Source: Roseburia sp.
GTDB taxonomy: Bacteria; Bacillota; Clostridia; Lachnospirales; Lachnospiraceae
Direction of reading: 5' to 3'
Assembly (NCBI GenBank): GCA_022771695.1
Contig: JALEKJ010000057.1
Coordinates: forward strand, 1-64,000
DNA: 64,000 nt
Positions 1 to 64,000 of this stretch are shown here, in pieces; position 1 is the first letter of the stretch; each line of letters opens with the position of its first letter. The translations under genes and the position numbers were made by a program. The notes below the pieces were generated by a model. It was not told the DNA's origin. It saw only the letters and a program-made list of their open reading frames with translations, and made no database searches.

Positions 1-132
1 GCCCCCCTCAAGATGAGATATCCCTTTCATAAGAAAGTAAGATCCCTTGAAGACTACAAGGTAGATAGGGCAGAGGTGGAAGTGTGGTAACACATGTAGC
101 TGACTGTTACTAATAGATCGAGGGCTTGACCA
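1..132 (+). rRNA. 23S rRNA, 3' end (partial)
   Basis: The first ~132 bases match the conserved 3' end of bacterial 23S rRNA, ending in the stretch ACTAATAGATCGAGGGCTTG followed by ACC. The 5' part lies outside the window. The exact mature end (about 131-133) is estimated from the usual GGCTTGACC/GGACTTAACC terminus. Confidence 0.93.
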
Positions 133-300
133 AGTAAGGAATAAGGTGGTCTGCGAAAAGCAGACATGATGAAGCAAGCTTGCTTGCAAAAGAATGTCTG
201 GTTAGAGCAGAGGTCATCTGCCTGCAGATGACAGCGAGACGAAGCAACGCGAAGTCGAGCGGACCAACTTACGGAATAGATTTCTCAAATCTGTATGAAG
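133..300 (+). other. structured 23S trailer / spacer, no 5S gene
   Basis: About 170 bases downstream of 23S where a 5S gene would often lie. I see none of the conserved 5S blocks here. The stretch is rich in inverted repeats: GTCTGC/GCAGAC around 150-165, an alternative CAGACAT/ATGTCTG stem enclosing AAGCAAGCTTGCTT, GTCATCTG/CAGATGAC around 207-230, and a longer-range pairing of AAGGTGGTCTGC (about 144-155) with GCGGACCAACTT (about 258-269). It may be a processing structure of the rRNA transcript or a small RNA; function not known. Confidence 0.45.
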
Positions 301-360
301 TTTTGAAGGTACAAAATTGATTTAAACTATTGCAAATATAATGAATCTGTTATATAGTAA

Positions 361-386
361 ATGACGTACCAAATACGTCATTTTTC
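361..386 (+). terminator. rho-independent terminator after rRNA
   Basis: Perfect 8-bp stem ATGACGTA/TACGTCAT (361-368 with 374-381), loop CCAAA, then a T run. It would end the rRNA transcript before the tRNA genes, although read-through into tRNA-Asn is possible. The following 80 bases hold two more short hairpins (GAAGTTG/CAACTTC at 405-423; CTCCA/TGGAG near 432-444). Confidence 0.7.
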
Positions 387-454
387 CAATATTATTTGGT
401 ATGTGAAGTTGTTCCGCAACTTCTAGTGGCTCCATTTTAGTGGAGACTATATAT

Positions 455-527
455 TCCTCGATAGCTCAGTCGGTAGAGCACGCGGCTGTTAACCGCGCTG
501 TCGTAGGTTCGAGTCCTACTCGGGGAG
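455..527 (+). tRNA. tRNA-Asn (GTT)
   Basis: 73-nt cloverleaf. The acceptor stem TCCTCGA pairs with TCGGGGA (one G-U), the D-arm contains AGCTCAGTCGGTAGAGC, the anticodon loop CTGTTAA carries GTT, and the T-loop is TTCGAGT. CCA is not encoded. It lies just downstream of the rRNA operon. Confidence 0.97.
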
Positions 528-564
528 CTTATTTCATGATATATCATGAAATACAATGTGATAA

Positions 565-635
565 GGCGACTTAGCCAAGTGGTAAGGCATGGGACTGCAA
601 CTCCCTGATCATCGGTTCAAATCCGTTAGTCGCCT
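565..635 (+). tRNA. tRNA-Cys (GCA), copy 1
   Basis: 71-nt cloverleaf with acceptor stem GGCGACT/AGTCGCC, anticodon loop CTGCAAC (GCA), T-loop TTCAAAT and U73 as expected for Cys; CCA is not encoded. A second tRNA-Cys at 21064-21134 differs at two bases that form one T-stem pair (49-65). Confidence 0.97.
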
Positions 636-640
636 CTAAG

Positions 641-672
641 AGAGATAAGATATTTTTCTTATCTCTTTTTTT
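641..672 (+). terminator. terminator after tRNA-Cys
   Basis: Perfect 10-bp stem AGAGATAAGA/TCTTATCTCT with loop TATTTT, then six more T. It ends the tRNA transcript. Confidence 0.85.
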
Positions 673-727
673 AACGGCACAATAGTTTGAAAAAAGTGCA
701 AAGCAAAATAAAAAAGAGAGTATAGGA

Positions 728-1252
728 ATGAAAAAAGTAGAAGATTATATTAGAAATATTCCGGATTTTCCGGAAGAGGGAATTATTTTTAGAGATGTAA
801 CAAGTGTTCTTCAGGATGCAGATGGTTTAAAACTTGCAATTGACGAGTTAGTAAAGAAATTAGAGGGTGTCGAGTTTGATGTGCTTGCCGGAGCAGAGTC
901 GAGAGGATTTATATTTGGTATGCCGATGGCATATTTATTGCATAAACCATTTGTATTAATTCGAAAAGCCGGAAAGCTTCCTTGTGAAACGATTTCCAAG
1001 GCATATGATTTGGAATATGGTACAGCGACGATTGAAATGCACAAGGATGCAGTGAAGCCTGGACAGAAGGTAGTTTTAGTCGATGATTTGATAGCAACGG
1101 GCGGAACGATGAAAGCTGCTGCCGAATTAGTGGAAGAGTTAGGCGGTACGGTTGAAATGATTTTGTTCCTTTTAGAGTTGAAAGGGTTAAACGGACGCAA
1201 GGTATTAGAGGGATATCATGTCGAATCTGTTGTTGCGTATGAGGGAAAATAA
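728..1252 (+). CDS. apt: adenine phosphoribosyltransferase
   Basis: 174 aa, the usual length. The enzyme salvages adenine: adenine + PRPP gives AMP + PPi, in the cytoplasm. The sequence has the family marks: the N-terminal region IPDFPEEGIIFRDVT, the GAESRGF block, and the PRPP-binding loop VVLVDDLIATGGT. The ATG is preceded by a modest AAAGAGAG ribosome site. It stands alone behind the tRNA terminator and ahead of a terminator at 1310. The last bases of the gene and those just after it resemble the 3' end of the ArsR/DUF2087 gene at 5420-5968 (see the repeat at 1245-1290), so the gene's end may be a recombination junction. The protein itself looks complete. Confidence 0.95.
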   Translation: MKKVEDYIRNIPDFPEEGIIFRDVTSVLQDADGLKLAIDELVKKLEGVEFDVLAGAESRGFIFGMPMAYLLHKPFVLIRKAGKLPCETISKAYDLEYGTATIEMHKDAVKPGQKVVLVDDLIATGGTMKAAAELVEELGGTVEMILFLLELKGLNGRKVLEGYHVESVVAYEGK

Positions 1253-1290
1253 TGAATCGTATAAAGATATCAATTATCAGCGCATATAAA
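1245..1290 (+). repeat. imperfect direct repeat, copy A (tail of ArsR/DUF2087-like gene)
   Basis: 46 bases spanning the apt stop codon resemble 5926-5969: 39 of 44 aligned bases match, with a 2-base gap. The last 20, CAATTATCAGCGCATATAAA at 1271-1290, are identical. In copy B this segment codes for the C-terminal residues NYQRI and the stop codon; here the same codons are present but out of frame with apt. Confidence 0.75.
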
Positions 1291-1309
1291 CATAGTTATT
1301 GTTTAAAAG

Positions 1310-1358
1310 GAGGCTGTCACTTTAACGATGAAAAGTCGTTGAGGTGATGCCTTTTTTT
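1310..1358 (+). terminator. terminator after apt
   Basis: Long imperfect hairpin: GGCTGTCACTTTAACGA pairs (with G-U pairs and a bulge) with TCGTTGAGGTGATGCC, loop around 1329-1335, then seven T. Confidence 0.75.
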
Positions 1359-1571
1359 GATTCATAGGAAATACTTTGTTACACTAACGTGTAAAGTGCA
1401 TAGCTTTTCTGTGAATCAAAAGTGCTACCATGTATAGGCAAGAAGTTGGCGTTAGATGCGCACTCTTGTTTCTTCTTTTTCTGTAAGTGGTAAATTAAGA
1501 TGGAATATGATACTATAAATATAAGGTATTCTACAAAACCAAGGATAAAAAGGATAAGAGGTATTTGGTGC

Positions 1572-3668
1572 ATGGAAAAAAAACGGATTCTTACTGAGAG
1601 AGAAACTCTTTTTAATGACCGGATAATGAAACTGTTTTTTAAAATTGAAAATAGCCACCTGCTATCCATTATCAGAAGAGGGCTTACGATGCTAGTACCT
1701 GTCATCGTTGTGGGGGCTGTGGCACATGCAATTTTGTATTTTCCGAATGAGTCATTTACATATTGGATTACAGAACAGCAGGCGTGGATTGCAGCGTTTT
1801 TGAAAATGGTTTATCAGGGAACTTTCGGAATGTTTTCCATGATACTGGTGGTGGCACTTGCAGTCAGTTATTCTGTTGAACGTGGGGAAGCCATTGATAA
1901 GATGTTTTTCTATGCGATTACGGCAATTGCCAGCTTTGGTACACAGTTAGTTGTGGTAGATAGCAACATGGGTTGGGATATTCTCGGAAATCAGGGATGT
2001 TTTGTTGCAATGGTCGTAGGGCTGTTATCCAGTGCTATTTTTTCCAAACTCGAAAGTATAGAGAGCATTTCGTTACGGAAATATACACTTGGGATGGATG
2101 CAGTTTTGGCAAATGCGATTCAAAGCATCTTTCCTTCAACGATTACGGTTGGAGTATTTGCATTGTCTGAGTATGTACTTTTAAAGATATCGGGGGGAAA
2201 AGATATCTATACCTTGTGGACAGTATGTTCAGAGAAGATATTTGCAAGTATCGGAAATGAATTTTTGTCGGCACTCCTCTATACAGTTTTAGTACATGTA
2301 TTGTGGATACTTGGTTTTCATGGTAGTCACATGATGGAAAGCGTGGCGGTAAATCATTTCCAGACAGTAGGAGAAAATATCATCTTTTCAAAAAGTATGT
2401 TTGACACCTATGTGATGATGGGGGGCTGCGGTACAACAATTTGTGTGTTGATTGCAATTTTTCTGTTTGCAAAAAAGAAAAGAACCCGCAATATCGGTAA
2501 GCTGGCAGTTCCTACTGTTATATTTAATGCCAATGAGATATTGAATTTTGGAATACCAATCATGCTGAATCCTGTGTTTGCAATCCCTTTTATCTGTGTA
2601 CCGATTTTTGCATTGGTTCTGTCCTATGGCGCGGTAGCATTTGGAATCATTTCTCCGATTTGTAATGAAATTGCCTGGACAATGCCGATTATGACCAGCG
2701 GCTATGCAGCATCAGGGATAGCAGGAGTTATTTTACAGATTATCATCATCACTTTTGGTGTAATAATTTATGCACCATTCCTTAAAATATATGAGAAGAT
2801 ATATGATTTGCGGATGCAGGAAAAGATAAAAAAATTGGTGGATGAACTGCAGGAATGCGAGAAAAAGGGAGAGAATCCGAACTTTTTACATCGTATGGAT
2901 GATGCCGGTATGGTCACACGTATGCTGTTACAGGAGTTAAAAATTGCCATCCGACAGAAGGAACTGTTCCTGTTGTATCAACCGCAGGTCGATGGAGAGG
3001 GAAAATGTATTGGTGCGGAGGCGTTGTTGCGTTGGAAGCACCCGGAATACGGATTTATTTATCCGCCGCTTATCATTTACCTGGCAAAGGAAGGAGACAT
3101 CCTTCCGGATTTGGAACGCATGCTTTTTGATACGGCAATCAGTACCATTAAGCAGGTATCGGAGGCTCGTGGAGAAGGGTTAAAAATATCAGTGAACATC
3201 ACAGCACATTCGCTGAACTGGGAACTTGAAGGGTATATTGAACAGAAGCTAAAAGAATATCAGGTATCGGCAAAATATTTATGGATAGAGATTACGGAGC
3301 AAGATATGCTGACAAATTCTGAGATGGTAATCCGGAAAATCAGCCGACTAAAAGAAGCCGGACACAAGTTGCTGATTGATGATTTTGGAATGGGGCATAC
3401 CTCTCTGATTTATTTGGAATCCGAACATTTTGATGTGGTCAAACTGGATGGTTCTCTGGTGCGTGATATCATAAGGAAAAATACCAATCAGAAGATTGTG
3501 GCATCTGTAATCGAACTGGCAAAGAAGCTGAATATAAAAGTAGTTGCAGAGTATGTGGAGACAGAGGAAGAATACAACCTTTTAAAAGACATGGGATGTG
3601 ACTGGTATCAGGGATATCTGTTTAGTAAGCCGATATCGTTGGAGGAGTTTATAAACGGAACATGGTGA
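1572..3668 (+). CDS. PTS EIIC domain fused to an EAL (c-di-GMP phosphodiesterase) domain
   Basis: 698 aa from the chosen ATG. That start has an AAGAGG site nine bases upstream; an in-frame ATG at 1500 would add 24 polar residues. Residues ~15-420 are a multi-membrane EIIC of the lactose/cellobiose family, including the LGFHGSHMMES segment that matches the family's conserved GIHG motif. No EIIA or EIIB is fused. Residues ~455-695 are an EAL domain with the catalytic set: E483 in EALLRW, SVNIT, EITE, D603-D604 in DDFGMG, KLDGSLV, AEYVETEEE and QGYLFSKP. The phosphodiesterase should be active, hydrolysing c-di-GMP to pGpG. The fusion suggests a sugar-sensing or transport module that controls c-di-GMP. 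The next gene is a GGDEF cyclase, so the two opposing activities are neighbours. Which sugar is bound cannot be told. Confidence 0.9.
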   Translation: MEKKRILTERETLFNDRIMKLFFKIENSHLLSIIRRGLTMLVPVIVVGAVAHAILYFPNESFTYWITEQQAWIAAFLKMVYQGTFGMFSMILVVALAVSYSVERGEAIDKMFFYAITAIASFGTQLVVVDSNMGWDILGNQGCFVAMVVGLLSSAIFSKLESIESISLRKYTLGMDAVLANAIQSIFPSTITVGVFALSEYVLLKISGGKDIYTLWTVCSEKIFASIGNEFLSALLYTVLVHVLWILGFHGSHMMESVAVNHFQTVGENIIFSKSMFDTYVMMGGCGTTICVLIAIFLFAKKKRTRNIGKLAVPTVIFNANEILNFGIPIMLNPVFAIPFICVPIFALVLSYGAVAFGIISPICNEIAWTMPIMTSGYAASGIAGVILQIIIITFGVIIYAPFLKIYEKIYDLRMQEKIKKLVDELQECEKKGENPNFLHRMDDAGMVTRMLLQELKIAIRQKELFLLYQPQVDGEGKCIGAEALLRWKHPEYGFIYPPLIIYLAKEGDILPDLERMLFDTAISTIKQVSEARGEGLKISVNITAHSLNWELEGYIEQKLKEYQVSAKYLWIEITEQDMLTNSEMVIRKISRLKEAGHKLLIDDFGMGHTSLIYLESEHFDVVKLDGSLVRDIIRKNTNQKIVASVIELAKKLNIKVVAEYVETEEEYNLLKDMGCDWYQGYLFSKPISLEEFINGTW

Positions 3669-3735
3669 AACGTTTTAAGGTTGCTATGATGGATATAGAA
3701 TGATAAAAGAATTTTAAAAATTTTGGGGATACGTT

Positions 3736-4911
3736 ATGAAGGAAAAAATGGTTCGCTTTTTAAAAAACTACAAAAAAGCATTTATACCTGCAAAAAACTA
3801 TCCGGATCAGAAAAGCGCAGCAGTGAGCGAGGCTGTAAATAAAAAGATTGCGGAGGTTAATTGCCGGAGAATCGTTGCGATAAGTCCGGTGCTTCTGGTA
3901 CTGTATATGGTAAATGCCATACTGATTATCATGCACAGAAATGCGGAATATTTTACGGCATCTTTGATTGTATCCGGCATATTAGTGGTATTTACAATAT
4001 TCACAGATGTGCTTATCTGTTGGATTATGTTTTTTAATAAGATAGATAATACAAAAGAAATGTGGAAATTTAAACTCATTTACCGGCTGTTTTGGCCAAT
4101 ATGGTTTGTGTGCATGGCGATACTGTCCTGCATTCATATGGAAAATGGTCATATCGGAATTTATCTGGTTGTTGCGTGCCTGATTTTAAACCTATTGCCA
4201 TTGCATAATTTAAAGGAATTTTTGGTAAACCTCATTTTAAGCATTTTGGTTATCATGCTGGTTGCCTTGAGCGATTCCATTGATGGATTCCTTGTAAGCA
4301 CCAAAATGGAAATTGCCTGCTTTACCGCTATGCAGATTCTTGGTTACTTGGCACAGCGCATGCAACTTATGCTTTGGATGTCACGGGAGTATCTGTATAT
4401 GGAAGCCTTTGTCGATCCGTTGACAGAACTTTTAAATCGCCGTGGAGGGAATGCGGTATTAGCAGAGGAAATGCGAGAATTACCGGAGGGAGCAGAAGTC
4501 GGAGTCATTATGTTTGATATTGATTACTTTAAAAAATATAATGATACTTTTGGTCACGAAGCAGGAGATGGATGTCTTAGGATGGTGGGGCAAACCATTC
4601 GTGAAACTTTACAGCAGAGGACCAAATTGCTGATTCGTCATGGTGGTGAGGAGTTTGCAGCGATTCTTTTTGATACAAACGAAACAGAATTAAAGGAATG
4701 GGCAGAAAAGCTTCGGATGGCAGTATATGAAAAGCGGCTGGAAGCACCTGTGAAAGATGTGGCAGATTACGTAACCGTCAGTATAGGAACCTCAATGAAA
4801 AAATTGATGTGTGAAAATCTGCGCTATGAAGAACTGCTGATAGAAGCGGATGTAGCCCTGTATGAGGCGAAAAAAGGCGGACGTAACCGTGTCGCTTTTG
4901 CAGGGAAGTAA
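3736..4911 (+). CDS. membrane diguanylate cyclase (GGDEF)
   Basis: 391 aa. Residues ~45-215 hold about six hydrophobic membrane segments with no recognised sensor domain. Residues ~225-390 are a GGDEF domain: DPLTELLNRRGG, the metal and substrate segment FDIDYFKKYNDTFGHEAGD, the active-site loop GGEEF at 303-307, and VSIGTS. It should make c-di-GMP from two GTP. The inhibitory I-site (RxxD five residues before GGEEF) reads QRTK, so product feedback at that site is probably lost. It follows the EIIC-EAL gene by 67 bases without an evident terminator, so co-transcription is likely. Start: ATG with GGGGA upstream. Confidence 0.9.
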   Translation: MKEKMVRFLKNYKKAFIPAKNYPDQKSAAVSEAVNKKIAEVNCRRIVAISPVLLVLYMVNAILIIMHRNAEYFTASLIVSGILVVFTIFTDVLICWIMFFNKIDNTKEMWKFKLIYRLFWPIWFVCMAILSCIHMENGHIGIYLVVACLILNLLPLHNLKEFLVNLILSILVIMLVALSDSIDGFLVSTKMEIACFTAMQILGYLAQRMQLMLWMSREYLYMEAFVDPLTELLNRRGGNAVLAEEMRELPEGAEVGVIMFDIDYFKKYNDTFGHEAGDGCLRMVGQTIRETLQQRTKLLIRHGGEEFAAILFDTNETELKEWAEKLRMAVYEKRLEAPVKDVADYVTVSIGTSMKKLMCENLRYEELLIEADVALYEAKKGGRNRVAFAGK

Positions 4912-4960
4912 CCAGTTGTTCTAAAAATATAATTTAATTAGATGAATATAAAAACAAATA

Positions 4961-5011
4961 TTGACATCCTCACTCTATTATGCTATAGTCCTGATTAGAT
5001 AATTATCTAAT
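4961..5011 (+). promoter_or_regulatory. promoter with palindromic operator upstream of the small-protein/ArsR operon
   Basis: TTGACA (4961-4966), 17 bases, extended -10 TGCTATAGT (hexamer 4984-4989). A perfect 18-bp palindrome ATTAGATAATTATCTAAT lies at 4994-5011, over the expected start of transcription. This is a natural repression site for the ArsR-type regulator encoded in the same operon (inference). Confidence 0.75.
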
Positions 5012-5043
5012 TAAATTTACGCAAAAACATACGGAGGACTATT

Positions 5044-5385
5044 ATGAGTGAATTTTTGACATATCTGGAAAACAGAATTTCTGAGACGATGCAGCAGGAA
5101 AAACGTCTGATTGATTCCGGGCGGAAGGATGAAGCAAACCTGGAAAAAATAAAGAATAATGTCTATGGTATCTGCAAGACCATTTATGAGGTTGCACAGA
5201 AACAGACACAGGAGGAAAAAGAAGCCGAAACCTTTTTTGTAAAAAAATTGGAGCACTTAGAGACAACATGGAGAGAATCCTACGAAAAAGCAAAGGAGTT
5301 CTCCAATACGGAAAAGATTTTAGTGGAGGAAATAAAGCTGGCGGCTTTAAGCGAAGCGAGACAGCAGTTTGAAGCAGAAGTATAA
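5044..5385 (+). CDS. small helical protein of unknown function
   Basis: 113 aa, highly charged and predicted almost wholly helical, with heptad-like stretches (residues ~10-105). It has no signal peptide, membrane segment or cysteine cluster. Strong ribosome site GGAGG nine bases before the ATG. First gene after the palindromic promoter at 4961-5011 and 34 bases before the ArsR/DUF2087 regulator, so the two form an operon. I do not recognise a family. A partner or effector of the regulator is possible, but nothing in the sequence shows it. Confidence 0.75.
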   Translation: MSEFLTYLENRISETMQQEKRLIDSGRKDEANLEKIKNNVYGICKTIYEVAQKQTQEEKEAETFFVKKLEHLETTWRESYEKAKEFSNTEKILVEEIKLAALSEARQQFEAEV

Positions 5386-5419
5386 GAAATGATAAGTAAA
5401 AAGGAGGCACCAGGAGAAA

Positions 5420-5968
5420 ATGACAGAGACAGATGCAATCAAGCTGTTTAAGTGTCTGGCGGACAAATCCAGACTTCAGATATTGAAATCTCTGATACAG
5501 GAAGATATGTACGTGGAACGTTTAGCGGAACGCTTAGGACTGACACCGGCAACGATATCTTTTCATTTAAAAAAGCTCGAGGATGCGAATGCCGTTACCT
5601 CTTATAAAGAACAGTATTATACGATGTATACGCTGAAAAAAGAGGTCTTTATGACATCCATTATCGATATTATAAAAGAGGAGTCCGATGAGGCGAGAGA
5701 GCAGCAGGAGCGCGAAGAGGCCTACCGGCAAAAAGTAATCACAAGCTTTTTTGAATATGGAAAGCTAAAGACAATTCCTGCGCAGAGAAAGAAGAAGCTG
5801 ATTATTCTCGAAGAAATTTTAAAGAACTTTGAGAAAGACCGCATTTATACGGAGCAGGAAGTAAATGAGACGATACAGAAATATCACGAGGATTACTGTA
5901 CACTGCGAAGAGATATGATTTCTGAGAAAATGATGAAGCGTGAAGGTACCAATTATCAGCGCATATAA
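5420..5968 (+). CDS. ArsR-type HTH regulator with C-terminal DUF2087-like domain
   Basis: 182 aa. Residues ~5-75 are an ArsR winged helix: FKCLADKSRLQILKSL, then recognition helix TPATISFHLKKLEDA. No metal-binding CxC motif is present, so it is not an arsenic-type sensor. Residues ~105-182 contain a segment typical of DUF2087 (KKLIILEEILKNFEKDRIYTE ... YHEDYCTLRRDMISEKMMKREG), a domain often fused to ArsR/MarR regulators. It probably autoregulates through the palindrome at 4994-5011. AGGAG lies close before the ATG. The last 44 bases are nearly duplicated at the end of apt. Confidence 0.82.
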   Translation: MTETDAIKLFKCLADKSRLQILKSLIQEDMYVERLAERLGLTPATISFHLKKLEDANAVTSYKEQYYTMYTLKKEVFMTSIIDIIKEESDEAREQQEREEAYRQKVITSFFEYGKLKTIPAQRKKKLIILEEILKNFEKDRIYTEQEVNETIQKYHEDYCTLRRDMISEKMMKREGTNYQRI

Positions 5969-5969
5969 A
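5926..5969 (+). repeat. imperfect direct repeat, copy B (3' end of the ArsR/DUF2087 gene)
   Basis: Partner of 1245-1290. Here the segment is intact coding sequence in its native frame, ending in NYQRI-stop. The two copies bracket the 4.6 kb that holds the EIIC-EAL, GGDEF and small-protein genes. Confidence 0.75.
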
Positions 5970-5994
5970 AAAGCACCGTTTGGTGCTTTTTTTA
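5968..5994 (+). terminator. terminator after the ArsR gene
   Basis: AAAAAGCACC/GGTGCTTTTTTT hairpin with loop GTTT. It is T-rich on both strands, so it may also serve the converging CPBP gene. Confidence 0.85.
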
Positions 5995-6003
5995 TGGCGC
6001 TTT

Positions 6004-7035
6004 TTATGAAAATAGCTGTACAATAATCATGATAATCCAGAAGATAAAATACAATCCCATACCGACATTTAAAATGGTAGTAGAGAAGTGTTTTCCCTTT
6101 GGAATTGTAACCTCACCGGAAAGGAAATGAACCTTTTTGGCATTTACAATAAAGAGAACAATACCGGTAATAGCGAGAGCAATCAAAAAGAATGCATATA
6201 CAAAGTATAACATTACGGTTCCCATATGCTCCATCATATACGGCATCAATGCAGCAGGGTCACTCAAAGCGTTGATAAACTCGTCTCCCACGAACTTAAG
6301 TACCAGCATACCGAGCACAGAGCCCATAAAGTTGATGACCATATGCAGGTAGATGGAATAGCGGACATTTCCGGTTTTTACATAGATAAAGCCGAAGCAG
6401 ATACCAAGTGTAAACGCATAAACAAACTGATTTAAGTTTCCGTGGAACAGACCAAACATCAGACCGGAAAAGAGAACGGCAACCGCCTCTCCGTATTGTA
6501 CGGTACGGTCAATCAATAGCTTACGGAAGAGTAGTTCTTCAGCAATCGGTGCACAGATAACCATAATCAGAAAATTCACCCAGATGTTGGAGCTTGTGGC
6601 AATCTCTAAAATGCCGTTGGTGACCGGACTGCCCTTTATCAGACCAATCGTTTGGGTCAGGAATAAACCTATCAGATTGCTGACATACATGCCGCCATAG
6701 CATATAAGAAATGCGATGAGCCATTGGCCGACGGACATTTTCTTTTTCACAATCTGTTTGGCAGGAACTCTGCTGATAAGAAAGCCCATAACTGGCATAG
6801 ATATTGCATACATCGGAAGCATGGTGATAAGGAGTGCATAGCTTGTGCTGGATAACAGCTCAGGGTTGATTGCACCGGCGATTGCGGATGAAACATATTG
6901 CAGCCCGAGAACGATGATAGTGCCGATAATATACATCAGACCAAGCTTGGAAAAGTGTTTCTTTGCCTGTATGACTGTATTTTCCGGCAAAGTAACTGGT
7001 TCAGTAGTGACATCTTGTGTAAATTCATTTTCCAT
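6004..7035 (-). CDS. CPBP-family intramembrane metalloprotease
   Basis: 343 aa with about eight membrane segments. It carries the three CPBP (Abi/CAAX protease) motifs in order: EELLFRKLL (EExxxR), FGLFHGN (FxxxH) and HMVINF (HxxxN), which supply the metal ligands. These proteins cleave within membranes; in Firmicutes some give bacteriocin self-immunity or process regulators, and the substrate here is unknown. The gene is transcribed alone from a consensus promoter framed by a 19-bp inverted repeat (7057-7106), so it is tightly regulated. AAAGGAGAT precedes the ATG. It converges on the ArsR gene. Confidence 0.88.
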   Translation of the reverse strand: MENEFTQDVTTEPVTLPENTVIQAKKHFSKLGLMYIIGTIIVLGLQYVSSAIAGAINPELLSSTSYALLITMLPMYAISMPVMGFLISRVPAKQIVKKKMSVGQWLIAFLICYGGMYVSNLIGLFLTQTIGLIKGSPVTNGILEIATSSNIWVNFLIMVICAPIAEELLFRKLLIDRTVQYGEAVAVLFSGLMFGLFHGNLNQFVYAFTLGICFGFIYVKTGNVRYSIYLHMVINFMGSVLGMLVLKFVGDEFINALSDPAALMPYMMEHMGTVMLYFVYAFFLIALAITGIVLFIVNAKKVHFLSGEVTIPKGKHFSTTILNVGMGLYFIFWIIMIIVQLFS

Positions 7036-7056
7036 ATCTAATCTCCTTTTTAAAAA

Positions 7057-7106
7057 TTGACAACTTTTCTTGTCATTATTATATGTTTGACAAGAAAAGT
7101 TGTCAA
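7057..7106 (-). promoter_or_regulatory. consensus promoter inside a 19-bp inverted-repeat operator
   Basis: TTGACAACTTTTCTTGTCA (7057-7075) and its exact reverse complement (7088-7106) are separated by 12 bases. On the minus strand the outer arm supplies TTGACA (7106-7101); after 17 bases the spacer supplies TATAAT (7083-7078), both perfect. Each arm is itself a dyad (TTGACAA-N6-TTGTCA), so two identical binding sites cover -35/spacer and +1. Confidence 0.85.
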
Positions 7107-7264
7107 TACATTTTTATAAAATAAAAAAAATAGGGTATAAATATACATACAGGATTATGTGATAACTGCTATGTAGCTTGTAAATTGCAGGGATTGGCGT
7201 TAAAATCATATCAGTGAAATAAATGGAAAGCATCAGATAGAAAAGTTCATAAGGAGGAGATACT

Positions 7265-8440
7265 ATGAATTACTATGAAAGAGCCGTAGAGCTTAAGGAC
7301 GAGATAATTGAAAACCGTCGTTATTTTCATACGAATGCGGAAGTTGGTTTAGACATGCCGAAAGCAAAAGCATATGTAATGAAGAAGCTGGCAGAATACG
7401 GATTGGAACCAAAGGAATGCGGGTATGGTGTCACCGCAACCGTTGGCAGGCCGGGAAAAGTGATTCTGCTTCGTGCGGATATGGATGCGCTTCCGATGCC
7501 GGAGGAGAGCGGCGAAGCGTTTGCCTGCCCAACAGGAGCGCAGGCTCACGCATGCGGACATGATTTTCATGCGGCAATGCTGCTTACGGCGGCAAAAATG
7601 CTAAAGGAAAACGAGGCAGAACTGGAAGGAACAGTAAAATTTATGTTCCAGCCTGCGGAGGAGACCTTTGAGGGAAGTAAGAATATGATTGAAAACGGCA
7701 TCTTAGAGAATCCACCGGTGGATGCGGCGCTCGCCTATCATGTAGCACCGGGGAAAATGCCGATTGGTATCTATATGTACAATGATAGCGGAACGATGAT
7801 GTTTTCCGTGGACGGATTTCGAATTATTATAAAGGGAAAGGGTTCACACGGTGCTTATCCGCAAAATTCGATTGATCCGATTAATATCGGTGTGCACGTA
7901 TATCTTGCACTCGAAGCTCTTATCGCAAGAGAAACCAATCCGGAAAAATCGTGCGTTATGACAGTGGGACATTTTGAGGCCGGTTCTGCTCCTAACATTA
8001 TTCCGGAGACAGCAGTATTAGAGGGAACGATACGCACGAACGACACCGAGCAGAGAGAGCTGCTTGTCAGACGTATGAAGGAAGTGGCACAAAAGACGGC
8101 AGAAGCTTATGGTGGAAGCGTCGAAATCGAGATGATTTCCGAAGTTCCACCACTGATCTGCGACCCGAAGATGACAGATGAGATTGCCGGATATATGAAA
8201 GATATGAACATTCCGGGTGCTATGCCATATCCGGGTGCTGCGGCAAGTGCATCTGAGGATTTTGCTGTTATCGCTGAAAAAGTACCTAGCGTATTCATGT
8301 ATTTATCAGCCGGGTACTTAGATGAGCGCGGAAGCTATCCGGCACATAATCCGAAGGTACAGTTCAACGAGGATGTATGCCCAATCGGTGCGAGCAGCTA
8401 TGCACATTGCGCAACGGAGTGGTTAAAAAATCATCATTAA
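7265..8440 (+). CDS. M20 family amidohydrolase (N-acyl amino acid / hippurate hydrolase type)
   Basis: 391 aa, the usual size. It is a cytoplasmic metal-dependent amidohydrolase of peptidase family M20D, which removes acyl groups from N-acyl amino acids or related amides. Visible: RADMDALPM, the metal motif HACGHDFH with H95, C97 and H99, FQPAEE, the lid-dimerisation domain KGKGSHGAYP, and the C-terminal SEDFAVIAEKVPS that carries another metal ligand. AAGGAGGAG lies before the ATG. It stands alone between divergent and convergent genes, so the physiological substrate cannot be inferred from context. Confidence 0.9.
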   Translation: MNYYERAVELKDEIIENRRYFHTNAEVGLDMPKAKAYVMKKLAEYGLEPKECGYGVTATVGRPGKVILLRADMDALPMPEESGEAFACPTGAQAHACGHDFHAAMLLTAAKMLKENEAELEGTVKFMFQPAEETFEGSKNMIENGILENPPVDAALAYHVAPGKMPIGIYMYNDSGTMMFSVDGFRIIIKGKGSHGAYPQNSIDPINIGVHVYLALEALIARETNPEKSCVMTVGHFEAGSAPNIIPETAVLEGTIRTNDTEQRELLVRRMKEVAQKTAEAYGGSVEIEMISEVPPLICDPKMTDEIAGYMKDMNIPGAMPYPGAAASASEDFAVIAEKVPSVFMYLSAGYLDERGSYPAHNPKVQFNEDVCPIGASSYAHCATEWLKNHH

Positions 8441-8466
8441 ACAAAAAGAAACTTTAAATTTTATTA

Positions 8467-9351
8467 TCAGCAACTCAGGAGGCGAATGTAATGATTCGCC
8501 TCTCTTAATACATGATCTGCAAGCAATGGCAGGATAATAGAGGCAATATTACATTTCAAGATACCGTCTGCGCCGGCAGCCTTAAAATCTCGATATTCGA
8601 TAGTCTTCGCGAGAGAGGTCTTTGCCATGGCGCGGCAATCCTGCTTTCTTGCCATTTCTAAAAGCCGCTTATAATCTGTGGCAAAATGATCCGCAGTGTC
8701 TATCAACTGTTCTTCGGTAGGATCTAACAGACCGCGAATGAAAAGCGCGTGTTCCATCATAATCTGATTCCAGAAACGTTCGGTCTGACACAATTTGTGA
8801 CAGGAAATGCAGTGTCCCTGCATCAGTTCTTCCACGAGTGTGCAATACAATTTTGCTTCCCTTAAGATGTGCTCGATGAGCAGCGGATAGTTGGAAGTAA
8901 AAAGTGTGCATTCCCCCACTTCTTTTAAAATACATTCCTTAAATTCAATCAACCCATGAAGCAGTGTAAGCGCCCGTTCATGAATGGAAAAAATAGTACT
9001 TATCAATTCGCGGGAATCCATTCTGCCATGGACAGCGCGAAGTGCAAGTTCCCCCTCTGAAATGCTACTGTCAATCGGGATGCCTGTTAAAAGAGAGGTT
9101 CGTTTTTCGGCAGGAATTGTAAATTCCGTGACAATTTCCCCGGAACTTAGGACACAAGGGCGAATTCTGCCATCCGCAATGGCTACGACATCGCAAAGCA
9201 GATGTTCAAATTCTTTGCGGAAAAAATCCGCTTTTTCTATCTGTTCTTTTTCCTTGCAGGGAAATCCTGCTGCTAAAAAAAGCGCGTGTTCGCGCATGAT
9301 TCTGGCAAAAAACAGGTGGGTTTCTATAGAAATAATTGCATAATTTTGCAT
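8467..9351 (-). CDS. DUF2935 protein (hemerythrin-like helical bundle)
   Basis: 294 aa, wholly helical, and built as two similar halves: MREHALFLAAGF ... FFRKEFEHLL near the N-terminus and MMEHALFIRGLL ... HFATDYKRLL near residue 195. Each half is followed by a similar IEHILREAKLY / ADHVLREANHY helix. The regularly placed His and Glu residues fit the metal-binding DUF2935 family known from clostridia and bacilli, whose function is not established. No signal peptide. It is divergent from the LacI gene across 202 bases holding a CCGGAA/TTCCGG inverted repeat. Confidence 0.82.
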   Translation of the reverse strand: MQNYAIISIETHLFFARIMREHALFLAAGFPCKEKEQIEKADFFRKEFEHLLCDVVAIADGRIRPCVLSSGEIVTEFTIPAEKRTSLLTGIPIDSSISEGELALRAVHGRMDSRELISTIFSIHERALTLLHGLIEFKECILKEVGECTLFTSNYPLLIEHILREAKLYCTLVEELMQGHCISCHKLCQTERFWNQIMMEHALFIRGLLDPTEEQLIDTADHFATDYKRLLEMARKQDCRAMAKTSLAKTIEYRDFKAAGADGILKCNIASIILPLLADHVLREANHYIRLLSC

Positions 9352-9394
9352 AGAATATCATACCTTTATAGTTTTGGATTCTATATAATATATG

Positions 9395-9462
9395 CCGGAA
9401 AAAGGTTTCGTGAACTGTTCCGGTTTAATTTGTAAGAAAGCCACAAAAGGGGTTTCTTTTAT
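9395..9462. promoter_or_regulatory. inverted repeats between DUF2935 and lacI genes
   Basis: CCGGAA (9395-9400) is repeated inverted as TTCCGG (9418-9423). A second hairpin AAGAAAGCC/GGGTTTCTT follows around 9436-9461. These lie 45-110 bases upstream of both divergent starts. They could be operators; no clear promoter hexamers could be paired with them. Confidence 0.3.
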
Positions 9463-9553
9463 AACAAAATCTGTGTAAAATTATATTTATGTAATAAAAG
9501 GTACTGGAATTTGAGGTATCTGACAGAAAATATATCATTAGGAGTAGTAATAC

Positions 9554-10600
9554 ATGTCAACAATAAAGGAAATTGCTCAAAAAGCCGGTGTGTCAATCGG
9601 GACGGTTGATCGTGTCCTGCACAATCGTGGTATGGTGAATGCACAGACGAAAGAGCGTATTCTTGCAGTAATGAAAGAACTGGATTATCATCCAAATCTG
9701 GCGGCGAAAGGGCTTGCGGCCAGAAAGAAAAAATTAAAATTATGCTTTATGATTCCGGAAACAGAAGGACATCCTTTTTTTAAGGATATCAGATTTGCAG
9801 CGGAGAAAAAAGCCAAGGAACTGGAGCAATATGGAGTGCAGGTGATTTTTGCCGTGCTGACAACTGAGACAATCAAAGAGTCCGGGAGAAATCAGCTAAA
9901 TATCGATGTTCCAATTTTTGAACTGCTGGATGAGATAGATGGTTTGGTTATGATGGGAATGGAGGTTCCATTGTTTCATCAGATATTGGAAAAGGCAGAG
10001 AAGCGAAATCTGCCGGTTGTATTCTATAATGAATGGATTCCGGACCACAGATTTCTGGCTTATGTCGGATGTAATTACGAGAACTCGGGAAGGTTGGCAG
10101 CGGGGCTGTGTGCTCTTGCAAGCGGTCAGGAGGCGAAAATCTGCATCTATTCGGAGGGAAAAAATGGCGTTGCAAGTTTTGATGAGCGACTTCATGGTTT
10201 TTGTACGGAATTAAAGGAGCGTTATCCGAGGATGGAAATTCTGGACATCAGAAGTATCAGTGCAAGCCTGGAAGAAAACATCTATTCTGTTCGTCAGATG
10301 TTACAGGAGTTTCCGGATGTGAACATTGTATATGTAATCAATCCCGGAGATTATGGAATATGCGAGGCTGTCCATGGCGCTGATGAGGCGCATCGAATAC
10401 AGATTATTACAAATGATCTGGTAGCAAAGCAGATAAAAATGATAGAAGACGGTGTTATTTCCGCCACCGTATGTCAAGAACCGGAGAAGCAGGGCAGGCA
10501 GCCGTTAGATATTCTGTTTCGTTATCTGGCATATGATACGGTTCCGGAAGAAAAGATGTGCTACACAAATTTAAGTATACATATTGCACAAAATTTATAA
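9554..10600 (+). CDS. LacI-family transcriptional regulator
   Basis: 348 aa. Residues 2-60 are a LacI HTH: IKEIAQKAGVSIGTVDRVLHN, then hinge LAAKGLAARKK. The rest is a periplasmic-binding-protein-like sugar domain (Peripla_BP type, IxxxD... pattern from residue ~65). The HTH begins right at the N-terminus and AGGAG precedes the ATG, so the start is secure. It lies directly ahead of the GH3 gene and is the likely regulator of that gene, perhaps through the sequence TACCGTTAACGTA at about 10652 (inference). The effector is unknown. Confidence 0.9.
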   Translation: MSTIKEIAQKAGVSIGTVDRVLHNRGMVNAQTKERILAVMKELDYHPNLAAKGLAARKKKLKLCFMIPETEGHPFFKDIRFAAEKKAKELEQYGVQVIFAVLTTETIKESGRNQLNIDVPIFELLDEIDGLVMMGMEVPLFHQILEKAEKRNLPVVFYNEWIPDHRFLAYVGCNYENSGRLAAGLCALASGQEAKICIYSEGKNGVASFDERLHGFCTELKERYPRMEILDIRSISASLEENIYSVRQMLQEFPDVNIVYVINPGDYGICEAVHGADEAHRIQIITNDLVAKQIKMIEDGVISATVCQEPEKQGRQPLDILFRYLAYDTVPEEKMCYTNLSIHIAQNL

Positions 10601-10610
10601 AAAATAGCAA

Positions 10611-10640
10611 AAAAGATTGACATAATCGTCAATCTTTTTT
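10611..10640 (+). terminator. terminator after lacI
   Basis: AAAAGATTGAC/GTCAATCTTTT stem (10611-10621 with 10628-10638) and loop ATAATC, followed by T. The hairpin overlaps the promoter of the next gene. Confidence 0.75.
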
Positions 10641-10646
10641 TATAAT
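10617..10646 (+). promoter_or_regulatory. GH3 promoter
   Basis: TTGACA (10617-10622), 18 bases, TATAAT (10641-10646). The -35 box sits in the 5' arm of the preceding terminator. Just downstream, TACCGTTAACGTA (about 10652-10664) is an imperfect dyad that could be a LacI-type operator. Confidence 0.7.
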
Positions 10647-10716
10647 CAAATTACCGTTAACGTACACGGAAATATGAGAGGTTTTTACCGAAAAAAGAAA
10701 GGAAGGAAGTAAGAGT

Positions 10717-12801
10717 ATGAAAGCAACAAAAGAATATCGTCTTTCTATGACAGACGAGGCACAGAAAATTGTGGATCAGCTAACACTGGAGCAAAAAGTG
10801 TCACTTATGAGTGGAAGTATCATAGATCTCAACAAGGTGACACCCGAGCAGATTGCTGCGATGATGGGCGATATGCAGAGTGATGAAAATCACTATAATA
10901 TGGTTCCATATCCGGCAGGTGGATTGGAAGAGCACAATATACCGCCGATGTTGTTTGTCGATGGACCGAGAGGTGTTGTGTGTGGAACAGGAAAGACAAC
11001 CTGTTTCCCGGTTTCCATGGCAAGAGGTGCGACCTTCTCTCCGGAGCTTGAGGAGAAAGTAGGAAATTGTATCGGACGGGAAGTAAGAGCCTTTGGGGGA
11101 AATCTGTTTGCAGGTGTATGTATCAACATGCCTTATAATCCAGGTTGGGGGCGCAGTCAGGAGACTTATGGAGAAGAGACATTCCAGATTGGAAAAATGG
11201 GTGCAGCACTTGTAAAAGGTGTTCAGGATGAGGATGTTATGGCATGTGTAAAGCACTATGCTTTTAATGATATGGAAAATGCTCGTTTTAAATGCAGCGT
11301 AACCTGTGATCAAAGAACGGAACAGGAGGTATACCTTCCACACTTTAAAGATTGTATAGACGCAGGGGCGGCAAGTATTATGAGTGCTTATAACCGCTAC
11401 AATGGTGTACATTGTGGTCACAACAAATATTTGCTTTCCCAGGTGTTAAAAGACGAATGGGATTTTGATGGATTTGTAATGTCCGATTTCTGCTGGGGTG
11501 TGTTGGATACTGTGGAAGCTGCAAATGGCGGACAGGACATGGAGATGATGTGGACACAGTATTTTGGCGAGAGACTGGTAAAAGCAGTCAGAGATGGGTT
11601 TGTACCGGAAGAAAGAGTCAATGACGCTGCACTTCGTATTGTGCGTACAATTCTTGCATTTGATAAAGACCATAAAGAGTTTGATATGTCCGTGGTTGGA
11701 TGTCCGGAACATATCGCGGTAGCAAAGGAAGTAGCGGAGAAAGCGATTACACTGATTAAAAATGATAATGTTCTTCCGTTAAAGCGGGAAAATACGAAGA
11801 AAATTGCATTGATTGGAAAGCTTGCCAATACAGCTATCATTGGAGATCACGGTTCAAGCTGGGTTCGTCCGCCTTATGTTGTAACTCCGGAAGAGGGATT
11901 AAAGAAAGCGAATGAGAACTGTGAAGTTGTGTATGATGACGGTTCCGATATTGCACGTGCAAAAGCACTGGCTGCAGAGAGTGACGCAGTTATTTTTGTA
12001 GTAGGTTATAACTATGATGATGAAGGTGAATTTGTTTCACAGGATCAGTCAAGTAATTATACCGGTGCAATGGGAGGAGACAGAAAAGAGAGTCTCGGAC
12101 TCCACGCAGATGAGATTGAACTCATCAAACAAGTTGGTCCGGTAAATGAAAAATCTACCGCAGTGCTTGTAGGCGGAAACATGATTATGATGACCGAGTG
12201 GTATGATTGTGTGAATGCAGTGATTATGGCATATTACCCGGGAATGGAGGGTGGCACGGCTTTGGCAGAGATTATTTACGGCGATGTCAATCCATCCGGA
12301 AAACTGCCATATGTGGTTCCTTATTCAGAGGATGATCTTCCGCATGTAGATTGGGAGGCAACTGACCAATATTATGAGTATTACCATGGATACACAAGAC
12401 TTGAAAAGAATGGCGTAAAACCGATGATACCGTATGGATTCGGATTGAGCTATACGACATTTGCCATCACAGATCCTCAGGTACGAAAAGATGGAGAACA
12501 GCTTACGGTAACCGCAAAAGTGAAAAATACAGGTACCATGGATGGTGATGAAGTTGTTCAGGTATATGTGGGATTTAAAAATTCTGCAGTGGACAGACCG
12601 GTAAAGCAGCTTCGAGGATTCCGGCGTGTCAGTGTAAAAGCCGGAGAAGAAAAAGAGGTCGTAATCACCATTCCGTTTGAAAAATTAAAATGGTATAACC
12701 CGGTTTATCGCGAATGGCAGCTTGAAAACATGGAATACCCAATTTATGTGGGATCCAGCGCCGCAGAAGAGAATCTCGTAAAGACAGCGATCCGCTTATA
12801 G
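10717..12801 (+). CDS. glycoside hydrolase family 3 (beta-glucosidase-like)
   Basis: 694 aa without a signal peptide, so intracellular. Domains in order: GH3 N-terminal barrel (~20-320) with the nucleophile D257 in DGFVMSDFCWG, GH3 C-terminal alpha/beta sandwich (~345-560), and a fibronectin III-like domain (~600-690, DEVVQVYVGFKNS ... LRGFRRV). It removes terminal beta-linked sugars such as glucose from oligosaccharides or glycosides; the exact linkage cannot be read. GAAAGGAAGG lies before the ATG. It is followed by a GPH symporter, so substrate uptake and hydrolysis are coupled. Its own promoter at 10617-10646 differs from the AraC-type boxes of the next gene. Confidence 0.9.
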   Translation: MKATKEYRLSMTDEAQKIVDQLTLEQKVSLMSGSIIDLNKVTPEQIAAMMGDMQSDENHYNMVPYPAGGLEEHNIPPMLFVDGPRGVVCGTGKTTCFPVSMARGATFSPELEEKVGNCIGREVRAFGGNLFAGVCINMPYNPGWGRSQETYGEETFQIGKMGAALVKGVQDEDVMACVKHYAFNDMENARFKCSVTCDQRTEQEVYLPHFKDCIDAGAASIMSAYNRYNGVHCGHNKYLLSQVLKDEWDFDGFVMSDFCWGVLDTVEAANGGQDMEMMWTQYFGERLVKAVRDGFVPEERVNDAALRIVRTILAFDKDHKEFDMSVVGCPEHIAVAKEVAEKAITLIKNDNVLPLKRENTKKIALIGKLANTAIIGDHGSSWVRPPYVVTPEEGLKKANENCEVVYDDGSDIARAKALAAESDAVIFVVGYNYDDEGEFVSQDQSSNYTGAMGGDRKESLGLHADEIELIKQVGPVNEKSTAVLVGGNMIMMTEWYDCVNAVIMAYYPGMEGGTALAEIIYGDVNPSGKLPYVVPYSEDDLPHVDWEATDQYYEYYHGYTRLEKNGVKPMIPYGFGLSYTTFAITDPQVRKDGEQLTVTAKVKNTGTMDGDEVVQVYVGFKNSAVDRPVKQLRGFRRVSVKAGEEKEVVITIPFEKLKWYNPVYREWQLENMEYPIYVGSSAAEENLVKTAIRL

Positions 12802-12876
12802 GTTGAATTTGGTTACAGTTTAAGAGGATAATCAGTTGATTTTCGTTATTTTCTGAAAAAACAAAAAAAGTATAAT
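12800..12876 (+). promoter_or_regulatory. activator-type promoter of the GPH symporter (shared boxes A and B)
   Basis: Box A AGGTTGAATTTGGTTACA (12800-12817), box B CAGTTGATTTTCGTTATT (12833-12850), then TATAAT (12871-12876). The -35 position is poor (ATTTTC), as expected for an activator-dependent promoter. The same boxes precede the GH2 gene at 15404-15480, with box A exactly 71 bases before TATAAT in both. Confidence 0.75.
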
Positions 12877-12908
12877 GATTATAAACTGGAACGAGAAAGG
12901 AGATACAA

Positions 12909-14279
12909 ATGAACGAAAAGAAGTATTTGAAATGGTACAACAAACTTGGTTATGGCTCAGGAGACCTTGCAGCGAACTGTATTTATGGTCTTTTGACGAG
13001 CTTTGTAATGATCTATCTGACAGATACCGTGGGACTTAATGCTGGTATCATCGGAACATTGATTATGTTTTCAAAATTTGCGGATGGAATCACGGATGTA
13101 TTTTTTGGAAATATGATTGATAAAACACATACAAAGTTGGGAAAAGCACGGCCGTGGATGCTCTATGCTGAAATAGGAAACTGTATTTTACTTGTTGCAG
13201 TTTTTGCGATACCAATGAGCTGGGGAGCAGTTGCGCAATATGCATATTTCTTTATTGCGTATACCTTGCTGAATGCGGTATTCTATACAGCAAACAATAT
13301 CGCGTATGCATCTTTGACATCCCTCATCACAAAGAATAACAATGAGCGTGTCCAGATGGGTTCTATTCGTTTTATGTTTGCTTTGGTAGCAAATATTACG
13401 ATTATGTCTATTACCGTTAACCTTGTACAAAGCTTTGGTGGCGGTGCGGCTGGTTGGAGAACGGTTGCCATCATTTATGCGGTTATTTCACTTATTGTAA
13501 ATACAATTTCCGTATTTTCTGTGAAGGAGCTGTCAGAAGAAGAACTCTCCGAAGGTGCGGAAGAAGCAAAGCATGAAGAGTATGAAAAAGTATCTTTTGT
13601 AGAGTCTTTGAAACTGCTTCTTTCCAATAAATATTTCCTTATGATTGCCGGATTTTATATTCTGATGTATATTCAGACAGGTATCTCGGGTATCGGTATT
13701 TACTATATGACATATGTGCTTGGAAATCCGGCTTTGCTTGGAACTTTCTCTGTGGCACAGATGTTGCCGATGGTATTTGGTCTTGCATTGACACCGGCGT
13801 TGGTTAAGAAATTTGGAATATATAAGTCAAATTTGTTTGGATATGCGCTGGCAATTGTGTTCCGCCTTGGTTTTATCGTAGCAGGATATATGAAGAATAT
13901 TCCGTTGATGCTGGTTGCTATGGCACTGTCCGGTCTTTGCACAAGCCCTGTTACAGGCGATATCAACGCACTGATTTCCTCAGCTTCTGAGTATACGGTG
14001 CGTACCAAAGGAAAACACATCGAGGGTGCAATGTTCTCCTGTTCATCTCTTGGTATTAAAGTCGGTGGTGGCTTGGGTTCTGCAATTTCCGGTATGTTAT
14101 TGGCAGCAAGCGGTTATGTGGCAAATGCTGCAGAGCAGTCTGCTACCACGATTAACATGATGAACTTCATGTACCTGTGGTTCCCGCTGATTTCTATTAC
14201 ATTGATTACAGTTATCATGTATTTCCTGAAAGTTGAAAAGGCAAATGCAGACTGGGATGCAGAGCACGGTGTGAAATAA
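12909..14279 (+). CDS. GPH-family sugar:cation symporter
   Basis: 456 aa with 12 predicted membrane segments. The start (KLGYGSGDLAANCIYG, then MIYLTDTVGLNAG) and the loop DVFFGNMIDKTHTKLGKARPWM are typical of glycoside-pentoside-hexuronide symporters (MelB/XynB type). It should import a glycoside or oligosaccharide with Na+ or H+. GAAAGGAGA precedes the ATG. The gene sits between GH3 and a convergent AraC regulator whose target boxes lie in front of it. Its partner hydrolases are probably the GH3 upstream and the GH2 downstream. Substrate not fixed by sequence. Confidence 0.9.
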   Translation: MNEKKYLKWYNKLGYGSGDLAANCIYGLLTSFVMIYLTDTVGLNAGIIGTLIMFSKFADGITDVFFGNMIDKTHTKLGKARPWMLYAEIGNCILLVAVFAIPMSWGAVAQYAYFFIAYTLLNAVFYTANNIAYASLTSLITKNNNERVQMGSIRFMFALVANITIMSITVNLVQSFGGGAAGWRTVAIIYAVISLIVNTISVFSVKELSEEELSEGAEEAKHEEYEKVSFVESLKLLLSNKYFLMIAGFYILMYIQTGISGIGIYYMTYVLGNPALLGTFSVAQMLPMVFGLALTPALVKKFGIYKSNLFGYALAIVFRLGFIVAGYMKNIPLMLVAMALSGLCTSPVTGDINALISSASEYTVRTKGKHIEGAMFSCSSLGIKVGGGLGSAISGMLLAASGYVANAAEQSATTINMMNFMYLWFPLISITLITVIMYFLKVEKANADWDAEHGVK

Positions 14280-14293
14280 GAAGAATGACACAG

Positions 14294-14327
14294 CTGGGGA
14301 TGACGCAAACTGCGCATCCCCAGTTTT
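14294..14327. terminator. terminator between GPH and araC-type genes
   Basis: CTGGGGATG/CATCCCCAG stem (14294-14302 with 14315-14323), then TTTT. It serves the plus-strand symporter gene and touches the stop codon of the converging AraC gene. Confidence 0.75.
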
Positions 14328-15381
14328 ATGATTGAATTCGTGTTCGGTAATCAAGGGGTGTTTCACCGTAGGTCTTTTCAAATAAGCGATAAAAGTGGCT
14401 TCGGTTGGAAAAGCCCAGTTCTTCTATAATGGTAGAAATGCTTTTATCGGTTTCGGCAAGCATTTTTCTGGCTTCTTCCAGATAGATGGACTGACCATAT
14501 TCCAAGATGGTTTTTCCGGTGTATTTTTTAATAATCCGGTTGAGATATTCCCCATTGTAATGCAGCTGTGCGGATAATTCTTCCCGCGTGCATCTCCCAT
14601 GGTTGGACTTCATGATATGTGAAATCTTGCTGAACAGATATTCCTGGCGGTCTGAATTGGAGTGTATACGGTTTATACTGAACAATGCCGGGTCACTCAT
14701 AAGCTGGAGCATTCGGGCAAAAGATCCCTTTATAAAAAAGTCAGAGCCGGCTTTTCGATTGATGCATTCCTGAATAATGAAATTAAACAGAGGAGACAGC
14801 CGGTCTAAAATTTCGTCAGCAGGAATTACCGGAAAACAGTCGAGATATATTTTGTCAAATTTCATGGTCTCACTCTGACCGTCCTCAATAAACTGGAATA
14901 TCAGATTTTCTGTCTGTTGCGCTGGAGATTCTGAGGACATCTTGCGGTGCTCTTTTAGAAGCTCTGCTGTGAAGTCATCCCTTAGCATAAAAAATACTGC
15001 CTGAAAGTCACCGGTGAAATCTTCGCAGTGACGAATATTTTTATTCATAAAACAGCATTGTCCGGTTTCATAGGTAAAAATTTGGTTTTCTACGTGATTG
15101 GTAACCGAACCGGAAAGTACGTACATGATTTCTATGCAGGAATGCCGGTGCATGGGACGTCTTTTTGTAAAATCAGCAATCTCCTGACTGAACGGAGTTG
15201 ACTGGTAACTGTGGGGTGAAAATTGAAACGTATTATATAAACCGTCATTTTCATGACAGGTTTCCAACGTAATCATGAAGGGAGTATGAATATCATAAAA
15301 CTGAACGGTATAATCCTTGGCATTGGTGATAACCAAAGGTTGCATGGAGTTTTTGATAAGAGATTGTATCTGTGGTTCCAT
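14326..15381 (-). CDS. AraC-family transcriptional regulator
   Basis: 351 aa from the ATG at 15381, chosen because AAAGGAGA lies eight bases upstream; a longer in-frame reading would run through the promoter region of the divergent GH2 gene. Residues ~80-160 are a cupin sensor (RPMHRHSCIEIMYVLSGSVTNHVENQ). The last ~100 residues are the double HTH of AraC/XylS: LSAQLHYNGEYLNRIIKKYTG, then ISTIIEELGFSNRSHFYRLFEK and TPLDYR. It probably activates the GPH and GH2 promoters, which share two sequence boxes. It is divergent from GH2 and convergent with GPH. Confidence 0.9.
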   Translation of the reverse strand: MEPQIQSLIKNSMQPLVITNAKDYTVQFYDIHTPFMITLETCHENDGLYNTFQFSPHSYQSTPFSQEIADFTKRRPMHRHSCIEIMYVLSGSVTNHVENQIFTYETGQCCFMNKNIRHCEDFTGDFQAVFFMLRDDFTAELLKEHRKMSSESPAQQTENLIFQFIEDGQSETMKFDKIYLDCFPVIPADEILDRLSPLFNFIIQECINRKAGSDFFIKGSFARMLQLMSDPALFSINRIHSNSDRQEYLFSKISHIMKSNHGRCTREELSAQLHYNGEYLNRIIKKYTGKTILEYGQSIYLEEARKMLAETDKSISTIIEELGFSNRSHFYRLFEKTYGETPLDYRTRIQS

Positions 15382-15403
15382 AATATTGAAAAATCTCCTT
15401 TCA

Positions 15404-15480
15404 AGGTTGAATTTGGATACAACTTTCCGATGGGGCAGTTGACTTTCGTTATTGAGAGAAAATGTGCCCAAAGCTATAAT
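15404..15480 (+). promoter_or_regulatory. activator-type promoter of the GH2 gene (shared boxes A and B)
   Basis: Box A AGGTTGAATTTGGATACA (15404-15421), box B CAGTTGACTTTCGTTATT (15436-15453), a -35-like TTGAGA (15452-15457), 17 bases, TATAAT (15475-15480). Boxes A and B each differ by one base from those at 12800-12850. Confidence 0.8.
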
Positions 15481-15549
15481 TTTTTTATCAGATATAGTAT
15501 ACACGAACACAGGAAAAGAAAAAAGAGATAAGAAAGGAGAAAATGCGTA

Positions 15550-18027
15550 ATGATTCGAGAAAAAATAAACAATGACTGGCAATTTGCAAAAGGAAGTACA
15601 TCCATGATGTCTTCCTTTATGGGAGGACCTTCATTCGAGCCTGTAAATCTTCCACACGATGCTATGGTGCACGAAGAGAGAACACCGGATACGGCAAATG
15701 GCACACAGACCGGGTATTGGCCGGGAGGACTTTACACATACCTGAAGAAAATCCAAGTGCCTGAGGAGTGGCAGGAGAAGACAGCGATTTTGGAATTTGA
15801 AGGAGTCTATGCTACTGCAATGGTGTACGTGAATGGAGAGCTGGCAGCGACACACTTGTATGGATATTCCAATTTTTATGTAGTGTTGGATAAATACCTG
15901 AACTATGGACAGGAAAATGAAATTCGAGTAATCGCAGATAACGCAGCGGAAAAGAACAGTCGCTGGTATTCTGGAAGTGGTATTTACCGTAATGTAAATT
16001 TGCTTGTAGGTGCGCGAATCCATATTCCGGCTGACGGTGTCATGATTACAACGCCATCGGTATCAGAAGAGTCTTCTGTTGTAGAAATTTGCACTACAAT
16101 AAAGAATCTTACAAGAAAAAAAGAAAAGGTTACAGTGGAGGTTGTCCTGTCACGTGAAGGAAATATTGTGGCGACTGATAGAATTGGTGTGACCATGTTC
16201 TGTGAGGCAGAAGAAAAGGTATATCAGAAAATCTGCCTAAAACAGGCGAAGCTCTGGAGCCCAGATACACCGGAGCTATATGATTGCACCGTAAATATTT
16301 ATTCGGGCGAGGAATTGCTGGATGTGGCACAGGAACATTTTGGTATCCGCAGGCTTGAACTGGATGCAGAGCATGGACTGCGCATCAATGGAAAGCAGGT
16401 AAAGCTCCGTGGAACCTGTATACATCATGACAATGGAATCATCGGTGCCACAACATTGGAAAAAGCAGAGGAAAGACGGTGCCGTCAGATGAAAGAAGCC
16501 GGATTCAACAGTATCCGGAGTGCGCATCATCCGATGAGCAAGGCAATGCTGGATGCCTGCGATAAGGTGGGTATGCTGGTTATGGATGAGCTTAGTGATA
16601 TGTGGACAAATCATAAGAATCCAAACGATTTTGCATTGCATTTCCTTGATTGCGTGGATACAGAAGTGGAGCAGATGGTGAAAAAAGATTATAACCATCC
16701 AAGCGTGATTCTTTATTCTGCAGGAAATGAAATACCGGATATGGGAACAGCGCGAGGAGCACAGATTAACCGCTCTATCTGCAATCAATTCCATTTACTG
16801 GATTCATCCCGTTATACGACGAATGCAGTAAACGGTATGCTGGCTTTGGGTCCAAAGATTGGATTGGTGATTCAGGATTTGATGAGTGCGCAGCAAATGA
16901 AGGCTGCAGGTTCCGGAGAAGAACGGCATGAGGAAGAGGGAGCCAGTGCACTCAACGGCATGATGGCGCTTATGGTTGGAGAGATGGCAGATGCGTTTGC
17001 ATGCCATCCACTAATGACGGAATGTATTGAAGAAGCATGTGAGGCAATGGATATTACCGGACTAAATTATCTGACCGGTCGTCATGTATTGGAAAAAGAA
17101 CTTCATCCCAATAAGACAGTTCTCGGAACGGAGACTTTCCCGGCAGATATTGTAAGACTTTGGGATGTTGTAAAGAATCATGACCATGTGCTCGGAGATT
17201 TTACATGGACCGGTTATGATTATCTGGGCGAGGCAGGATGTGGCATTTTCTATTATGACGGAACACAGAATTTTGCCGGTGTTTATCCGGATAGAGTGGC
17301 ATATATTGGCGATATTGACATTATCGGATACCGCAGACCTATCAGTTATCTGAGAGAAATTGTATATGGACTTAGGAAAGAGCCATATATTGCAGTAGAG
17401 CGTGTCGATAAATATGGATTAGAACATTCGATCACTGCCTGGATGCTAAAGGATAATATTGCAAGCTGGACCTGGCCGGGATACGAAGGAAAACCCGCAA
17501 ATGTAGATGTCTACAGTGAAGCGGAGGAAGTAGAGCTGCTTTTAAATGGAAAGTCCCTTGGAAGAAAGCCGGCAGGTGAAGCACATGGATTCACGGCTTC
17601 TTATGAAATGACTTATGAGCCGGGCGAACTGTTGGCGATAAGTTATCGGGATGGTAAGGAGACAGGAAGACATGTTCTGCGGACTGCAGACAGCGAAGTG
17701 CAAATGCAGGTAACATGCGAAGAAACCTCACTTAAAGCTGACGGCGCCGATTTGTCGTTTATAACAGTGAAGCTGACAGATGCCAACGGAACAGAGAACC
17801 TAAATGCAAAGAAGAAGATTACTGTCAGTGTGGAGGGTGCCGGAACACTGCAAGGATTTGGAAGTGCAGATCCGAGGGCAATCGGAAGTTATGATGATAC
17901 GACTTGGGAAACCTATGATGGCTATGTGATGGCAGTTGTTCGTGCGGAAACCGAAGTCGGACAGATCAAAGTAAAATTTGCGACAGAAGGCTGCGAGACC
18001 AGAGAAGTGGTTATTGAAGTGAGATAA
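15550..18027 (+). CDS. glycoside hydrolase family 2 (beta-galactosidase/glucuronidase type)
   Basis: 825 aa, no signal peptide. Domains: jelly-roll sugar-binding (~1-170), Ig-like (~175-275), TIM barrel (~280-610), then a DUF4982-like and an Ig-like domain (~625-825). Catalytic residues: acid/base E394 in SAGNEIPD and nucleophile E528 in LGTETFP. It cleaves beta-linked terminal sugars inside the cell; galactoside, glucuronide and mannoside enzymes look alike at this level. AAAGGAG nine bases before the ATG fixes the start. Its promoter shares boxes with the GPH symporter, so transport and hydrolysis are co-regulated by the AraC protein encoded between them. Confidence 0.9.
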   Translation: MIREKINNDWQFAKGSTSMMSSFMGGPSFEPVNLPHDAMVHEERTPDTANGTQTGYWPGGLYTYLKKIQVPEEWQEKTAILEFEGVYATAMVYVNGELAATHLYGYSNFYVVLDKYLNYGQENEIRVIADNAAEKNSRWYSGSGIYRNVNLLVGARIHIPADGVMITTPSVSEESSVVEICTTIKNLTRKKEKVTVEVVLSREGNIVATDRIGVTMFCEAEEKVYQKICLKQAKLWSPDTPELYDCTVNIYSGEELLDVAQEHFGIRRLELDAEHGLRINGKQVKLRGTCIHHDNGIIGATTLEKAEERRCRQMKEAGFNSIRSAHHPMSKAMLDACDKVGMLVMDELSDMWTNHKNPNDFALHFLDCVDTEVEQMVKKDYNHPSVILYSAGNEIPDMGTARGAQINRSICNQFHLLDSSRYTTNAVNGMLALGPKIGLVIQDLMSAQQMKAAGSGEERHEEEGASALNGMMALMVGEMADAFACHPLMTECIEEACEAMDITGLNYLTGRHVLEKELHPNKTVLGTETFPADIVRLWDVVKNHDHVLGDFTWTGYDYLGEAGCGIFYYDGTQNFAGVYPDRVAYIGDIDIIGYRRPISYLREIVYGLRKEPYIAVERVDKYGLEHSITAWMLKDNIASWTWPGYEGKPANVDVYSEAEEVELLLNGKSLGRKPAGEAHGFTASYEMTYEPGELLAISYRDGKETGRHVLRTADSEVQMQVTCEETSLKADGADLSFITVKLTDANGTENLNAKKKITVSVEGAGTLQGFGSADPRAIGSYDDTTWETYDGYVMAVVRAETEVGQIKVKFATEGCETREVVIEVR

Positions 18028-18054
18028 TACAGATGAAAACGTAAGAATAGAAAG

Positions 18055-18092
18055 AGGATTGTGACGAGGGAAAATCGTGCACAGTCCTTTTT
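18055..18092 (+). terminator. terminator after GH2
   Basis: AGGATTGTG/CACAGTCCT stem with an inner ACGA/TCGT pairing, then a T run. Confidence 0.65.
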
Positions 18093-18227
18093 CTGTTGGA
18101 GTGAAAGCAAAGAAAAAAAATTTTAGAAGATGCAACAAACAATAGAGTATTTATGACTTATAATATATAGAGAAGGAAAATATACATTTTTGTTTGCGCA
18201 AATAATAGGCGAGGGGTGAGGTGACAT

Positions 18228-18737
18228 ATGGAGAATTATTTGGAGCTGGTGAAAAAAGCAAAGCGGGGAGATACAGAAGCATTTGCCGCTCTGTACGCAG
18301 AGATTTATGAGAATATGTACCGTTTTGCACTCTATACACTCCGGCATACTGCAGATGCGGAGGATGTGGTCAGTGAGGCGGTGATGGACGCCTTTGCGTC
18401 CATAAAAAAACTGCGCTCGGAGGAGGCGTTTCAAAGCTGGATGTACCGGATTTTGTCTAATAAATGTAAGGATAAGCTGCGGGAATACAGTAAGAAAACC
18501 TATGAATTTGATGAGGCTGTGACGGAGGCACAGAGTGTGTCAGGACCGGAGGAGGGAGCTATCGTCCGTGGAAGCTTTTTTGACCTTGCGGATGAAGAGA
18601 GAATCATCATCGGCATGCATCTATTCTGCGGTTATAAGAGCAGGGAAATAGCTGAAATCTTACATATCAATGAGAATACAGTGCGCTCAAAGGAGAGCCG
18701 TGGATTGAGGAAATTGGCAGGAAAATTGGGAGGTTGA
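18228..18737 (+). CDS. ECF-type RNA polymerase sigma factor
   Basis: 169 aa. Region 2 (~10-80) includes the DAEDVVSEAVMDAF helix; region 4 (~110-165) has the HTH YKSREIAEILHINENTVRSKESRGLRKL. There is no region 3, as in group 4 sigma factors. A GAGGTGA site precedes the ATG. The stop lies two bases before the ATG of the next gene, whose protein has a single membrane segment and a large outer domain, the classic layout of an ECF sigma with its anti-sigma factor. An upstream TATAAT at 18159-18164 lacks a good -35. Confidence 0.9.
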   Translation: MENYLELVKKAKRGDTEAFAALYAEIYENMYRFALYTLRHTADAEDVVSEAVMDAFASIKKLRSEEAFQSWMYRILSNKCKDKLREYSKKTYEFDEAVTEAQSVSGPEEGAIVRGSFFDLADEERIIIGMHLFCGYKSREIAEILHINENTVRSKESRGLRKLAGKLGG

Positions 18738-18739
18738 TT

Positions 18740-20914
18740 ATGACAGAGAAAGAATTATTGGAAAAAATCAAATCGTCCGCCGAAGAGATAGAAGTGCCGG
18801 AGAGCTTATCTCCGGAATCCATAAAAAAGAAACTGGACGATGCAGTGCAGGCAGGTGACATGGCAGCAGTTTCGGAGGAAACGGCGAGTGAAGAAACAGG
18901 ACTTGCGACGAAGAAAAAGTCTTACCGGCACACGTGGCATTTTTCTGCCGGAAGAAAAGTAGCTGCGGCAGCAGTGATGGTGCTGGTATGCGGGACGGGG
19001 GCGGTTGCGGCATATCAGTCGCATGGCAACAGAACCGATGCGGATAGTGCGGTTGTCGGTATGGAAACGGCAGTCGATGCAGCAGGCGGTATGGAAGCGT
19101 CCGCAGAATCCGTCGAAATGACAGCGGAGGAAACCGTGACAGAGCGCGAGCCTAAGGCAGACGCCGGTGAGATGTATGTGGTGGCAAAAAATTATGGTGA
19201 AATCTATGACTTGCTCAAAGAGCAGGAGGAACCGCGGTGGAGTCTATGGTCCAATAAGGGAGAAATAGCTGACGGCGCAATGGAGGAAGCCGCAGAGGAA
19301 GTCGCAGGGCTGGAAACCGCGGTGTCGGCAGATATGAGCACTTCCACCGGGGCGATGGCAGATGCCGTAGTGCAGAATTTGCAGGCAAGCCGTGGGGAGG
19401 CATCCTATTCAAAGACGAATGTACAGACCGCAGGTGTGGATGAGAGCGATATCATCAAAACTGACGGCAGGTATCTCTATGTGGTGGATGAGGATGTTGT
19501 GAAAATCATCGATATTCAAGGCACAGAAATGAAGGAAGCGGGCGAGGTTGCTGTAACGCTTGGCAGTGCGGCAGACCGTGTGATTGAGATGTATGTCGAT
19601 GGCGATATCCTAAATCTTATCATAGAAAGAGAGAATACCGGATTGACGGAAGAAAAGAGCAAATCGTCAACCTGTGATGTTTATTATGTGAACACCGACA
19701 CGGAGACGGAACTGTTGACCTATGATATCAGTGACCGCACAAATCCGGTGTTAAAAGGCAGCACGACACAGGATGGTTCCTATAAGACTTCGCGTAAGGT
19801 GGGAGATATTGTATACCTGTTTACCGAGAAATATATGGAATTGCCAAATCTGACAAAGAGACAGGCGACGGCAGAGGAGGAACTTTCTGATTGGATTGCG
19901 CTTGTCAATGGTACGGCAGTTGCGGCAGATTGCATCTATCTGCCGGAAAAGGGAAATTGGGGACTCCTGATTTCCTCTGTGGATGTGGAGAACCCGGATT
20001 CGGTTGTGGATAACACGCTGATTATGAACGATTATGTGAATATCTATGTGAGTACAAAAGCAATTTATCTCTATGAATCCAATTATGCGGGAAATGGTAT
20101 TTCGACACAGATTGCAAAGTTTGCATTTAAGGATGGGGTCATCAACGCGGTAGGTGCAACCTCTGCGTCAGGTGAAGTATATGATACGTTTGCCATCAAT
20201 GAATATCAGGGAAAATTAAGACTGCTCACAACCGACTGGAGCAGCGCAGAGCGGGAGAATCAGCTCTATCTCTTTGACGAGAAGCTGAATCTGACCGGAA
20301 GTCTTAAGGGAATTGCGAAGGGCGAACAGATTTATGCGGCAAGATATTTTGGTGATATGGTATACTTTGTGACCTACCGGAACACAGACCCTCTTTTTGC
20401 GGTAGATCTATCGGATGAGAAAAAGCCGAAGATTCTGTCGGAGTTAAAGATAACCGGATTTTCGGAGTATCTGCACTTTTGGGGGGAAGATAAGCTGGTG
20501 GGCATCGGTTATGAGACAGACCCGGATACGGGAGCGCAGAAAGGCATCAAACTCAGTATGTTTGACATCTCTGATCCGGCAAATCTTACGACACTCGGAA
20601 CCTGTGTCATTGAGAACCTTGACTACAGTCCGGCACTTTACAATTATAAGTGCGTGCTCGTGGATGAGGGAGAGAATCTGATTGGATTTGCAGCCGAAGC
20701 CTATGACGGGGATATTAAGAGCAGCTATCTGCTTTTCTCCTGGGAGAATGGAGACTTTTGCTCGCTTCTCTCTGAGAATATAGACGGTAATGAGATACTG
20801 GATGAATACAGGGGCATCTATGTGGGTGATACCTTTTATCTCGTAAATACCGAAGCGGCAACATCCTACGACAGAGAAAAGGAATACAAAAAGATTCAGA
20901 CATTGAAATGGTAA
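18740..20914 (+). CDS. membrane-anchored beta-propeller protein, likely anti-sigma factor
   Basis: 724 aa from the ATG at 18740, which has GGGAGG six bases upstream (a TTG at 18734 directly abuts that site and is unlikely). Residues 1-70 are charged and cytoplasmic, 73-91 one membrane helix, 95-230 an Ala/Glu/Met-rich linker, and 235-724 a beta-propeller of the PF09826 type, recognised by TAGVDESDIIKTDGRYLYVV and repeated LxxYDISD / LFDEKL / MFDISD blades. It is cotranscribed with the ECF sigma gene. I infer that the N-terminus holds the sigma factor and the propeller senses something outside. No zinc-finger anti-sigma motif is seen, so the pairing rests on synteny and topology. Confidence 0.8.
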   Translation: MTEKELLEKIKSSAEEIEVPESLSPESIKKKLDDAVQAGDMAAVSEETASEETGLATKKKSYRHTWHFSAGRKVAAAAVMVLVCGTGAVAAYQSHGNRTDADSAVVGMETAVDAAGGMEASAESVEMTAEETVTEREPKADAGEMYVVAKNYGEIYDLLKEQEEPRWSLWSNKGEIADGAMEEAAEEVAGLETAVSADMSTSTGAMADAVVQNLQASRGEASYSKTNVQTAGVDESDIIKTDGRYLYVVDEDVVKIIDIQGTEMKEAGEVAVTLGSAADRVIEMYVDGDILNLIIERENTGLTEEKSKSSTCDVYYVNTDTETELLTYDISDRTNPVLKGSTTQDGSYKTSRKVGDIVYLFTEKYMELPNLTKRQATAEEELSDWIALVNGTAVAADCIYLPEKGNWGLLISSVDVENPDSVVDNTLIMNDYVNIYVSTKAIYLYESNYAGNGISTQIAKFAFKDGVINAVGATSASGEVYDTFAINEYQGKLRLLTTDWSSAERENQLYLFDEKLNLTGSLKGIAKGEQIYAARYFGDMVYFVTYRNTDPLFAVDLSDEKKPKILSELKITGFSEYLHFWGEDKLVGIGYETDPDTGAQKGIKLSMFDISDPANLTTLGTCVIENLDYSPALYNYKCVLVDEGENLIGFAAEAYDGDIKSSYLLFSWENGDFCSLLSENIDGNEILDEYRGIYVGDTFYLVNTEAATSYDREKEYKKIQTLKW

Positions 20915-20940
20915 AGTTCCTATCTACCGGAAAATGAGAC

Positions 20941-20969
20941 TTGACGGAGCATAGTCGTTTTGTTAAAAT
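20941..20969 (+). promoter_or_regulatory. candidate promoter upstream of tRNA-Cys copy 2
   Basis: TTGACG (20941-20946), 17 bases, TAAAAT (20964-20969), about 95 bases before the tRNA. A second pair nearer the gene (TTGACA at 21022, TATAAT at 21038) has only 10 bases between the hexamers and is less likely. Confidence 0.45.
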
Positions 20970-21063
20970 CTTCGTGTAATGAAAATTACAGGTGCTGGTG
21001 TATGAAAGTTGGCAGTCATAATTGACAGCCACTGACATATAATAAAGCAAGCAGATTTTATCA

Positions 21064-21134
21064 GGCGACTTAGCCAAGTGGTAAGGCATGGGACTGCAAC
21101 TCCCTGATCGTCGGTTCAAATCCGTCAGTCGCCT
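21064..21134 (+). tRNA. tRNA-Cys (GCA), copy 2
   Basis: 71-nt cloverleaf, identical to 565-635 except at positions 49 and 65, where A-U becomes G-C, a compensatory T-stem change. Both copies keep a U-U mismatch at 50-64. CCA is not encoded. Confidence 0.97.
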
Positions 21135-21140
21135 CTATGT

Positions 21141-21173
21141 AAGCCCTTGAAGGTGAAGCCTTCGGGGGCTTTG
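21141..21173 (+). terminator. hairpin after tRNA-Cys copy 2
   Basis: AAGCCC...GGGGCTT outer stem with GAAGG/CCTTC inner stem, then TT. The T run is short, so termination may be weak. Confidence 0.5.
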
Positions 21174-21206
21174 TTGATGAAACAATAAAAAAATAAGCAA
21201 ACAAAT

Positions 21207-21250
21207 AAGCAAACAACCCCAAAATAAGCAAAGTAGTTGTTTGCTTTTTT
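21207..21250 (+). terminator. terminator upstream of the esterase gene
   Basis: Perfect 11-bp stem AAGCAAACAAC/GTTGTTTGCTT (21207-21217 with 21236-21246), then TTTT. The unit ATAAGCAAACAA is repeated in tandem just before it. Confidence 0.75.
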
Positions 21251-21292
21251 CATAAAAAAATTAAAATACGAAAACAAGGAGGAACACGAAAG

Positions 21293-22105
21293 ATGCTGAC
21301 AGAAGTATTTTCAATTCAGGTGGAAGGATCCCAGCCGGGGGCAAAGCTTTGCACCTATATCATGGATACGAACGAGGAACTTTTGATTCAGAAACGTCCG
21401 TTGATTCTGCTTTGCCCGGGAGGTGGATACACGCATACCTCTGATAGGGAGGCTGAACCGATTGCCATGCGTTTCCTTGCAATGGGCTATCATGTCGCGA
21501 TATTGCGTTACTCTTGTGCACCGGCGGTGTATCCGACAGCACTCTTAGAACTGGCACAGGCAATGAAGCTGATTCATGATTATGCAGATGAGTGGAAAGT
21601 TGAGGCGGACAAGATTTTTGTGCAGGGATGCTCGGCAGGAGGTCATCTCGCGGCAAGCCTTGGTGTATTCTGGCAGGAAAAGTGGCTGGCAGATAGGACG
21701 GGTGTGTCGAATGATATTTTAAGACCGGCGGGATTGATTCTGTGCTACCCGGTGATTACTTCCGGTGAATTTGCGCACCGTGGCTCATTTGAGAATCTTT
21801 TACGTGGACAATACACAGAGGAAATGTTAGAGCGGACTTCTCTGGAAAAGCAGGTGACCAAGCAGATGCCACCTGTGTTTTTGTGGCATACATTTACGGA
21901 CGGAAGTGTCCCTGTGGAAAATTCTTTGCTATTTGTTGCGGCATTGCGCAAACATGGAATTTCCACAGAGTTTCATATGTATCCGGTTGGTGGACATGGA
22001 CTGGCGACCTGTGATGAACAGACGGCGCATCCGGACCGGCATAATATACAGGTAGAGTGCCAGAGCTGGCTGCCGCTGGTCAAGACATGGTTATCAGGAA
22101 GATAA
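21293..22105 (+). CDS. alpha/beta hydrolase, acetyl-esterase type
   Basis: 270 aa, cytoplasmic. Oxyanion motif CPGGGYTHTS, nucleophile serine in GCSAGGH, and a C-terminal His in GGHGL fit the BD-FAE / Axe-like esterases that remove acetyl groups from plant or microbial glycans. AAGGAGGAA precedes the ATG. It follows a strong terminator and converges on the LacI gene of the maltodextrin locus, so its role there is uncertain. The exact acyl substrate cannot be read from sequence. Confidence 0.82.
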   Translation: MLTEVFSIQVEGSQPGAKLCTYIMDTNEELLIQKRPLILLCPGGGYTHTSDREAEPIAMRFLAMGYHVAILRYSCAPAVYPTALLELAQAMKLIHDYADEWKVEADKIFVQGCSAGGHLAASLGVFWQEKWLADRTGVSNDILRPAGLILCYPVITSGEFAHRGSFENLLRGQYTEEMLERTSLEKQVTKQMPPVFLWHTFTDGSVPVENSLLFVAALRKHGISTEFHMYPVGGHGLATCDEQTAHPDRHNIQVECQSWLPLVKTWLSGR

Positions 22106-22124
22106 ATATGTCTATGATTGGGGG

Positions 22125-23147
22125 TCAGAGAGATGGAAATGTTCCATTATCTGACCACGCAGGAACCGGTCCGGTAGATTCACGTACAATCAGAGGGGCG
22201 CGCAGCAGGATAGAACCGATTGGAACCTGATTTAGTAGACAGGTCATAGCATAATAACCGCATTTACCCAGAGCGATTCTGTCCTGTCGGATTGTAGTCA
22301 GGGGAGGATCGGCCTGCGTAGCGATCGGTAAATCGTCAAATCCTATGATACTTAAATCGTTAGGTACATTAATATCACGGTCGATACATTCTGTGATGGC
22401 AGAAATGGCTCTTATATCATGGGAAAACAGAATAGCAGTAACACCTTCCTTTAAAAGCTTTGGAATATAGGTCTTTGTTGATTCTGCAACATAGTATCCA
22501 AGACCGATATAGTTTTCATTGATTTCCAATCCATATTTATTTAGGGCATTCAGATAGGCGTTGTATCTGGCTTTTAAGATGTAAGAGTCAAGAGGACCGG
22601 ATATAAGGCCTATTTTTTTGTGCCCAAGTTTTACTAAGTGTCGCACTGCCAGATTGAAGCCTTCCTGGCTGTCACAGCCGATGGAAGCAACATGCGGGTT
22701 ATCTTTGACATAATTGTCATACAATACAGTTGGTATGCGGGTAGTGCGAAATTCCTCAATCCAAGGATCCAGAAGGGAGAACCCCATCACAAAAGCCGCT
22801 TGGTACCCATGTTCCATCATAAATACACCATAAGGAGTAAGCCGCTGAAACTCCTTTGTCAAAGGAATTGTATCTATGGTCCAACCTTCAGGCTCTGCCA
22901 TTTGCTTGAACCCAATTACGATATCATAACCAAATTGATTTGGTGTATCATAGTCCATATTAGCTACAAGGATACAGAGCTTTTTTTCCTTTTTCTGAAG
23001 GCGGCGGTTCACATATCCAAGTTCTACTGCAGTTTCCAGAATTCTCTTGCGCATTTCTTCGCTGATATCCGTTGCATTGTTAAGTGCTTTTGAAACGGTG
23101 CTTTTTGAAACACCCAGTTTGGCAGCAATGTCATTTATGGTAGCCAT
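22125..23147 (-). CDS. LacI-family repressor of the maltodextrin locus
   Basis: 340 aa from the ATG at 23147, which places the HTH (TINDIAAKLGVSKSTVSKALNNA) at the N-terminus as usual and has GGGGGA before it; a longer reading adds eleven atypical residues. Hinge and sugar-binding domain follow (residues ~60-335), with the C-terminal AxxxxLLNQVPIGSILLRAPLIVRES. It is divergent from the malE-like gene across about 360 bases that hold several CG-centred palindromes, the usual kind of LacI operator. It probably represses the transport and glucan-degradation genes until maltodextrin is present (inference from synteny). Confidence 0.88.
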   Translation of the reverse strand: MATINDIAAKLGVSKSTVSKALNNATDISEEMRKRILETAVELGYVNRRLQKKEKKLCILVANMDYDTPNQFGYDIVIGFKQMAEPEGWTIDTIPLTKEFQRLTPYGVFMMEHGYQAAFVMGFSLLDPWIEEFRTTRIPTVLYDNYVKDNPHVASIGCDSQEGFNLAVRHLVKLGHKKIGLISGPLDSYILKARYNAYLNALNKYGLEINENYIGLGYYVAESTKTYIPKLLKEGVTAILFSHDIRAISAITECIDRDINVPNDLSIIGFDDLPIATQADPPLTTIRQDRIALGKCGYYAMTCLLNQVPIGSILLRAPLIVRESTGPVPAWSDNGTFPSL

Positions 23148-23322
23148 AAGTTCCCCCAAAATTTTGTAAAAAATCACCATTAATAATTTTGATTATAACA
23201 AGGCGCAAGTGGAAAAACAAGGAAATTAACGAAACATAAGACTATAGAAAAAAAGAAAATTGTAAAGAATGTGAAAAACATGGGATTGTGCTTCCTACAA
23301 ACAGCGAAAAAACAAAAAAATG

Positions 23323-23384
23323 GTTTCGAAACAAAGGTTTCGCAAACTTTCGAAATGGCATACAAAATGCACAAAAAACGTTTT
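23323..23384. promoter_or_regulatory. cluster of CG-centred palindromes (LacI/CcpA-type operators)
   Basis: GTTTCGAAAC (23323-23332), GTTTCGCAAAC (23337-23347), TTTCGAAA (23348-23355) and AAAACGTTTT (23375-23384) lie between the divergent lacI and malE genes. The last also resembles a catabolite (cre) site apart from its first two bases. A fifth, GTTTCGCCGAAAT, is at 23484-23496 next to the malE ribosome site. Confidence 0.65.
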
Positions 23385-23423
23385 CAGCCACTATTTTTTT
23401 GTGCAATATAGACGAAATCGGGG

Positions 23424-23453
23424 TTGACGCTGGAAAAAGATTCGTGCTATTCT
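23424..23453 (+). promoter_or_regulatory. promoter of the malE-malFG operon
   Basis: TTGACG (23424-23429), 18 bases, extended -10 TGCTATTCT (hexamer 23448-23453), placed between the palindrome cluster and the downstream palindrome at 23484. Confidence 0.6.
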
Positions 23454-23511
23454 ATGAAAAATCAATGAAGAGCGAAGCAACAGGTTTCGCCGAAATAAGG
23501 AGGATTTTTCT

Positions 23512-24804
23512 ATGAAAAAGGCAGTAGCATTTGTATTGGCTACAATGATGTCTGTATCATTGTTAGCAGGATGCGGTGACAAAGAGCAGGCAGCAAATAA
23601 TGCGCCGGCAGCAGCAGGCACAGAAGCTGCAGCAGATCAGGCAGCACCAGCCGAGACACAGGACATCGCATTGAAGGTATGGGTACCACAGAATCAGGTG
23701 GATACCGGTATCATTGAGTTGCAGGAGCAGGCATTCGCAGCTGAGCATCCGGAATGGAACATCACATGGACCACAGAGGTTGTTGGTGAGGATAAGGCTC
23801 AGGAGTCCGTATTAAAGGACGTTGCAGCAGCAGCAGACGTATTCTTTTTCGCAAGTGACCAGTTACCGACTTTAGTTGACGCCGGTGCAATCGCAAGACT
23901 TGGTGGAGAGACAGAGGCATATGTAAGAGAGAACACAGCAGAGTCTGTACTAGGAACTGCTTGTATCGACGATGCACTTTATGCAATTCCTTTTACACAC
24001 AATACATTCTTTATGTTCTATGATAAGACAATCATGGATGAGAATGATATAACATCTTTAGAGAACATTATGGCAAAAGAGACAGCCGATGACGTTTACA
24101 ATTTCTATTTTGAGTCCGCAGGTGGTTGGAAGCTCGGTGCTTACTACTACGGAGCAGGCTTAAGCGTATTCGGACCGGAAGGTAACGACCTTGCAGCAGG
24201 TGTTGACTGGAACAACGAGACAGGTGTTGCTGTAACAAATTACCTAATTGACTTAATCAACAACCCGAAATGTGCATACGACGGTGAAATCGCAGTTTCT
24301 GAGTTAATTGCAGACCACAGATTAGGTGCTTGGTTCGACGGTGCTTGGAACTATGATACTTATCATGATGTTTTGGGCGACGACATGGGAATCGCAGTGA
24401 TTCCTACTTTCAATCCGGACGGAACAGATTACCAGCTTAAGGGCTTCTACGGTTCTAAGTGTATCGGTGTAAATGCTCAGTCTCAGAACATGGCAGCAGC
24501 AGTTGCATTTGCAGCATATCTTGGAAATGAAGAGAATCAGCTTCTCCGTTATGAGAAGTCCGCACAGATTCCTGCAAACATCAACGCAGGTAACAGCGAT
24601 GCAGTAAAGGCAGACCCATTGGCAACTGTTATCGTAGAAGAGGCAAACACAGCAAGTGTTGCACAGCCTTCTAACTCTGTATTCAGCGCAAGATATTGGA
24701 CATATGCAAACGCTATCCCAACTGAAATCAGAAGCGGTGAGATCAACAAAGATAACGTTCAGGCAAAACTTGATGATTTTGTAGCATCAATGACTGCAGA
24801 ATAG
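23512..24804 (+). CDS. maltodextrin-type ABC transporter, substrate-binding lipoprotein
   Basis: 430 aa. Signal peptide with lipobox LLAGC, lipidated Cys21, then a low-complexity Ala/Gln/Glu linker (22-45). The rest is a family 1 solute-binding fold (IALKVWVPQNQVDTGIIELQEQAF ... ADVFFFASDQLPTLVDAGAI ... IGVNAQSQNMAAAVAFAAYL). It captures malto-oligosaccharides outside the membrane and hands them to the two permeases that follow; the substrate is inferred from the neighbouring starch enzymes. AAGGAGG precedes the ATG. A strong hairpin after the gene probably keeps its expression above that of the permeases. Confidence 0.9.
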   Translation: MKKAVAFVLATMMSVSLLAGCGDKEQAANNAPAAAGTEAAADQAAPAETQDIALKVWVPQNQVDTGIIELQEQAFAAEHPEWNITWTTEVVGEDKAQESVLKDVAAAADVFFFASDQLPTLVDAGAIARLGGETEAYVRENTAESVLGTACIDDALYAIPFTHNTFFMFYDKTIMDENDITSLENIMAKETADDVYNFYFESAGGWKLGAYYYGAGLSVFGPEGNDLAAGVDWNNETGVAVTNYLIDLINNPKCAYDGEIAVSELIADHRLGAWFDGAWNYDTYHDVLGDDMGIAVIPTFNPDGTDYQLKGFYGSKCIGVNAQSQNMAAAVAFAAYLGNEENQLLRYEKSAQIPANINAGNSDAVKADPLATVIVEEANTASVAQPSNSVFSARYWTYANAIPTEIRSGEINKDNVQAKLDDFVASMTAE

Positions 24805-24823
24805 GCAACATTCTGAAAGTGAT

Positions 24824-24856
24824 ACAGGGATACCATATGGCGGTATCCCTGTTTTT
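24824..24856 (+). terminator. intra-operon hairpin between binding protein and permeases
   Basis: ACAGGGATACC/GGTATCCCTGT stem (24824-24834 with 24842-24852), then five T. Likely a partial terminator or 3' stabiliser that favours the binding-protein transcript. Confidence 0.75.
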
Positions 24857-24900
24857 ACGGTAGTTGTCATAACTGCCATTAGAAAATTAGGAGGTTTTCC

Positions 24901-26295
24901 ATGAGTATTCGGAAGAATAAAAAAGAGGCTCATTATTCCAAACCTGCAGATGCCAGCGTTATTGATGCTTTAGTGAAGGGAAATATCATTACAAAGCTTT
25001 CATTTGTGATTTGTGGTTTTGGTAATATTGTAAATAAGCAGTTTGTCAGAGGTTTGGCTTTTCTGGCATTAGAAGTCGGATATCTGATGTATATGATTTC
25101 TTTTGGTATTGGTGCATTGGGGGATTTTGTAACACTCGGTACCGTAGAGCAGGGGCAGGTATATAATGAAGCATTGGGAATTTATGAATATTCTACGGGT
25201 GATAACTCGATGCTTTGTCTGTTGTATGGTGTCATTACACTTTTTTTGACAGCGGCGATGCTATTTATCGCATGTATGTCGGTTAAGAGTGCCTATTGTA
25301 CACAGTTCCGGAAGGAAAAGGGAATGTTAGTTCCGAAATTCCGCGATGACTTGCGTTCATTGAAGGAAGAAAATCTGCATGCGCTCCTTTTGACGCTTCC
25401 GATTATTGGAATTATCACTTTTACAATCGTACCGCTGGTATTTATGATTTTGATTGCATTTACCAGCTACGACAGAGATCATCAGCCACCGGGAAAATTA
25501 TTTGACTGGGTGGGACTTGATAATTTTGCGGCGATGTTTCAGCAGGGAAGTAAGCTGGCATCCACTTTCTGGCCGGTTTTAGGCTGGACTTTAATTTGGG
25601 CAGTAGTAGCGACGATATCCTGCTATATTTTTGGCTTGCTTCTGGCGCTTCTAATTAACCGTAAGGGCACCAGATTTAAGGGTTTCTGGAGATTTATGTT
25701 TGTATTGTCCATCGCGGTGCCACAGTTTGTTTCCTTACTTAGTATGAGAACAATTTTCAACACTAACGGTCCGGTAAACGTATTGCTTCGTACATTTGGC
25801 TTTATCGGTGCGACAGAGTCCATCCCATTTTTTACGGATGCTACTTTGGCGAAGATTACGATTATCGTTGTCAATCTGTGGATTGGTATTCCGTATACCA
25901 TGTTATCCACAACCGGTATTTTACAGAATATTCCTGCAGAATTATATGAGGCAGCAAAGATTGACGGTGCGAATGCATTTACAATCTTCCGAAAGATTAC
26001 GCTTCCTTACATGGTATTTGTCATGACACCGAACCTGATTACTTCCTTTACCGGTAATATCAACAACTTCAATGTTATCTTCCTGTTATCGGGAGGAGGC
26101 CCTGATACGTTGGATTACTATTTTGCAGGAAAGACAGACTTGTTGGTTACCTGGCTGTACCGACTTACGATTACGCAGAAGGATTACAACCTGGGTGCCG
26201 TTATCGGTATTTTGACATTTGTTGTCTTAGCGGTTGTGTCACTAATAACCTACCGGCGTACCGGGTCTTATAAAGATGAGGGGGCGTTCCAATAA
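24901..26295 (+). CDS. maltodextrin-type ABC transporter permease (MalF-like)
   Basis: 464 aa with about eight membrane segments. The N-terminal ~150 residues carry extra membrane helices and an outer loop, as in MalF proteins of clostridia. The cytoplasmic EAA loop EAAKIDGANAFTIFRKITLP is at ~355-375. It forms the channel with the next protein. AGGAGG precedes the ATG. The stop overlaps the start of the next gene by one base (TAATG). No ATPase gene is nearby, so a shared MsmK/MalK-type ATPase encoded elsewhere is probably used. Confidence 0.9.
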   Translation: MSIRKNKKEAHYSKPADASVIDALVKGNIITKLSFVICGFGNIVNKQFVRGLAFLALEVGYLMYMISFGIGALGDFVTLGTVEQGQVYNEALGIYEYSTGDNSMLCLLYGVITLFLTAAMLFIACMSVKSAYCTQFRKEKGMLVPKFRDDLRSLKEENLHALLLTLPIIGIITFTIVPLVFMILIAFTSYDRDHQPPGKLFDWVGLDNFAAMFQQGSKLASTFWPVLGWTLIWAVVATISCYIFGLLLALLINRKGTRFKGFWRFMFVLSIAVPQFVSLLSMRTIFNTNGPVNVLLRTFGFIGATESIPFFTDATLAKITIIVVNLWIGIPYTMLSTTGILQNIPAELYEAAKIDGANAFTIFRKITLPYMVFVMTPNLITSFTGNINNFNVIFLLSGGGPDTLDYYFAGKTDLLVTWLYRLTITQKDYNLGAVIGILTFVVLAVVSLITYRRTGSYKDEGAFQ

Positions 26296-27146
26296 TGAAA
26301 TCAAAGAAATTTATTGTCAATTCCGCATGCCATGTTTTATTGGCGGTGCTTAGTTTTATATGGGTACTCCCTATATTTTACGTAATACTGACTTCTTTCC
26401 GTAAAGAAGGTGGCTCGTATAAGAGCTACATCTGGCCGAGAGGATTTACACTGGACAATTATAAAAATCTGTTCGAGGGTGGAAGCCAGATCAATTTTAA
26501 CAGATGGTTTTTGAACACACTGATTGTAGCGATTTTCAGTACACTTATTTCCGCATTTTTCGTATTGTGTGTTTCATATGTAATGAGCCGTCTGCGGTTT
26601 AAAATGAGAAAACCGTTTTTGAACATTGCATTGATTTTAGGAATGTTCCCGGGATTTATGTCCATGATTGCAATCTACTATATCTTAAAGGGTATGGGAT
26701 TCTTAGAGACAGGAGTCTTAAAGCAGGTGGCGCTTGTCATGGTATATTCGGGAGGAGCCGGACTGGGCTTTTATATGGCGAAGGGCTTTTTCGATACGAT
26801 TCCGATGAGTATTGACGAAGCGGCATATATCGACGGGGCGACAAAGTGGGATACGTTTATCCATGTGACGATTCCGATGTCTAAGCCAATCATTACCTAT
26901 ACCTTGATTACGACGTTTATGGCTCCTTGGGTAGATTATATTTTTGCAAAGATTATCATGGGAAATGATATCAAATACTATACGATTGCAATTGGTCTGT
27001 GGACCATGCTTGAAAAAGAGTATGTGGAGTACTACTATACACAGTTCTATGCAGGTTGTGTCATCATATCGATTCCGATTGCGATTCTGTTTATGATTAC
27101 GCAGAAATGCTATGTAGAGGGTGTTGCAGGAGCAGTAAAAGGTTAG
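26295..27146 (+). CDS. maltodextrin-type ABC transporter permease (MalG-like)
   Basis: 283 aa with six membrane segments and the EAA loop EAAYIDGATKWDTFIHVTIP (~175-195). It is the second half of the sugar channel. Translation is coupled to the preceding gene by the TAATG overlap. The pullulanase start lies 24 bases downstream, so transport and degradation genes share a transcript. The usual partner of the MalF-like protein; substrate inferred as maltodextrins. Confidence 0.9.
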   Translation: MKSKKFIVNSACHVLLAVLSFIWVLPIFYVILTSFRKEGGSYKSYIWPRGFTLDNYKNLFEGGSQINFNRWFLNTLIVAIFSTLISAFFVLCVSYVMSRLRFKMRKPFLNIALILGMFPGFMSMIAIYYILKGMGFLETGVLKQVALVMVYSGGAGLGFYMAKGFFDTIPMSIDEAAYIDGATKWDTFIHVTIPMSKPIITYTLITTFMAPWVDYIFAKIIMGNDIKYYTIAIGLWTMLEKEYVEYYYTQFYAGCVIISIPIAILFMITQKCYVEGVAGAVKG

Positions 27147-27169
27147 GAAAAAAAATTTGGAGAAAAGTT

Positions 27170-29194
27170 GTGAAAACTGATAGATATATTCGATATGACA
27201 AAGAGTTTGATGCAAGATACGAATATACCGGCAATGATTTAGGAGTGACTTGTAATAAAGAGGGCACCATATTTAAAGTATGGTGCCCTCTTGCTGACGG
27301 GGTAACTTTACATCTATATACTGCCGATAATTCTGGACTTTATCAGACGCATGGATTGATACCGGGAGAAAAAGGGACATGGACGTGGGAGACGACAGAA
27401 TGTCTCCATGGCATGTATTACGATTATACCGTATACAGAGACGGCGAGGCGACGACGACAGCGGATCCGTATGCGGTGGCCTGTGGATGTAACGGTGTAC
27501 GCAGTATGGTTGTCGATTTAAGCAGGACGAATCCGGAAGGATTTTTGGAGGAGAAAGCGCCTGCTTTACAGACAGAAAACGTGTTATATGAGCTTCACAT
27601 CAAGGATTTTTCGTATGATGCGGACAGCGGGGTTCCAAAGGAGTACCGCGGAAAGTACAAGGCGTTTACCGTACAGGGAACAAACGGCAGCTATCCGACC
27701 TGTGTGGAACATTTAAAGAACCTGGGAATTACTCACGTACATCTGCTTCCGGCGTATGATTTCGGTTCGGTAGACGAGGCCGGAGATGACAGCCAGTTCA
27801 ACTGGGGATACGATCCGCTCAATTATAATGTGCCGGAGGGGTCTTATGCGACAGACCCACATGACGGCACGGTAAGAATCCGCGAGTTTAAGGAAATGGT
27901 ACAGGCGCTGCACAAAAACGGAATTCGTGTGGTTATGGACGTCGTATATAATCATACCTATGCGCCGGATTCCTGGTTGGAGCGGATGGTGCCGGGATAT
28001 TATAACCGCCGTAAACCGGACGGAACATACGCGAACGGTTCCTGCTGTGGAAGCGATATTGCAGCGGGAAGAGCGATGGTGGACAATTATATTGTCGATT
28101 CCGTTTTATATTGGGCGAAAGAATATCATATTGACGGATTTCGCTTTGACCTGATGGGACTTTTGACCGTAGAATTGATGAACCGCATTCGTAAGGAACT
28201 GGATGCTGTTTACGGAAAAGGGGAAAAGATTCTCTACGGAGAACCTTGGAGAGCGGATGAGTCGCCGATGGAAGAGGGAACAAGGCCTGTATTAAAAGAG
28301 AATGTCTCCTATTTGGATGATGGAATTGCCGTATTCTGTGATGCAACCAGAGACGTGATTAAGGGGCATGTGTTCTACGAAGAGGAACCGGGATTTGTAA
28401 ACGGTGGAACCGGTCTTGAGGAAAAAGTCTTGGATGCGGCAAACGGATGGGTTGGCTCATCCTTGACCACGGAAGGATTTGCACCGAGAAGCTGTTCGCA
28501 GGTAGTAAACTATACTTCTGCCCATGACAATTTTACCTTGTGGGATAAACTGGTTATCACGATGCATGAAGGAACCGGTAAAAACAATGAATATTGCGAA
28601 GATGCAGCAGTTCCATGCGATGAGAAGGTTTTTGAGACCCGCTTTGAAGATGTGGTGCGTGCGAATAAGCTGGCAGCACTGATGTACTTTACGTTCCAGG
28701 GACATATCTTTTTACAGGCAGGTGAGGAATTCGGAAGAACAAAGCTTGGAGACAGCAACAGTTTCCGTTCTGCACCGACAGAGAATATGCTTCGCTGGCA
28801 TCAGACTGTCGAGTATGCGGATTTACTCTCCTATTATCAGGGACTGATTCGACTTCGCAAGAAGCTTCCGGGCTTGTACGATAAATCGGCAAGTGCCAAA
28901 GAACGTATTACCAACCGTACGATTCACGGAGAGGGCGTAGTGTCTTTCCAAGTGGATAATGGTTCCGATAAAAGGGAACCGTATGAGCGGCTATTTATAA
29001 CGTATAATGCGTCTGACAGCGAGGCACATCTTCCTTTACCGGAGGGCGAATGGGTGGTTCTCGTCGATGATACGGATGCAGATTGTGAAAAAACAGTAAC
29101 ATTTGTAGAGAAAGTGGCGGAAACCGGAAGTATGGCAGACAGAAAATTTGCAGTACCGGCGCTTAGTGGAATGATATTAGCAAAAATCAGTTAG
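27170..29194 (+). CDS. pulA: intracellular type I pullulanase (GH13)
   Basis: 674 aa from a GTG start at 27170 with GGAG seven bases upstream; the longer open frame runs back into the permease gene and is rejected. Domains: CBM48 (~15-110), GH13 barrel (~135-560), C-terminal beta domain. The pullulanase motif FNWGYDPLNYNVPEGSY is present. Catalytic residues are nucleophile D327 (GFRFDLMG), acid E358 (YGEPW) and D453 (SAHDN). It cuts alpha-1,6 links in imported branched dextrins. With no signal peptide it acts in the cytoplasm, unlike the secreted paralogue at 33547-36243. Confidence 0.9.
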   Translation: MKTDRYIRYDKEFDARYEYTGNDLGVTCNKEGTIFKVWCPLADGVTLHLYTADNSGLYQTHGLIPGEKGTWTWETTECLHGMYYDYTVYRDGEATTTADPYAVACGCNGVRSMVVDLSRTNPEGFLEEKAPALQTENVLYELHIKDFSYDADSGVPKEYRGKYKAFTVQGTNGSYPTCVEHLKNLGITHVHLLPAYDFGSVDEAGDDSQFNWGYDPLNYNVPEGSYATDPHDGTVRIREFKEMVQALHKNGIRVVMDVVYNHTYAPDSWLERMVPGYYNRRKPDGTYANGSCCGSDIAAGRAMVDNYIVDSVLYWAKEYHIDGFRFDLMGLLTVELMNRIRKELDAVYGKGEKILYGEPWRADESPMEEGTRPVLKENVSYLDDGIAVFCDATRDVIKGHVFYEEEPGFVNGGTGLEEKVLDAANGWVGSSLTTEGFAPRSCSQVVNYTSAHDNFTLWDKLVITMHEGTGKNNEYCEDAAVPCDEKVFETRFEDVVRANKLAALMYFTFQGHIFLQAGEEFGRTKLGDSNSFRSAPTENMLRWHQTVEYADLLSYYQGLIRLRKKLPGLYDKSASAKERITNRTIHGEGVVSFQVDNGSDKREPYERLFITYNASDSEAHLPLPEGEWVVLVDDTDADCEKTVTFVEKVAETGSMADRKFAVPALSGMILAKIS

Positions 29195-29201
29195 TTCAGG
29201 T

Positions 29202-29231
29202 GGAGCAGACGATATTTCGTCTGCTTCACAT
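29202..29231 (+). other. intercistronic hairpin
   Basis: GTGGAGCAGACG/CGTCTGCTTCAC stem with a 6-base loop and no T run. It is more likely an mRNA-stability or processing element than a terminator. Confidence 0.5.
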
Positions 29232-29255
29232 ATATAGAAAAAGGAGAAAAGCGGC

Positions 29256-31196
29256 ATGAAATTTGTCTATGGCAAGCAGGACTTTAAGACATTTGAAAGA
29301 GGAGAAGAAAATTGTTACCTAATGACAAACGGTCTGGGTGGTTTCTCTTCCCTAAGTATGATAGGTTCTTGCAGTCGCAATGATCAGGCGGTGCTGATGG
29401 CATGCACACATGCACCGAATCACAGATATAATATGATTCACAGACTCTCTGAGACGCTAAACGTCGAAGGAAAAACCATATTTTTGTCCAGCCAGGATAT
29501 GCAGAATCGGATTGGAAGAGAAGATGGTTACCGGTATCAGACAAAGTTTACCTATGAGGATTATCCACAGTGGACCTATCTTGTGGAGGGGGTAGAGGTG
29601 ACGCGAACCCTTGCTCTGATGCAGGGGAAGAATACGGTGGGAATTTCCTATCATATTCGCAATCGTTCCATGTCTGAAGTTGTAATTCGAGTTACACCGC
29701 AGTTGCAATTTGTGCCGAAGGGACAGCGGTTGTCTGTGAAGCAGGAATTTACGATGTCGGATGAGAAGATCTGCGCGAACGGACAGACGTTGTATTATCG
29801 GACAAACGGAGTCTGTAAGCAGATACCGACCTATTTTTGTGAAAAAATGTACTATTCCGATGATGTCAAAGACGGAAAGATGGCGTTGGGACGTTGCGCG
29901 GCCAATCATGAGATTTCCTTCCTGGTAGAGGCTGACAGCGAGGGTACCTTGGAATTGGTGTACGGTATGGAAGCTGCTCTGCCGACCGTGGATGAGATTG
30001 TCCGCAGCGTGGTGGAATATCGGAACGCGTTGCGGGCACAGGCCGGATTTCAAGAGTCGATTCCACAGATGCTTGCGGTCAGTGCGAACCAATATATCTC
30101 TTACCGTGCTTCCACGGACGGAGAGACGATTTTGGCAGGATTCCCGTTTTTTGAGGATTGGGGAAGAGACACCATGATTTCTCTGCCGGGATGTTGTCTG
30201 GCAACCAGGCAGTTTGCTACGGCGGAAAGCATTTTAAAGACTTTTATGGCATATTGCAAAAAGGGACTGATGCCGAATCTTTTTCCGGAGGGAACTGAAA
30301 ATCCGGGCTACAATACCGTGGATGCGGCGCTTTTGTTTATTCTTACCGTGTATGAATACTACGAGCGGACAAAAAATGCAGAATTTGTAAAAAGTGCATA
30401 TCCTGTGATGAAGGATATTGTTGCATGGTATCAGAAGGGAACCGATTTTAATATTCATATGGACGAGGACGGCCTTATTGTGGCAGGAGAAGGATATGAC
30501 CAGGTGACATGGATGGACGTGCGCGTGGAGAATATTCTGCCTACCCCGCGCCACGGCAAGCCGGTGGAAATCAATGCATACTGGTACAATGCACTTCGCA
30601 TGATGGATATTTTCCGCAAATTTGACCCGGAAGACACGTTTGATTATGCTGCGCTGGCAGAAAAAGTGTGCAATAGTTTTCGTGCGCAGTTCTGGAATGA
30701 AAAAGCAAGCTGCTTAAAGGATGTGATATCCGGCACTGCGGCAGACGAACAGATTCGTTGTAATCAGATTTGGGCGGTCTCGCTACCGTTTTCATTACTT
30801 CCGGAGGAAAAGGAAAAGCAGGTGGTAGAGACGGTATACCGCAAATTGTATACACCGTACGGTCTGCGTACGCTTGACCCGGCAGACGCGCAGTTCCATC
30901 CGTTTTACGGAGGTGCGCAGTTAGACCGTGATTTGGCATACCATCAGGGAACGGTGTGGACATTCCCGATGGGAGCCTATTATCTGGCATACCTAAAGGT
31001 GCATGGATATTCCGAAGAGGCAAAAGCCTATGTGAAGGAGCAGCTTTCCGGTTTGGAGCCTGCATTGCGTGAGGGCTGCGTCGGCCAGCTTCCGGAAATT
31101 TATGACGGTGAGTATCCGATTGAGTCGAAAGGATGCTTTGCACAGGCATGGAGCGTCGGAGAAATTCTAAGAGTTTATGATATGCTGCGGAGTTAG
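29256..31196 (+). CDS. GH133 amylo-alpha-1,6-glucosidase (glycogen debranching enzyme)
   Basis: 646 aa. N-terminal GDE domain (~15-230, YLMTNGLGGFSSLSMIGSCSRNDQ) and C-terminal catalytic alpha/alpha barrel (~265-640) with LAGFPFFEDWGRDTMISLPG, MPNLFPEGTENPGYNTVDAAL and DQVTWMDVRV, typical of the archaeal/bacterial type (GDE_C). It removes single alpha-1,6 glucose stubs from branched dextrins or glycogen. AAAAGGAG precedes the ATG. It lies between the pullulanase and alpha-glucosidase genes, completing the cytoplasmic debranching set. Confidence 0.9.
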   Translation: MKFVYGKQDFKTFERGEENCYLMTNGLGGFSSLSMIGSCSRNDQAVLMACTHAPNHRYNMIHRLSETLNVEGKTIFLSSQDMQNRIGREDGYRYQTKFTYEDYPQWTYLVEGVEVTRTLALMQGKNTVGISYHIRNRSMSEVVIRVTPQLQFVPKGQRLSVKQEFTMSDEKICANGQTLYYRTNGVCKQIPTYFCEKMYYSDDVKDGKMALGRCAANHEISFLVEADSEGTLELVYGMEAALPTVDEIVRSVVEYRNALRAQAGFQESIPQMLAVSANQYISYRASTDGETILAGFPFFEDWGRDTMISLPGCCLATRQFATAESILKTFMAYCKKGLMPNLFPEGTENPGYNTVDAALLFILTVYEYYERTKNAEFVKSAYPVMKDIVAWYQKGTDFNIHMDEDGLIVAGEGYDQVTWMDVRVENILPTPRHGKPVEINAYWYNALRMMDIFRKFDPEDTFDYAALAEKVCNSFRAQFWNEKASCLKDVISGTAADEQIRCNQIWAVSLPFSLLPEEKEKQVVETVYRKLYTPYGLRTLDPADAQFHPFYGGAQLDRDLAYHQGTVWTFPMGAYYLAYLKVHGYSEEAKAYVKEQLSGLEPALREGCVGQLPEIYDGEYPIESKGCFAQAWSVGEILRVYDMLRS

Positions 31197-31238
31197 GTAA
31201 AAAATTTAGAAAGGAAAAGGGGTTACCCGGGTATCAGG

Positions 31239-33521
31239 ATGAATTTTGGAAAACTGCAGAATTATAAAATAGACGGACAGAAGGTAATTCTTAATTTTGA
31301 AAAAAAGCAAGCAACCGTGGAGGTGCTTACATCTCAGATTGTCAATGTATTCTGTGGATTGGAAAGCGACAGTCATGATTCTAAGGCGATTGAGGGAAAT
31401 AAGTCCGTTCCGGTTTCGATTGCAGTAGATGAAAAAGTGGATGGTCTTTGGATCGATACAGGGGCAGTGAAGGTCAGAGTCAGCGATGGCTTTTTTGTGG
31501 ACTTTTTTGATGCGGACGGAAACGAAGTGTGTATGGATTATCGCGAAGAGCGAAAGCCGTTAGAAGTCATCAGCCCGGAGGCAGAGAAGCTGCTCGCCGG
31601 TGAAGGGCATGAGGCATGGTGGAAACAGGAGCCGTTTGCGTTTGAAATCAGAAAAAAGATGCAGGGAACGGAGCACTTTTACGGTTTGGGTGATAAGACC
31701 GGTTTTTTGGATAAGCGCCATTACTGCTATGAGATGTGGAATACGGATAACCCTGCACCGCAGGTGGACTGTTTTAAGGCATTGTACAAGACGATTCCGT
31801 TCTTTATAACACTGACCGACACGCATTGCTATGGTCTTTTTATGGATAATACCTATAAATCAACCTTTAATATGGGACAGGAATCGGAAGCGTATTACTA
31901 TATCGGTACCACAGGAGGGAACTTGGACTATTACTATATCGCAGGGGAGTCCCTGCCGGAAATTCTCACGCAGTACACCTATCTGACCGGGACCTGTCCG
32001 TTGCCGCAGCGCTGGACCTTGGGCTATCATCAGTCCCGCTGGGGTTATATGACACAGGAAGATATGGAAGAGATTGCAAACGGAATGCGCGAGGGTGACA
32101 TTCCCTGTGATGCCATTCATTTTGACATCGATTATATGCAGAACTATAAGGTGTTTACCTGGAATGAAGCGCATTACCACGGTGATGCCAATGCTTATTT
32201 GCAGAAATTGTCTGCGCAGGGGTTCAAACCGGTTGTCATCAATGACCCGGGTGTAAAGGTGGAAAAAGGCTATACGGTTTACGAAGAAGGCGTAGAAAAC
32301 GGATACTTTGCAAAGACACCGGAGGGAGAGGTCTACATCAACGCGGTCTGGCCGGGAGATGCGGCGTTTCCGGACTTCGGAAAACCTGCCACAAGAAAAT
32401 GGTGGGGAGAAAACCAGAAGTTCCTGTTAGATAAGGGGGTTCGCGGTATCTGGAATGATATGAATGAGCCTGCAAGCTTTAACGGTCCGTTGCCGGATGA
32501 TGTTGTATTTACGGATGAGGATAAGGCCGCACCACATACCAAAATGCACAATGTATACGGACATCTGATGGCAAAAGCAGCCTATGAAGGGCTAAAAGAG
32601 CTGGACGGACGCAGACCGTTTGTCATTACAAGAGCCTGCTATGCCGGAAGTCAGAAGTATACGACTGCCTGGACCGGAGATAATCAAAGCATCTGGGCAC
32701 ATATCCAGATGGCAATCCCGCAGTTATGTAATCTTGGAATGTCCGGCATGCCGTTTGTCGGAACGGATGTGGGAGGTTTCGGCTCGGATACGACGCCGGA
32801 GCTTTTGGCAAGATGGGTGCAGGTGGGCTGTTTTTCTCCGCTGTTTCGGAATCATTCCGCAATGGGCACCAGAAGACAGGAACCATGGCAGTTTGACGAA
32901 GAGATTATGGATATTTACCGAAAGTATGTGAAGCTTCGTTATCAGTGGATTCCGTATTTTTATGATTTGTTTTACGAAGAAGAGAAAACAGGTGCACCAA
33001 TCATTCGTCCACTGGTATTCCATTACGAAAAGGATGAGGTTGCAAAAACCTGTAACGACGAGTTCCTGCTGGGAGAGCGGATTTTGGTGGCACCGGTTGT
33101 CTATCCGGGTGTGACAAAGCGTATGGTGTATCTGCCGGAGGGTGAATGGTACGATTACTGGACGCACGAGAAGTATACCGGACAGACCTGGATGATTAAG
33201 GATGCACCGCTTGATGTATGTCCGATTTATGTGAAAGCGGGCAGCATTATTCCGATGATGGAGCCGATGTCCTATGTCGGTGAGAAGCCGCTCGATACAT
33301 TGATTCTGGATGTATATCCGGGAGAGGGGGCATGTGACCATTATCTGGATAACGGCGAGGACTTTGCTTACCGCGAAGGTGCGTACCATAAGTATCACTT
33401 CACGGTGGATGAAGCGGGGAATGTGCAGGGAACGATTGTACATGCCGGGTATGAGAAGCCGTATCAGAAGATTCTGGTGCGCAGGTTTGGAGAAGAAAGA
33501 GAGCTTAGAGCAGAAAGCTAA
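31239..33521 (+). CDS. GH31 alpha-glucosidase
   Basis: 760 aa, no signal peptide. N-terminal galactose-mutarotase-like domain (~1-245), barrel (~250-590), and beta domains. Catalytic nucleophile D407 lies in the GH31 signature GIWNDMNEPASFNG; HQSRWGYMTQ and VGTDVGGFG are also typical. It frees glucose from the non-reducing ends of malto- or isomalto-oligosaccharides in the cytoplasm. AGAAAGGAAAAGG is upstream, about 20 bases from the ATG. It finishes the breakdown begun by the pullulanase and GH133 enzyme. Confidence 0.9.
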   Translation: MNFGKLQNYKIDGQKVILNFEKKQATVEVLTSQIVNVFCGLESDSHDSKAIEGNKSVPVSIAVDEKVDGLWIDTGAVKVRVSDGFFVDFFDADGNEVCMDYREERKPLEVISPEAEKLLAGEGHEAWWKQEPFAFEIRKKMQGTEHFYGLGDKTGFLDKRHYCYEMWNTDNPAPQVDCFKALYKTIPFFITLTDTHCYGLFMDNTYKSTFNMGQESEAYYYIGTTGGNLDYYYIAGESLPEILTQYTYLTGTCPLPQRWTLGYHQSRWGYMTQEDMEEIANGMREGDIPCDAIHFDIDYMQNYKVFTWNEAHYHGDANAYLQKLSAQGFKPVVINDPGVKVEKGYTVYEEGVENGYFAKTPEGEVYINAVWPGDAAFPDFGKPATRKWWGENQKFLLDKGVRGIWNDMNEPASFNGPLPDDVVFTDEDKAAPHTKMHNVYGHLMAKAAYEGLKELDGRRPFVITRACYAGSQKYTTAWTGDNQSIWAHIQMAIPQLCNLGMSGMPFVGTDVGGFGSDTTPELLARWVQVGCFSPLFRNHSAMGTRRQEPWQFDEEIMDIYRKYVKLRYQWIPYFYDLFYEEEKTGAPIIRPLVFHYEKDEVAKTCNDEFLLGERILVAPVVYPGVTKRMVYLPEGEWYDYWTHEKYTGQTWMIKDAPLDVCPIYVKAGSIIPMMEPMSYVGEKPLDTLILDVYPGEGACDHYLDNGEDFAYREGAYHKYHFTVDEAGNVQGTIVHAGYEKPYQKILVRRFGEERELRAES

Positions 33522-33546
33522 AAAAATAAAAGGGGAAGGCATTTTT

Positions 33547-36243
33547 ATGAGACAAAGAATAAGGGCATTACTTCTGGGAATTGTGATGTTTGCAATGACG
33601 ATCGCGGGAAGCTTCGCAGATGTGACAACAGTAAAAGCGGCGGAGGATCTGACGTTAAAACTGCATTATCACAGGGCAGACGGAAATTATGACGGATGGG
33701 ATGTCTGGCTCTGGGAAGAGGGCGGAGACGGAAACGCCTATGCCTTTGAAGAGGAAGACGGCGAGATGGTGGCGACAAAGGTGATAGCACCGGGAGTCTC
33801 TTCGGTCGGTTTCATTGTCAGAACGGCTGATTGGACCAAGGACATCAATGAAGATCAGTTTATCGATATTTCAGAGATGGTTTCCGGCACCGTTCATATT
33901 TATGTAGAATCCGGGAAAAAGGGCTATACCAAAGAATATGGTGAGGATGCGGTTACCGGTACAAAGCTTTTAAAAGCAAGATACGAGGAAGAGACACAGA
34001 TGATTACGGTCCAGATGACCGGAAAAATCGATGGGGATTTCAAGAAAGCATTCTCAATCTTAGGAACAGACGGAGAGGCGGCAATCACTGAGGTGACAGA
34101 GGAAGCACAGTTTACGTATCTGATTTCCGTGGAACGTCCACTGGATTTGACAAAGAATTACAACATTTTATTTGATGGAAATGAGTACAAGATTATTATG
34201 CCGAATATTTATTCTACAGAATCCTTTGAAGAGCAATATACTTATACGGGAACCGATTTGGGTGCGACGTGGAGCAGCGATAAGACGAGCTTCCGTGTAT
34301 GGGCACCGACCGCAGAGGCGGTAAAAGTGAATCTGTATGCATCCGGAACCGAAGGAACGGATGACCTGTTGGAAGAGATACCGATGCAGGCGGATGTAAA
34401 CGGAACTTGGATTGCCGAAAAAGAAGGCGATGCAAACGGTATTTACTATACCTACACGGTGACAATCAACGGCGAAGAGACAGAGGCCTGCGACCCATAT
34501 GCAAGAACCACCGGTGTAAACGGAAAACGTGCGATGATCATCGACCTCGCATCTACCAATCCACAGGGCTGGGAGAGCGATGCAAACCCACATGCGGGGG
34601 AAAATATTACCGATGCGGTAATTTATGAGCTACATGTAAGAGACTTATCTTCGGATGAAAGTGCCGGAATCCAGAATGTCGGAAAGTTTTTAGGTGTGAT
34701 TGAAACCGGTACTACGACAGAATCCGGAATTCCGACCGGATTAGACCATATAAAGGACTTGGGCATCACGCATTTGCATTTGCTGCCTTCTTATGATTAT
34801 GGTTCCGTTGATGAGACAAAGCTGGATGATGCAAAGTTTAACTGGGGTTATGACCCGGTAAACTACAATGTGCCGGAAGGTTCCTATTCTACGGACCCTT
34901 ATCATGGAGAAGTACGTGTAAAAGAAATGAAACAGATGGTACAGGGGTTGCATGAAAACGGCATCAGTGTCGTCATGGATGTTGTGTACAATCATGTATA
35001 CAATGCATCTGAGTTCTGTTTCAACAAGATTGTGCCGGGATATTTTTCGCGCATGGATGAAGAGGGAAAATACTCCAACGGCTCCGGCTGTGGAAATGAT
35101 ACGGCTTCCGAGCGTGCAATGGTGCATAAGTATATCGTTGATTCCGTAAAATATTGGGCAGAGGAGTACCATATTGACGGGTTCCGCTTCGATCTCGTGG
35201 GATTGATTGATACGGAGACAATCAATGAGATTGTTGCGGAGGTACATAAGGATTACCCGGATGTCATTTTTTATGGAGAAGGCTGGACGATGGATACTTC
35301 CGTAACAAAAGACGGATATCTTATGGCAACACAGTTGAACTCTGAAGAGACACCGGATTTTGCATATTTTAACGACACCATGCGCGATGGCTTAAAAGGA
35401 AATGTGTTTGAAAATTCACAGACAGGTTATGTTTCCGGGGCAGAAGGATTGGAAGAGACGATTACGCAGTGCTTTCTGGGGGCAGCGGACTGGTGCCCTT
35501 CCCCGTCACAGACGGTGAATTATGCATCCTGTCACGATAACCTGACACTGATGGACCGACTTTCACGTTCTGCACTGAATGCAACAAGGGAAGAGAGAAT
35601 CCGCATGAATAATCTTTCTGCGGCAATTTATATGACAGCGCAGGGAATTCCTTTTATGCAGGCGGGAGAAGAGATGCTTCGCACCAAGTTAAAAGGAAGC
35701 GGTGAGTTCGATGAAAACAGTTATGCTTCGCCGGATTCCGTTAACAGCTTAAAATGGGATACCTTAAATGAAGAAGAATACCAGAATACTTACAATTATT
35801 ATAAAGGTCTGATTGCATTCCGAAGCGCGCATCCGGCACTCCGCATGATGACCGCAGAAGATGTGGCAGCGAATATTATGCCGGTAGAAGGCTTGGAGGC
35901 AAATGTAACGGCATTCGATATCAAGGGCGGCGCAAACGGTGACAGCGCCGACGGAATGTTTGTTATTTTTAATCCAAACCAGACCCAGACGCAGGTAACA
36001 CTTCCGGAAGGTGTATGGGATGTGTATATCAATGGGGAAAAAGCAGGCACCGAGGTGCTTGAAACGATTACAGAAGGAACGGCAACCGTGGCGCCGATTT
36101 CTGCGATGGTTCTCATCAAAGGGGAAGCAGATGCCAAGACGGCCGCCGAACCGGCGAAGAAAGCACCGTTTGCCATCGGTGTCGCAGCAGTGGCAGCAGT
36201 AGTGGCAGGTGTGGTAGCATTTATGAGAAAGAAAAAGAAGTAG
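33547..36243 (+). CDS. extracellular membrane-anchored pullulanase (GH13)
   Basis: 898 aa from the ATG at 33547, which has a GGGGAAGG site and starts a clear signal peptide (1-~31, ending TTVKAAE). The longer frame overlaps the GH31 gene and is rejected. Domains: CBM41-type starch-binding (~35-135), an N2-like domain (~145-225), CBM48 (~235-335), GH13 barrel (~355-770), beta domain. Catalytic D549, E578 and D664, plus FNWGYDPVNYNVPEGSY. The C-terminus has an Ala/Val helix (~872-892) and RKKKK, so it should stay in the membrane, facing outward; no LPXTG motif. It would debranch pullulan or starch for the ABC importer. Confidence 0.9.
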   Translation: MRQRIRALLLGIVMFAMTIAGSFADVTTVKAAEDLTLKLHYHRADGNYDGWDVWLWEEGGDGNAYAFEEEDGEMVATKVIAPGVSSVGFIVRTADWTKDINEDQFIDISEMVSGTVHIYVESGKKGYTKEYGEDAVTGTKLLKARYEEETQMITVQMTGKIDGDFKKAFSILGTDGEAAITEVTEEAQFTYLISVERPLDLTKNYNILFDGNEYKIIMPNIYSTESFEEQYTYTGTDLGATWSSDKTSFRVWAPTAEAVKVNLYASGTEGTDDLLEEIPMQADVNGTWIAEKEGDANGIYYTYTVTINGEETEACDPYARTTGVNGKRAMIIDLASTNPQGWESDANPHAGENITDAVIYELHVRDLSSDESAGIQNVGKFLGVIETGTTTESGIPTGLDHIKDLGITHLHLLPSYDYGSVDETKLDDAKFNWGYDPVNYNVPEGSYSTDPYHGEVRVKEMKQMVQGLHENGISVVMDVVYNHVYNASEFCFNKIVPGYFSRMDEEGKYSNGSGCGNDTASERAMVHKYIVDSVKYWAEEYHIDGFRFDLVGLIDTETINEIVAEVHKDYPDVIFYGEGWTMDTSVTKDGYLMATQLNSEETPDFAYFNDTMRDGLKGNVFENSQTGYVSGAEGLEETITQCFLGAADWCPSPSQTVNYASCHDNLTLMDRLSRSALNATREERIRMNNLSAAIYMTAQGIPFMQAGEEMLRTKLKGSGEFDENSYASPDSVNSLKWDTLNEEEYQNTYNYYKGLIAFRSAHPALRMMTAEDVAANIMPVEGLEANVTAFDIKGGANGDSADGMFVIFNPNQTQTQVTLPEGVWDVYINGEKAGTEVLETITEGTATVAPISAMVLIKGEADAKTAAEPAKKAPFAIGVAAVAAVVAGVVAFMRKKKK

Positions 36244-36249
36244 TGGATG

Positions 36250-36286
36250 AAAAAGGAGATGTCACATAAAGTGATATCTCCTTTTT
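36250..36286. terminator. bidirectional terminator between pullulanase and tyrS
   Basis: AAAAAGGAGATGTCAC/GTGATATCTCCTTTTT hairpin, T-rich on either strand, between two converging genes. Confidence 0.85.
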
Positions 36287-36297
36287 CAGCTCAAATG

Positions 36298-37524
36298 TTA
36301 TTTCATAATAACCTTCACAAACTTCTTTTTCCCACGTTTTACAACGACGCCGTCGCCCTTGAAGAAATCAGCGCCGTAGGTGGTCTTTACGTCGGTTATC
36401 TTCTCATCGTTGACTGTGACACCGCCCTGCTCTACGGCACGACGTGCATCGGAACGGGTCTTATCGAGACCGGTACGGACAAGCACTGCCATGATATCCA
36501 TATCGCGCTCTGCAAAGTCGTCTGCAGTCAGCTCAACGGTTGGCATGTGAGCGGCATCTCCACCGCCTGCGAACAGTGCATGGGAAGCTTCTTTTGCCTT
36601 ATTTGCCTCTTCCTCGCCGTGAACCAGCTTGGTAAGCTCGTAAGCTAAAATCTCTTTTGCCTCGTTGAGCTGTGCGCCCTCCCAGCTTTCCATCGCATCG
36701 ATTTCCTCTAACGGAAGGAAGGTCAGCATACGGATGCATTTTAAGACATCGGAGTCTGCCACGTTTCTCCAGTACTGGAAGAAGTCGAATGGGGAAGTCT
36801 TGTTCGGGTCAAGCCATACAGCGCCGGACTGGGTTTTACCCATCTTCTTGCCCTCGGAGTTGAGGAGCAGGTTGATGGTCATCGCGTAAGCGTCTTTTCC
36901 GAGCTTACGGCGGATTAACTCGGTACCGCCGAGCATGTTGCTCCACTGGTCATCCCCGCCGAACTCCATGTTACAGCCGTATTTCTGGTATAAGGTGTAG
37001 AAGTCGTAGCTCTGCATAATCATGTAGTTGAACTCTAAGAAGCTAAGACCTTTTTCCATACGCTGTTTGTAACACTCAGCAGTCAGCATACGGTTAACCG
37101 AGAAGTGTGCGCCGACCTCACGTAGCACGTCGAGGTAATTTAAGTCCATCAGCCAGTCCGCATTGTTGACCATAAGCGCCTTGCCATCGGAAAAATCGAT
37201 GAAACGGCTCATCTGTTTCTTGAAGCATTCACAGTTGTGCTGGATGGTTTCCGGGGTCATCATCTGGCGCATGTCGGTGCGTCCGGATGGGTCGCCAATC
37301 ATGGCAGTACCGCCGCCGATTAAAGCGATTGGCTTGTTGCCTGCCATCTGAAGGCGCTTCATCAGGCAAAGAGCCATGAAGTGTCCTACGTGGAGGCTGT
37401 CTGCGGTCGGGTCAAAGCCGATGTAAAAAGTAGCTTTTCCGTTGTTGATTAAGTCTTTGATTTCTGCTTCGTCTGTTACCTGCGCGATTAAGCCGCGGGC
37501 AACTAATTCATCGTATAATGTCAT
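36298..37524 (-). CDS. tyrS: tyrosyl-tRNA synthetase
   Basis: 408 aa from the ATG at 37524, chosen for the AAAGGAAG site; an upstream in-frame ATG adds fifteen residues unlike the family. It charges tRNA-Tyr with tyrosine. It has the class I motifs HVGHF (HIGH) and KMGKT (KMSKS variant usual in bacterial TyrS), the tyrosine-pocket segment YDFYTLYQKYGCNMEFGGDDQWSN, and a C-terminal S4 RNA-binding domain (~345-408). It is downstream of a GNAT gene, and both lie behind a Tyr-specific T-box, so expression rises when uncharged tRNA-Tyr accumulates. Confidence 0.96.
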   Translation of the reverse strand: MTLYDELVARGLIAQVTDEAEIKDLINNGKATFYIGFDPTADSLHVGHFMALCLMKRLQMAGNKPIALIGGGTAMIGDPSGRTDMRQMMTPETIQHNCECFKKQMSRFIDFSDGKALMVNNADWLMDLNYLDVLREVGAHFSVNRMLTAECYKQRMEKGLSFLEFNYMIMQSYDFYTLYQKYGCNMEFGGDDQWSNMLGGTELIRRKLGKDAYAMTINLLLNSEGKKMGKTQSGAVWLDPNKTSPFDFFQYWRNVADSDVLKCIRMLTFLPLEEIDAMESWEGAQLNEAKEILAYELTKLVHGEEEANKAKEASHALFAGGGDAAHMPTVELTADDFAERDMDIMAVLVRTGLDKTRSDARRAVEQGGVTVNDEKITDVKTTYGADFFKGDGVVVKRGKKKFVKVIMK

Positions 37525-37576
37525 ATGAATCTTCCTTTCTATAAAGCTTATGAAAAAATGTTGTTGCAAAAATGTG

Positions 37577-38074
37577 CTACAGTGGCAGTTCTAAGGTCTG
37601 CTGCTTTGGTGTCATGCCAAAGGACTTGTAAAAGGCTTCGGCATTCTTGTTAAAAGACCAGACGTTCAATGCCAAATCATCCGCGTGTAGTTCCTTTGCA
37701 TGAGCCAGGACGGCGTTCATCAATTCCCTGCCGTATCCTTGATGTCGATGCGCCTCGTCCACACCAAATTCATCGATAAAAGCACTGGTGCGTTCCTTTG
37801 CGATGCACAAAGCACCGAAGTGCTTATACTGTACGACCGCATATCCTACAATCTGTGGGGAAGGGCTATCTGACGGCAAAGCGTTCGTGGCAGCATCCAC
37901 AACAAATACGTACATATCCGGGGTTTTTAAGCTATCCAAAAGTGTCTGATCAAACTCAGCTGCATTTTCCGGCATACGGTAGATATCCGGTCTGCCGTTT
38001 ACATGAAGCATATGAACCTGTCTGCGGATTGCAAGGACCGCCGGCAAGTCGCTTTCGGTCGCAAGTCTTACCAT
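37577..38074 (-). CDS. GNAT-family N-acetyltransferase
   Basis: 165 aa. GNAT fold with the acetyl-CoA loop HRHQGYGRELMNAVLAHA (~120-140) and the C-terminal ALNVWSFNKNAEAFYKSFGM. It transfers an acetyl group to an amine; the substrate is unknown. GAAAGGAGC precedes the ATG. It is the first gene after the Tyr T-box and 52 bases ahead of tyrS, so it is induced with tyrS. That position suggests a tyrosine- or tRNA-related substrate, but the sequence cannot show it. Confidence 0.85.
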   Translation of the reverse strand: MVRLATESDLPAVLAIRRQVHMLHVNGRPDIYRMPENAAEFDQTLLDSLKTPDMYVFVVDAATNALPSDSPSPQIVGYAVVQYKHFGALCIAKERTSAFIDEFGVDEAHRHQGYGRELMNAVLAHAKELHADDLALNVWSFNKNAEAFYKSFGMTPKQQTLELPL

Positions 38075-38095
38075 GATGTGCTCCTTTCTGCAAAT

Positions 38096-38412
38096 AAAAA
38101 GTCCTTTCCAGTCAAAGACTGAAAAGGACGAAAATTCGCGTTACCACCTTTTTTCGCAAGCAGTTCGCACTGCTTACCTCTGCGAGTGTCCGACAACACT
38201 CCGGCGCTTGTAACGTGCGCCACTACGTCACAGCCTACTATCAAGGTTTCTTGATGATGGCATATGCAGTCATCATGAAAACGAATTCGGTGTGAAGCTC
38301 AGGGATGTATTCGTAATAAGCTTCTCATGCACCTCTCATCAACCGGTAACTTTCTGTTTGTTTCACTTATTCTTACTTCTTCCCGTCAAAGCTTGTGTTT
38401 GCTTCAATTAAA
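38096..38412 (-). promoter_or_regulatory. T-box riboswitch leader, tyrosine specifier
   Basis: On the minus strand: the T-box core GGTGGTAACGCG (plus 38139-38150 region), then the terminator/antiterminator region with the hairpin CCTTTTCAGTC/GACTGGAAAGG and a T run ending near 38096. The Stem I specifier loop contains GAATACATCC, where TAC (plus 38307-38309) is a tyrosine codon, in agreement with the downstream tyrS. Uncharged tRNA-Tyr would allow read-through. Confidence 0.9.
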
Positions 38413-38415
38413 GGT

Positions 38416-38445
38416 ATTATAGTCACCGTCTGAAAGATTTGTCAA
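38416..38445 (-). promoter_or_regulatory. promoter of the T-box / GNAT / tyrS transcript
   Basis: Minus strand TTGACA (38445-38440), 18 bases, TATAAT (38421-38416), immediately ahead of the T-box leader. Confidence 0.85.
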
Positions 38446-38474
38446 CTACTATTTTGAGAGAGAAGGAATATGAC

Positions 38475-38526
38475 TTGACTTTTTTTTCGCACCTGTGTAT
38501 GCTACTTAATAGACCAACGGTCGGTA
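38475..38526 (+). promoter_or_regulatory. tetR promoter with operator
   Basis: TTGACT (38475-38480), 17 bases, TATGCT (38498-38503). AGACCAACGGTCGGTA (38511-38526) over the start of transcription matches the site AGACCGACGGTCGGT in front of the MFS gene, so the TetR protein probably binds both. Confidence 0.7.
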
Positions 38527-38541
38527 AGGCGGTGCAGAATC

Positions 38542-39183
38542 ATGAGAATTGTAAAAGAGCATGAAGAAAGAAGAAATGAGATATTAGATACGGCAGAGAT
38601 ACTGTTTGCAGAAAAGGGATATGAAAACTGTGCCGTAAATGAGATATTAAACCGAATCGGAATAGCAAAAGGGACATTTTATCATTACTTCAAATCAAAG
38701 GAAGAACTTTTAGACGCGATTGTTGCGCGGACATCAGATGCTATGGTGGCGAGAGCAGCCCTCATTGCAGAGGATGAAAAGTTATCTCCGGAAGATAAAC
38801 TTTTACATGTTTTTCTTGGTTTGAGAGTGTCGGATTCCAACAAGGAAAAATTACTTGAAGAGATTCATAAATCGGAAAATGCATTGATGCATCAGAAGTC
38901 GTTGGCTTCCATGATAAACGGTGTGACACCGATCTTGGTGAAAGTTATTGAAGAAGGAAATGAAAAAGGCGTTTTCGCTTGCGAATACCCGGAACAGTAT
39001 ATGCAGATTTTTATATGCTCTGCATCTGTGTTATTTGACGAGGGAATATTCGAGTTGGAAGAAAGCAAGCAGGAAGCAATGTTTATCGCCATGTTTACAC
39101 TGATGGAACAGATGCTGGGTGTAGAAAAGGGAATGATTACAAATCGTGCGATGAAGGAATATGTGCAGACGGACGAGTCATAA
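38542..39183 (+). CDS. TetR-family regulator
   Basis: 213 aa. Residues ~10-57 are a TetR HTH (RRNEILDTAEILFAEKGYENCAVNEILNRIGIAKGTFYHYFKSKEELL). The C-terminal ligand domain is not diagnostic. The gene is preceded by the operator-like sequence AGACCAACGGTCGGTA, which recurs before the MFS gene downstream. It should repress itself and the exporter genes that follow until a toxic ligand binds. No strong ribosome site: GGTAAGG lies some distance before the ATG. Confidence 0.88.
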   Translation: MRIVKEHEERRNEILDTAEILFAEKGYENCAVNEILNRIGIAKGTFYHYFKSKEELLDAIVARTSDAMVARAALIAEDEKLSPEDKLLHVFLGLRVSDSNKEKLLEEIHKSENALMHQKSLASMINGVTPILVKVIEEGNEKGVFACEYPEQYMQIFICSASVLFDEGIFELEESKQEAMFIAMFTLMEQMLGVEKGMITNRAMKEYVQTDES

Positions 39184-39197
39184 CAGGAAGTCGGAAA

Positions 39198-39229
39198 GAA
39201 AGTGCTTGACAGATGGGCACTTTCTTTTT
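39198..39229 (+). terminator. terminator after tetR
   Basis: GAAAGTGC/GCACTTTC stem (39198-39205 with 39217-39224), then TTTTT. It overlaps the next promoter. Confidence 0.7.
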
Positions 39230-39260
39230 ACAATACAAATAGACCGACGGTCGGTCGGTA
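39206..39260 (+). promoter_or_regulatory. MFS/ABC operon promoter with TetR operator
   Basis: TTGACA (39206-39211), 17 bases, TACAAT (39229-39234). AGACCGACGGTCGGTCGGTA (39241-39260) at the expected start of transcription is a near palindrome shared with the tetR promoter. Confidence 0.8.
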
Positions 39261-39316
39261 CACAGAAACGGTGTTTCTACATTTTTTGTAGGAGATGGAA
39301 AGGCAAGGTTATTATA

Positions 39317-40594
39317 ATGAAAAAATTCAGGATGATTTGGATTGGAGAATTGATTTCCTGTATCGGAAGCGGAATGACTGCATTCGCATTGTCCGTATAT
39401 GTATTTCAGATGATGGGAAGTGCAGCATATGTCTCTTTGGTCACATTGTTGGCTTATCTGCCGTCGATTTTATTAAGTCCGATTGGCGGTGTTCTGGCGG
39501 ACCGGTATGACAGGCGATTCTTGATGATTTTGGGAGATTTATGTTCGGGGCTGGGGCTTTTGTATCTGCTGATTTCGATTCAGTTCGGACATGGAGGAAT
39601 GGCTCCGGTACTGATTTGTGTAACGATAGATTCTCTGTTTGTTGCATTGATGGAGCCGTCCTATAAAGCAACCGTAACGGATTTACTTTCCGAGGAGGAG
39701 TATGCAAAGGCCAGCGGTCTGGTACAACTGGCAGGAAACGCGAAGTACTTGATTTCTCCGGCTTTGGCAGGGGTATTGCTCGGATTTGCAGATATTCGTC
39801 TGATACTGATTCTGGATATCGCAACCTTCTTTGTCACAATTTTTGCCGTTGCGTGTGTGCGCCGGACCTTGGCAAAGCCGGTGATAAGGGAGGATAAGTT
39901 GCATATTACAAAAGAGTTAAGTGAGGGAATGCATTTTTTACGAGAGAGAAAAGCAGTTCTTTCGTTGGTTTTCACTATGACACTGCTCTGCTTTTTTATG
40001 GGTGTAGTCCAGACGCTCATGCCGGTTATGGCGCTTTCCGTTACTGATGCAAAGTCGGTTGGAATCCTAGAATCGGTAAGCGCTTTCGGTATGGTTGCAG
40101 GAAGTCTTGTGATTGGTGTTTTCGGAATCAAAAGGAAACATGCAAAAATACTTTCGATAGCAGCGGCCTTTTGCGGTTTGTTTATGGCGCTTTCCGGCGC
40201 GAATGAGGCCATCTGGTTTATCGGCGCAATGCTGTTTTTGTTCTTTGCAACGCTTCCGTTTCTGAATACCTGTGCCGATGTACTGATTCGCGTCAGTATC
40301 CCGAATGAGTTGCAGGGAAGAGTGTGGAGCCTGATTGGGCTATTGTCGCAGATGGGGACAGTGGTTGCGTATGCGGTCTGTGGCGTACTTGCAGATTATG
40401 TATTTGAGCCGCTGCTTGCGGAGGATGGGGCGTTATCAGACAGTGTCGGAACGTTCATCGGAACCGGAACGGGGAGAGGAATCGGCTTTTTTCTCATTCT
40501 ATGCGGAATCGCCATGATTGTTGTTTCCGGGTTCTTGTTTGCAAATAAGAACGTGCGCAGTTTAAAGGTTGGCGAATGTATGACGGAGGAATAA
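39317..40594 (+). CDS. MFS transporter (drug-efflux type)
   Basis: 425 aa from the ATG at 39317; the longer frame runs back into tetR and across the operator. Twelve membrane segments. LSVYVFQMMGSAAYVSLVTLLAYLPSILLSP and GGVLADRYDRR are typical of MFS_3/macrolide-efflux-type exporters. It probably pumps out a drug or metabolite that also induces the TetR regulator upstream. It is followed one base later by the FtsX-type permease, so MFS, ABC permease and ATPase form one operon under the shared TetR operator. Confidence 0.88.
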   Translation: MKKFRMIWIGELISCIGSGMTAFALSVYVFQMMGSAAYVSLVTLLAYLPSILLSPIGGVLADRYDRRFLMILGDLCSGLGLLYLLISIQFGHGGMAPVLICVTIDSLFVALMEPSYKATVTDLLSEEEYAKASGLVQLAGNAKYLISPALAGVLLGFADIRLILILDIATFFVTIFAVACVRRTLAKPVIREDKLHITKELSEGMHFLRERKAVLSLVFTMTLLCFFMGVVQTLMPVMALSVTDAKSVGILESVSAFGMVAGSLVIGVFGIKRKHAKILSIAAAFCGLFMALSGANEAIWFIGAMLFLFFATLPFLNTCADVLIRVSIPNELQGRVWSLIGLLSQMGTVVAYAVCGVLADYVFEPLLAEDGALSDSVGTFIGTGTGRGIGFFLILCGIAMIVVSGFLFANKNVRSLKVGECMTEE

Positions 40595-40595
40595 A

Positions 40596-42863
40596 ATGTA
40601 TCGGAGTTTATTGATAAATGATTTGAGAAAAAACAGATTTTCTAATCTGGTGGTCACAATGTTTATGTCATTGGCGGTGGCACTTCTGATATCAGGGATG
40701 GTTCTTACCGGTCAGGTGTGGAGTTCCATACAGAGCCTGTATGAGGTGGCGCAGCCGCCGCATTTTTTGCAAATGCATAAAGGAGAATTTAATCAGGAAG
40801 ACATTGATGCATTCAATGAGAATTATAAAGGAATCGTAGACTGGCAGACTGTGGCAATGATTGATATCTATGGGGATGAGATTGCGGTTGCCGGGAAAAA
40901 CGGAAGTGTTACATTAAAAGACTGCAGTCTTGACATTGGATTGGTAAAACAAAATCCGAGGAAAGACTTACTGTTAAATGCGAACCGCGAAAAAATTGTG
41001 TTATCAAAAGGAGAGATGGCGGTTCCTGTTATTTTAAAAAGCACCTATGGTTTTTCTGTCGGTGATAGGGTTACCATCGCAGAAAAGGATAGAAAGAAAG
41101 AGTTTGTAATCACAGATTTTGTATACGATGCACAGATGAATTCCACGATGTGTTCCTCCACCCGCTTTTTGATAAGCGATGCCGATTTCGATGAATTGCA
41201 GGGACAAATCGGGGAGATGGAATATATTATTGAAGCCTGGTTTGAAAATACGGATATGGCATCGGACTATCAGGCGGCATATGAGCAGGATACAGCACAG
41301 ATGCCGAGGAACGGTCAGGCGGTGACATATTCCATGATCTTTCTTTTGAGTGCACTGACGGATTTGATTTTTGCGTTTCTCATATTCTTGGTGAGTGCTC
41401 TGATTCTGGTAATTGCATTTATTTGTATGAAGTATACACTGCTTGCAACGATGCAGGAAGACTTAAAGGAAATCGGAACCATGAAGGCCATCGGAATACC
41501 ACATGAGGCAATCAAAAAATTGTACCTTGGCAAGATGGAGTTGCTTCTTGGCGCCGGTACCGTGTTAGGTTTTCTGATTTCTATGTTGCTTTCTGGTAAG
41601 GGGACAACGCACATGACAGATACCTTTGGAAAGCAACCGCTTTCTGCACCAACGATTCTGTTGGCGGTGTTTATCGGAGTATGCACCTATGTTATCACTG
41701 TTGCATTTTGCTCCGGTGTGATAGGGAAAACCAAAAAACTGAATGTGGTACACACCATTGTAAACGGAGAGGGACTGAGGGAGCGAAAATATGGACTGAT
41801 TTTTGGTGTTATGTTTATGGTTTCTGCGATGATTACGCTTCCGGTCTGGATTGTGCACACAATGGAAGACAATCACTTTGTGACTTATGCGGGATTTCCA
41901 GTCAGTGATATTCTGATTGAAGTGCCACAAGGCGAGCAATTAGAAGAACGAAATGAGACGCTTGCCGACTTTTTGTCAAAAGAAAAGGTCATTTACGAAG
42001 TAAACCGAAGAGTCCGTTTAGAGACGTGCGATGCGGATGGAAAAAAGAAAAGCATTCATATTGACACCGGAATGAATGCCGGGGCAGGGATTGCATATTT
42101 AAATGGCGGTTGCCCGCAAAATACGGATGAGATAGCGTTGTCAAAGCTACAAGCAGATTTGCTCGGAAAAGAAGTCGGCGATGCAATTACGCTGTTCGCC
42201 GAAGATTCGGAGTATACGTTTCGGGTGTGCGGCATCTACCAGGATGTCACCTCCGGTGGATATACTGCAAAAGCAAAAATGGATTTTCCGGGGCTTGAAG
42301 CAGAAAACTATTCGTACACGATAGACATAGAAGATGGACGGGATGCGGATGCGGTGACGGAGCAGTGGAAAGGTACACTTGGAAACGGCTATACGATTTT
42401 ACCGATGGACCGGTTTGTTTCCCAGACACTTGGGGGAGTCGTTTCGCAGGTAGAAGGCGTGTGCAACCTGGTGGTTTTTATCGCAGTGGTTTTAACGGCA
42501 ATGATTGTGTTTTTGTTTCTGAGGTTGCGGATCGTGCGGGAGGCATCGCAAATTGCGATACAAAAGGCAATGGGACTTACCTGTGGCCGGATACAGAAGC
42601 GAGAGTTAAAGGATTTGCTATGGGTTGCACTTTTGGGAGTTCTTACCGGAAATATGGTTACGGTGATGTTTGGTGATGATGTGGCAAGTATGATTTTTCG
42701 CGTCTTGGGGCTTGGAATCGAGAGACTCAAATTTCCGGCAGAGCTTTCGGTTCGCACAGCGCTTCTTCCGTATCTGCCATTGGCGGTAGTAGCCGTAGTC
42801 GGCATGGCTGTGTTGCAGAAAATAAAAGAAATACAGGTGATAGAGTACCTGAATGCAGAGTAG
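40596..42863 (+). CDS. ABC transporter permease, FtsX/MacB type
   Basis: 755 aa. Membrane helix at ~15-40, large outer domain (~45-240), three helices (~250-375), another helix and a second outer domain (~400-620), then three more (~625-750). Both FtsX-like cores are present (LLATMQEDLKEIGTMKAIGI and ASQIAIQKAMGL). These permeases do not move small solutes in the usual way; they act as mechanotransmitters, antimicrobial-peptide sensors or exporters, or lipoprotein handlers. The ATG lies next to the MFS stop codon, with GGAGGAA as its ribosome site. The ATPase gene follows. Confidence 0.88.
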   Translation: MYRSLLINDLRKNRFSNLVVTMFMSLAVALLISGMVLTGQVWSSIQSLYEVAQPPHFLQMHKGEFNQEDIDAFNENYKGIVDWQTVAMIDIYGDEIAVAGKNGSVTLKDCSLDIGLVKQNPRKDLLLNANREKIVLSKGEMAVPVILKSTYGFSVGDRVTIAEKDRKKEFVITDFVYDAQMNSTMCSSTRFLISDADFDELQGQIGEMEYIIEAWFENTDMASDYQAAYEQDTAQMPRNGQAVTYSMIFLLSALTDLIFAFLIFLVSALILVIAFICMKYTLLATMQEDLKEIGTMKAIGIPHEAIKKLYLGKMELLLGAGTVLGFLISMLLSGKGTTHMTDTFGKQPLSAPTILLAVFIGVCTYVITVAFCSGVIGKTKKLNVVHTIVNGEGLRERKYGLIFGVMFMVSAMITLPVWIVHTMEDNHFVTYAGFPVSDILIEVPQGEQLEERNETLADFLSKEKVIYEVNRRVRLETCDADGKKKSIHIDTGMNAGAGIAYLNGGCPQNTDEIALSKLQADLLGKEVGDAITLFAEDSEYTFRVCGIYQDVTSGGYTAKAKMDFPGLEAENYSYTIDIEDGRDADAVTEQWKGTLGNGYTILPMDRFVSQTLGGVVSQVEGVCNLVVFIAVVLTAMIVFLFLRLRIVREASQIAIQKAMGLTCGRIQKRELKDLLWVALLGVLTGNMVTVMFGDDVASMIFRVLGLGIERLKFPAELSVRTALLPYLPLAVVAVVGMAVLQKIKEIQVIEYLNAE

Positions 42864-42876
42864 AAGGGAGATTATT

Positions 42877-43623
42877 ATGGATACCATGATACAGGCAAAC
42901 AAGATATCAAAAGAATACGACGGAAATCCGGTTTTGACAGACGTTACGATTTCCATACAAAAAGGAGAATTTGTTGTGATTATGGGGCAGTCCGGATGTG
43001 GGAAATCTACTCTGCTATATAACATGAGCGGGATGGACCGGGCAACGAGCGGAAAGGTTCTCTGGAAGGGAAAAGAGTTGTACGAACTTGGAGAAAAAGA
43101 ACTCAGTCGGTTACGCTTAAGTGAAATGGGATTTGTGTTTCAGCGGGCAAATCTGTTAAAGAACCTTAGTATAGAAGAAAACATTCTGTTTCCGGGCTTG
43201 CAGTTAAAAAAGATGGGGAAAAAAGAGTTACAGAATCGAGTCGACCTGTTGATGCGTGAAATGGGGATTGACGAAATCCGAAAGCAGGACATCAAAAAGG
43301 TCTCCGGTGGACAGCTTCAGAGAGCAGCGATTTGCAGAGCACTCATCAACGAACCGGAAGTTTTGTTCGGGGATGAGCCAACCGGCGCGTTGAACGCGGG
43401 AACCACCGGAGAGATACTGGCGTTATTGGATGATATACATCAAAAGGGAACCACCATCGTATTGGTCACCCATGATGCAAACGTAGCGGTTCGGGCGGAC
43501 CGGGTTATTTATCTGGCGGATGGGAGCATCCGCGATGAGATGATGTTGGGGTCATATGAAAAGCGTGAGGAAGAGAATAGGCATGGGAAGCTGCTTGCGT
43601 GGCTTGGGGAGATGGGATTCTAA
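42877..43623 (+). CDS. ABC transporter ATP-binding protein (MacB/LolD type)
   Basis: 248 aa from the ATG at 42877 (AGAAGGGAG upstream). Walker A GQSGCGKST, Q-loop FVFQRAN, signature VSGGQLQR, Walker B VLFGDEPTGAL and switch LVTHD are all present, so it should be an active ATPase. It powers the preceding FtsX-type permease. The pattern fits bacitracin- or lantibiotic-resistance-like exporters, but here the control is by TetR rather than a two-component system. Confidence 0.93.
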   Translation: MDTMIQANKISKEYDGNPVLTDVTISIQKGEFVVIMGQSGCGKSTLLYNMSGMDRATSGKVLWKGKELYELGEKELSRLRLSEMGFVFQRANLLKNLSIEENILFPGLQLKKMGKKELQNRVDLLMREMGIDEIRKQDIKKVSGGQLQRAAICRALINEPEVLFGDEPTGALNAGTTGEILALLDDIHQKGTTIVLVTHDANVAVRADRVIYLADGSIRDEMMLGSYEKREEENRHGKLLAWLGEMGF

Positions 43624-43737
43624 ATAGAAAAATACATAAAATGTGGTAATATAAAAATATTTCCCTCATGAAATGTGATAAATATGATTATATTCACTAA
43701 TAATTTGTGATATACTATATTTAAAGGGGGAAGAGAC

Positions 43738-45069
43738 ATGTATTTAAAAAGAAAAATAGATGATTTTTTAATATCGTGGAAGAAAGATGCGGACCATTTG
43801 CCGTTAATTGTAAAAGGTGCGAGACAAATTGGGAAGACGGAGTCTATCTTGCATTTCGCGGAAGCTAATTATAGTAATGTCATTAATATTAATTTCGTGC
43901 TGGAAACAAAATATAAAACAATTCTTAGTGACGGGTATGAGGTAGAAAGCATTGTAAAGAATATTACTCTCTTAGATCCATCAAAAAAATTTGTAGAAAA
44001 TGATACATTAATTCTTTTTGATGAAATTCAAGAGTATCCTGATATGGCGACTGCGTTAAAATCATTTAAGATAGATGGAAAGTACGATGTTATTTGCAGT
44101 GGCTCTATGTTGGGTGTTAATTATAAAAAAATTCATAGCAATAGTGTGGGCTACAAAACGGATTACGAAATGTTTTCTATGGATTTTGAGGAATTCTTGT
44201 GGGCGAAAGGCTACAACCATATGCAGATAATGGATATGTTGGCACACATGGTGAACATCAAGCGCTTTTCAGAGACAGAAATGAACGTATATAAAAGCAT
44301 GTTCATGGATTATTGTATTTTGGGTGGGATGCCGGCTGTTATTCGAAAATATGTTGAGACCAATAGTTTTTCCGGAACCCTTGGGATACAAGAGCAGATT
44401 TGTCTGGATTATGAAGAGGATATTCGAAAATATGCCGAAGGGTTAGATCAGACAAAGATTGTCAGTGTATATAAAAGCATTCCGGCTCAGTTGGCAAAGG
44501 AAAATAAAAAATTCCAGTTTAATAAGATTGAAAAGAATGCCAGATCCAGAGAATACATGGGATGCATTGATTGGCTGAAGGATGCAGGTGTTGTAAGTAT
44601 ATGCTATTGTCTGAGTTTTCCGGAATTACCTCTTAAGGGCAATTATGATGACTCAAAATTCAAATTGTACTATCCGGATACAGGTCTTCTGGTGTCAACG
44701 CTTGACGAAGAGGCGCAGGAAGATCTTAGGGCAAACAAAAATCTGGGAATATACAAAGGAGCCTTATTTGAAAATTTTGTGGCAGAAGCATTTGTGAAAC
44801 AGGGATTGGGTTTATACTATTTCAAAAAAGAAAATTCAACATTAGAGGAAGATTTTTTCGTTAGAACAGCAAGGCGGTTGATTCCGGTTGAGGTAAAGTC
44901 AAACGGAAATAAGTCGAAATCGTTAAGGCAATTGATTCGTAGCGAAACCTATGGTGATATAAGTTATGGAATAAAATTGGGAGATTTAAATATTGGTCAT
45001 GAAAACGATATCTATACTTTTCCATATTTTTGTTCTTTTTTAATGAAGCAGTTTTTAGCGAACCTATAG
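43738..45069 (+). CDS. AAA ATPase with DUF4143
   Basis: 443 aa. Residues ~15-160 are an AAA_14 domain with Walker A KGARQIGKTE and Walker B ILFDEIQEYP; residues ~220-400 are a DUF4143 domain ending in a PD-(D/E)XK-like segment (VEVKSNGN). These ATPases are common in anaerobes as stand-alone genes and their function is not settled. The gene is visibly more AT-rich than its neighbours, sits alone behind an extended -10 (TGATATACT near 43708-43716), and may be a horizontally acquired cargo gene. GGGGGAAG precedes the ATG. Confidence 0.88.
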   Translation: MYLKRKIDDFLISWKKDADHLPLIVKGARQIGKTESILHFAEANYSNVININFVLETKYKTILSDGYEVESIVKNITLLDPSKKFVENDTLILFDEIQEYPDMATALKSFKIDGKYDVICSGSMLGVNYKKIHSNSVGYKTDYEMFSMDFEEFLWAKGYNHMQIMDMLAHMVNIKRFSETEMNVYKSMFMDYCILGGMPAVIRKYVETNSFSGTLGIQEQICLDYEEDIRKYAEGLDQTKIVSVYKSIPAQLAKENKKFQFNKIEKNARSREYMGCIDWLKDAGVVSICYCLSFPELPLKGNYDDSKFKLYYPDTGLLVSTLDEEAQEDLRANKNLGIYKGALFENFVAEAFVKQGLGLYYFKKENSTLEEDFFVRTARRLIPVEVKSNGNKSKSLRQLIRSETYGDISYGIKLGDLNIGHENDIYTFPYFCSFLMKQFLANL

Positions 45070-45080
45070 ACGAAGAGGCA

Positions 45081-45143
45081 TTGACAAAGCACAGGCAACA
45101 TAATATAATCCGTTTATATAAATAATTTATATAAACGGATTAT
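45081..45143 (+). promoter_or_regulatory. consensus promoter with 18-bp inverted-repeat operator
   Basis: TTGACA (45081-45086), 17 bases, TATAAT (45104-45109), both perfect. ATAATCCGTTTATATAAA (45105-45122) and its exact reverse complement (45126-45143) are separated by TAA, starting within the -10 box. Likely the autorepression site of the TetR-type regulator; the same hairpin could also terminate the upstream gene. Confidence 0.8.
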
Positions 45144-45184
45144 ATTTTTGCGCAATCATATTTTAGTAGAAGGGAGGGGAGTAT

Positions 45185-45754
45185 ATGCCAAAGCAGAGAA
45201 TTACCAAGGAAATGGTGGTGGAAGCTGCCTTTGAACTGGCAAGAGAAGAGGGCATGGAGCAGGTTTTGGTAAAAAACATTGCGGAGAAATTGGGATGTTC
45301 GGTACAGCCAATCTACAGCTATTGCTCTAACATGGAAGAATTGAAAAAGGATGTGCAGAGGCGTACAGCAGCTTTTTTTCAGGAGTATGTCGCGGCACAT
45401 GTGGATAAGGAAGATTATTTCCATAGCATCGGGAAGTCATACCTGCTTTTATCCAAGGAGGAACCGAATTTATTTGAATTGTATTTTCTTCGGAAACGGT
45501 CCGACTGTACGGCGACATCCCTGCAGGCGCTTTACGAGCAGGAATGTACCGCGGAAGTTGCAGAATTTCTTTCCAAAAAACTGTCAATATCCGTGGAGGC
45601 GGCAAGAAAACTGCATCTTAATATGGTAATCTACAATACCGGTATCTGTAGCATGCTGATAACGAGTAACTTCGGACTTTCCATCGAGGAACTCGATCGG
45701 CAGTTGGTAGAGACATATGAGGTCTTTTTGCAGCAGGCGTTACAGGAGTCCTAA
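45185..45754 (+). CDS. TetR-family regulator (flavodoxin operon)
   Basis: 189 aa. TetR HTH at ~5-52 (ITKEMVVEAAFELAREEGMEQVLVKNIAEKLGCSVQPIYSYCSNMEELKKDV), then a TetR_C-like helical domain with no obvious ligand signature. AAGGGAGGGGAG precedes the ATG. The promoter upstream has a perfect long inverted repeat over the start of transcription, the usual autoregulation pattern. Next come a flavodoxin and a membrane protein on the same strand. Confidence 0.87.
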   Translation: MPKQRITKEMVVEAAFELAREEGMEQVLVKNIAEKLGCSVQPIYSYCSNMEELKKDVQRRTAAFFQEYVAAHVDKEDYFHSIGKSYLLLSKEEPNLFELYFLRKRSDCTATSLQALYEQECTAEVAEFLSKKLSISVEAARKLHLNMVIYNTGICSMLITSNFGLSIEELDRQLVETYEVFLQQALQES

Positions 45755-45802
45755 AACAACGAAGGAATAAAAGCATATCATGAAAGTAAAGAGGAGATAA
45801 GT

Positions 45803-46303
45803 ATGAAAAGATTGGTAGTATATCAAAGTTCCACCGGTTTTACCGCAAAGTACGCAGCATGGATTGCAGAAGCGCTTTCCTGTGAAGCGAAAGAGTTAAA
45901 GCGTGTGAAAATGCAGGAAGTGGCGGAGTGCGACAGCATTATTTTCGGTGGCTGGATTATGGGCGGTATGATTATGGGACTGGATAAGATACAGAAAATG
46001 AATCCGAAGCAGCTCGTCGTATTTGCTGTCGGTGCATCTTCTGACAGCGAAGAAGTGAGAGAGAATCTAAGAACACAAAATCATTTGGAACAGACGCAGC
46101 TTTACTACTTTGAGGGAGGACTTGCTTTTGAAAAAATGAGCTTTTTCCCGAAAATGATGTTGAAAATGATGGGAAAATCCGTTGCAAAAAAAGAAAATAA
46201 GACTCCACAGGAAGAGGAGATGGCAAAATTGTTTGCAGGCTCTTTTGACCATTCCGATATTGCGAAGATTGAACCGCTTGTGGAAGCCGCAAGTGAAATG
46301 TAA
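45803..46303 (+). CDS. flavodoxin-domain protein
   Basis: 166 aa. An N-terminal FMN-binding loop VVYQSSTGFTAKYA and the segments DSIIFGGWIMGGM and VVFAVGASSDSE fit the Flavodoxin_5 type (protoporphyrinogen-oxidase or menaquinone-dependent relatives). It should carry one FMN and act as a cytoplasmic electron carrier or small-molecule reductase. It follows the TetR gene by 48 bases and precedes a membrane protein, so it is probably controlled by that regulator. GAGGAGAT precedes the ATG. Partner redox protein unknown. Confidence 0.85.
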   Translation: MKRLVVYQSSTGFTAKYAAWIAEALSCEAKELKRVKMQEVAECDSIIFGGWIMGGMIMGLDKIQKMNPKQLVVFAVGASSDSEEVRENLRTQNHLEQTQLYYFEGGLAFEKMSFFPKMMLKMMGKSVAKKENKTPQEEEMAKLFAGSFDHSDIAKIEPLVEAASEM

Positions 46304-46320
46304 GAAAAGGAAAAAGCCGG

Positions 46321-47172
46321 ATGAAAAAGAAAATAGATATTTTAGCAGTCATTACGATGCTGTGTATGTGTGTGACGTCAATCATGGGAATCCTGTCTAT
46401 GAAATTTGATTATGCACATGATTTTGTAAATCAATATGGGCAAACGGTAAAGATTTTCGGATATGGCATTTATGCAAACGACAGTTATTTTAAAGCGCCA
46501 ATCTCTATCGGCACCGATTTTTGCATTCTGTTTGTACTGGTTCCGTTATTCCTGTATACTTATTTACAATATCGGAAAAAGGGTGATGCGATTTCGGAGA
46601 TAAAATTGATTTCCGTATATGCTGTTGCACTTTATTATGGGGCAAGTATTGCTTTCGGCGTTACCTACAACCAGATTTTTCTTGTGTATGTGCTTTTATT
46701 TGCGTGCTCTTTATTCGGGATGTTTGCCCACATAAAAAATGTGCGTATACAGCAGAAGGTAACCGTGACAAAAGGATTAAGCGCATTCCTGATTGTAGCA
46801 GGAGCGGCGCTAATTGTGGCGTGGCTGCCGGATATCATTTGGGCAATGCAAACAGGCGGTCCTCTTTCTCTGATTGGTGTATATACAACAGAAATCACTT
46901 ATGTGATTGATATGGGAATCATCAGTCCGATGTGCTTGGTATGCCTGTATCTGCTCAAGAAGAATGACGGGTTGGGAGTTGTGCTTTTGGCCGTGCTGTT
47001 GAAATTGTGCATCATTGTGGGAATTATGGTGATACCTCAGACGATATGCCAGAGTCTGTCCGGTGTGGAGCTGCCAATACCTGCGCTTGCCACAAAAGTC
47101 TTGTCGTTTGTAGCACTGGGAGGTTTTGCACTGTATTTTCATCGGAAAGCATACCGGGAATTGGAGAGATAG
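46321..47172 (+). CDS. membrane protein of unknown function
   Basis: 283 aa, Lys-rich start, about eight membrane segments, no recognised catalytic or transport motif. The C-terminal part has regularly spaced hydrophobic stretches of 18-22 residues. It lies 17 bases after the flavodoxin gene with AGGAAAAAG before the ATG, so it belongs to the TetR-flavodoxin operon. A terminator follows. I do not recognise the family and infer only membrane location. Confidence 0.7.
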   Translation: MKKKIDILAVITMLCMCVTSIMGILSMKFDYAHDFVNQYGQTVKIFGYGIYANDSYFKAPISIGTDFCILFVLVPLFLYTYLQYRKKGDAISEIKLISVYAVALYYGASIAFGVTYNQIFLVYVLLFACSLFGMFAHIKNVRIQQKVTVTKGLSAFLIVAGAALIVAWLPDIIWAMQTGGPLSLIGVYTTEITYVIDMGIISPMCLVCLYLLKKNDGLGVVLLAVLLKLCIIVGIMVIPQTICQSLSGVELPIPALATKVLSFVALGGFALYFHRKAYRELER

Positions 47173-47183
47173 GAGAAGGATAG

Positions 47184-47222
47184 CGGTGTTTAGCAATTTG
47201 CCAAGCACCGTTTTCTTTTTTT
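47184..47222 (+). terminator. terminator after the flavodoxin operon
   Basis: CGGTG...CACCG stem with an inner GC/GC pairing, followed by TTTTCTTTTTTT. Confidence 0.75.
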
Positions 47223-47297
47223 TGAAACGATGTTATAATTGGTAGGAAACGCAGTAATATGGAATCATGAGTAAGAAGTCAGAAAGAATTTAGAAGT

Positions 47298-48116
47298 ATG
47301 AATCAGAAAGCAGTATTTTTGGACATAGACGGAACCATGGTGGATGCAAACGGACAGATTCCGGCATCGACCAAGGAGGCGATAAAACAGGCAAAGGCAA
47401 ATGGACACAAGATGGTGGTCTGCAGCGGCAGAAGCCGTTTTCAGATCTATGATGAGTTGTTAGAACTTGGATTCTCCGGAATTGTCGGGGCAGCAGGCGC
47501 ATTTGTAATCTCCGAGGGAGAGGAAATCTATCATGCCTATATTGATGAGGAGCACAGAAAAAGCAGCTATGAATATCTGGAGAAGAATGGTTTTTTCTAT
47601 TGTTATCAGGCAGACGACGGCGTTGTGCTAAATCAGCGGAGCTGTGAGGGAATGATTAAAATTTACCGGGATATGGGCATGAGCGAGAGCCGCCTAAACC
47701 GTTTGATTGGGAAAATGCACCTGACCGAAGAGCCTTGGAAGAATGAGCGTAATGAGAAAATTATCTATTACAATGCTCCTTTTCCGGTAGAGCGTGTACA
47801 TGCCGATATGGAGCCGTATTTTGATGCGGTTGCCATCAGTTTAGACGGCATGGATGAATATGCCGGAGAGATTGGCATCAATGGTATCAATAAGGCGACC
47901 GGTATGGAAATCTATCTAAAGCATGTCGGGATTCGGCGAGAGGACTGCATTGCCATTGGCGACGGACCAAACGATCTTCAGATGATGGAGTATGCGGGAA
48001 TTAGTGTCGCGATGGGTAATGCAAGAGACGATGTGAAAGAGCGCGCGGATATGGTGACGGATGACATCGGAGAAGACGGACTTTACAAAGCATTTGTGCG
48101 ACTGAATCTGATATGA
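47298..48116 (+). CDS. HAD-superfamily hydrolase, Cof type
   Basis: 272 aa. HAD motif I FLDIDGTMV with D9 and D11, motif II CSGRSR, and the C-terminal GDGPNDLQMMEYAGISVAMGNA (motifs III/IV) give the Cof/IIB subclass with a large cap domain (~85-185). It dephosphorylates sugar phosphates or related metabolites in the cytoplasm, usually with broad specificity. It overlaps closely with the next gene (17 bases apart). The ATG is preceded only by a weak AGAAAGAA site. Confidence 0.9.
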   Translation: MNQKAVFLDIDGTMVDANGQIPASTKEAIKQAKANGHKMVVCSGRSRFQIYDELLELGFSGIVGAAGAFVISEGEEIYHAYIDEEHRKSSYEYLEKNGFFYCYQADDGVVLNQRSCEGMIKIYRDMGMSESRLNRLIGKMHLTEEPWKNERNEKIIYYNAPFPVERVHADMEPYFDAVAISLDGMDEYAGEIGINGINKATGMEIYLKHVGIRREDCIAIGDGPNDLQMMEYAGISVAMGNARDDVKERADMVTDDIGEDGLYKAFVRLNLI

Positions 48117-48133
48117 GAATGGAGGATGGTGCC

Positions 48134-48988
48134 ATGGAAAAAAGAAAATTCCGTGCATTGGTTACGATGACCTTTGCTGTGGCGCTTATCACTTCGGCGA
48201 TGCTCGGAGGAAGTACCCAATGCGCGGAACTTGCACTGCTTCAGGACGCCATGCGGGAATTGCGGCGTACGGACAATCTGGAATTTTCCTATGAGAATAC
48301 GATTGCCAGTGCGGGCGTTGCAAAGAGTGAAAAAATTGTTGTCTGGGCAGACCAACTGACCGGACGCTGGGTGAGCGAACATTACACGACAGACGAGGAC
48401 GGAACAAGACTTTACTTAAAGCAGTTCTGTGATGGCTTGCATGTATATCAGTATGTTGAGTGGACCGGAGAATGGGAACTGGCGGAATCAGAAAGTACGG
48501 ATATTCCATATCTTGCCCGAGTCATCGACCTGCCATATGACAGTGATGATATTATGAATATCAGACTGCGACAAAAGGTAGATGTACAGGAGCTTTCTTA
48601 TGAGTTTACACCGGAATATGTGGATGGGCAGAATCGCAAACGACAGGAAACATTAGAAGAATACTATGCAAACTATCAGGTGATGCAGACGTCAAACGAA
48701 GGTGCAGAGAGAGTAGAACTGGCAGTCGCACAGTATCGGCATACGAGAGAGGAGAACACCTCTGTCGTCTACCGCATTGACTCAGCGGGAGTCATGCGAA
48801 GCTTAAACTGCTCGATGACATTGGTGTCACCGGAAGTTGTCTATGATAAAGATGGACAGCCAACGCTTGGGGAAGAGTATGAGAGCTCCTATGAGATTCA
48901 GATAGAGGTAAGCCGTTATAACCAGGACGGTGTCCTCAATAAAATTGAGCAGTGCAGCAATGAAGTATCCTATTACCAATATGAATAA
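48134..48988 (+). CDS. secreted protein of unknown function
   Basis: 284 aa from the ATG at 48134, which has GGAGGA seven bases upstream. Residues 1-31 look like a signal peptide (RKFRALVTMTFAVALITSAM then a likely cut after TQCA). The mature part is Glu/Thr/Tyr-rich, with repeated short beta-type segments and no motif I can name; no cell-wall anchor or lipobox. It follows the HAD gene directly and ends just before the structured element at 48994. Function unknown. Confidence 0.7.
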   Translation: MEKRKFRALVTMTFAVALITSAMLGGSTQCAELALLQDAMRELRRTDNLEFSYENTIASAGVAKSEKIVVWADQLTGRWVSEHYTTDEDGTRLYLKQFCDGLHVYQYVEWTGEWELAESESTDIPYLARVIDLPYDSDDIMNIRLRQKVDVQELSYEFTPEYVDGQNRKRQETLEEYYANYQVMQTSNEGAERVELAVAQYRHTREENTSVVYRIDSAGVMRSLNCSMTLVSPEVVYDKDGQPTLGEEYESSYEIQIEVSRYNQDGVLNKIEQCSNEVSYYQYE

Positions 48989-48993
48989 GAACG

Positions 48994-49158
48994 AAATCCG
49001 AGAATTTTAGAACCCGCTTCTGAAATTATGTTCCGTGTCTCTTTCGCCGAAAGAACATCCCGCGGGGTGTACGCCTCAACCGGAGGGTTGAGGGTTGCGT
49101 CCGAAAAGACATGGATAAAAACATCTTTCAGAAGCGGGTTTGTAAAAATTCCGGATTT
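48994..49158. ncRNA. candidate structured RNA or repeat element
   Basis: A 32-base arm (48994-49025) pairs with 49126-49158; the inner 15 bases (AACCCGCTTCTGAAA / TTTCAGAAGCGGGTT) are perfect. Inside lie ATGTT/AACAT, CCGTGTCT/AGACATGG, CTTTC-GCC-GAAAG and CCTCAACC-GGAG-GGTTGAGG (49075-49094), giving a multibranched fold with GC-rich helices. It sits between two converging genes and has no plausible gene of its own. Strand unknown. It could be a non-coding RNA or a dispersed intergenic repeat. Confidence 0.5.
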
Positions 49159-49253
49159 TTGTGAGATGATTTTGAAATTTTGTTTTCACCGGAAATGTGA
49201 TATGACATAACCTCTCATAATAAAAATTATCTGCATCCGGGATATCGTTCTTG

Positions 49254-49853
49254 TTATATAGTGGTATAGGGAGCAAGTTCGAGTCTCACGAAGTAGCCGC
49301 GACTATTGTGGCATACCGGGCACTCTTCGGGAACGGATTTGCCGCGGTAGATGTGTCCGCATTCTAGGCACATCCATGCAGTCTCCACATCGGAGACAAA
49401 CAGTTTGTTCTGTTCTAACAGGTCGGCAAAGAGACCGAAGCGGTCACCGTGCGTCTTCTCAATCTGTGCTATCATCTGGAAGGAGGCGGCTGCTTTCTGG
49501 AAGCCCTCCTCCTTTGCTTTCTCGGCAAAATGAAGATATACGTCATCATGCTCCTCGTACTCATTGTGCTGTGCAAAGCGCAACAGCTTCGCGACATCCT
49601 GACTGATGTCAACAGGATAAGCACCATCTATTTGGATATTTTCGCCGGAAAGCTCTGCCAGATGGTTGTAAAAAATTTCGGCGTGTTCTTTTTCCTGATT
49701 TGCGGTAAACGCAAAGACTGCCTCAATAACAGGAAGATTCTGCTTCTTTGCGACTCCGGCAGCGATGGTGTAGCGGTTTCTTGCCTGACTTTCGCCGGCG
49801 AATGCCCGCATCAGATTTTCTTTGGTAACACTGTTCTTAAATTCAACAGACAT
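49254..49853 (-). CDS. rbr: rubrerythrin
   Basis: 199 aa. N-terminal ferritin-like diiron domain with the Glu/His ligands in LMRAFAGESQARNRYT, EKEHAEIFYNHL and IEKTHGDRF, then a C-terminal rubredoxin domain with CLECGHIY and CPVCHN. It reduces hydrogen peroxide in the cytoplasm of anaerobes, taking electrons through the rubredoxin iron. AAGGAGAA precedes the ATG. Monocistronic on the minus strand, 61 bases downstream of the ferredoxin oxidoreductase gene. Confidence 0.95.
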   Translation of the reverse strand: MSVEFKNSVTKENLMRAFAGESQARNRYTIAAGVAKKQNLPVIEAVFAFTANQEKEHAEIFYNHLAELSGENIQIDGAYPVDISQDVAKLLRFAQHNEYEEHDDVYLHFAEKAKEEGFQKAAASFQMIAQIEKTHGDRFGLFADLLEQNKLFVSDVETAWMCLECGHIYRGKSVPEECPVCHNSRGYFVRLELAPYTTI

Positions 49854-49913
49854 AAATTCTCCTTCTTTTTGGCATTTTACAATACAGTTTGAGGTAGCAG
49901 AGCATGCTACCGG

Positions 49914-52241
49914 TTACAACAGCGGATGCTCTGCGCGTGCACACAGCCTTGCAAATCTGCGGTCGATTTCCGCCTGAATCTCATCCGTGACAGGGCGGTA
50001 TTCCTCCTTTAACAAATGTTTGGTGCGCCCCATCATGCCAAGCCATTCTGTGACCGGAATCTGCTTTTTTTGTGCAATCGGGTTATAATTTAGTGCTGTT
50101 ATGCCGCGCTCTATCTCATACAGAGGGAAATAGCAGCAATCTACGGCGGCAGCAATCACGCTGCGCTCTAAGTTCGGCTTGTCGTTCCAGTTCAGCGGAC
50201 AGGCAGAGAGCGCTTTGATATAGGCGGTTCCGAATTCCCTTGAATAAGCGGCGGCTTTGGCAGCCTTTCGGATAAAATCCGCCGGGTTTGACTCCGCGAC
50301 CGTCGCGATATATGGGATGTGGGTTGCGGCCATCAGCTCCGGGGTGTCCTTATGGAAGAAGGATTTTCCGTACTGATCTTTTCCCACGTGGGAGGTGGAG
50401 CTTCTTGCGCCCATCGGTGTCGAGTAGGAAAGCTGATAGCCGGTGTTCATGTAGCCACCGTTATCGTACTCGAACATAATCAGTCGGTGTCCGCGCAGCG
50501 CCGTGCCGAGCGCGGAACCCATACCGATATCCATACCTCCGTCTCCGCTCACCATCAGGAAAGTTATCTGCCCTTTGGGGTATTCGCCGCGCTTCTGCTT
50601 TTGATGGAACACCTCGACGACACCACTTAAGGTCGCAGCACCGTTCTGAAACAGATTGTGCAGATACGGAATACGAAAAGCAGTCTTCGGATATCCGGTT
50701 GTCACAACCATGCCGCAGCCGGTCTGGAAAAGGATGACGACATTGCCCTCGATTCCCTTTAGTAGCAGGTTTAAATTGACCGGAATGCCGCAGCCCGGAC
50801 ATGCACCGTGCCCCGGAGCGATACGCATCGGCATGCCGGTGGTGTCCTTTAAGGCACCGCCTTTTACCACCATTTTTCCCGTAGCTTCGTCGAAAATACA
50901 GGTGGTGATACCTTTTTGGGATTCTTCCTCCGTAATCGGTTTAAAGTATTGTGGCTGTGCCTGATCGGAATCGGAGGTTCCCTCTGTAATACCATAGTAG
51001 TCAAACTCCGGCGCGTCTGCCGATAAACCTTCGCGAAACAGCGCGAGCGCATCCTCCACGAAAAAGTCTTTGCCGCCGAGACCGTAAATACGTGAGATGA
51101 CACGCGGCGCTGTGCCGATGCCAAAGGCAGTTCCTGCTTCTGCCATCCCGGAATGTCCCTGTAACGCAGCGCGAATCTCGAGCGACATATTTCCTCCGCC
51201 TGCACCGTAGCTGTCCTGACGGTCGGCTACGATAATGGTTTTGGCATTCCGGCATAATGTGCGCAATTCCTCCGCAGGAAAAGGACGCAGGACATAGATG
51301 GTAATAACACCCGCTTTTACGCCGTCTGCGCGGAGAATATCAACAGCTTCCATTGCCGTGTAGAAGGAAGAGCCAAGCACAAAAAGAAGAATATCGGCAT
51401 CCTCGGTCTGATAGTTTCCGCAGAAAGATAAGTTTCTGCCGGACAGCGCTTTGTATTCCGTGAATAAATCCGGAAGCTTTTTACGTGCTTCCTCCATAGC
51501 AAGATGGAGCTGATACCGGTTGTTGATGACATCCGGTTCATTCATATAAGAACCAATGGATACCGGGTGCTCGAAATCCAGTACGCTGGAAAAGCAATTT
51601 TCTCCGGTGGAGCAGTCCTTCGCAAACGCAGAGGTGTTCGGACTGTCGCTGGAAAGTTTCGGTCCGACATAGCGGCGTACCACCTCGTCATCGGAGAAAA
51701 CAAAGCATTTGCGTTTCTGATGACTGGTAAAAAAGCCGTCAAAAGCTACGACGACAGGTAGGCGCACCTGTTCTGCCAGCTTTAAGCCAAGAAGGTTAAA
51801 ATCGTAGACCTTCTGCGGTTCGTCGGCAAAGAGGATAATCCAACCGGTATTTAACATATACATGATGTCGCTGTGGTCGCCTTTGATGCAGAGCGGACCG
51901 GAAATCGTGCGGCAGGCGACATTCATCACCATAGGCATTCTTGTGCCGGACTGTACCGGAAACTGTTCGAGGGCATATAAAAGACCGTTGGCACTGGTTG
52001 CGTTAAAAACTCTTCCCCCGGCGGCAGAAGCCCCATAGCAGATGCCGGCAGCGCTGTGCTCGCCTTCTGCGGCAATCAGCATAATGTCGTGTTGCCCCTC
52101 GGCACGCATGATATCCAAATTTTCTGCAATCTGTGTGGACGGGGTAATCGGGTAGTATCCCATCACATGATAATTAATCTGCTTTGCGGCATAAGCAGCA
52201 AGCTCATTGCCGCTGTCATACATGATTTTCTGTTCTTCCAT
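49914..52241 (-). CDS. 2-oxoacid:ferredoxin oxidoreductase, fused alpha-beta subunits
   Basis: 775 aa. Residues ~1-385 are the alpha subunit (GNELAAYAAKQINYHVMGYYPITPST ... EGEHSAAGICYGAS), and ~470-760 the beta subunit with CPGCG and the thiamine-pyrophosphate motif GDGGMDIG ... EYDNGGYMNTG. In most anaerobes these are separate genes. The enzyme oxidatively decarboxylates a 2-oxoacid to acyl-CoA and reduced ferredoxin; pyruvate-, 2-ketoisovalerate- and 2-oxoglutarate-type enzymes cannot be told apart safely here. Start overlaps the previous gene's stop by one base (TAATG), with GGAGG upstream. Confidence 0.88.
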   Translation of the reverse strand: MEEQKIMYDSGNELAAYAAKQINYHVMGYYPITPSTQIAENLDIMRAEGQHDIMLIAAEGEHSAAGICYGASAAGGRVFNATSANGLLYALEQFPVQSGTRMPMVMNVACRTISGPLCIKGDHSDIMYMLNTGWIILFADEPQKVYDFNLLGLKLAEQVRLPVVVAFDGFFTSHQKRKCFVFSDDEVVRRYVGPKLSSDSPNTSAFAKDCSTGENCFSSVLDFEHPVSIGSYMNEPDVINNRYQLHLAMEEARKKLPDLFTEYKALSGRNLSFCGNYQTEDADILLFVLGSSFYTAMEAVDILRADGVKAGVITIYVLRPFPAEELRTLCRNAKTIIVADRQDSYGAGGGNMSLEIRAALQGHSGMAEAGTAFGIGTAPRVISRIYGLGGKDFFVEDALALFREGLSADAPEFDYYGITEGTSDSDQAQPQYFKPITEEESQKGITTCIFDEATGKMVVKGGALKDTTGMPMRIAPGHGACPGCGIPVNLNLLLKGIEGNVVILFQTGCGMVVTTGYPKTAFRIPYLHNLFQNGAATLSGVVEVFHQKQKRGEYPKGQITFLMVSGDGGMDIGMGSALGTALRGHRLIMFEYDNGGYMNTGYQLSYSTPMGARSSTSHVGKDQYGKSFFHKDTPELMAATHIPYIATVAESNPADFIRKAAKAAAYSREFGTAYIKALSACPLNWNDKPNLERSVIAAAVDCCYFPLYEIERGITALNYNPIAQKKQIPVTEWLGMMGRTKHLLKEEYRPVTDEIQAEIDRRFARLCARAEHPLL

Positions 52242-53332
52242 TACACAACACCTCCGTCGACTCTCTTTTCATCCAGATAGGAATCACTGTTAATCCAGGA
52301 ATTCGCGCCGACCTCCTGATAGGTGATGACATCCGGCAACAGATGCTGATTCGGCATGAAATGTGGTTTCTTCGGGTAATCTTTTTCTAAAGCGGTAACA
52401 AGTGCGTTTGTCGGGCAGACCTCGACGCAGCGCAGGCAGCCCTTGCAGTGGTAGTAATCAACGCCTTGATTTACCATACATTCCTTCCCGTTATAGATGC
52501 CCGGCGCAAATTGGAAGACCATATCCGGGCAGGTCGAATCGCAGAGCCCACAGTTGATACACTTTTCCGGTATGAAAAGAGGAATATAGCCTTCTCTGGA
52601 AGGAGAGAGATTATTGGATACCGTGCTTCCGATACGTGGATTGATGCCGCCGATGGGGGCGTTGTCATATCCCCATGCAAACTGCTCCTTTCCGCCTGTG
52701 GGAAGCGGCTCGACATTCCGCTCATCGGAAGCCTTTTTCAAAAGGGAATATCCTTCTCTGACACCCTTTAGGTTGGCATCAATCAGGGCAGGATATTTCT
52801 TTCCGATGGTGTCACGGCAGAGTCGTTCTACATCCTCTAAAGGAATAAAGCCGGAAGCCTTTGCGATTGCGCCGAGCATCACCATATTGATGCGGGACTT
52901 GCATTCCATTGCGATGGAAAGAGCATCCAGGCAGTATAGTTCTCCCATGGAAATATGGTACTTTTCCGCAGCATCATCCGGGGAGAGCGGGGTGTTTAAG
53001 ATGATTTTCGTATCGACGGATACGCCGTCTAACACCGGATATGTGCCGATTAGTCCTTCATGGAAGATTGCAAGAAGGTGCGGGTGGGTGACGGGACTGT
53101 TGATGCGAAGCGGTTTTTCATTATCGCACCAGCGGATATATGCTTTGACGGGGGAACCGCGCTTCTCCGAGCCATAGCTGGAGAAGCTTAAGGAATTTAA
53201 GGACAGGGAGAGAGCCCCCAGCTCACCCAGCATCTTTCCGCAGAGATTCGCACCAAGACCGCCAATGCTTTCTAAACGTATCTCAAAATAGCCGTGTTCA
53301 TTTGTAACAGGCAGTATAGTTTTTTCACTCAT
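52241..53332 (-). CDS. 2-oxoacid:ferredoxin oxidoreductase, gamma subunit fused to ferredoxin
   Basis: 363 aa from the ATG at 53332, which has AGGAGG seven bases upstream; a longer frame adds 23 residues without support. Residues ~10-200 are the gamma domain (GGLGANLCGKMLGELG). Residues ~275-340 hold two 4Fe-4S motifs, CINCGLCDSTCPD and CKGCLRCVEVCPT, so the delta (ferredoxin) subunit is fused. With the downstream alpha-beta protein it would form the complete complex from two genes, carrying electrons from the thiamine centre to ferredoxin. Confidence 0.9.
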   Translation of the reverse strand: MSEKTILPVTNEHGYFEIRLESIGGLGANLCGKMLGELGALSLSLNSLSFSSYGSEKRGSPVKAYIRWCDNEKPLRINSPVTHPHLLAIFHEGLIGTYPVLDGVSVDTKIILNTPLSPDDAAEKYHISMGELYCLDALSIAMECKSRINMVMLGAIAKASGFIPLEDVERLCRDTIGKKYPALIDANLKGVREGYSLLKKASDERNVEPLPTGGKEQFAWGYDNAPIGGINPRIGSTVSNNLSPSREGYIPLFIPEKCINCGLCDSTCPDMVFQFAPGIYNGKECMVNQGVDYYHCKGCLRCVEVCPTNALVTALEKDYPKKPHFMPNQHLLPDVITYQEVGANSWINSDSYLDEKRVDGGVV

Positions 53333-53464
53333 AAGAAACCTCCTGTTTTGGCATAATCTTTTGCTAGTATGTGCATCTTTCTCAAAAAAATTCCTGTACA
53401 AGCAGAGAAAAAATAAGTAGAATAAGAAACGGAAATTTCATATGAAAAGACGAGTGAATGTGTA

Positions 53465-54625
53465 ATGCATAAGATAATAGAATTTATAAAAAAAGAAACG
53501 ATACTAATCATTGCCACAGTGCTGGCAATCTTATCTGTATACTGGGTACCGCCAAGCAGCACATATTTTTCTTATATTGACTGGCGTGTGCTTGGAATAT
53601 TGCTTTCCCTGATGATTGTGATGGCAGGATTCCAGAAGAACGGGCTGTTTGATACCATCGGAAGAAGGCTTCTGGAGCATACGAAGAATACAGCGCAGCT
53701 TGTGGGCGTGTTGGTATTCTTATGCTTTTTTTCAGGCATGCTCATTACCAACGATGTGGCGCTGCTGACGTTTGTGCCGTTTGCGGTGTTGACATTGCAG
53801 AAGTGCCGCCAGGAACGCCTCATGGTGCTGGTGCTTATCTTGCAGACGATTGCGGCGAACTTGGGTAGCATGCTCACACCAATCGGCAACCCGCAGAATC
53901 TGTATCTGTATAATCTTTCGGGCATGAAGATGGGCGAGTTTCTTTTGCTGATGTTGCCCTATACGGCGGTAGCGGGCGTACTGCTTCTAATCGTCATTTT
54001 TGTGCTGAGTGCGAGAAAGCAAAAGATTTCGATGGACGCGTGTGTATTGCAGGAAAAATCTGTGGATGCGCATCAGAGAGCAGATGAGTCGGAAAGCCGT
54101 CGGAAAAATGTGGTCTATCTGGTGCTTTTTGTATTCTGTATTTTGGTTGTTTTGCGTCTTCTTCCATATTATCTGGTGCTGGCAGCAGTGCTTGTCGTGG
54201 TATTTATGATGGACCGCGAAGTGTTTGTAAGGGTGGATTATTGTCTATTGCTTACATTTATCAGCTTTTTTATTTTTACCGGAAATATGGGAAATCTTCC
54301 GGCAATCCGTGACACGCTGCAGAGTCTTGTGGTGGGAAGAGAGCTTGGCATAGGTATTCTGACAAGCCAGATTATCAGCAATGTGCCGGCGGCGCTTTTG
54401 CTGTCAGGATTTACGGAGGATTACCGCACATTACTGTTGGGTGTGAATATCGGAGGATTGGGAACCTTGATTGCCTCCATGGCAAGCCTTATCTCCTACA
54501 AGATATATGCGCAGCATTATAATCGCACCAAAGGTATCTATCTTCTATGGTTCACGGTGGCGAATCTGTTGTTTTTGGCAATCTTGCTGATTACAGCAAT
54601 CGGTATGACACATAATATCGGGTAA
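53465..54625 (+). CDS. SLC13/ArsB-type anion transporter
   Basis: 386 aa with about ten membrane segments. The repeated core IDWRVLGILLSLMIVMAGFQKNGLFD ... ITNDVALLTFVPFAVL and IGNPQNLYLYNLSG belongs to the ion-transporter (CitMHS/ArsB/NhaD) superfamily; the NDVALL and GNPQN helix-turn motifs are the substrate and ion sites. It may take up a dicarboxylate, export an anion or exchange sodium. Shorter than most ArsB proteins. The promoter region is shared with the divergent oxidoreductase gene. Confidence 0.8.
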   Translation: MHKIIEFIKKETILIIATVLAILSVYWVPPSSTYFSYIDWRVLGILLSLMIVMAGFQKNGLFDTIGRRLLEHTKNTAQLVGVLVFLCFFSGMLITNDVALLTFVPFAVLTLQKCRQERLMVLVLILQTIAANLGSMLTPIGNPQNLYLYNLSGMKMGEFLLLMLPYTAVAGVLLLIVIFVLSARKQKISMDACVLQEKSVDAHQRADESESRRKNVVYLVLFVFCILVVLRLLPYYLVLAAVLVVVFMMDREVFVRVDYCLLLTFISFFIFTGNMGNLPAIRDTLQSLVVGRELGIGILTSQIISNVPAALLLSGFTEDYRTLLLGVNIGGLGTLIASMASLISYKIYAQHYNRTKGIYLLWFTVANLLFLAILLITAIGMTHNIG

Positions 54626-54672
54626 ATGGAAATGGTCTGCGATAAGAGAAATGGAAAGTCAGGAATTGAGAT

Positions 54673-55530
54673 ATGGAAAAGAGAGAATTAAATAAAACCA
54701 GTATAAAGGGAACGATTTTTGTATTGCTTTCTGCCATCTGCTTTAGTCTGGGCGGTGTACTGATCAAGTCGATTCCGTGGTCGTCCGTGACGATTCAGGG
54801 TATTCGTAGCATCTTTTCATCACTTGTCATCGGCAGTTTTATGCTGATGCGGCATCAGCGCTTTGTCGTAAATAAGACCGTGCTTTTGGGGGCGGTATTT
54901 AACACGGTAATGGCGTTTACGTTTGTGGCAGCGACGAAGATGACGACTGCTGCGAACGCGATTGTGCTTCAGTTTACAGAACCGATTTTTGTGATTTTGC
55001 TGTTATGGGTTCTTTATAAAAAGAAACCGGGCAAAGATGCGCTGCTTGCCTGTGTGGTCGTGTTTTCCGGAATCCTTTGCTTTTTCTTTGAATCGTTAAG
55101 CGCCGGCGGAATGGTGGGCAACATGCTTGCTATCTTTTCCGGCTTGACCTATGCGTTGGTAATGTTGATGAAAGGATTTAAGGGATCTGATTTCGAGTCA
55201 TCGCTTTTGATTTCAAACGCTATAAGCATGATAATCGGTATTCCGGCTTTACTAAAAGAAACGGACTACTCCGTGGAAATATGGGGATTCATGATTTTAC
55301 TTGGTGTGTTTCAGTTTGGATTTTCCTATGTATTCTTGTCAAAAGGTTTAGATTATGTGTCTCCGGTTACTGCATCACTGACATCTGCCATTGAGCCGAT
55401 ATTGAATCCTCTTTTGGTGGCGGCGTTTTGCGGAGAGACAATTGGTGCGTTGGGAATCGTCGGGGCGGTTCTGGTTGTCGGGGCATCGACAACCTACAAT
55501 GTATTACAGGCGATGAAGACGGAGAGATGA
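54673..55530 (+). CDS. EamA-family (DMT) transporter
   Basis: 285 aa with ten membrane helices in two EamA repeats (~10-140 and ~150-280). LLSAICFSLGGVLIKSIPWSSVTIQGIRSIFSS and LTSAIEPILNPLLVAAFCGETIG are typical. Such proteins export or import small metabolites such as amino acids or nucleosides; the substrate is unknown. It follows the anion transporter by 47 bases and is followed by a terminator. Confidence 0.85.
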   Translation: MEKRELNKTSIKGTIFVLLSAICFSLGGVLIKSIPWSSVTIQGIRSIFSSLVIGSFMLMRHQRFVVNKTVLLGAVFNTVMAFTFVAATKMTTAANAIVLQFTEPIFVILLLWVLYKKKPGKDALLACVVVFSGILCFFFESLSAGGMVGNMLAIFSGLTYALVMLMKGFKGSDFESSLLISNAISMIIGIPALLKETDYSVEIWGFMILLGVFQFGFSYVFLSKGLDYVSPVTASLTSAIEPILNPLLVAAFCGETIGALGIVGAVLVVGASTTYNVLQAMKTER

Positions 55531-55598
55531 AAAAGAGCAACTGCAAGCGGCGGCACGAATCATTGAAAATGTTGCGAAAATAAAAAAGAAATAGAAAA

Positions 55599-55636
55599 AG
55601 GTGGAATGCAATTAATTGTACTCCGCCTAATTTTTT
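55599..55636 (+). terminator. terminator after EamA
   Basis: AGGTGGAATGCAAT pairs with ATTGTACTCCGCCT (one mismatch, G-U pairs), followed by AATTTTTT. Confidence 0.7.
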
Positions 55637-55671
55637 GAAAAAGAAATAAAGAATATAAACAATTTATAAAA

Positions 55672-55714
55672 TTAGCACTCGCCTATTGACAGTGCTAACA
55701 ACAGGGTGTATAAC
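55672..55714 (+). promoter_or_regulatory. CIRCE operator and promoter of the hsp20 genes
   Basis: TTAGCACTC-N9-CAGTGCTAA (55672-55698) matches the CIRCE consensus TTAGCACTC-N9-GAGTGCTAA except for one base. It overlaps the -35 of a promoter TTGACA (55686-55691), 17 bases, TATAAC (55709-55714). HrcA binding would block RNA polymerase until heat shock. Confidence 0.9.
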
Positions 55715-55775
55715 ATAGTCACAACCAAGGAAACAAGGTAAACAAACATAAAAGTTTTGAAAGGAGCGATGACTT

Positions 55776-56198
55776 ATGTTAATGCCTAGTATTTTTGGAG
55801 AGAGCTTTTTGGACGACTTTTTTGATTCACCGTTTACGACAGGTTATGATGCAAGTAGCCTGATGCATACCGATATTAAAGATACCGATACGGGCTATGA
55901 ACTCACGATGGATATGCCTGGTGTGAAGAAGGAAGATGTAACTGCACAGCTTAAGGATGGTTATCTGACCATTCAGGCATCCTCGAATTCCGAGAGGGAG
56001 GAAAAGGATGACGATGGCAGATATATCCGCAGAGAGCGTTATGTCGGTTCTTCGAGCAGAAGCTTTTATGTAGGCGAAGATGTGACCGAGGAAGATATCC
56101 GGGCAAGATTTGAGGATGGTACCCTTAAGATACTGATTCCGAAGAAGGAAGCAAAAGCTGCGGTAGAACAGCAGAAGTACATTGCGATTGAAGGATAA
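55776..56198 (+). CDS. Hsp20-family small heat-shock protein, copy 1
   Basis: 140 aa. Alpha-crystallin domain (~30-130): TDTGYELTMDMPGVKKEDVTAQLKDGYLTIQASSN, then VTEEDIRARFEDGTLKILIPKKE with the C-terminal ILIPK motif. It holds unfolding proteins as an ATP-independent chaperone. AAAGGAGCG precedes the ATG. Controlled by CIRCE at 55672, and followed 31 bases later by a close paralogue. Confidence 0.93.
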   Translation: MLMPSIFGESFLDDFFDSPFTTGYDASSLMHTDIKDTDTGYELTMDMPGVKKEDVTAQLKDGYLTIQASSNSEREEKDDDGRYIRRERYVGSSSRSFYVGEDVTEEDIRARFEDGTLKILIPKKEAKAAVEQQKYIAIEG

Positions 56199-56229
56199 TT
56201 TGGGATTGTGTGAAAAGGAGGAATGACTT

Positions 56230-56691
56230 ATGTTAATGCCTAGTGTATTTGGAAGAGATATGTTTGATGACTTTTTTGACTTTCCGTTTTTCGATGATAA
56301 AGATATGAAGAAGATGGAGAAACAACTGTATGGGCGCAGAGGCAAGAATCTGATGAAGACGGATGTGCGGGAGAAAGCGGACAGTTACGAGCTGACGATG
56401 GACCTGCCGGGATTTAAGAAGGATGAGGTTACCGCACAGCTTAAGGACGGTTATCTGACGGTTTCGGCTGCGAAAGGTCTTGATAAGGATGAGCAGGAGA
56501 AAGACAACGGCAGGTATATTCGTAGGGAGCGTTACGCAGGTGCCTGTCAGCGAAGCTTTTATGTGGGCGAGGATATCGCAGAGGAAGATATCAAGGCATC
56601 CTTTAAGCATGGTATCCTAAAACTGTCCATTCCGAAGAGGGAAGCAAAGGCAGCGGTGGAAGACAAACATTATATAGCGATTGAAGGCTAA
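56230..56691 (+). CDS. Hsp20-family small heat-shock protein, copy 2
   Basis: 153 aa, a paralogue of the preceding gene (same MLMPSVFG start, MDLPGFKKDEVTAQLKDGYLTV core, SFYVGED and LSIPKREAKAAVE). A Lys-rich insertion near residues 25-45 is not in copy 1. Same ribosome site AAAAGGAGGAATG and near-identical leader, so the pair is a tandem duplication. It shares the CIRCE-controlled transcript and ends at a strong terminator. Confidence 0.93.
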   Translation: MLMPSVFGRDMFDDFFDFPFFDDKDMKKMEKQLYGRRGKNLMKTDVREKADSYELTMDLPGFKKDEVTAQLKDGYLTVSAAKGLDKDEQEKDNGRYIRRERYAGACQRSFYVGEDIAEEDIKASFKHGILKLSIPKREAKAAVEDKHYIAIEG

Positions 56692-56700
56692 ATGACGACG

Positions 56701-56739
56701 GCCCGGAAAAGACGATGTGCTTTTCCGGGCTGTTTTTTT
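56701..56739 (+). terminator. terminator after the hsp20 genes
   Basis: Perfect GCCCGGAAAA/TTTTCCGGGC stem (56701-56710 with 56721-56730), then TGTTTTTTT. Confidence 0.88.
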
Positions 56740-56770
56740 ATGCAATAGGAAATTTTTTCCTATTGCATAA
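56738..56770. repeat. perfect inverted repeat downstream of hsp20
   Basis: TTATGCAATAGGAAA (56738-56752) and its exact reverse complement (56756-56770) around a TTT spacer. It is not followed by T, so it is not a simple terminator on the plus strand; an operator or a fold-back element is possible. Confidence 0.5.
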
Positions 56771-56937
56771 AAATGTAGAAAAATAATACATGCCGTTCCT
56801 TACATAGATTTTACAAAACGATGCAGAGACATTTTACATTTCCTCATTAGTATAGATGTGACGAAGAATAGGTAAAATAGCATCGCTGCGTTCGCAGTGA
56901 AAGGGCGGCTTTGGGACGCCGCAGAAAAGAGGCATAT

Positions 56938-57732
56938 ATGGAACAAACATTGGTCTGGGCACATCGCGGTGCCAGCGGATATGCGCCGGAAAATACGATG
57001 CCGGCGTTTGAAAAGGCAATCGAGATGGGAGCAGACGGCATCGAACTGGATGTACAGCTGACAAAAGATGGCGAATTGGTGATTTTGCACGATGAAACGA
57101 TTGACCGTACCAGTGATGGGAGCGGCTGGGTGCGGGACATGACTTACGCCAAGCTTTCCAGATACAACTATAATCAGAAACAGCCGGAATACGGACATGT
57201 CCGCATTCCTACGTTAGAGGAAGTCTATGCGCTATTACAGCCGACCGGTCTGACGGTCAATGTGGAAATAAAGACCGGAGAGGTATTTTATCCGGAGCTT
57301 GAGGACCGCGTGCTTGATTTGACGGCACGTATGGGAATGGAGGAGCGTGTAATTTACTCTTCCTTCAATCACTATACGGTGCAGCGAATCAAAGAGTTGA
57401 ATCCCGAGGCGAAGACCGGAATGCTCTATTGTGACGGCATCATCAATCCCGTCAGCTATGCAAAGTATGTGGTAGGTGCCGATGCACTTCACCCGGCACT
57501 ATATAACCTGCAATATCCGGGAGTCTTAAAAGATTGCAAGAAGCATGGAAGAAAAGTGCATGTCTGGACTGTGAATAAGGAAGCGGATATGCGAGGCGTC
57601 TGCGAGCTGCAGGTAGACGCGATGATTACAAACTATCCGGATCTCGGCAAAAAAGTTGCGGCAGAATATCATTGCGGTACGCTGGAGCCGGAGCTTGTGC
57701 GAGCGCTTCGTATGAAAGAGGAACAGAAATGA
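56938..57732 (+). CDS. glycerophosphodiester phosphodiesterase
   Basis: 264 aa from the ATG at 56938 (AAGAGG seven bases upstream; an upstream in-frame ATG at 56911 adds nine atypical residues). GDPD barrel with WAHRGASGYAPENTMPAFEKA, GIELDVQLTKDG and LHDETIDRT, the metal and catalytic His/Glu set. It hydrolyses glycerophosphodiesters such as glycerophosphocholine to glycerol-3-phosphate and an alcohol. Intracellular. Its stop overlaps the next gene's start (ATGA), so it is translationally coupled to the lipase-like gene. Confidence 0.93.
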   Translation: MEQTLVWAHRGASGYAPENTMPAFEKAIEMGADGIELDVQLTKDGELVILHDETIDRTSDGSGWVRDMTYAKLSRYNYNQKQPEYGHVRIPTLEEVYALLQPTGLTVNVEIKTGEVFYPELEDRVLDLTARMGMEERVIYSSFNHYTVQRIKELNPEAKTGMLYCDGIINPVSYAKYVVGADALHPALYNLQYPGVLKDCKKHGRKVHVWTVNKEADMRGVCELQVDAMITNYPDLGKKVAAEYHCGTLEPELVRALRMKEEQK

Positions 57733-58742
57733 TGGCATATTTTGCGGAGGAAGGTTTCGCGGACTGGATGCGGCAGGAGGTAGAACCCTACTTAAGACAG
57801 CATGGTGAGCAGGGATGTTTTCTCGGCAGTGGAGGCGTTGCCATTCACTATCACCGGTTTCAGCTGACAGGTGCAAAAAAATGCGTAGTAATTTCCCACG
57901 GATTTTGTGAGTTCGCGGAAAAATATAACGAAATGATTTATTATCTGATGCATGCAGGGTATTCCGTTTACATTCCGGAGCATCGCGGGCACGGATATTC
58001 GGACCGGAGTACGCCGGATGCGGAGATGGTACACGTCGAAGCTTATGAGGACTATGTCAGAGATTTTGTGACTTTTGTAAAGACCGTGGTTGTACCCAGG
58101 GAGAAGGAGCGCTATCTGCTCGGGCATTCCATGGGCGGTGCAATCGCAATTCTTACTTTAGAGCAGTATCCCACGCTTTTTCGCGCGGCGGTGCTTTCTT
58201 CTCCGATGTGTGGGATGAAGACGGGGCGATTTTCAAACCGTCTGGCGGATTTGGTGGCATGGATGTGCTGCCGGCTGGGCAAAGGAAAAAGCTATGCGAT
58301 AGGGCAGAGCGGCTTTCGGGAGATGCCGGATTTTGCGGGAAGCAGTTGTGTGTCGGAGGCGCGTTATCAATATATTTTTCAAAAAAGGCTGGAATGTCCG
58401 CAATATCGTACCTATGGCGGCAGCTATGCGTGGGTGCATGCGGGAATAAAGGCAGGGCGACAGTTGATGAAGAAAAAGAATCTGGAAAAAATCAGCATTC
58501 CGATACTGCTTTTTATGGCGGGGAATGAGCATATGGTGGATAACGTTAAAATCGAAGAGTTTGCCAAGCACACAAAGCAGACACAGCTGGTGATGGTGCA
58601 AAACGCCAAGCATGAGATTTTCAATGCGGACAGAGAAAGCCGCAGAGCCTACTACGAAGAGGTTTTTGCGTTTTTGCGGAAAGCGCATGATGTGGGAGAT
58701 ACAAATATCACAACAGATACAAAGAATAGGAGAGACGAATAG
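57729..58742 (+). CDS. alpha/beta hydrolase, monoglyceride lipase / lysophospholipase type
   Basis: 337 aa from the first of two adjacent ATG codons, overlapping the GDPD stop by four bases. Serine hydrolase fold: VISHGFCEFAEKYNEMIYYL, EHRGHGYSDRS, nucleophile serine in GHSMGG, and a C-terminal AKHEIFNADRES with the catalytic His. It probably cleaves lysophospholipids or monoacylglycerols, whose head groups would feed the coupled GDPD. No signal peptide, so cytoplasmic or membrane-associated. Confidence 0.87.
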   Translation: MMAYFAEEGFADWMRQEVEPYLRQHGEQGCFLGSGGVAIHYHRFQLTGAKKCVVISHGFCEFAEKYNEMIYYLMHAGYSVYIPEHRGHGYSDRSTPDAEMVHVEAYEDYVRDFVTFVKTVVVPREKERYLLGHSMGGAIAILTLEQYPTLFRAAVLSSPMCGMKTGRFSNRLADLVAWMCCRLGKGKSYAIGQSGFREMPDFAGSSCVSEARYQYIFQKRLECPQYRTYGGSYAWVHAGIKAGRQLMKKKNLEKISIPILLFMAGNEHMVDNVKIEEFAKHTKQTQLVMVQNAKHEIFNADRESRRAYYEEVFAFLRKAHDVGDTNITTDTKNRRDE

Positions 58743-58762
58743 AGAAAGCTATGAGGACAAAA

Positions 58763-60034
58763 ATGAGTAAATTAGAAAAATACTGGGTATTGTACGATGT
58801 GGGTAATTCTGCATTCACGCTTCTGGTATCCACCATAATTCCAATCTATTACAAAAATATTGCAACGGCGGCAGGGGTAAGCGCGGCGGATTCCACAGCT
58901 TATTTAAGCTATGCCATTTCATTATCCACACTGATTGTGGCATTATTAGGACCGTTTTTGGGAACCGTCGCAGACCGTAAAAATCATAAAAAACCGTTGT
59001 TTACATTTTTTATGATGATGGGGGTCATAGGATGTGCCGGTCTTGCGATTCCGAAAAGCTGGATTTGGTTTCTTGCAATTTTTATCATTGCAAAGGTAGG
59101 TTTCTCCGGCAGCTTGATTTTCTATGATTCCATGCTGGTAGATGTCACGACGGATGAGCGGATGGATGAAGTTTCTTCGCAAGGTTTCGCGTGGGGATAT
59201 ATCGGAAGCTGTGTGCCGTTTATCATCAGTCTGGTACTGGTATTAGGCTCAGATGCGATTGGAATCTCCGGTGCGATGGCGATGATACTTGCATTTGGTA
59301 TCAACGCAGTGTGGTGGCTTGGTGTGACAATTCCTTTATTAAAGAACTATGAGCAAAAATATTATGTAGAAATTGAGCAGGAGAGTGTAAAAGAAGTCTT
59401 TGGCAGGTTGGCACATGTTCTCGCAGAGGTGAAGGAGAACAAAAAGGTACTGTTGTTTTTAGTCGCGTTTTTCTTCTATATCGATGGGGTTTATACCATT
59501 ATTGAGATGGCAACATCCTATGGCAAGGATGTTGGAATCAGCGACACAAACCTGCTGGTGGCACTGCTGTTAACACAGATAGTGGCCTTTCCGTGTGCCA
59601 TCATTTTCGGTAAGCTGGCAAAGCGTTTTCAGACAGGAAAACTGATTTCTGTTTGCATTGTGGCATACTTTGCAGTGGCAGTTTATGCGATATGGTTGGA
59701 CCGTGCCTGGAAATTCTGGATGATGGCAACCTTTGTAGGGGTGTTTCAGGGGGCAATTCAGGCGTTGTCGCGCTCGTATTTTGCAAAAATCATACCGAAG
59801 GAAAAGGCTTCCGAGTATTTCGGTATTTTTGATATTTTCGGAAAAGGTGCTTCCTTTATGGGAACGATGTTAATGGGAATTTCTACACAGCTGTTTGACA
59901 CCTCAAAGGCGGGAGTTATCGTGATTGCGTTCATGTTTGTGGTCGGATTTTTCTTTTTCCGGCTACAGTGTCATGTTGATGACGCAAAAGTAGGACAGGA
60001 GGAAGGTGTAAGTCTTGCCGAGGAAGGCTTCTAA
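58763..60034 (+). CDS. MFS transporter, UMF1 (Atg22) family
   Basis: 423 aa from the ATG at 58763, which has GAGGA five bases upstream; an ATG at 58751 would add four residues. Twelve membrane segments; LEKYWVLYDVGNSAFTLLVSTIIPIYY and GFSGSLIFYDSMLVDVT fit UMF1, relatives of the fungal vacuolar amino-acid effluxer Atg22. Substrate unknown; its place suggests export of a phospholipid-breakdown or amino-acid metabolite. The next gene starts inside its last codons. Confidence 0.86.
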   Translation: MSKLEKYWVLYDVGNSAFTLLVSTIIPIYYKNIATAAGVSAADSTAYLSYAISLSTLIVALLGPFLGTVADRKNHKKPLFTFFMMMGVIGCAGLAIPKSWIWFLAIFIIAKVGFSGSLIFYDSMLVDVTTDERMDEVSSQGFAWGYIGSCVPFIISLVLVLGSDAIGISGAMAMILAFGINAVWWLGVTIPLLKNYEQKYYVEIEQESVKEVFGRLAHVLAEVKENKKVLLFLVAFFFYIDGVYTIIEMATSYGKDVGISDTNLLVALLLTQIVAFPCAIIFGKLAKRFQTGKLISVCIVAYFAVAVYAIWLDRAWKFWMMATFVGVFQGAIQALSRSYFAKIIPKEKASEYFGIFDIFGKGASFMGTMLMGISTQLFDTSKAGVIVIAFMFVVGFFFFRLQCHVDDAKVGQEEGVSLAEEGF

Positions 60035-60710
60035 AAAGATAAAAAAACGAATAGAAATAGAAGAAAACCAAATTGGAGCGGGTAAATTGCAGGCAGAAAA
60101 TCTGTTGAAGGAACAGATAGAAGATCCGATGATGCAGCTTCGTTATGCGTATGCCATAGATGTGATTCAGGCGCGGCTTAAGCTTGTCAATGCTGATTTG
60201 ACCGAGCAAAATCACAGGCAGATTATCCGCAGTATGAGTTCGCGCATCAAGAGCACAGAGAGTATTTGTAAAAAGCTGGTAAAAAAAGAGCGTGAGGTGA
60301 CATTTGAAAATGCAGTTGCGACGCTCAACGACATCGCGGGTATCCGTGTGGTGTGCTATTTTTGCGATGATATCTATCAGATTGCGACGGCGCTGCGAAG
60401 GCAATGCGATTTTCGGATTATAAAAGAAAAGGATTATGTCAGTAATCCGAAAAAAAGCGGCTATCAGAGCATTCATCTGATTGTGGGTGTTCCTGTTACA
60501 TATAACGAAGAAAAGGAAGAGGTACGGGTAGAAGTTCAGATACGCTCCTTTGCCATGGACTATTGGGCAGAACTTGATACACAGATGTGTTACAAGAAGG
60601 ATGCGGGACAGATACTGAATGTGGAACGGGAGACGAAAGATTATTCGGATGTGATTGCGAAGGTAGACAACAAGATGCTTGAACTGCGACGACGCATCGA
60701 GAAAATGTAA
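60015..60710 (+). CDS. small alarmone synthetase (RelA/SpoT-domain GTP pyrophosphokinase)
   Basis: 231 aa with a TTG start at 60015, supported by GGAGGAAGG and overlapping the previous gene by 20 bases. Only the synthetase domain is present: TLNDIAGIRVVCYFCDDIYQIA, KSGYQSIHLIV and VEVQIRSFAMDYWAELD. It lacks the HD hydrolase and TGS/ACT parts, like the YjbM/YwaC (RelQ/RelP) type. It makes (p)ppGpp from ATP and GTP/GDP as a stress signal. It lies directly ahead of a PhoH-type ATPase and polyphosphate kinase, all on the same strand. Confidence 0.93.
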   Translation: MPRKASKKIKKRIEIEENQIGAGKLQAENLLKEQIEDPMMQLRYAYAIDVIQARLKLVNADLTEQNHRQIIRSMSSRIKSTESICKKLVKKEREVTFENAVATLNDIAGIRVVCYFCDDIYQIATALRRQCDFRIIKEKDYVSNPKKSGYQSIHLIVGVPVTYNEEKEEVRVEVQIRSFAMDYWAELDTQMCYKKDAGQILNVERETKDYSDVIAKVDNKMLELRRRIEKM

Positions 60711-60725
60711 ATAGGAGGAACGCAT

Positions 60726-62090
60726 ATGACAAAAACCTATGTGATTGATACCAATGTTTTGATTCAGGCACCTTATGCCATGAACTGCTTTGTGGATAAC
60801 AACGTGCTGATACCCTTGGTAGTGTTAGAGGAGTTAGACGGTCTTAAGAAAGCGGAGGGCGACAAGGGCGCGAATGCAAGAAAGGCGATTCGTAATTTGG
60901 AAGGGTATCGCAGGCAGGGGGATTTGTTGGAGGGCGTTAAAATGGAAAATGGCGGTGTGCTTATGGTAGAGGCAAACTGCCGAAATGTTGAATTGCCGGA
61001 TTCGCTCCCGGAGTCCAAGATGGATAATCGTATCTTACAGGTCTGCAAAGGCCATGCAGATAAAGGAGAGAATGTCGTGCTGGTTACAAAGGATATTGTC
61101 CTGCGGATAAAAGCGGATGTGCTCGGTATTGCAGCAGAGGACTTTACAACAGAGCAGGTGCCGTCGGAGCAGTATACGGGGCGTATTGAGTGTTATGTGT
61201 CGGAGGAACGCTTTAAGGATTTTAAGAAAAAAGGAATTGAGACAAAATATGTTTATCTGATTGATGAAGAGCAGACCGCATATCAACCACAGCTTGTAGA
61301 AAATCAGTTTGTTGTGCTTAAGGCAGACCAGTCCCTGAAAAAGACACATCTCGGAAGAGTGGAGGGAGACCGTATTGTGCCGCTTGCCTATCGGAAATGT
61401 AAGCCTTACGGCGTCACACCGCGCAATGCAGGGCAGTATTTTTTGCAGGAAGCGCTCATGCAGCCGGCAGAAAAGGCACCGCTTGTCATTGTCCGGGGAA
61501 TGGCAGGTACGGCAAAGACTTTCTACTCGATTGCAGTTGGCATGGAGCGCTTGTGGAATAATCCGACGGGAGAGTATCGCAAGATTCTCATTACGAGGCC
61601 GAATGCGCAGTTTGACAGCGATATTGGATTTTTGCCGGGTGACGAACAGGAGAAGATATCCCCGCTTATGCGTCCGATTATTGATAATTTAGAGCAACTT
61701 ATCGATTCCAACGAGGAGGAGCGCTATCAGGATGAGATGGCACTGCACGGCAAGATTGAAGAGATTTTTGCCAGAGGAATCATACAGACGGAGGCGATGA
61801 ATTATATTCGCGGACGTTCCTTTGTCAATACCTATCTGATTGTAGACGAGGCGCAGAACATGACACCGAATCAGATGAAGGGAATTATCACTCGTGCGGG
61901 AAAAGGAACCAAAATTATTATTTTGGGTGACCCAAAACAGATTGACAATCCCTTTTTGGATGAACGGACAAACGGGTTAAGTTATGCAGCGGAATATATG
62001 AAGGGAAGTCCGCTCTGTTATCAGATTACACTGACTGCGGATGAAAGCGAGCGATCAAAGTTGGCAGCAGATGCCGTACATCGGTTATAG
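60726..62090 (+). CDS. PIN-domain PhoH-like ATPase
   Basis: 454 aa. Residues ~1-150 are a PIN ribonuclease domain (YVIDTNVLIQ, EELDGLKKAEGDKG, NRILQVCKG, LVTKDI with acidic metal ligands). Residues ~235-450 are a PhoH P-loop ATPase/helicase: Walker A VRGMAGTAKT (K264), LIVDEAQNMTPNQMKGIITR and ILGDPKQIDNP. Such PhoH2 proteins unwind and cut RNA. AGGAGG precedes the ATG, 16 bases after the alarmone synthetase stop. An RNA-processing role in the stress response is plausible. Confidence 0.92.
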   Translation: MTKTYVIDTNVLIQAPYAMNCFVDNNVLIPLVVLEELDGLKKAEGDKGANARKAIRNLEGYRRQGDLLEGVKMENGGVLMVEANCRNVELPDSLPESKMDNRILQVCKGHADKGENVVLVTKDIVLRIKADVLGIAAEDFTTEQVPSEQYTGRIECYVSEERFKDFKKKGIETKYVYLIDEEQTAYQPQLVENQFVVLKADQSLKKTHLGRVEGDRIVPLAYRKCKPYGVTPRNAGQYFLQEALMQPAEKAPLVIVRGMAGTAKTFYSIAVGMERLWNNPTGEYRKILITRPNAQFDSDIGFLPGDEQEKISPLMRPIIDNLEQLIDSNEEERYQDEMALHGKIEEIFARGIIQTEAMNYIRGRSFVNTYLIVDEAQNMTPNQMKGIITRAGKGTKIIILGDPKQIDNPFLDERTNGLSYAAEYMKGSPLCYQITLTADESERSKLAADAVHRL

Positions 62091-62109
62091 ATACGTGGAG
62101 GAATGTAAT

Positions 62110-64000
62110 ATGAATACAAAAGCAGAAAAAAGAAAACCGTATTTCGCAAATCGGGAGCTTTCCTGGCTCAAATTCAACGAACGGGTGTTGGAGGAGGCAG
62201 CGGATAAATCAGTACCGCTGTGCGAGCGACTTTCCTTTTTATCGATATTTCAGAGCAATTTGGATGAGTTTTTTATGGTGCGGGTTGGGTCATTATATGA
62301 CCAGATGCTTGTTGATAGAACAGCGAAAGACAATAAGACCGGTATGACCAGCAGGGAGCAGTTAGAAGCAATTTTTGATGCAAGCAGAATTTTGTTGCAG
62401 CGCAAGGATATTATTTACCGAGAATGTTTACGGCAGCTAAAGGAAGCGGCAGGCGTAGAGCTTGTAAGCTTTGCAAACATTCTTCCGGAGGATAAGGCAT
62501 ATCTGGAAAACTATTTTATGGAAGCGCTGTTGCCGCTTCTATCGCCACAGGTAATCGGTAAGAAACAGCCGTTTCCGTTTCTGACGAATAAGGAAATTTA
62601 CGCAGTTGTGGTGCTCGGTACGAAAAACAGCGACAAGCTGGGTATTATCCCGTGCAGTAACCATGTGTTTGACCGCGTGGTGGCGGTGCCGTCTGCACCA
62701 AACCGTTTTATCCTTGTGGAGGAGCTGATTTTGCATTACCTTCCGCGGGTATTTGAGCGCTACACGGTGAAAAGCAAATCTTTGATTCGTATTATCCGCA
62801 ATGCGGATATCGATGTGGATGAGGCATTTTATGATGAAGATTTGGACTATCGGGATTCCATGGAAAGGTTGATTCGCGTCAGAAAAAGGCTGTGTCCGGT
62901 GCGTTTAGAGCATTCAAGGGTGCTTGACGATACCGTAATCGAAAAGCTCAGAAAAGAGCTGGGACTGTTTCCGGAACAGGTATTTTATTCGGAGGCGCCG
63001 TTAGAGATGTCTTTTTTGTTTCAGGTACAGGATATGCTTCGTGAACACAGGGAATTTTTTTATGAACGTCGAGTGCCACAGATGCCGGGAACATTCCTTG
63101 AGAATCGCTCTGTGATGGAGCAGATAGAAGAAAAAGACCAACTTTTAAGTTATCCTTATGAGAGCATGAAGCCGTTTTTGCGGTTGCTAAAAGAAGCCGG
63201 AAACAATGAAAATGTAGTTTCAATCCGCATGACTCTTTATCGCGTGGCAAAAAATTCACAAATTGTGGAGGCATTGATTGATGCGGCGGAAAACGGCAAG
63301 GAAGTGGTCGTGCTTGTAGAGCTGCGGGCGAGGTTTGATGAGGAGAACAATATCGAATGGTCGAGACGGTTAGAAGAAGCAGGTTGTAGAATTATATATG
63401 GAATAGATCATATCAAGGTGCATTCCAAACTTTGTCTGATTACTTACAAGAAAGAGGATGGAATTCATCATATTACGCAGATTGGAACCGGAAACTATAA
63501 TGAAAAAACAGCAAAGCTGTATACAGATTTATCATTAATGACTGCCGATGAGAAAATCGGAGAGGAAGCGGCAGAGGTGTTCCATGCGCTGTGCCTGGCA
63601 CAGTTGGTGGAGCACTCTAAGTATCTGCTGGTGGCACCGAAGTGTCTGCAGGACAAGGTGCTTTTCATGATGAATGAGGAAATCGGGAAAGCAAAGTTGG
63701 GGAAGGAAGGCTATATCGGACTGAAGATGAATGCCCTCACGGATCGCACCATCATTGATAAGCTGGTGGAAGCTTCCCGCGCCGGAGTAAAGATTGATTT
63801 GATTATCCGAGGAATCTGCTGTTTGATACCGGGAGTGCCGGGTTATACTGACAATGTCCGCGTGATTAGCGTTGTGGGAAGATTTTTGGAGCATTCCAGA
63901 ATCTATATCTTCGGAAAGACAGACGAAGCGAACTGTAAGGTCTATATTTCTTCGGCAGATTTTATGACAAGAAATACAACTAAGCGCGTGGAAGTGGCAG
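62110..64000 (+). CDS. ppk: polyphosphate kinase (3' end beyond the window)
   Basis: 630 residues of an open frame that runs off the window end; full-length PPK1 is about 690-700 aa. It makes long polyphosphate chains from ATP, reversibly. N-terminal FANRELSWLKFNERVLEEA and FFMVRVG, then the PLD-like catalytic half with H438 in KVHSKLCLI (the phosphorylated His) and IGTGNYNEKTAKLYTDLSLMT. GGAGGAATG precedes the ATG, 20 bases after the PhoH gene. The only truncation is the window edge. Confidence 0.95.
   Translation, partial: MNTKAEKRKPYFANRELSWLKFNERVLEEAADKSVPLCERLSFLSIFQSNLDEFFMVRVGSLYDQMLVDRTAKDNKTGMTSREQLEAIFDASRILLQRKDIIYRECLRQLKEAAGVELVSFANILPEDKAYLENYFMEALLPLLSPQVIGKKQPFPFLTNKEIYAVVVLGTKNSDKLGIIPCSNHVFDRVVAVPSAPNRFILVEELILHYLPRVFERYTVKSKSLIRIIRNADIDVDEAFYDEDLDYRDSMERLIRVRKRLCPVRLEHSRVLDDTVIEKLRKELGLFPEQVFYSEAPLEMSFLFQVQDMLREHREFFYERRVPQMPGTFLENRSVMEQIEEKDQLLSYPYESMKPFLRLLKEAGNNENVVSIRMTLYRVAKNSQIVEALIDAAENGKEVVVLVELRARFDEENNIEWSRRLEEAGCRIIYGIDHIKVHSKLCLITYKKEDGIHHITQIGTGNYNEKTAKLYTDLSLMTADEKIGEEAAEVFHALCLAQLVEHSKYLLVAPKCLQDKVLFMMNEEIGKAKLGKEGYIGLKMNALTDRTIIDKLVEASRAGVKIDLIIRGICCLIPGVPGYTDNVRVISVVGRFLEHSRIYIFGKTDEANCKVYISSADFMTRNTTKRVEVA

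What the first reader, a model, noticed from the sequence alone, without database searches (positions are those of the whole stretch)
48994..49158. Multibranched ~165-nt structured element of unknown identity
Seen: a ~32-bp closing stem (15 bp perfect) around at least four further helices, including CCTCAACC-GGAG-GGTTGAGG, in an intergenic gap between convergent genes. It matches none of the RNA classes I know (not 6S, SRP, RNase P, tmRNA or a riboswitch). It may be a new RNA or a dispersed repeat.
Basis: partly seen in the sequence, partly recalled or inferred. Interest (0 to 1): 0.7.

Follow-up and report, generated by a model that had tools for sequence, protein, structure and literature searches.

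The report
Mobile giant-hairpin repeat replacing terminators
The structured element is a decayed copy of an apparently undescribed family of roughly 600-base DNA palindromes that is scattered, sometimes in dozens of copies, through Roseburia-type gut bacteria and often sits where ordinary transcription terminators would be, rather than a new RNA gene.

Summary
The structure is real (z -7.8 and -8.5 on the two strands, 0 of 200 shuffles each), but the coordinates show only the middle of a larger, partly deleted unit (about 48976-49262). The same genome holds at least 13 further places; six are near full length, one imperfect palindrome of about 595-656 nt. A covariance model finds the family in 10 of 62 genomes of the genus (own included; at least 50 copies in one complete genome) and in other Lachnospiraceae. 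Rfam has no match. Covariation is massive: 42 of 46 apical pairs change on both sides. But it shows little strand preference: both strands fold about equally well and G.T is nearly as rare as A.C, whereas an RNase P control is strongly one-stranded. So the hairpin is kept as DNA, or as RNA of both strands, not as a one-strand RNA. Of 45 copies, 27 lie between convergent genes. Several relatives carry a short terminator-like hairpin at the window locus. One young 593-nt unit lies inside the tip of an older copy, with no visible target duplication. Best reading: a non-coding mobile palindrome that inserts into or replaces stem-loops and takes over termination; its transposase is unknown. My literature searches found no description.

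The parts
48976..49262 (.). whole remaining copy of the palindromic element in the window (boundaries approximate)
   Evidence: outer pairing with both gene ends in the fold of 48970-49269; right outer arm aligned with 12 other copies
48976..48994 (+). remnant of the left outer arm; pairs with about 49245-49262; overlaps the end of the upstream ORF (stop 48986-48988)
   Evidence: fold; most of the left outer arm is missing compared with other copies
   Evidence: 97% identical to copy L009 over query 11-83 of 48984-49180; 15 nt perfect arm
49026..49072 (+). inner left arm and tip, shared with other copies up to about 49066; the apical domain of full-length copies (about 240 nt between the two matching pieces in L009, 30 nt here) is missing
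49074..49093 (+). small hairpin CCTCAACC-GGAG-GGTTGAGG, an extra helix also present in copy L010 and absent from the five other full-length copies
49126..49158 (+). right middle arm, partner of 48994-49025
49159..49244 (+). right outer arm, left without a partner by loss of the left outer arm
   Evidence: 85%, 88% and 94% identical to the three best-matching own-genome copies over the right side; alignment
49245..49262 (+). outermost right end; overlaps the stop codon of the rubrerythrin gene (49254, - strand)

Best explanation
The element is a decayed copy of a family of non-coding, dispersed, mobile DNA palindromes (about 590-660 nt when intact) of Roseburia/Agathobacter-type Lachnospiraceae. 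SHOWN: a uniform unit with inverted, partly conserved ends (GGRRCTGYCGCAA-like in most genomes looked at); a full-length imperfect hairpin with conserved internal loops; dispersal; near strand symmetry of the pairing; location between genes, often convergent; short hairpins at the window locus in several relatives; a young unit inside the tip of an older one. INFERRED: an unidentified transposase or recombinase acting in trans recognises the ends and/or the hairpin and inserts it into stem-loops, commonly intrinsic terminators, replacing them without a target duplication, like the stem-loop-replacing transposition described for IS1272. The closing stem plus outward T-tracts then serves as a bidirectional terminator, so insertion is tolerated. 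Copies shrink by deletions that remove the tip, as in the window copy.
For: Copies: own genome 60 blastn matches at E<=10 with W (weak ones included) and 42 at E<=0.001 with copy L009. Of W and 12 other copies examined, 11 give a self-inverted match of 151-693 columns; W and L011 give none. Relatives: 10 of 62 genomes of the genus by covariance model, own included, one with at least 50, plus G020 by blastn. Uniform unit: 15 of 24 loci of one genome had both ends 500-720 nt apart, 590-595 nt in 12 and 623-625 in 3. End pattern: 60 matches, 0 for the reversed pattern. Covariation 0.689 against at most 0.095 for slid partners and 0.197 for shuffles. Strand symmetry: alifold energies +/- -221.5/-220.2, -149.7/-158.2, -175.2/-183.6, -125.2/-127.2, against RNase P -104.3/-69.6; G.T:A.C on pairs shared by both folds 17:16, 44:26, 18:12, 9:6, RNase P 25:4; well-paired RNase P columns 461:10. 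Context: 27 of 45 convergent, 14 tandem, 4 divergent, against 9 of 47 ORF pairs in the window; Fisher p 9e-5. Hairpins at the window locus in G071, G015, G072, G083 and G076. Nested young unit. Outward flanks T-rich for the first 3 bases (58-77% T, 26 ends). 21 intact units hold no ORF over 132 codons.
Against: No autonomous partner was found: IS1182 transposase (NF033551) has no match in 7 of 7 genomes of the genus tested; other transposase families were not searched. No target duplication was seen by eye, but boundaries are soft. Only 3 of 15 copies have flanks outside the ends that are clearly more palindromic than crossed flanks, although the mean is higher (5 of 5000 permutations as high), so stem-loop targeting is not general on this evidence. 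Of 12 window-locus regions fetched from congeners, 5 showed a short hairpin next to rubrerythrin, 5 others gave no self-inverted match and 2 gave matches not assigned to the site. The G076 hairpin has CTGYCGC-like arms and may be a stub of an element rather than an empty site. G.T stays somewhat commoner than A.C in each set. Termination is inferred from anatomy only; the simple terminator scan finds none at the window copy. The ends in genome G010 differ.
Confidence: 0.68

Rival explanations
1. A new class of large structured non-coding RNA, made from one strand and amplified in some genomes.
For: Massive covariation, 42 of 46 pairs changed on both sides; conserved internal-loop sequences such as AACTCG / CTCARACA and TTTTGYTC shared by many copies of different genomes; z below -7; G.T somewhat commoner than A.C in each set.
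Against: Both strands fold about equally well in 4 of 4 genomes compared, and the antisense is the better in three. G.T 93 against A.C 71 of 2527 cells, against 461:10 for RNase P of the same genus. At least 50 copies in one genome and no match in 52 of 62 genomes of the genus.
Confidence: 0.1
2. A host-serving bidirectional terminator, or RNase III substrate, between convergent genes: both transcripts fold, so both strands are under selection.
For: 27 of 45 copies convergent; T-rich outward flanks; strand symmetry is what selection on both transcripts would give.
Against: A 600-nt hairpin with conserved loops is far more than termination needs; several congeners have only a short hairpin at the same locus; 18 of 45 copies are not convergent; high copy number and nesting suggest mobility.
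Confidence: 0.15
3. The paired arms are kept mainly by mutation, not selection: template switching between the arms during replication makes changes in one arm appear in the other.
For: Outer arms match their own partner (mean 0.84 in G066, 0.74 in G010) better than the same arm of other copies (0.70, 0.64) although inner parts are 0.97 and 0.92 alike; L109/L111 own 0.84 and 0.91, between copies 0.41. Two-sided 663 against one-sided 52 changed cells in the apical domain, RNase P 151 against 119. Published mechanism (PMC8794818; abstract and opening of the introduction seen).
Against: Closely related copies differ mostly on one side (95-100% identical: 47 one-sided against 4 two-sided; 90-95%: 164 against 59), no more coupled than RNase P. 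Conserved unpaired loops survive, which needs selection.
Confidence: 0.07

Closest known systems
IS1272 (IS1182 family), stem-loop-replacing transposition (PMC5678879; abstract, passages and section 22 read)
   Same: inverted ends, inserts at inverted-repeat targets, replaces them, no target duplication
   Different: IS1272 codes for a transposase; this element is non-coding and palindromic throughout; no IS1182 transposase match in 7 of 7 genomes of the genus tested
Bacterial MITEs and intergenic palindromic repeats (ERIC, RUP, BOX, NEMIS recalled; RU-1 127 bp and RU-2 168 bp seen in the abstract start of PMC2759123 in listings)
   Same: non-coding, dispersed, intergenic, inverted ends, hairpin-forming
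   Different: several times longer, paired along its whole length with conserved internal loops and covarying helices; no target duplication seen; no parent transposon known
REPIN/RAYT hairpins (recalled; two papers seen only in the listing)
   Same: hairpin mobile repeats dependent on a protein in trans
   Different: REPINs are short paired REP hairpins (recalled); size and architecture differ; no RAYT search was done
Large structured RNAs such as HEARO, GOLLD, ROOL (recalled)
   Same: size, conserved loops, covariation
   Different: no Rfam match and little strand preference of pairing

Membership tests
MITE / intergenic palindromic repeat | many dispersed copies with terminal inverted repeats | tested here: met
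MITE / intergenic palindromic repeat | no protein coded | tested here: met
   longest ORF 54-132 codons in 21 intact units of two genomes, at varying places and strands; the 418-aa ORF in the 2.1-kb copy L114 is an IS110-family transposase, read as a nested insertion
MITE / intergenic palindromic repeat | target site duplication | tested here: inconclusive
   none visible by eye in G035, G066 and L084 flanks, but borders are soft
MITE / intergenic palindromic repeat | autonomous parent with the same ends | tested here: inconclusive
   only one transposase family searched, no match in 7 of 7 genomes of the genus
Stem-loop-replacing element (IS1272 type) | target is a stem-loop that disappears on insertion | tested here: inconclusive
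   5 of 12 congener regions show a short hairpin at the window locus; nested insertion in a hairpin tip; only 3 of 15 copies have clearly palindromic flanks
IS1182 family | IS1182 transposase | tested here: not met
   0 of 7 genomes of the genus; G403 (other genus) has 5 matches, all below the cut-off
Structured non-coding RNA family | covarying secondary structure | tested here: met
   (alignment fitted to the model)
Structured non-coding RNA family | pairing specific for one strand (G.U tolerated, A.C not) | tested here: not met
   a mild excess of G.T remains
Structured non-coding RNA family | transcript | not testable with these tools
   no RNA-seq on hand
Any Rfam family | match at gathering score | tested here: not met
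   (window and 12 copies)

The most novel reading that the evidence does not exclude
A protein-free mobile element whose whole body is one large folded DNA hairpin with conserved loops. The folded single strand, not only its ends, is what an unidentified host or mobile-element recombinase recognises. It targets other hairpins (terminators and its own kind), and its arms are renewed from one another, making it a structure-encoded selfish DNA distinct from MITEs and REPINs.
Probability: 0.25. Interest if true: 0.85.

Novelty: new variant of a known kind. Interest (0 to 1): 0.62.

Why it matters
It adds an apparently undescribed repeat family to prominent gut bacteria, in one complete genome with at least 50 copies. 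It gives a natural set of 600-nt hairpins in which DNA-level and RNA-level causes of covariation can be separated: covariation alone would have named this an RNA. It offers a testable case of mobile DNA that uses terminators as landing sites and becomes the terminator.

Tried and rejected
Known RNA classes: rejected by Rfam. Phage or plasmid origin: no blastn match to L009:290-880 in either collection; the pattern scan of viral contigs gave 3 stretches, none palindromic. IS1182 parent: no match in the genus. IS110 transposase of L114 as parent: set aside as a nested insertion seen in one copy. Element ends as a common terminator motif: the exact hairpin CTGTCGCA(0-30)TGCGACAG occurs at one place in each of 3 of 15 genomes. 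Neighbour genes as a clue: 88 ORFs flanking 44 copies scanned, diverse families; only the first 25 of 134 families were shown, none of these a transposase. A hand-made terminator finder on the window told nothing. Simultaneous arm changes at short distance: tested and not supported. Second locus for empty sites (L006 region): left and right neighbours were not found side by side in the matches listed, so it told nothing. Pattern scan of genome contigs: 70 stretches, 19 of them in one MAG (JAGANQ); I examined 25 of the 70 (16 of the 19) plus 3 of 3 viral. Of 17 JAGANQ matches 13 gave a self-inverted match; 2 of the 4 without are cut short by the end of the stretch. Of 13 other matches 2 (Lachnospiraceae) were palindromic, 1 weakly so and 10 not, as chance matches would be. 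Weak own-genome hits L021 and L022 showed no palindrome and were dropped.

Errors and limits of mine: the first RNase P control mixed strands, because these loci are not turned; it is replaced. In one search copy L109 was shown reversed. In one search, 8 of 10, 4 of 7 and 9 of 20 copies were dropped for partial cores; one search used 4 of 7 and 7 of 7. Two reverse-strand rows of A4 were left out of my own counts (57 rows) but are (59 rows). In one search the ORF rule (at least 90 codons) left an ORF overlapping copy L164 unused; without L164 as convergent the count is 26 of 45 (Fisher p 2e-4); that ORF has no Pfam match.

Full report
OBSERVATION. The region folds far better than shuffles on both strands and lies between convergent genes. 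Rfam 15 has no match at gathering score in the window region or in 12 other copies; permissive matches are far below threshold.

A REPEAT FAMILY. A blastn search of the window's own genome (3.28 Mb, 69 contigs) with 48984-49180 gave 60 matches at E<=10, many of them half-copies and weak ones. With full copy L009 it gave 42 matches at E<=0.001. I examined W and 12 other copies; a further short copy lies on contig C66 (not fetched). Six copies (L009, L010, L012, L013, L015, L016) are near full length, palindromic over 595-656 nt (self-inverted alignments of 611-693 columns). L014, L017, L018, L019 and L020 are shorter; L011 and W show no self-inverted match at that setting. L018 and L020 share the same tip deletion (by eye). 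W is most like L009 and L010: it carries the CCTCAACC hairpin that among the six full copies only L010 has, lacks the apical domain, and has lost most of the left outer arm.

DISTRIBUTION. A covariance model of the apical domain from 6 copies (R1) matched 10 of 62 genomes of the genus, own included: at least 50 copies in G035 (only 50 candidates are scored), 15 in G066, 10 in G076, 8 in G013, 7 each in G010 and G071, 6 in the own genome, 3 in G081 and 1 each in G061 and G072. G020 has a copy by blastn, at the place where the window's genome has L018 (flanks compared by eye). In a draw of 392 genomes of the order only the own genome and G403 matched. A further Lachnospiraceae MAG (JAGANQ) accounts for 19 of the 70 stretches.

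STRUCTURE AND COVARIATION. The 6 full cores give 178 consensus pairs, 55 with a kept two-sided change. Over 59 distinct apical rows, 93.7% of cells are paired, 42 of 46 pairs show two-sided changes, and the covariation score is 0.689, against 0.197 for shuffles and at most 0.095 for slid partners. The alignment was fitted to the model, which favours this, but the gap is very large. Between the varying helices lie conserved unpaired stretches (CTAA/AAG, CACARA, AACTCG, CTCARACA, TTTTGYTC).

STRAND TEST. A one-strand RNA tolerates G.U but not A.C. RNase P from 30 loci of the genus (29 distinct rows) shows 461 G.U against 10 A.C among 2576 cells and folds at -104.3 (sense) and -69.6 (antisense) kcal/mol. 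The element shows 93 G.T against 71 A.C among 2527 cells; after removing poorly paired columns 84 against 37 on one strand and 71 against 57 read on the other. On pairs shared by both strand folds the counts are 17:16, 44:26, 18:12 and 9:6 in four genomes, with near-equal energies of the two strands; RNase P gives 25:4, and only 31 of its 91 sense pairs are shared, against 162 of 178, 117 of 127, 131 of 154 and 87 of 131 for the element. A mild excess of G.T remains. The pairing is therefore kept mainly at the level of DNA, or of both transcripts.

ARM COUPLING, BOTH WAYS. In G066 and G010 the outer arms match their own partner better (0.84, 0.74) than the same arm of other copies (0.70, 0.64), although inner parts are 0.97 and 0.92 alike (searches show the alignments). 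The clearest case is L109 and L111: own arms 0.84 and 0.91, between copies 0.41, cores 0.95; in G035 the difference is small, 0.76 against 0.69. Against arm-to-arm copying in the core, close copies in G035 differ mostly on one side (47 against 4 at 95-100% identity; 164 against 59 at 90-95%), no more coupled than RNase P.

SITE. In 45 copies with longer flanks, nearest ORFs (at least 90 codons, a heuristic) are convergent in 27 (26 if L164 is doubted), tandem in 14 and divergent in 4; in the window 9 of 47 adjacent pairs are convergent. In many convergent copies the stop codons lie close to the element's ends. At the window locus G076 keeps both neighbours with 97 nt between the aligned flanks against 284 nt in the window, holding one short hairpin. 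G071 and G015 have GC-rich hairpins there, and G072 and G083 have hairpins next to the rubrerythrin end. Of the other seven regions fetched, five gave no self-inverted match and two gave matches that I did not assign to the site. The G076 hairpin contains CTGCCGC/GCGACAG, like the element's ends, so it may be a stub. In G035, 15 of 24 loci examined have both ends, 590-595 nt apart in 12 and 623-625 in 3, and outward flanks start T-rich, so the closing stem plus T-tract has terminator anatomy on both strands; the simple terminator scan finds none at the window copy.

MOBILITY. In L084 a young 593-nt unit, matched at many places of G035 over query positions of about 301-899, sits between two arms of an older copy that are 68-76% alike to other elements in the rows shown. 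No target duplication is visible there. Flanks outside the ends are clearly palindromic in 3 of 15 copies; the mean own-flank score is 8.2 against 6.4 for crossed flanks, and 5 of 5000 permutations are as high. This resembles IS1272, which replaces stem-loops without duplication (PMC5678879; abstract, passages and section 22 read). No IS1182 transposase match was found in 7 of 7 genomes of the genus with the element. Intact units hold no ORF over 132 codons (21 units). One 2.1-kb copy contains an IS110-family transposase as a nested insertion.

LITERATURE. I searched for a prior description (listings only, except PMC5678879 and PMC8794818, of which I saw the parts named) and found none; subscription journals and preprints are not held.

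CONCLUSION. The finding is a truncated member of a lineage-restricted family of giant mobile palindromes that often occupies terminator sites. That it is a dispersed DNA repeat is well supported. Stem-loop replacement and terminator function are the most likely mechanism but are inferred. A one-strand RNA is unlikely.

Noticed in passing
L114 (G035:C1:1987000-1991000), 1506-2762: An IS110-family transposase gene (PF01548, PF02371) lies inside one copy of the palindrome, which makes that copy 2.1 kb long.
   Followed up: partly
L084 (G035:C1:96450-97750): A young copy nested in the tip of an older copy gives a 1.17-kb double palindrome.
   Followed up: yes
window 48113-48988: The upstream neighbour is a 291-aa protein without a Pfam match at E 0.01; similar DNA lies next to rubrerythrin in at least G076, G071 and G015.
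   Followed up: partly
window 48970-48994 and 49245-49269: The ends of the two convergent genes, stop codons included, are complementary to each other and extend the element's closing stem.
   Followed up: no
G010 copies L107, L108, L129: Three of seven copies carry an extra roughly 80-nt inner hairpin absent from the other four; the ends in this genome also differ (GCGTTTGCG-like).
   Followed up: no
L243, L269, L276, L291 and other JAGANQ loci: A cervid-gut Lachnospiraceae MAG (RGIG8607) accounts for 19 of 70 pattern stretches, some of them near contig ends, as if the repeat broke the assembly.
   Followed up: no
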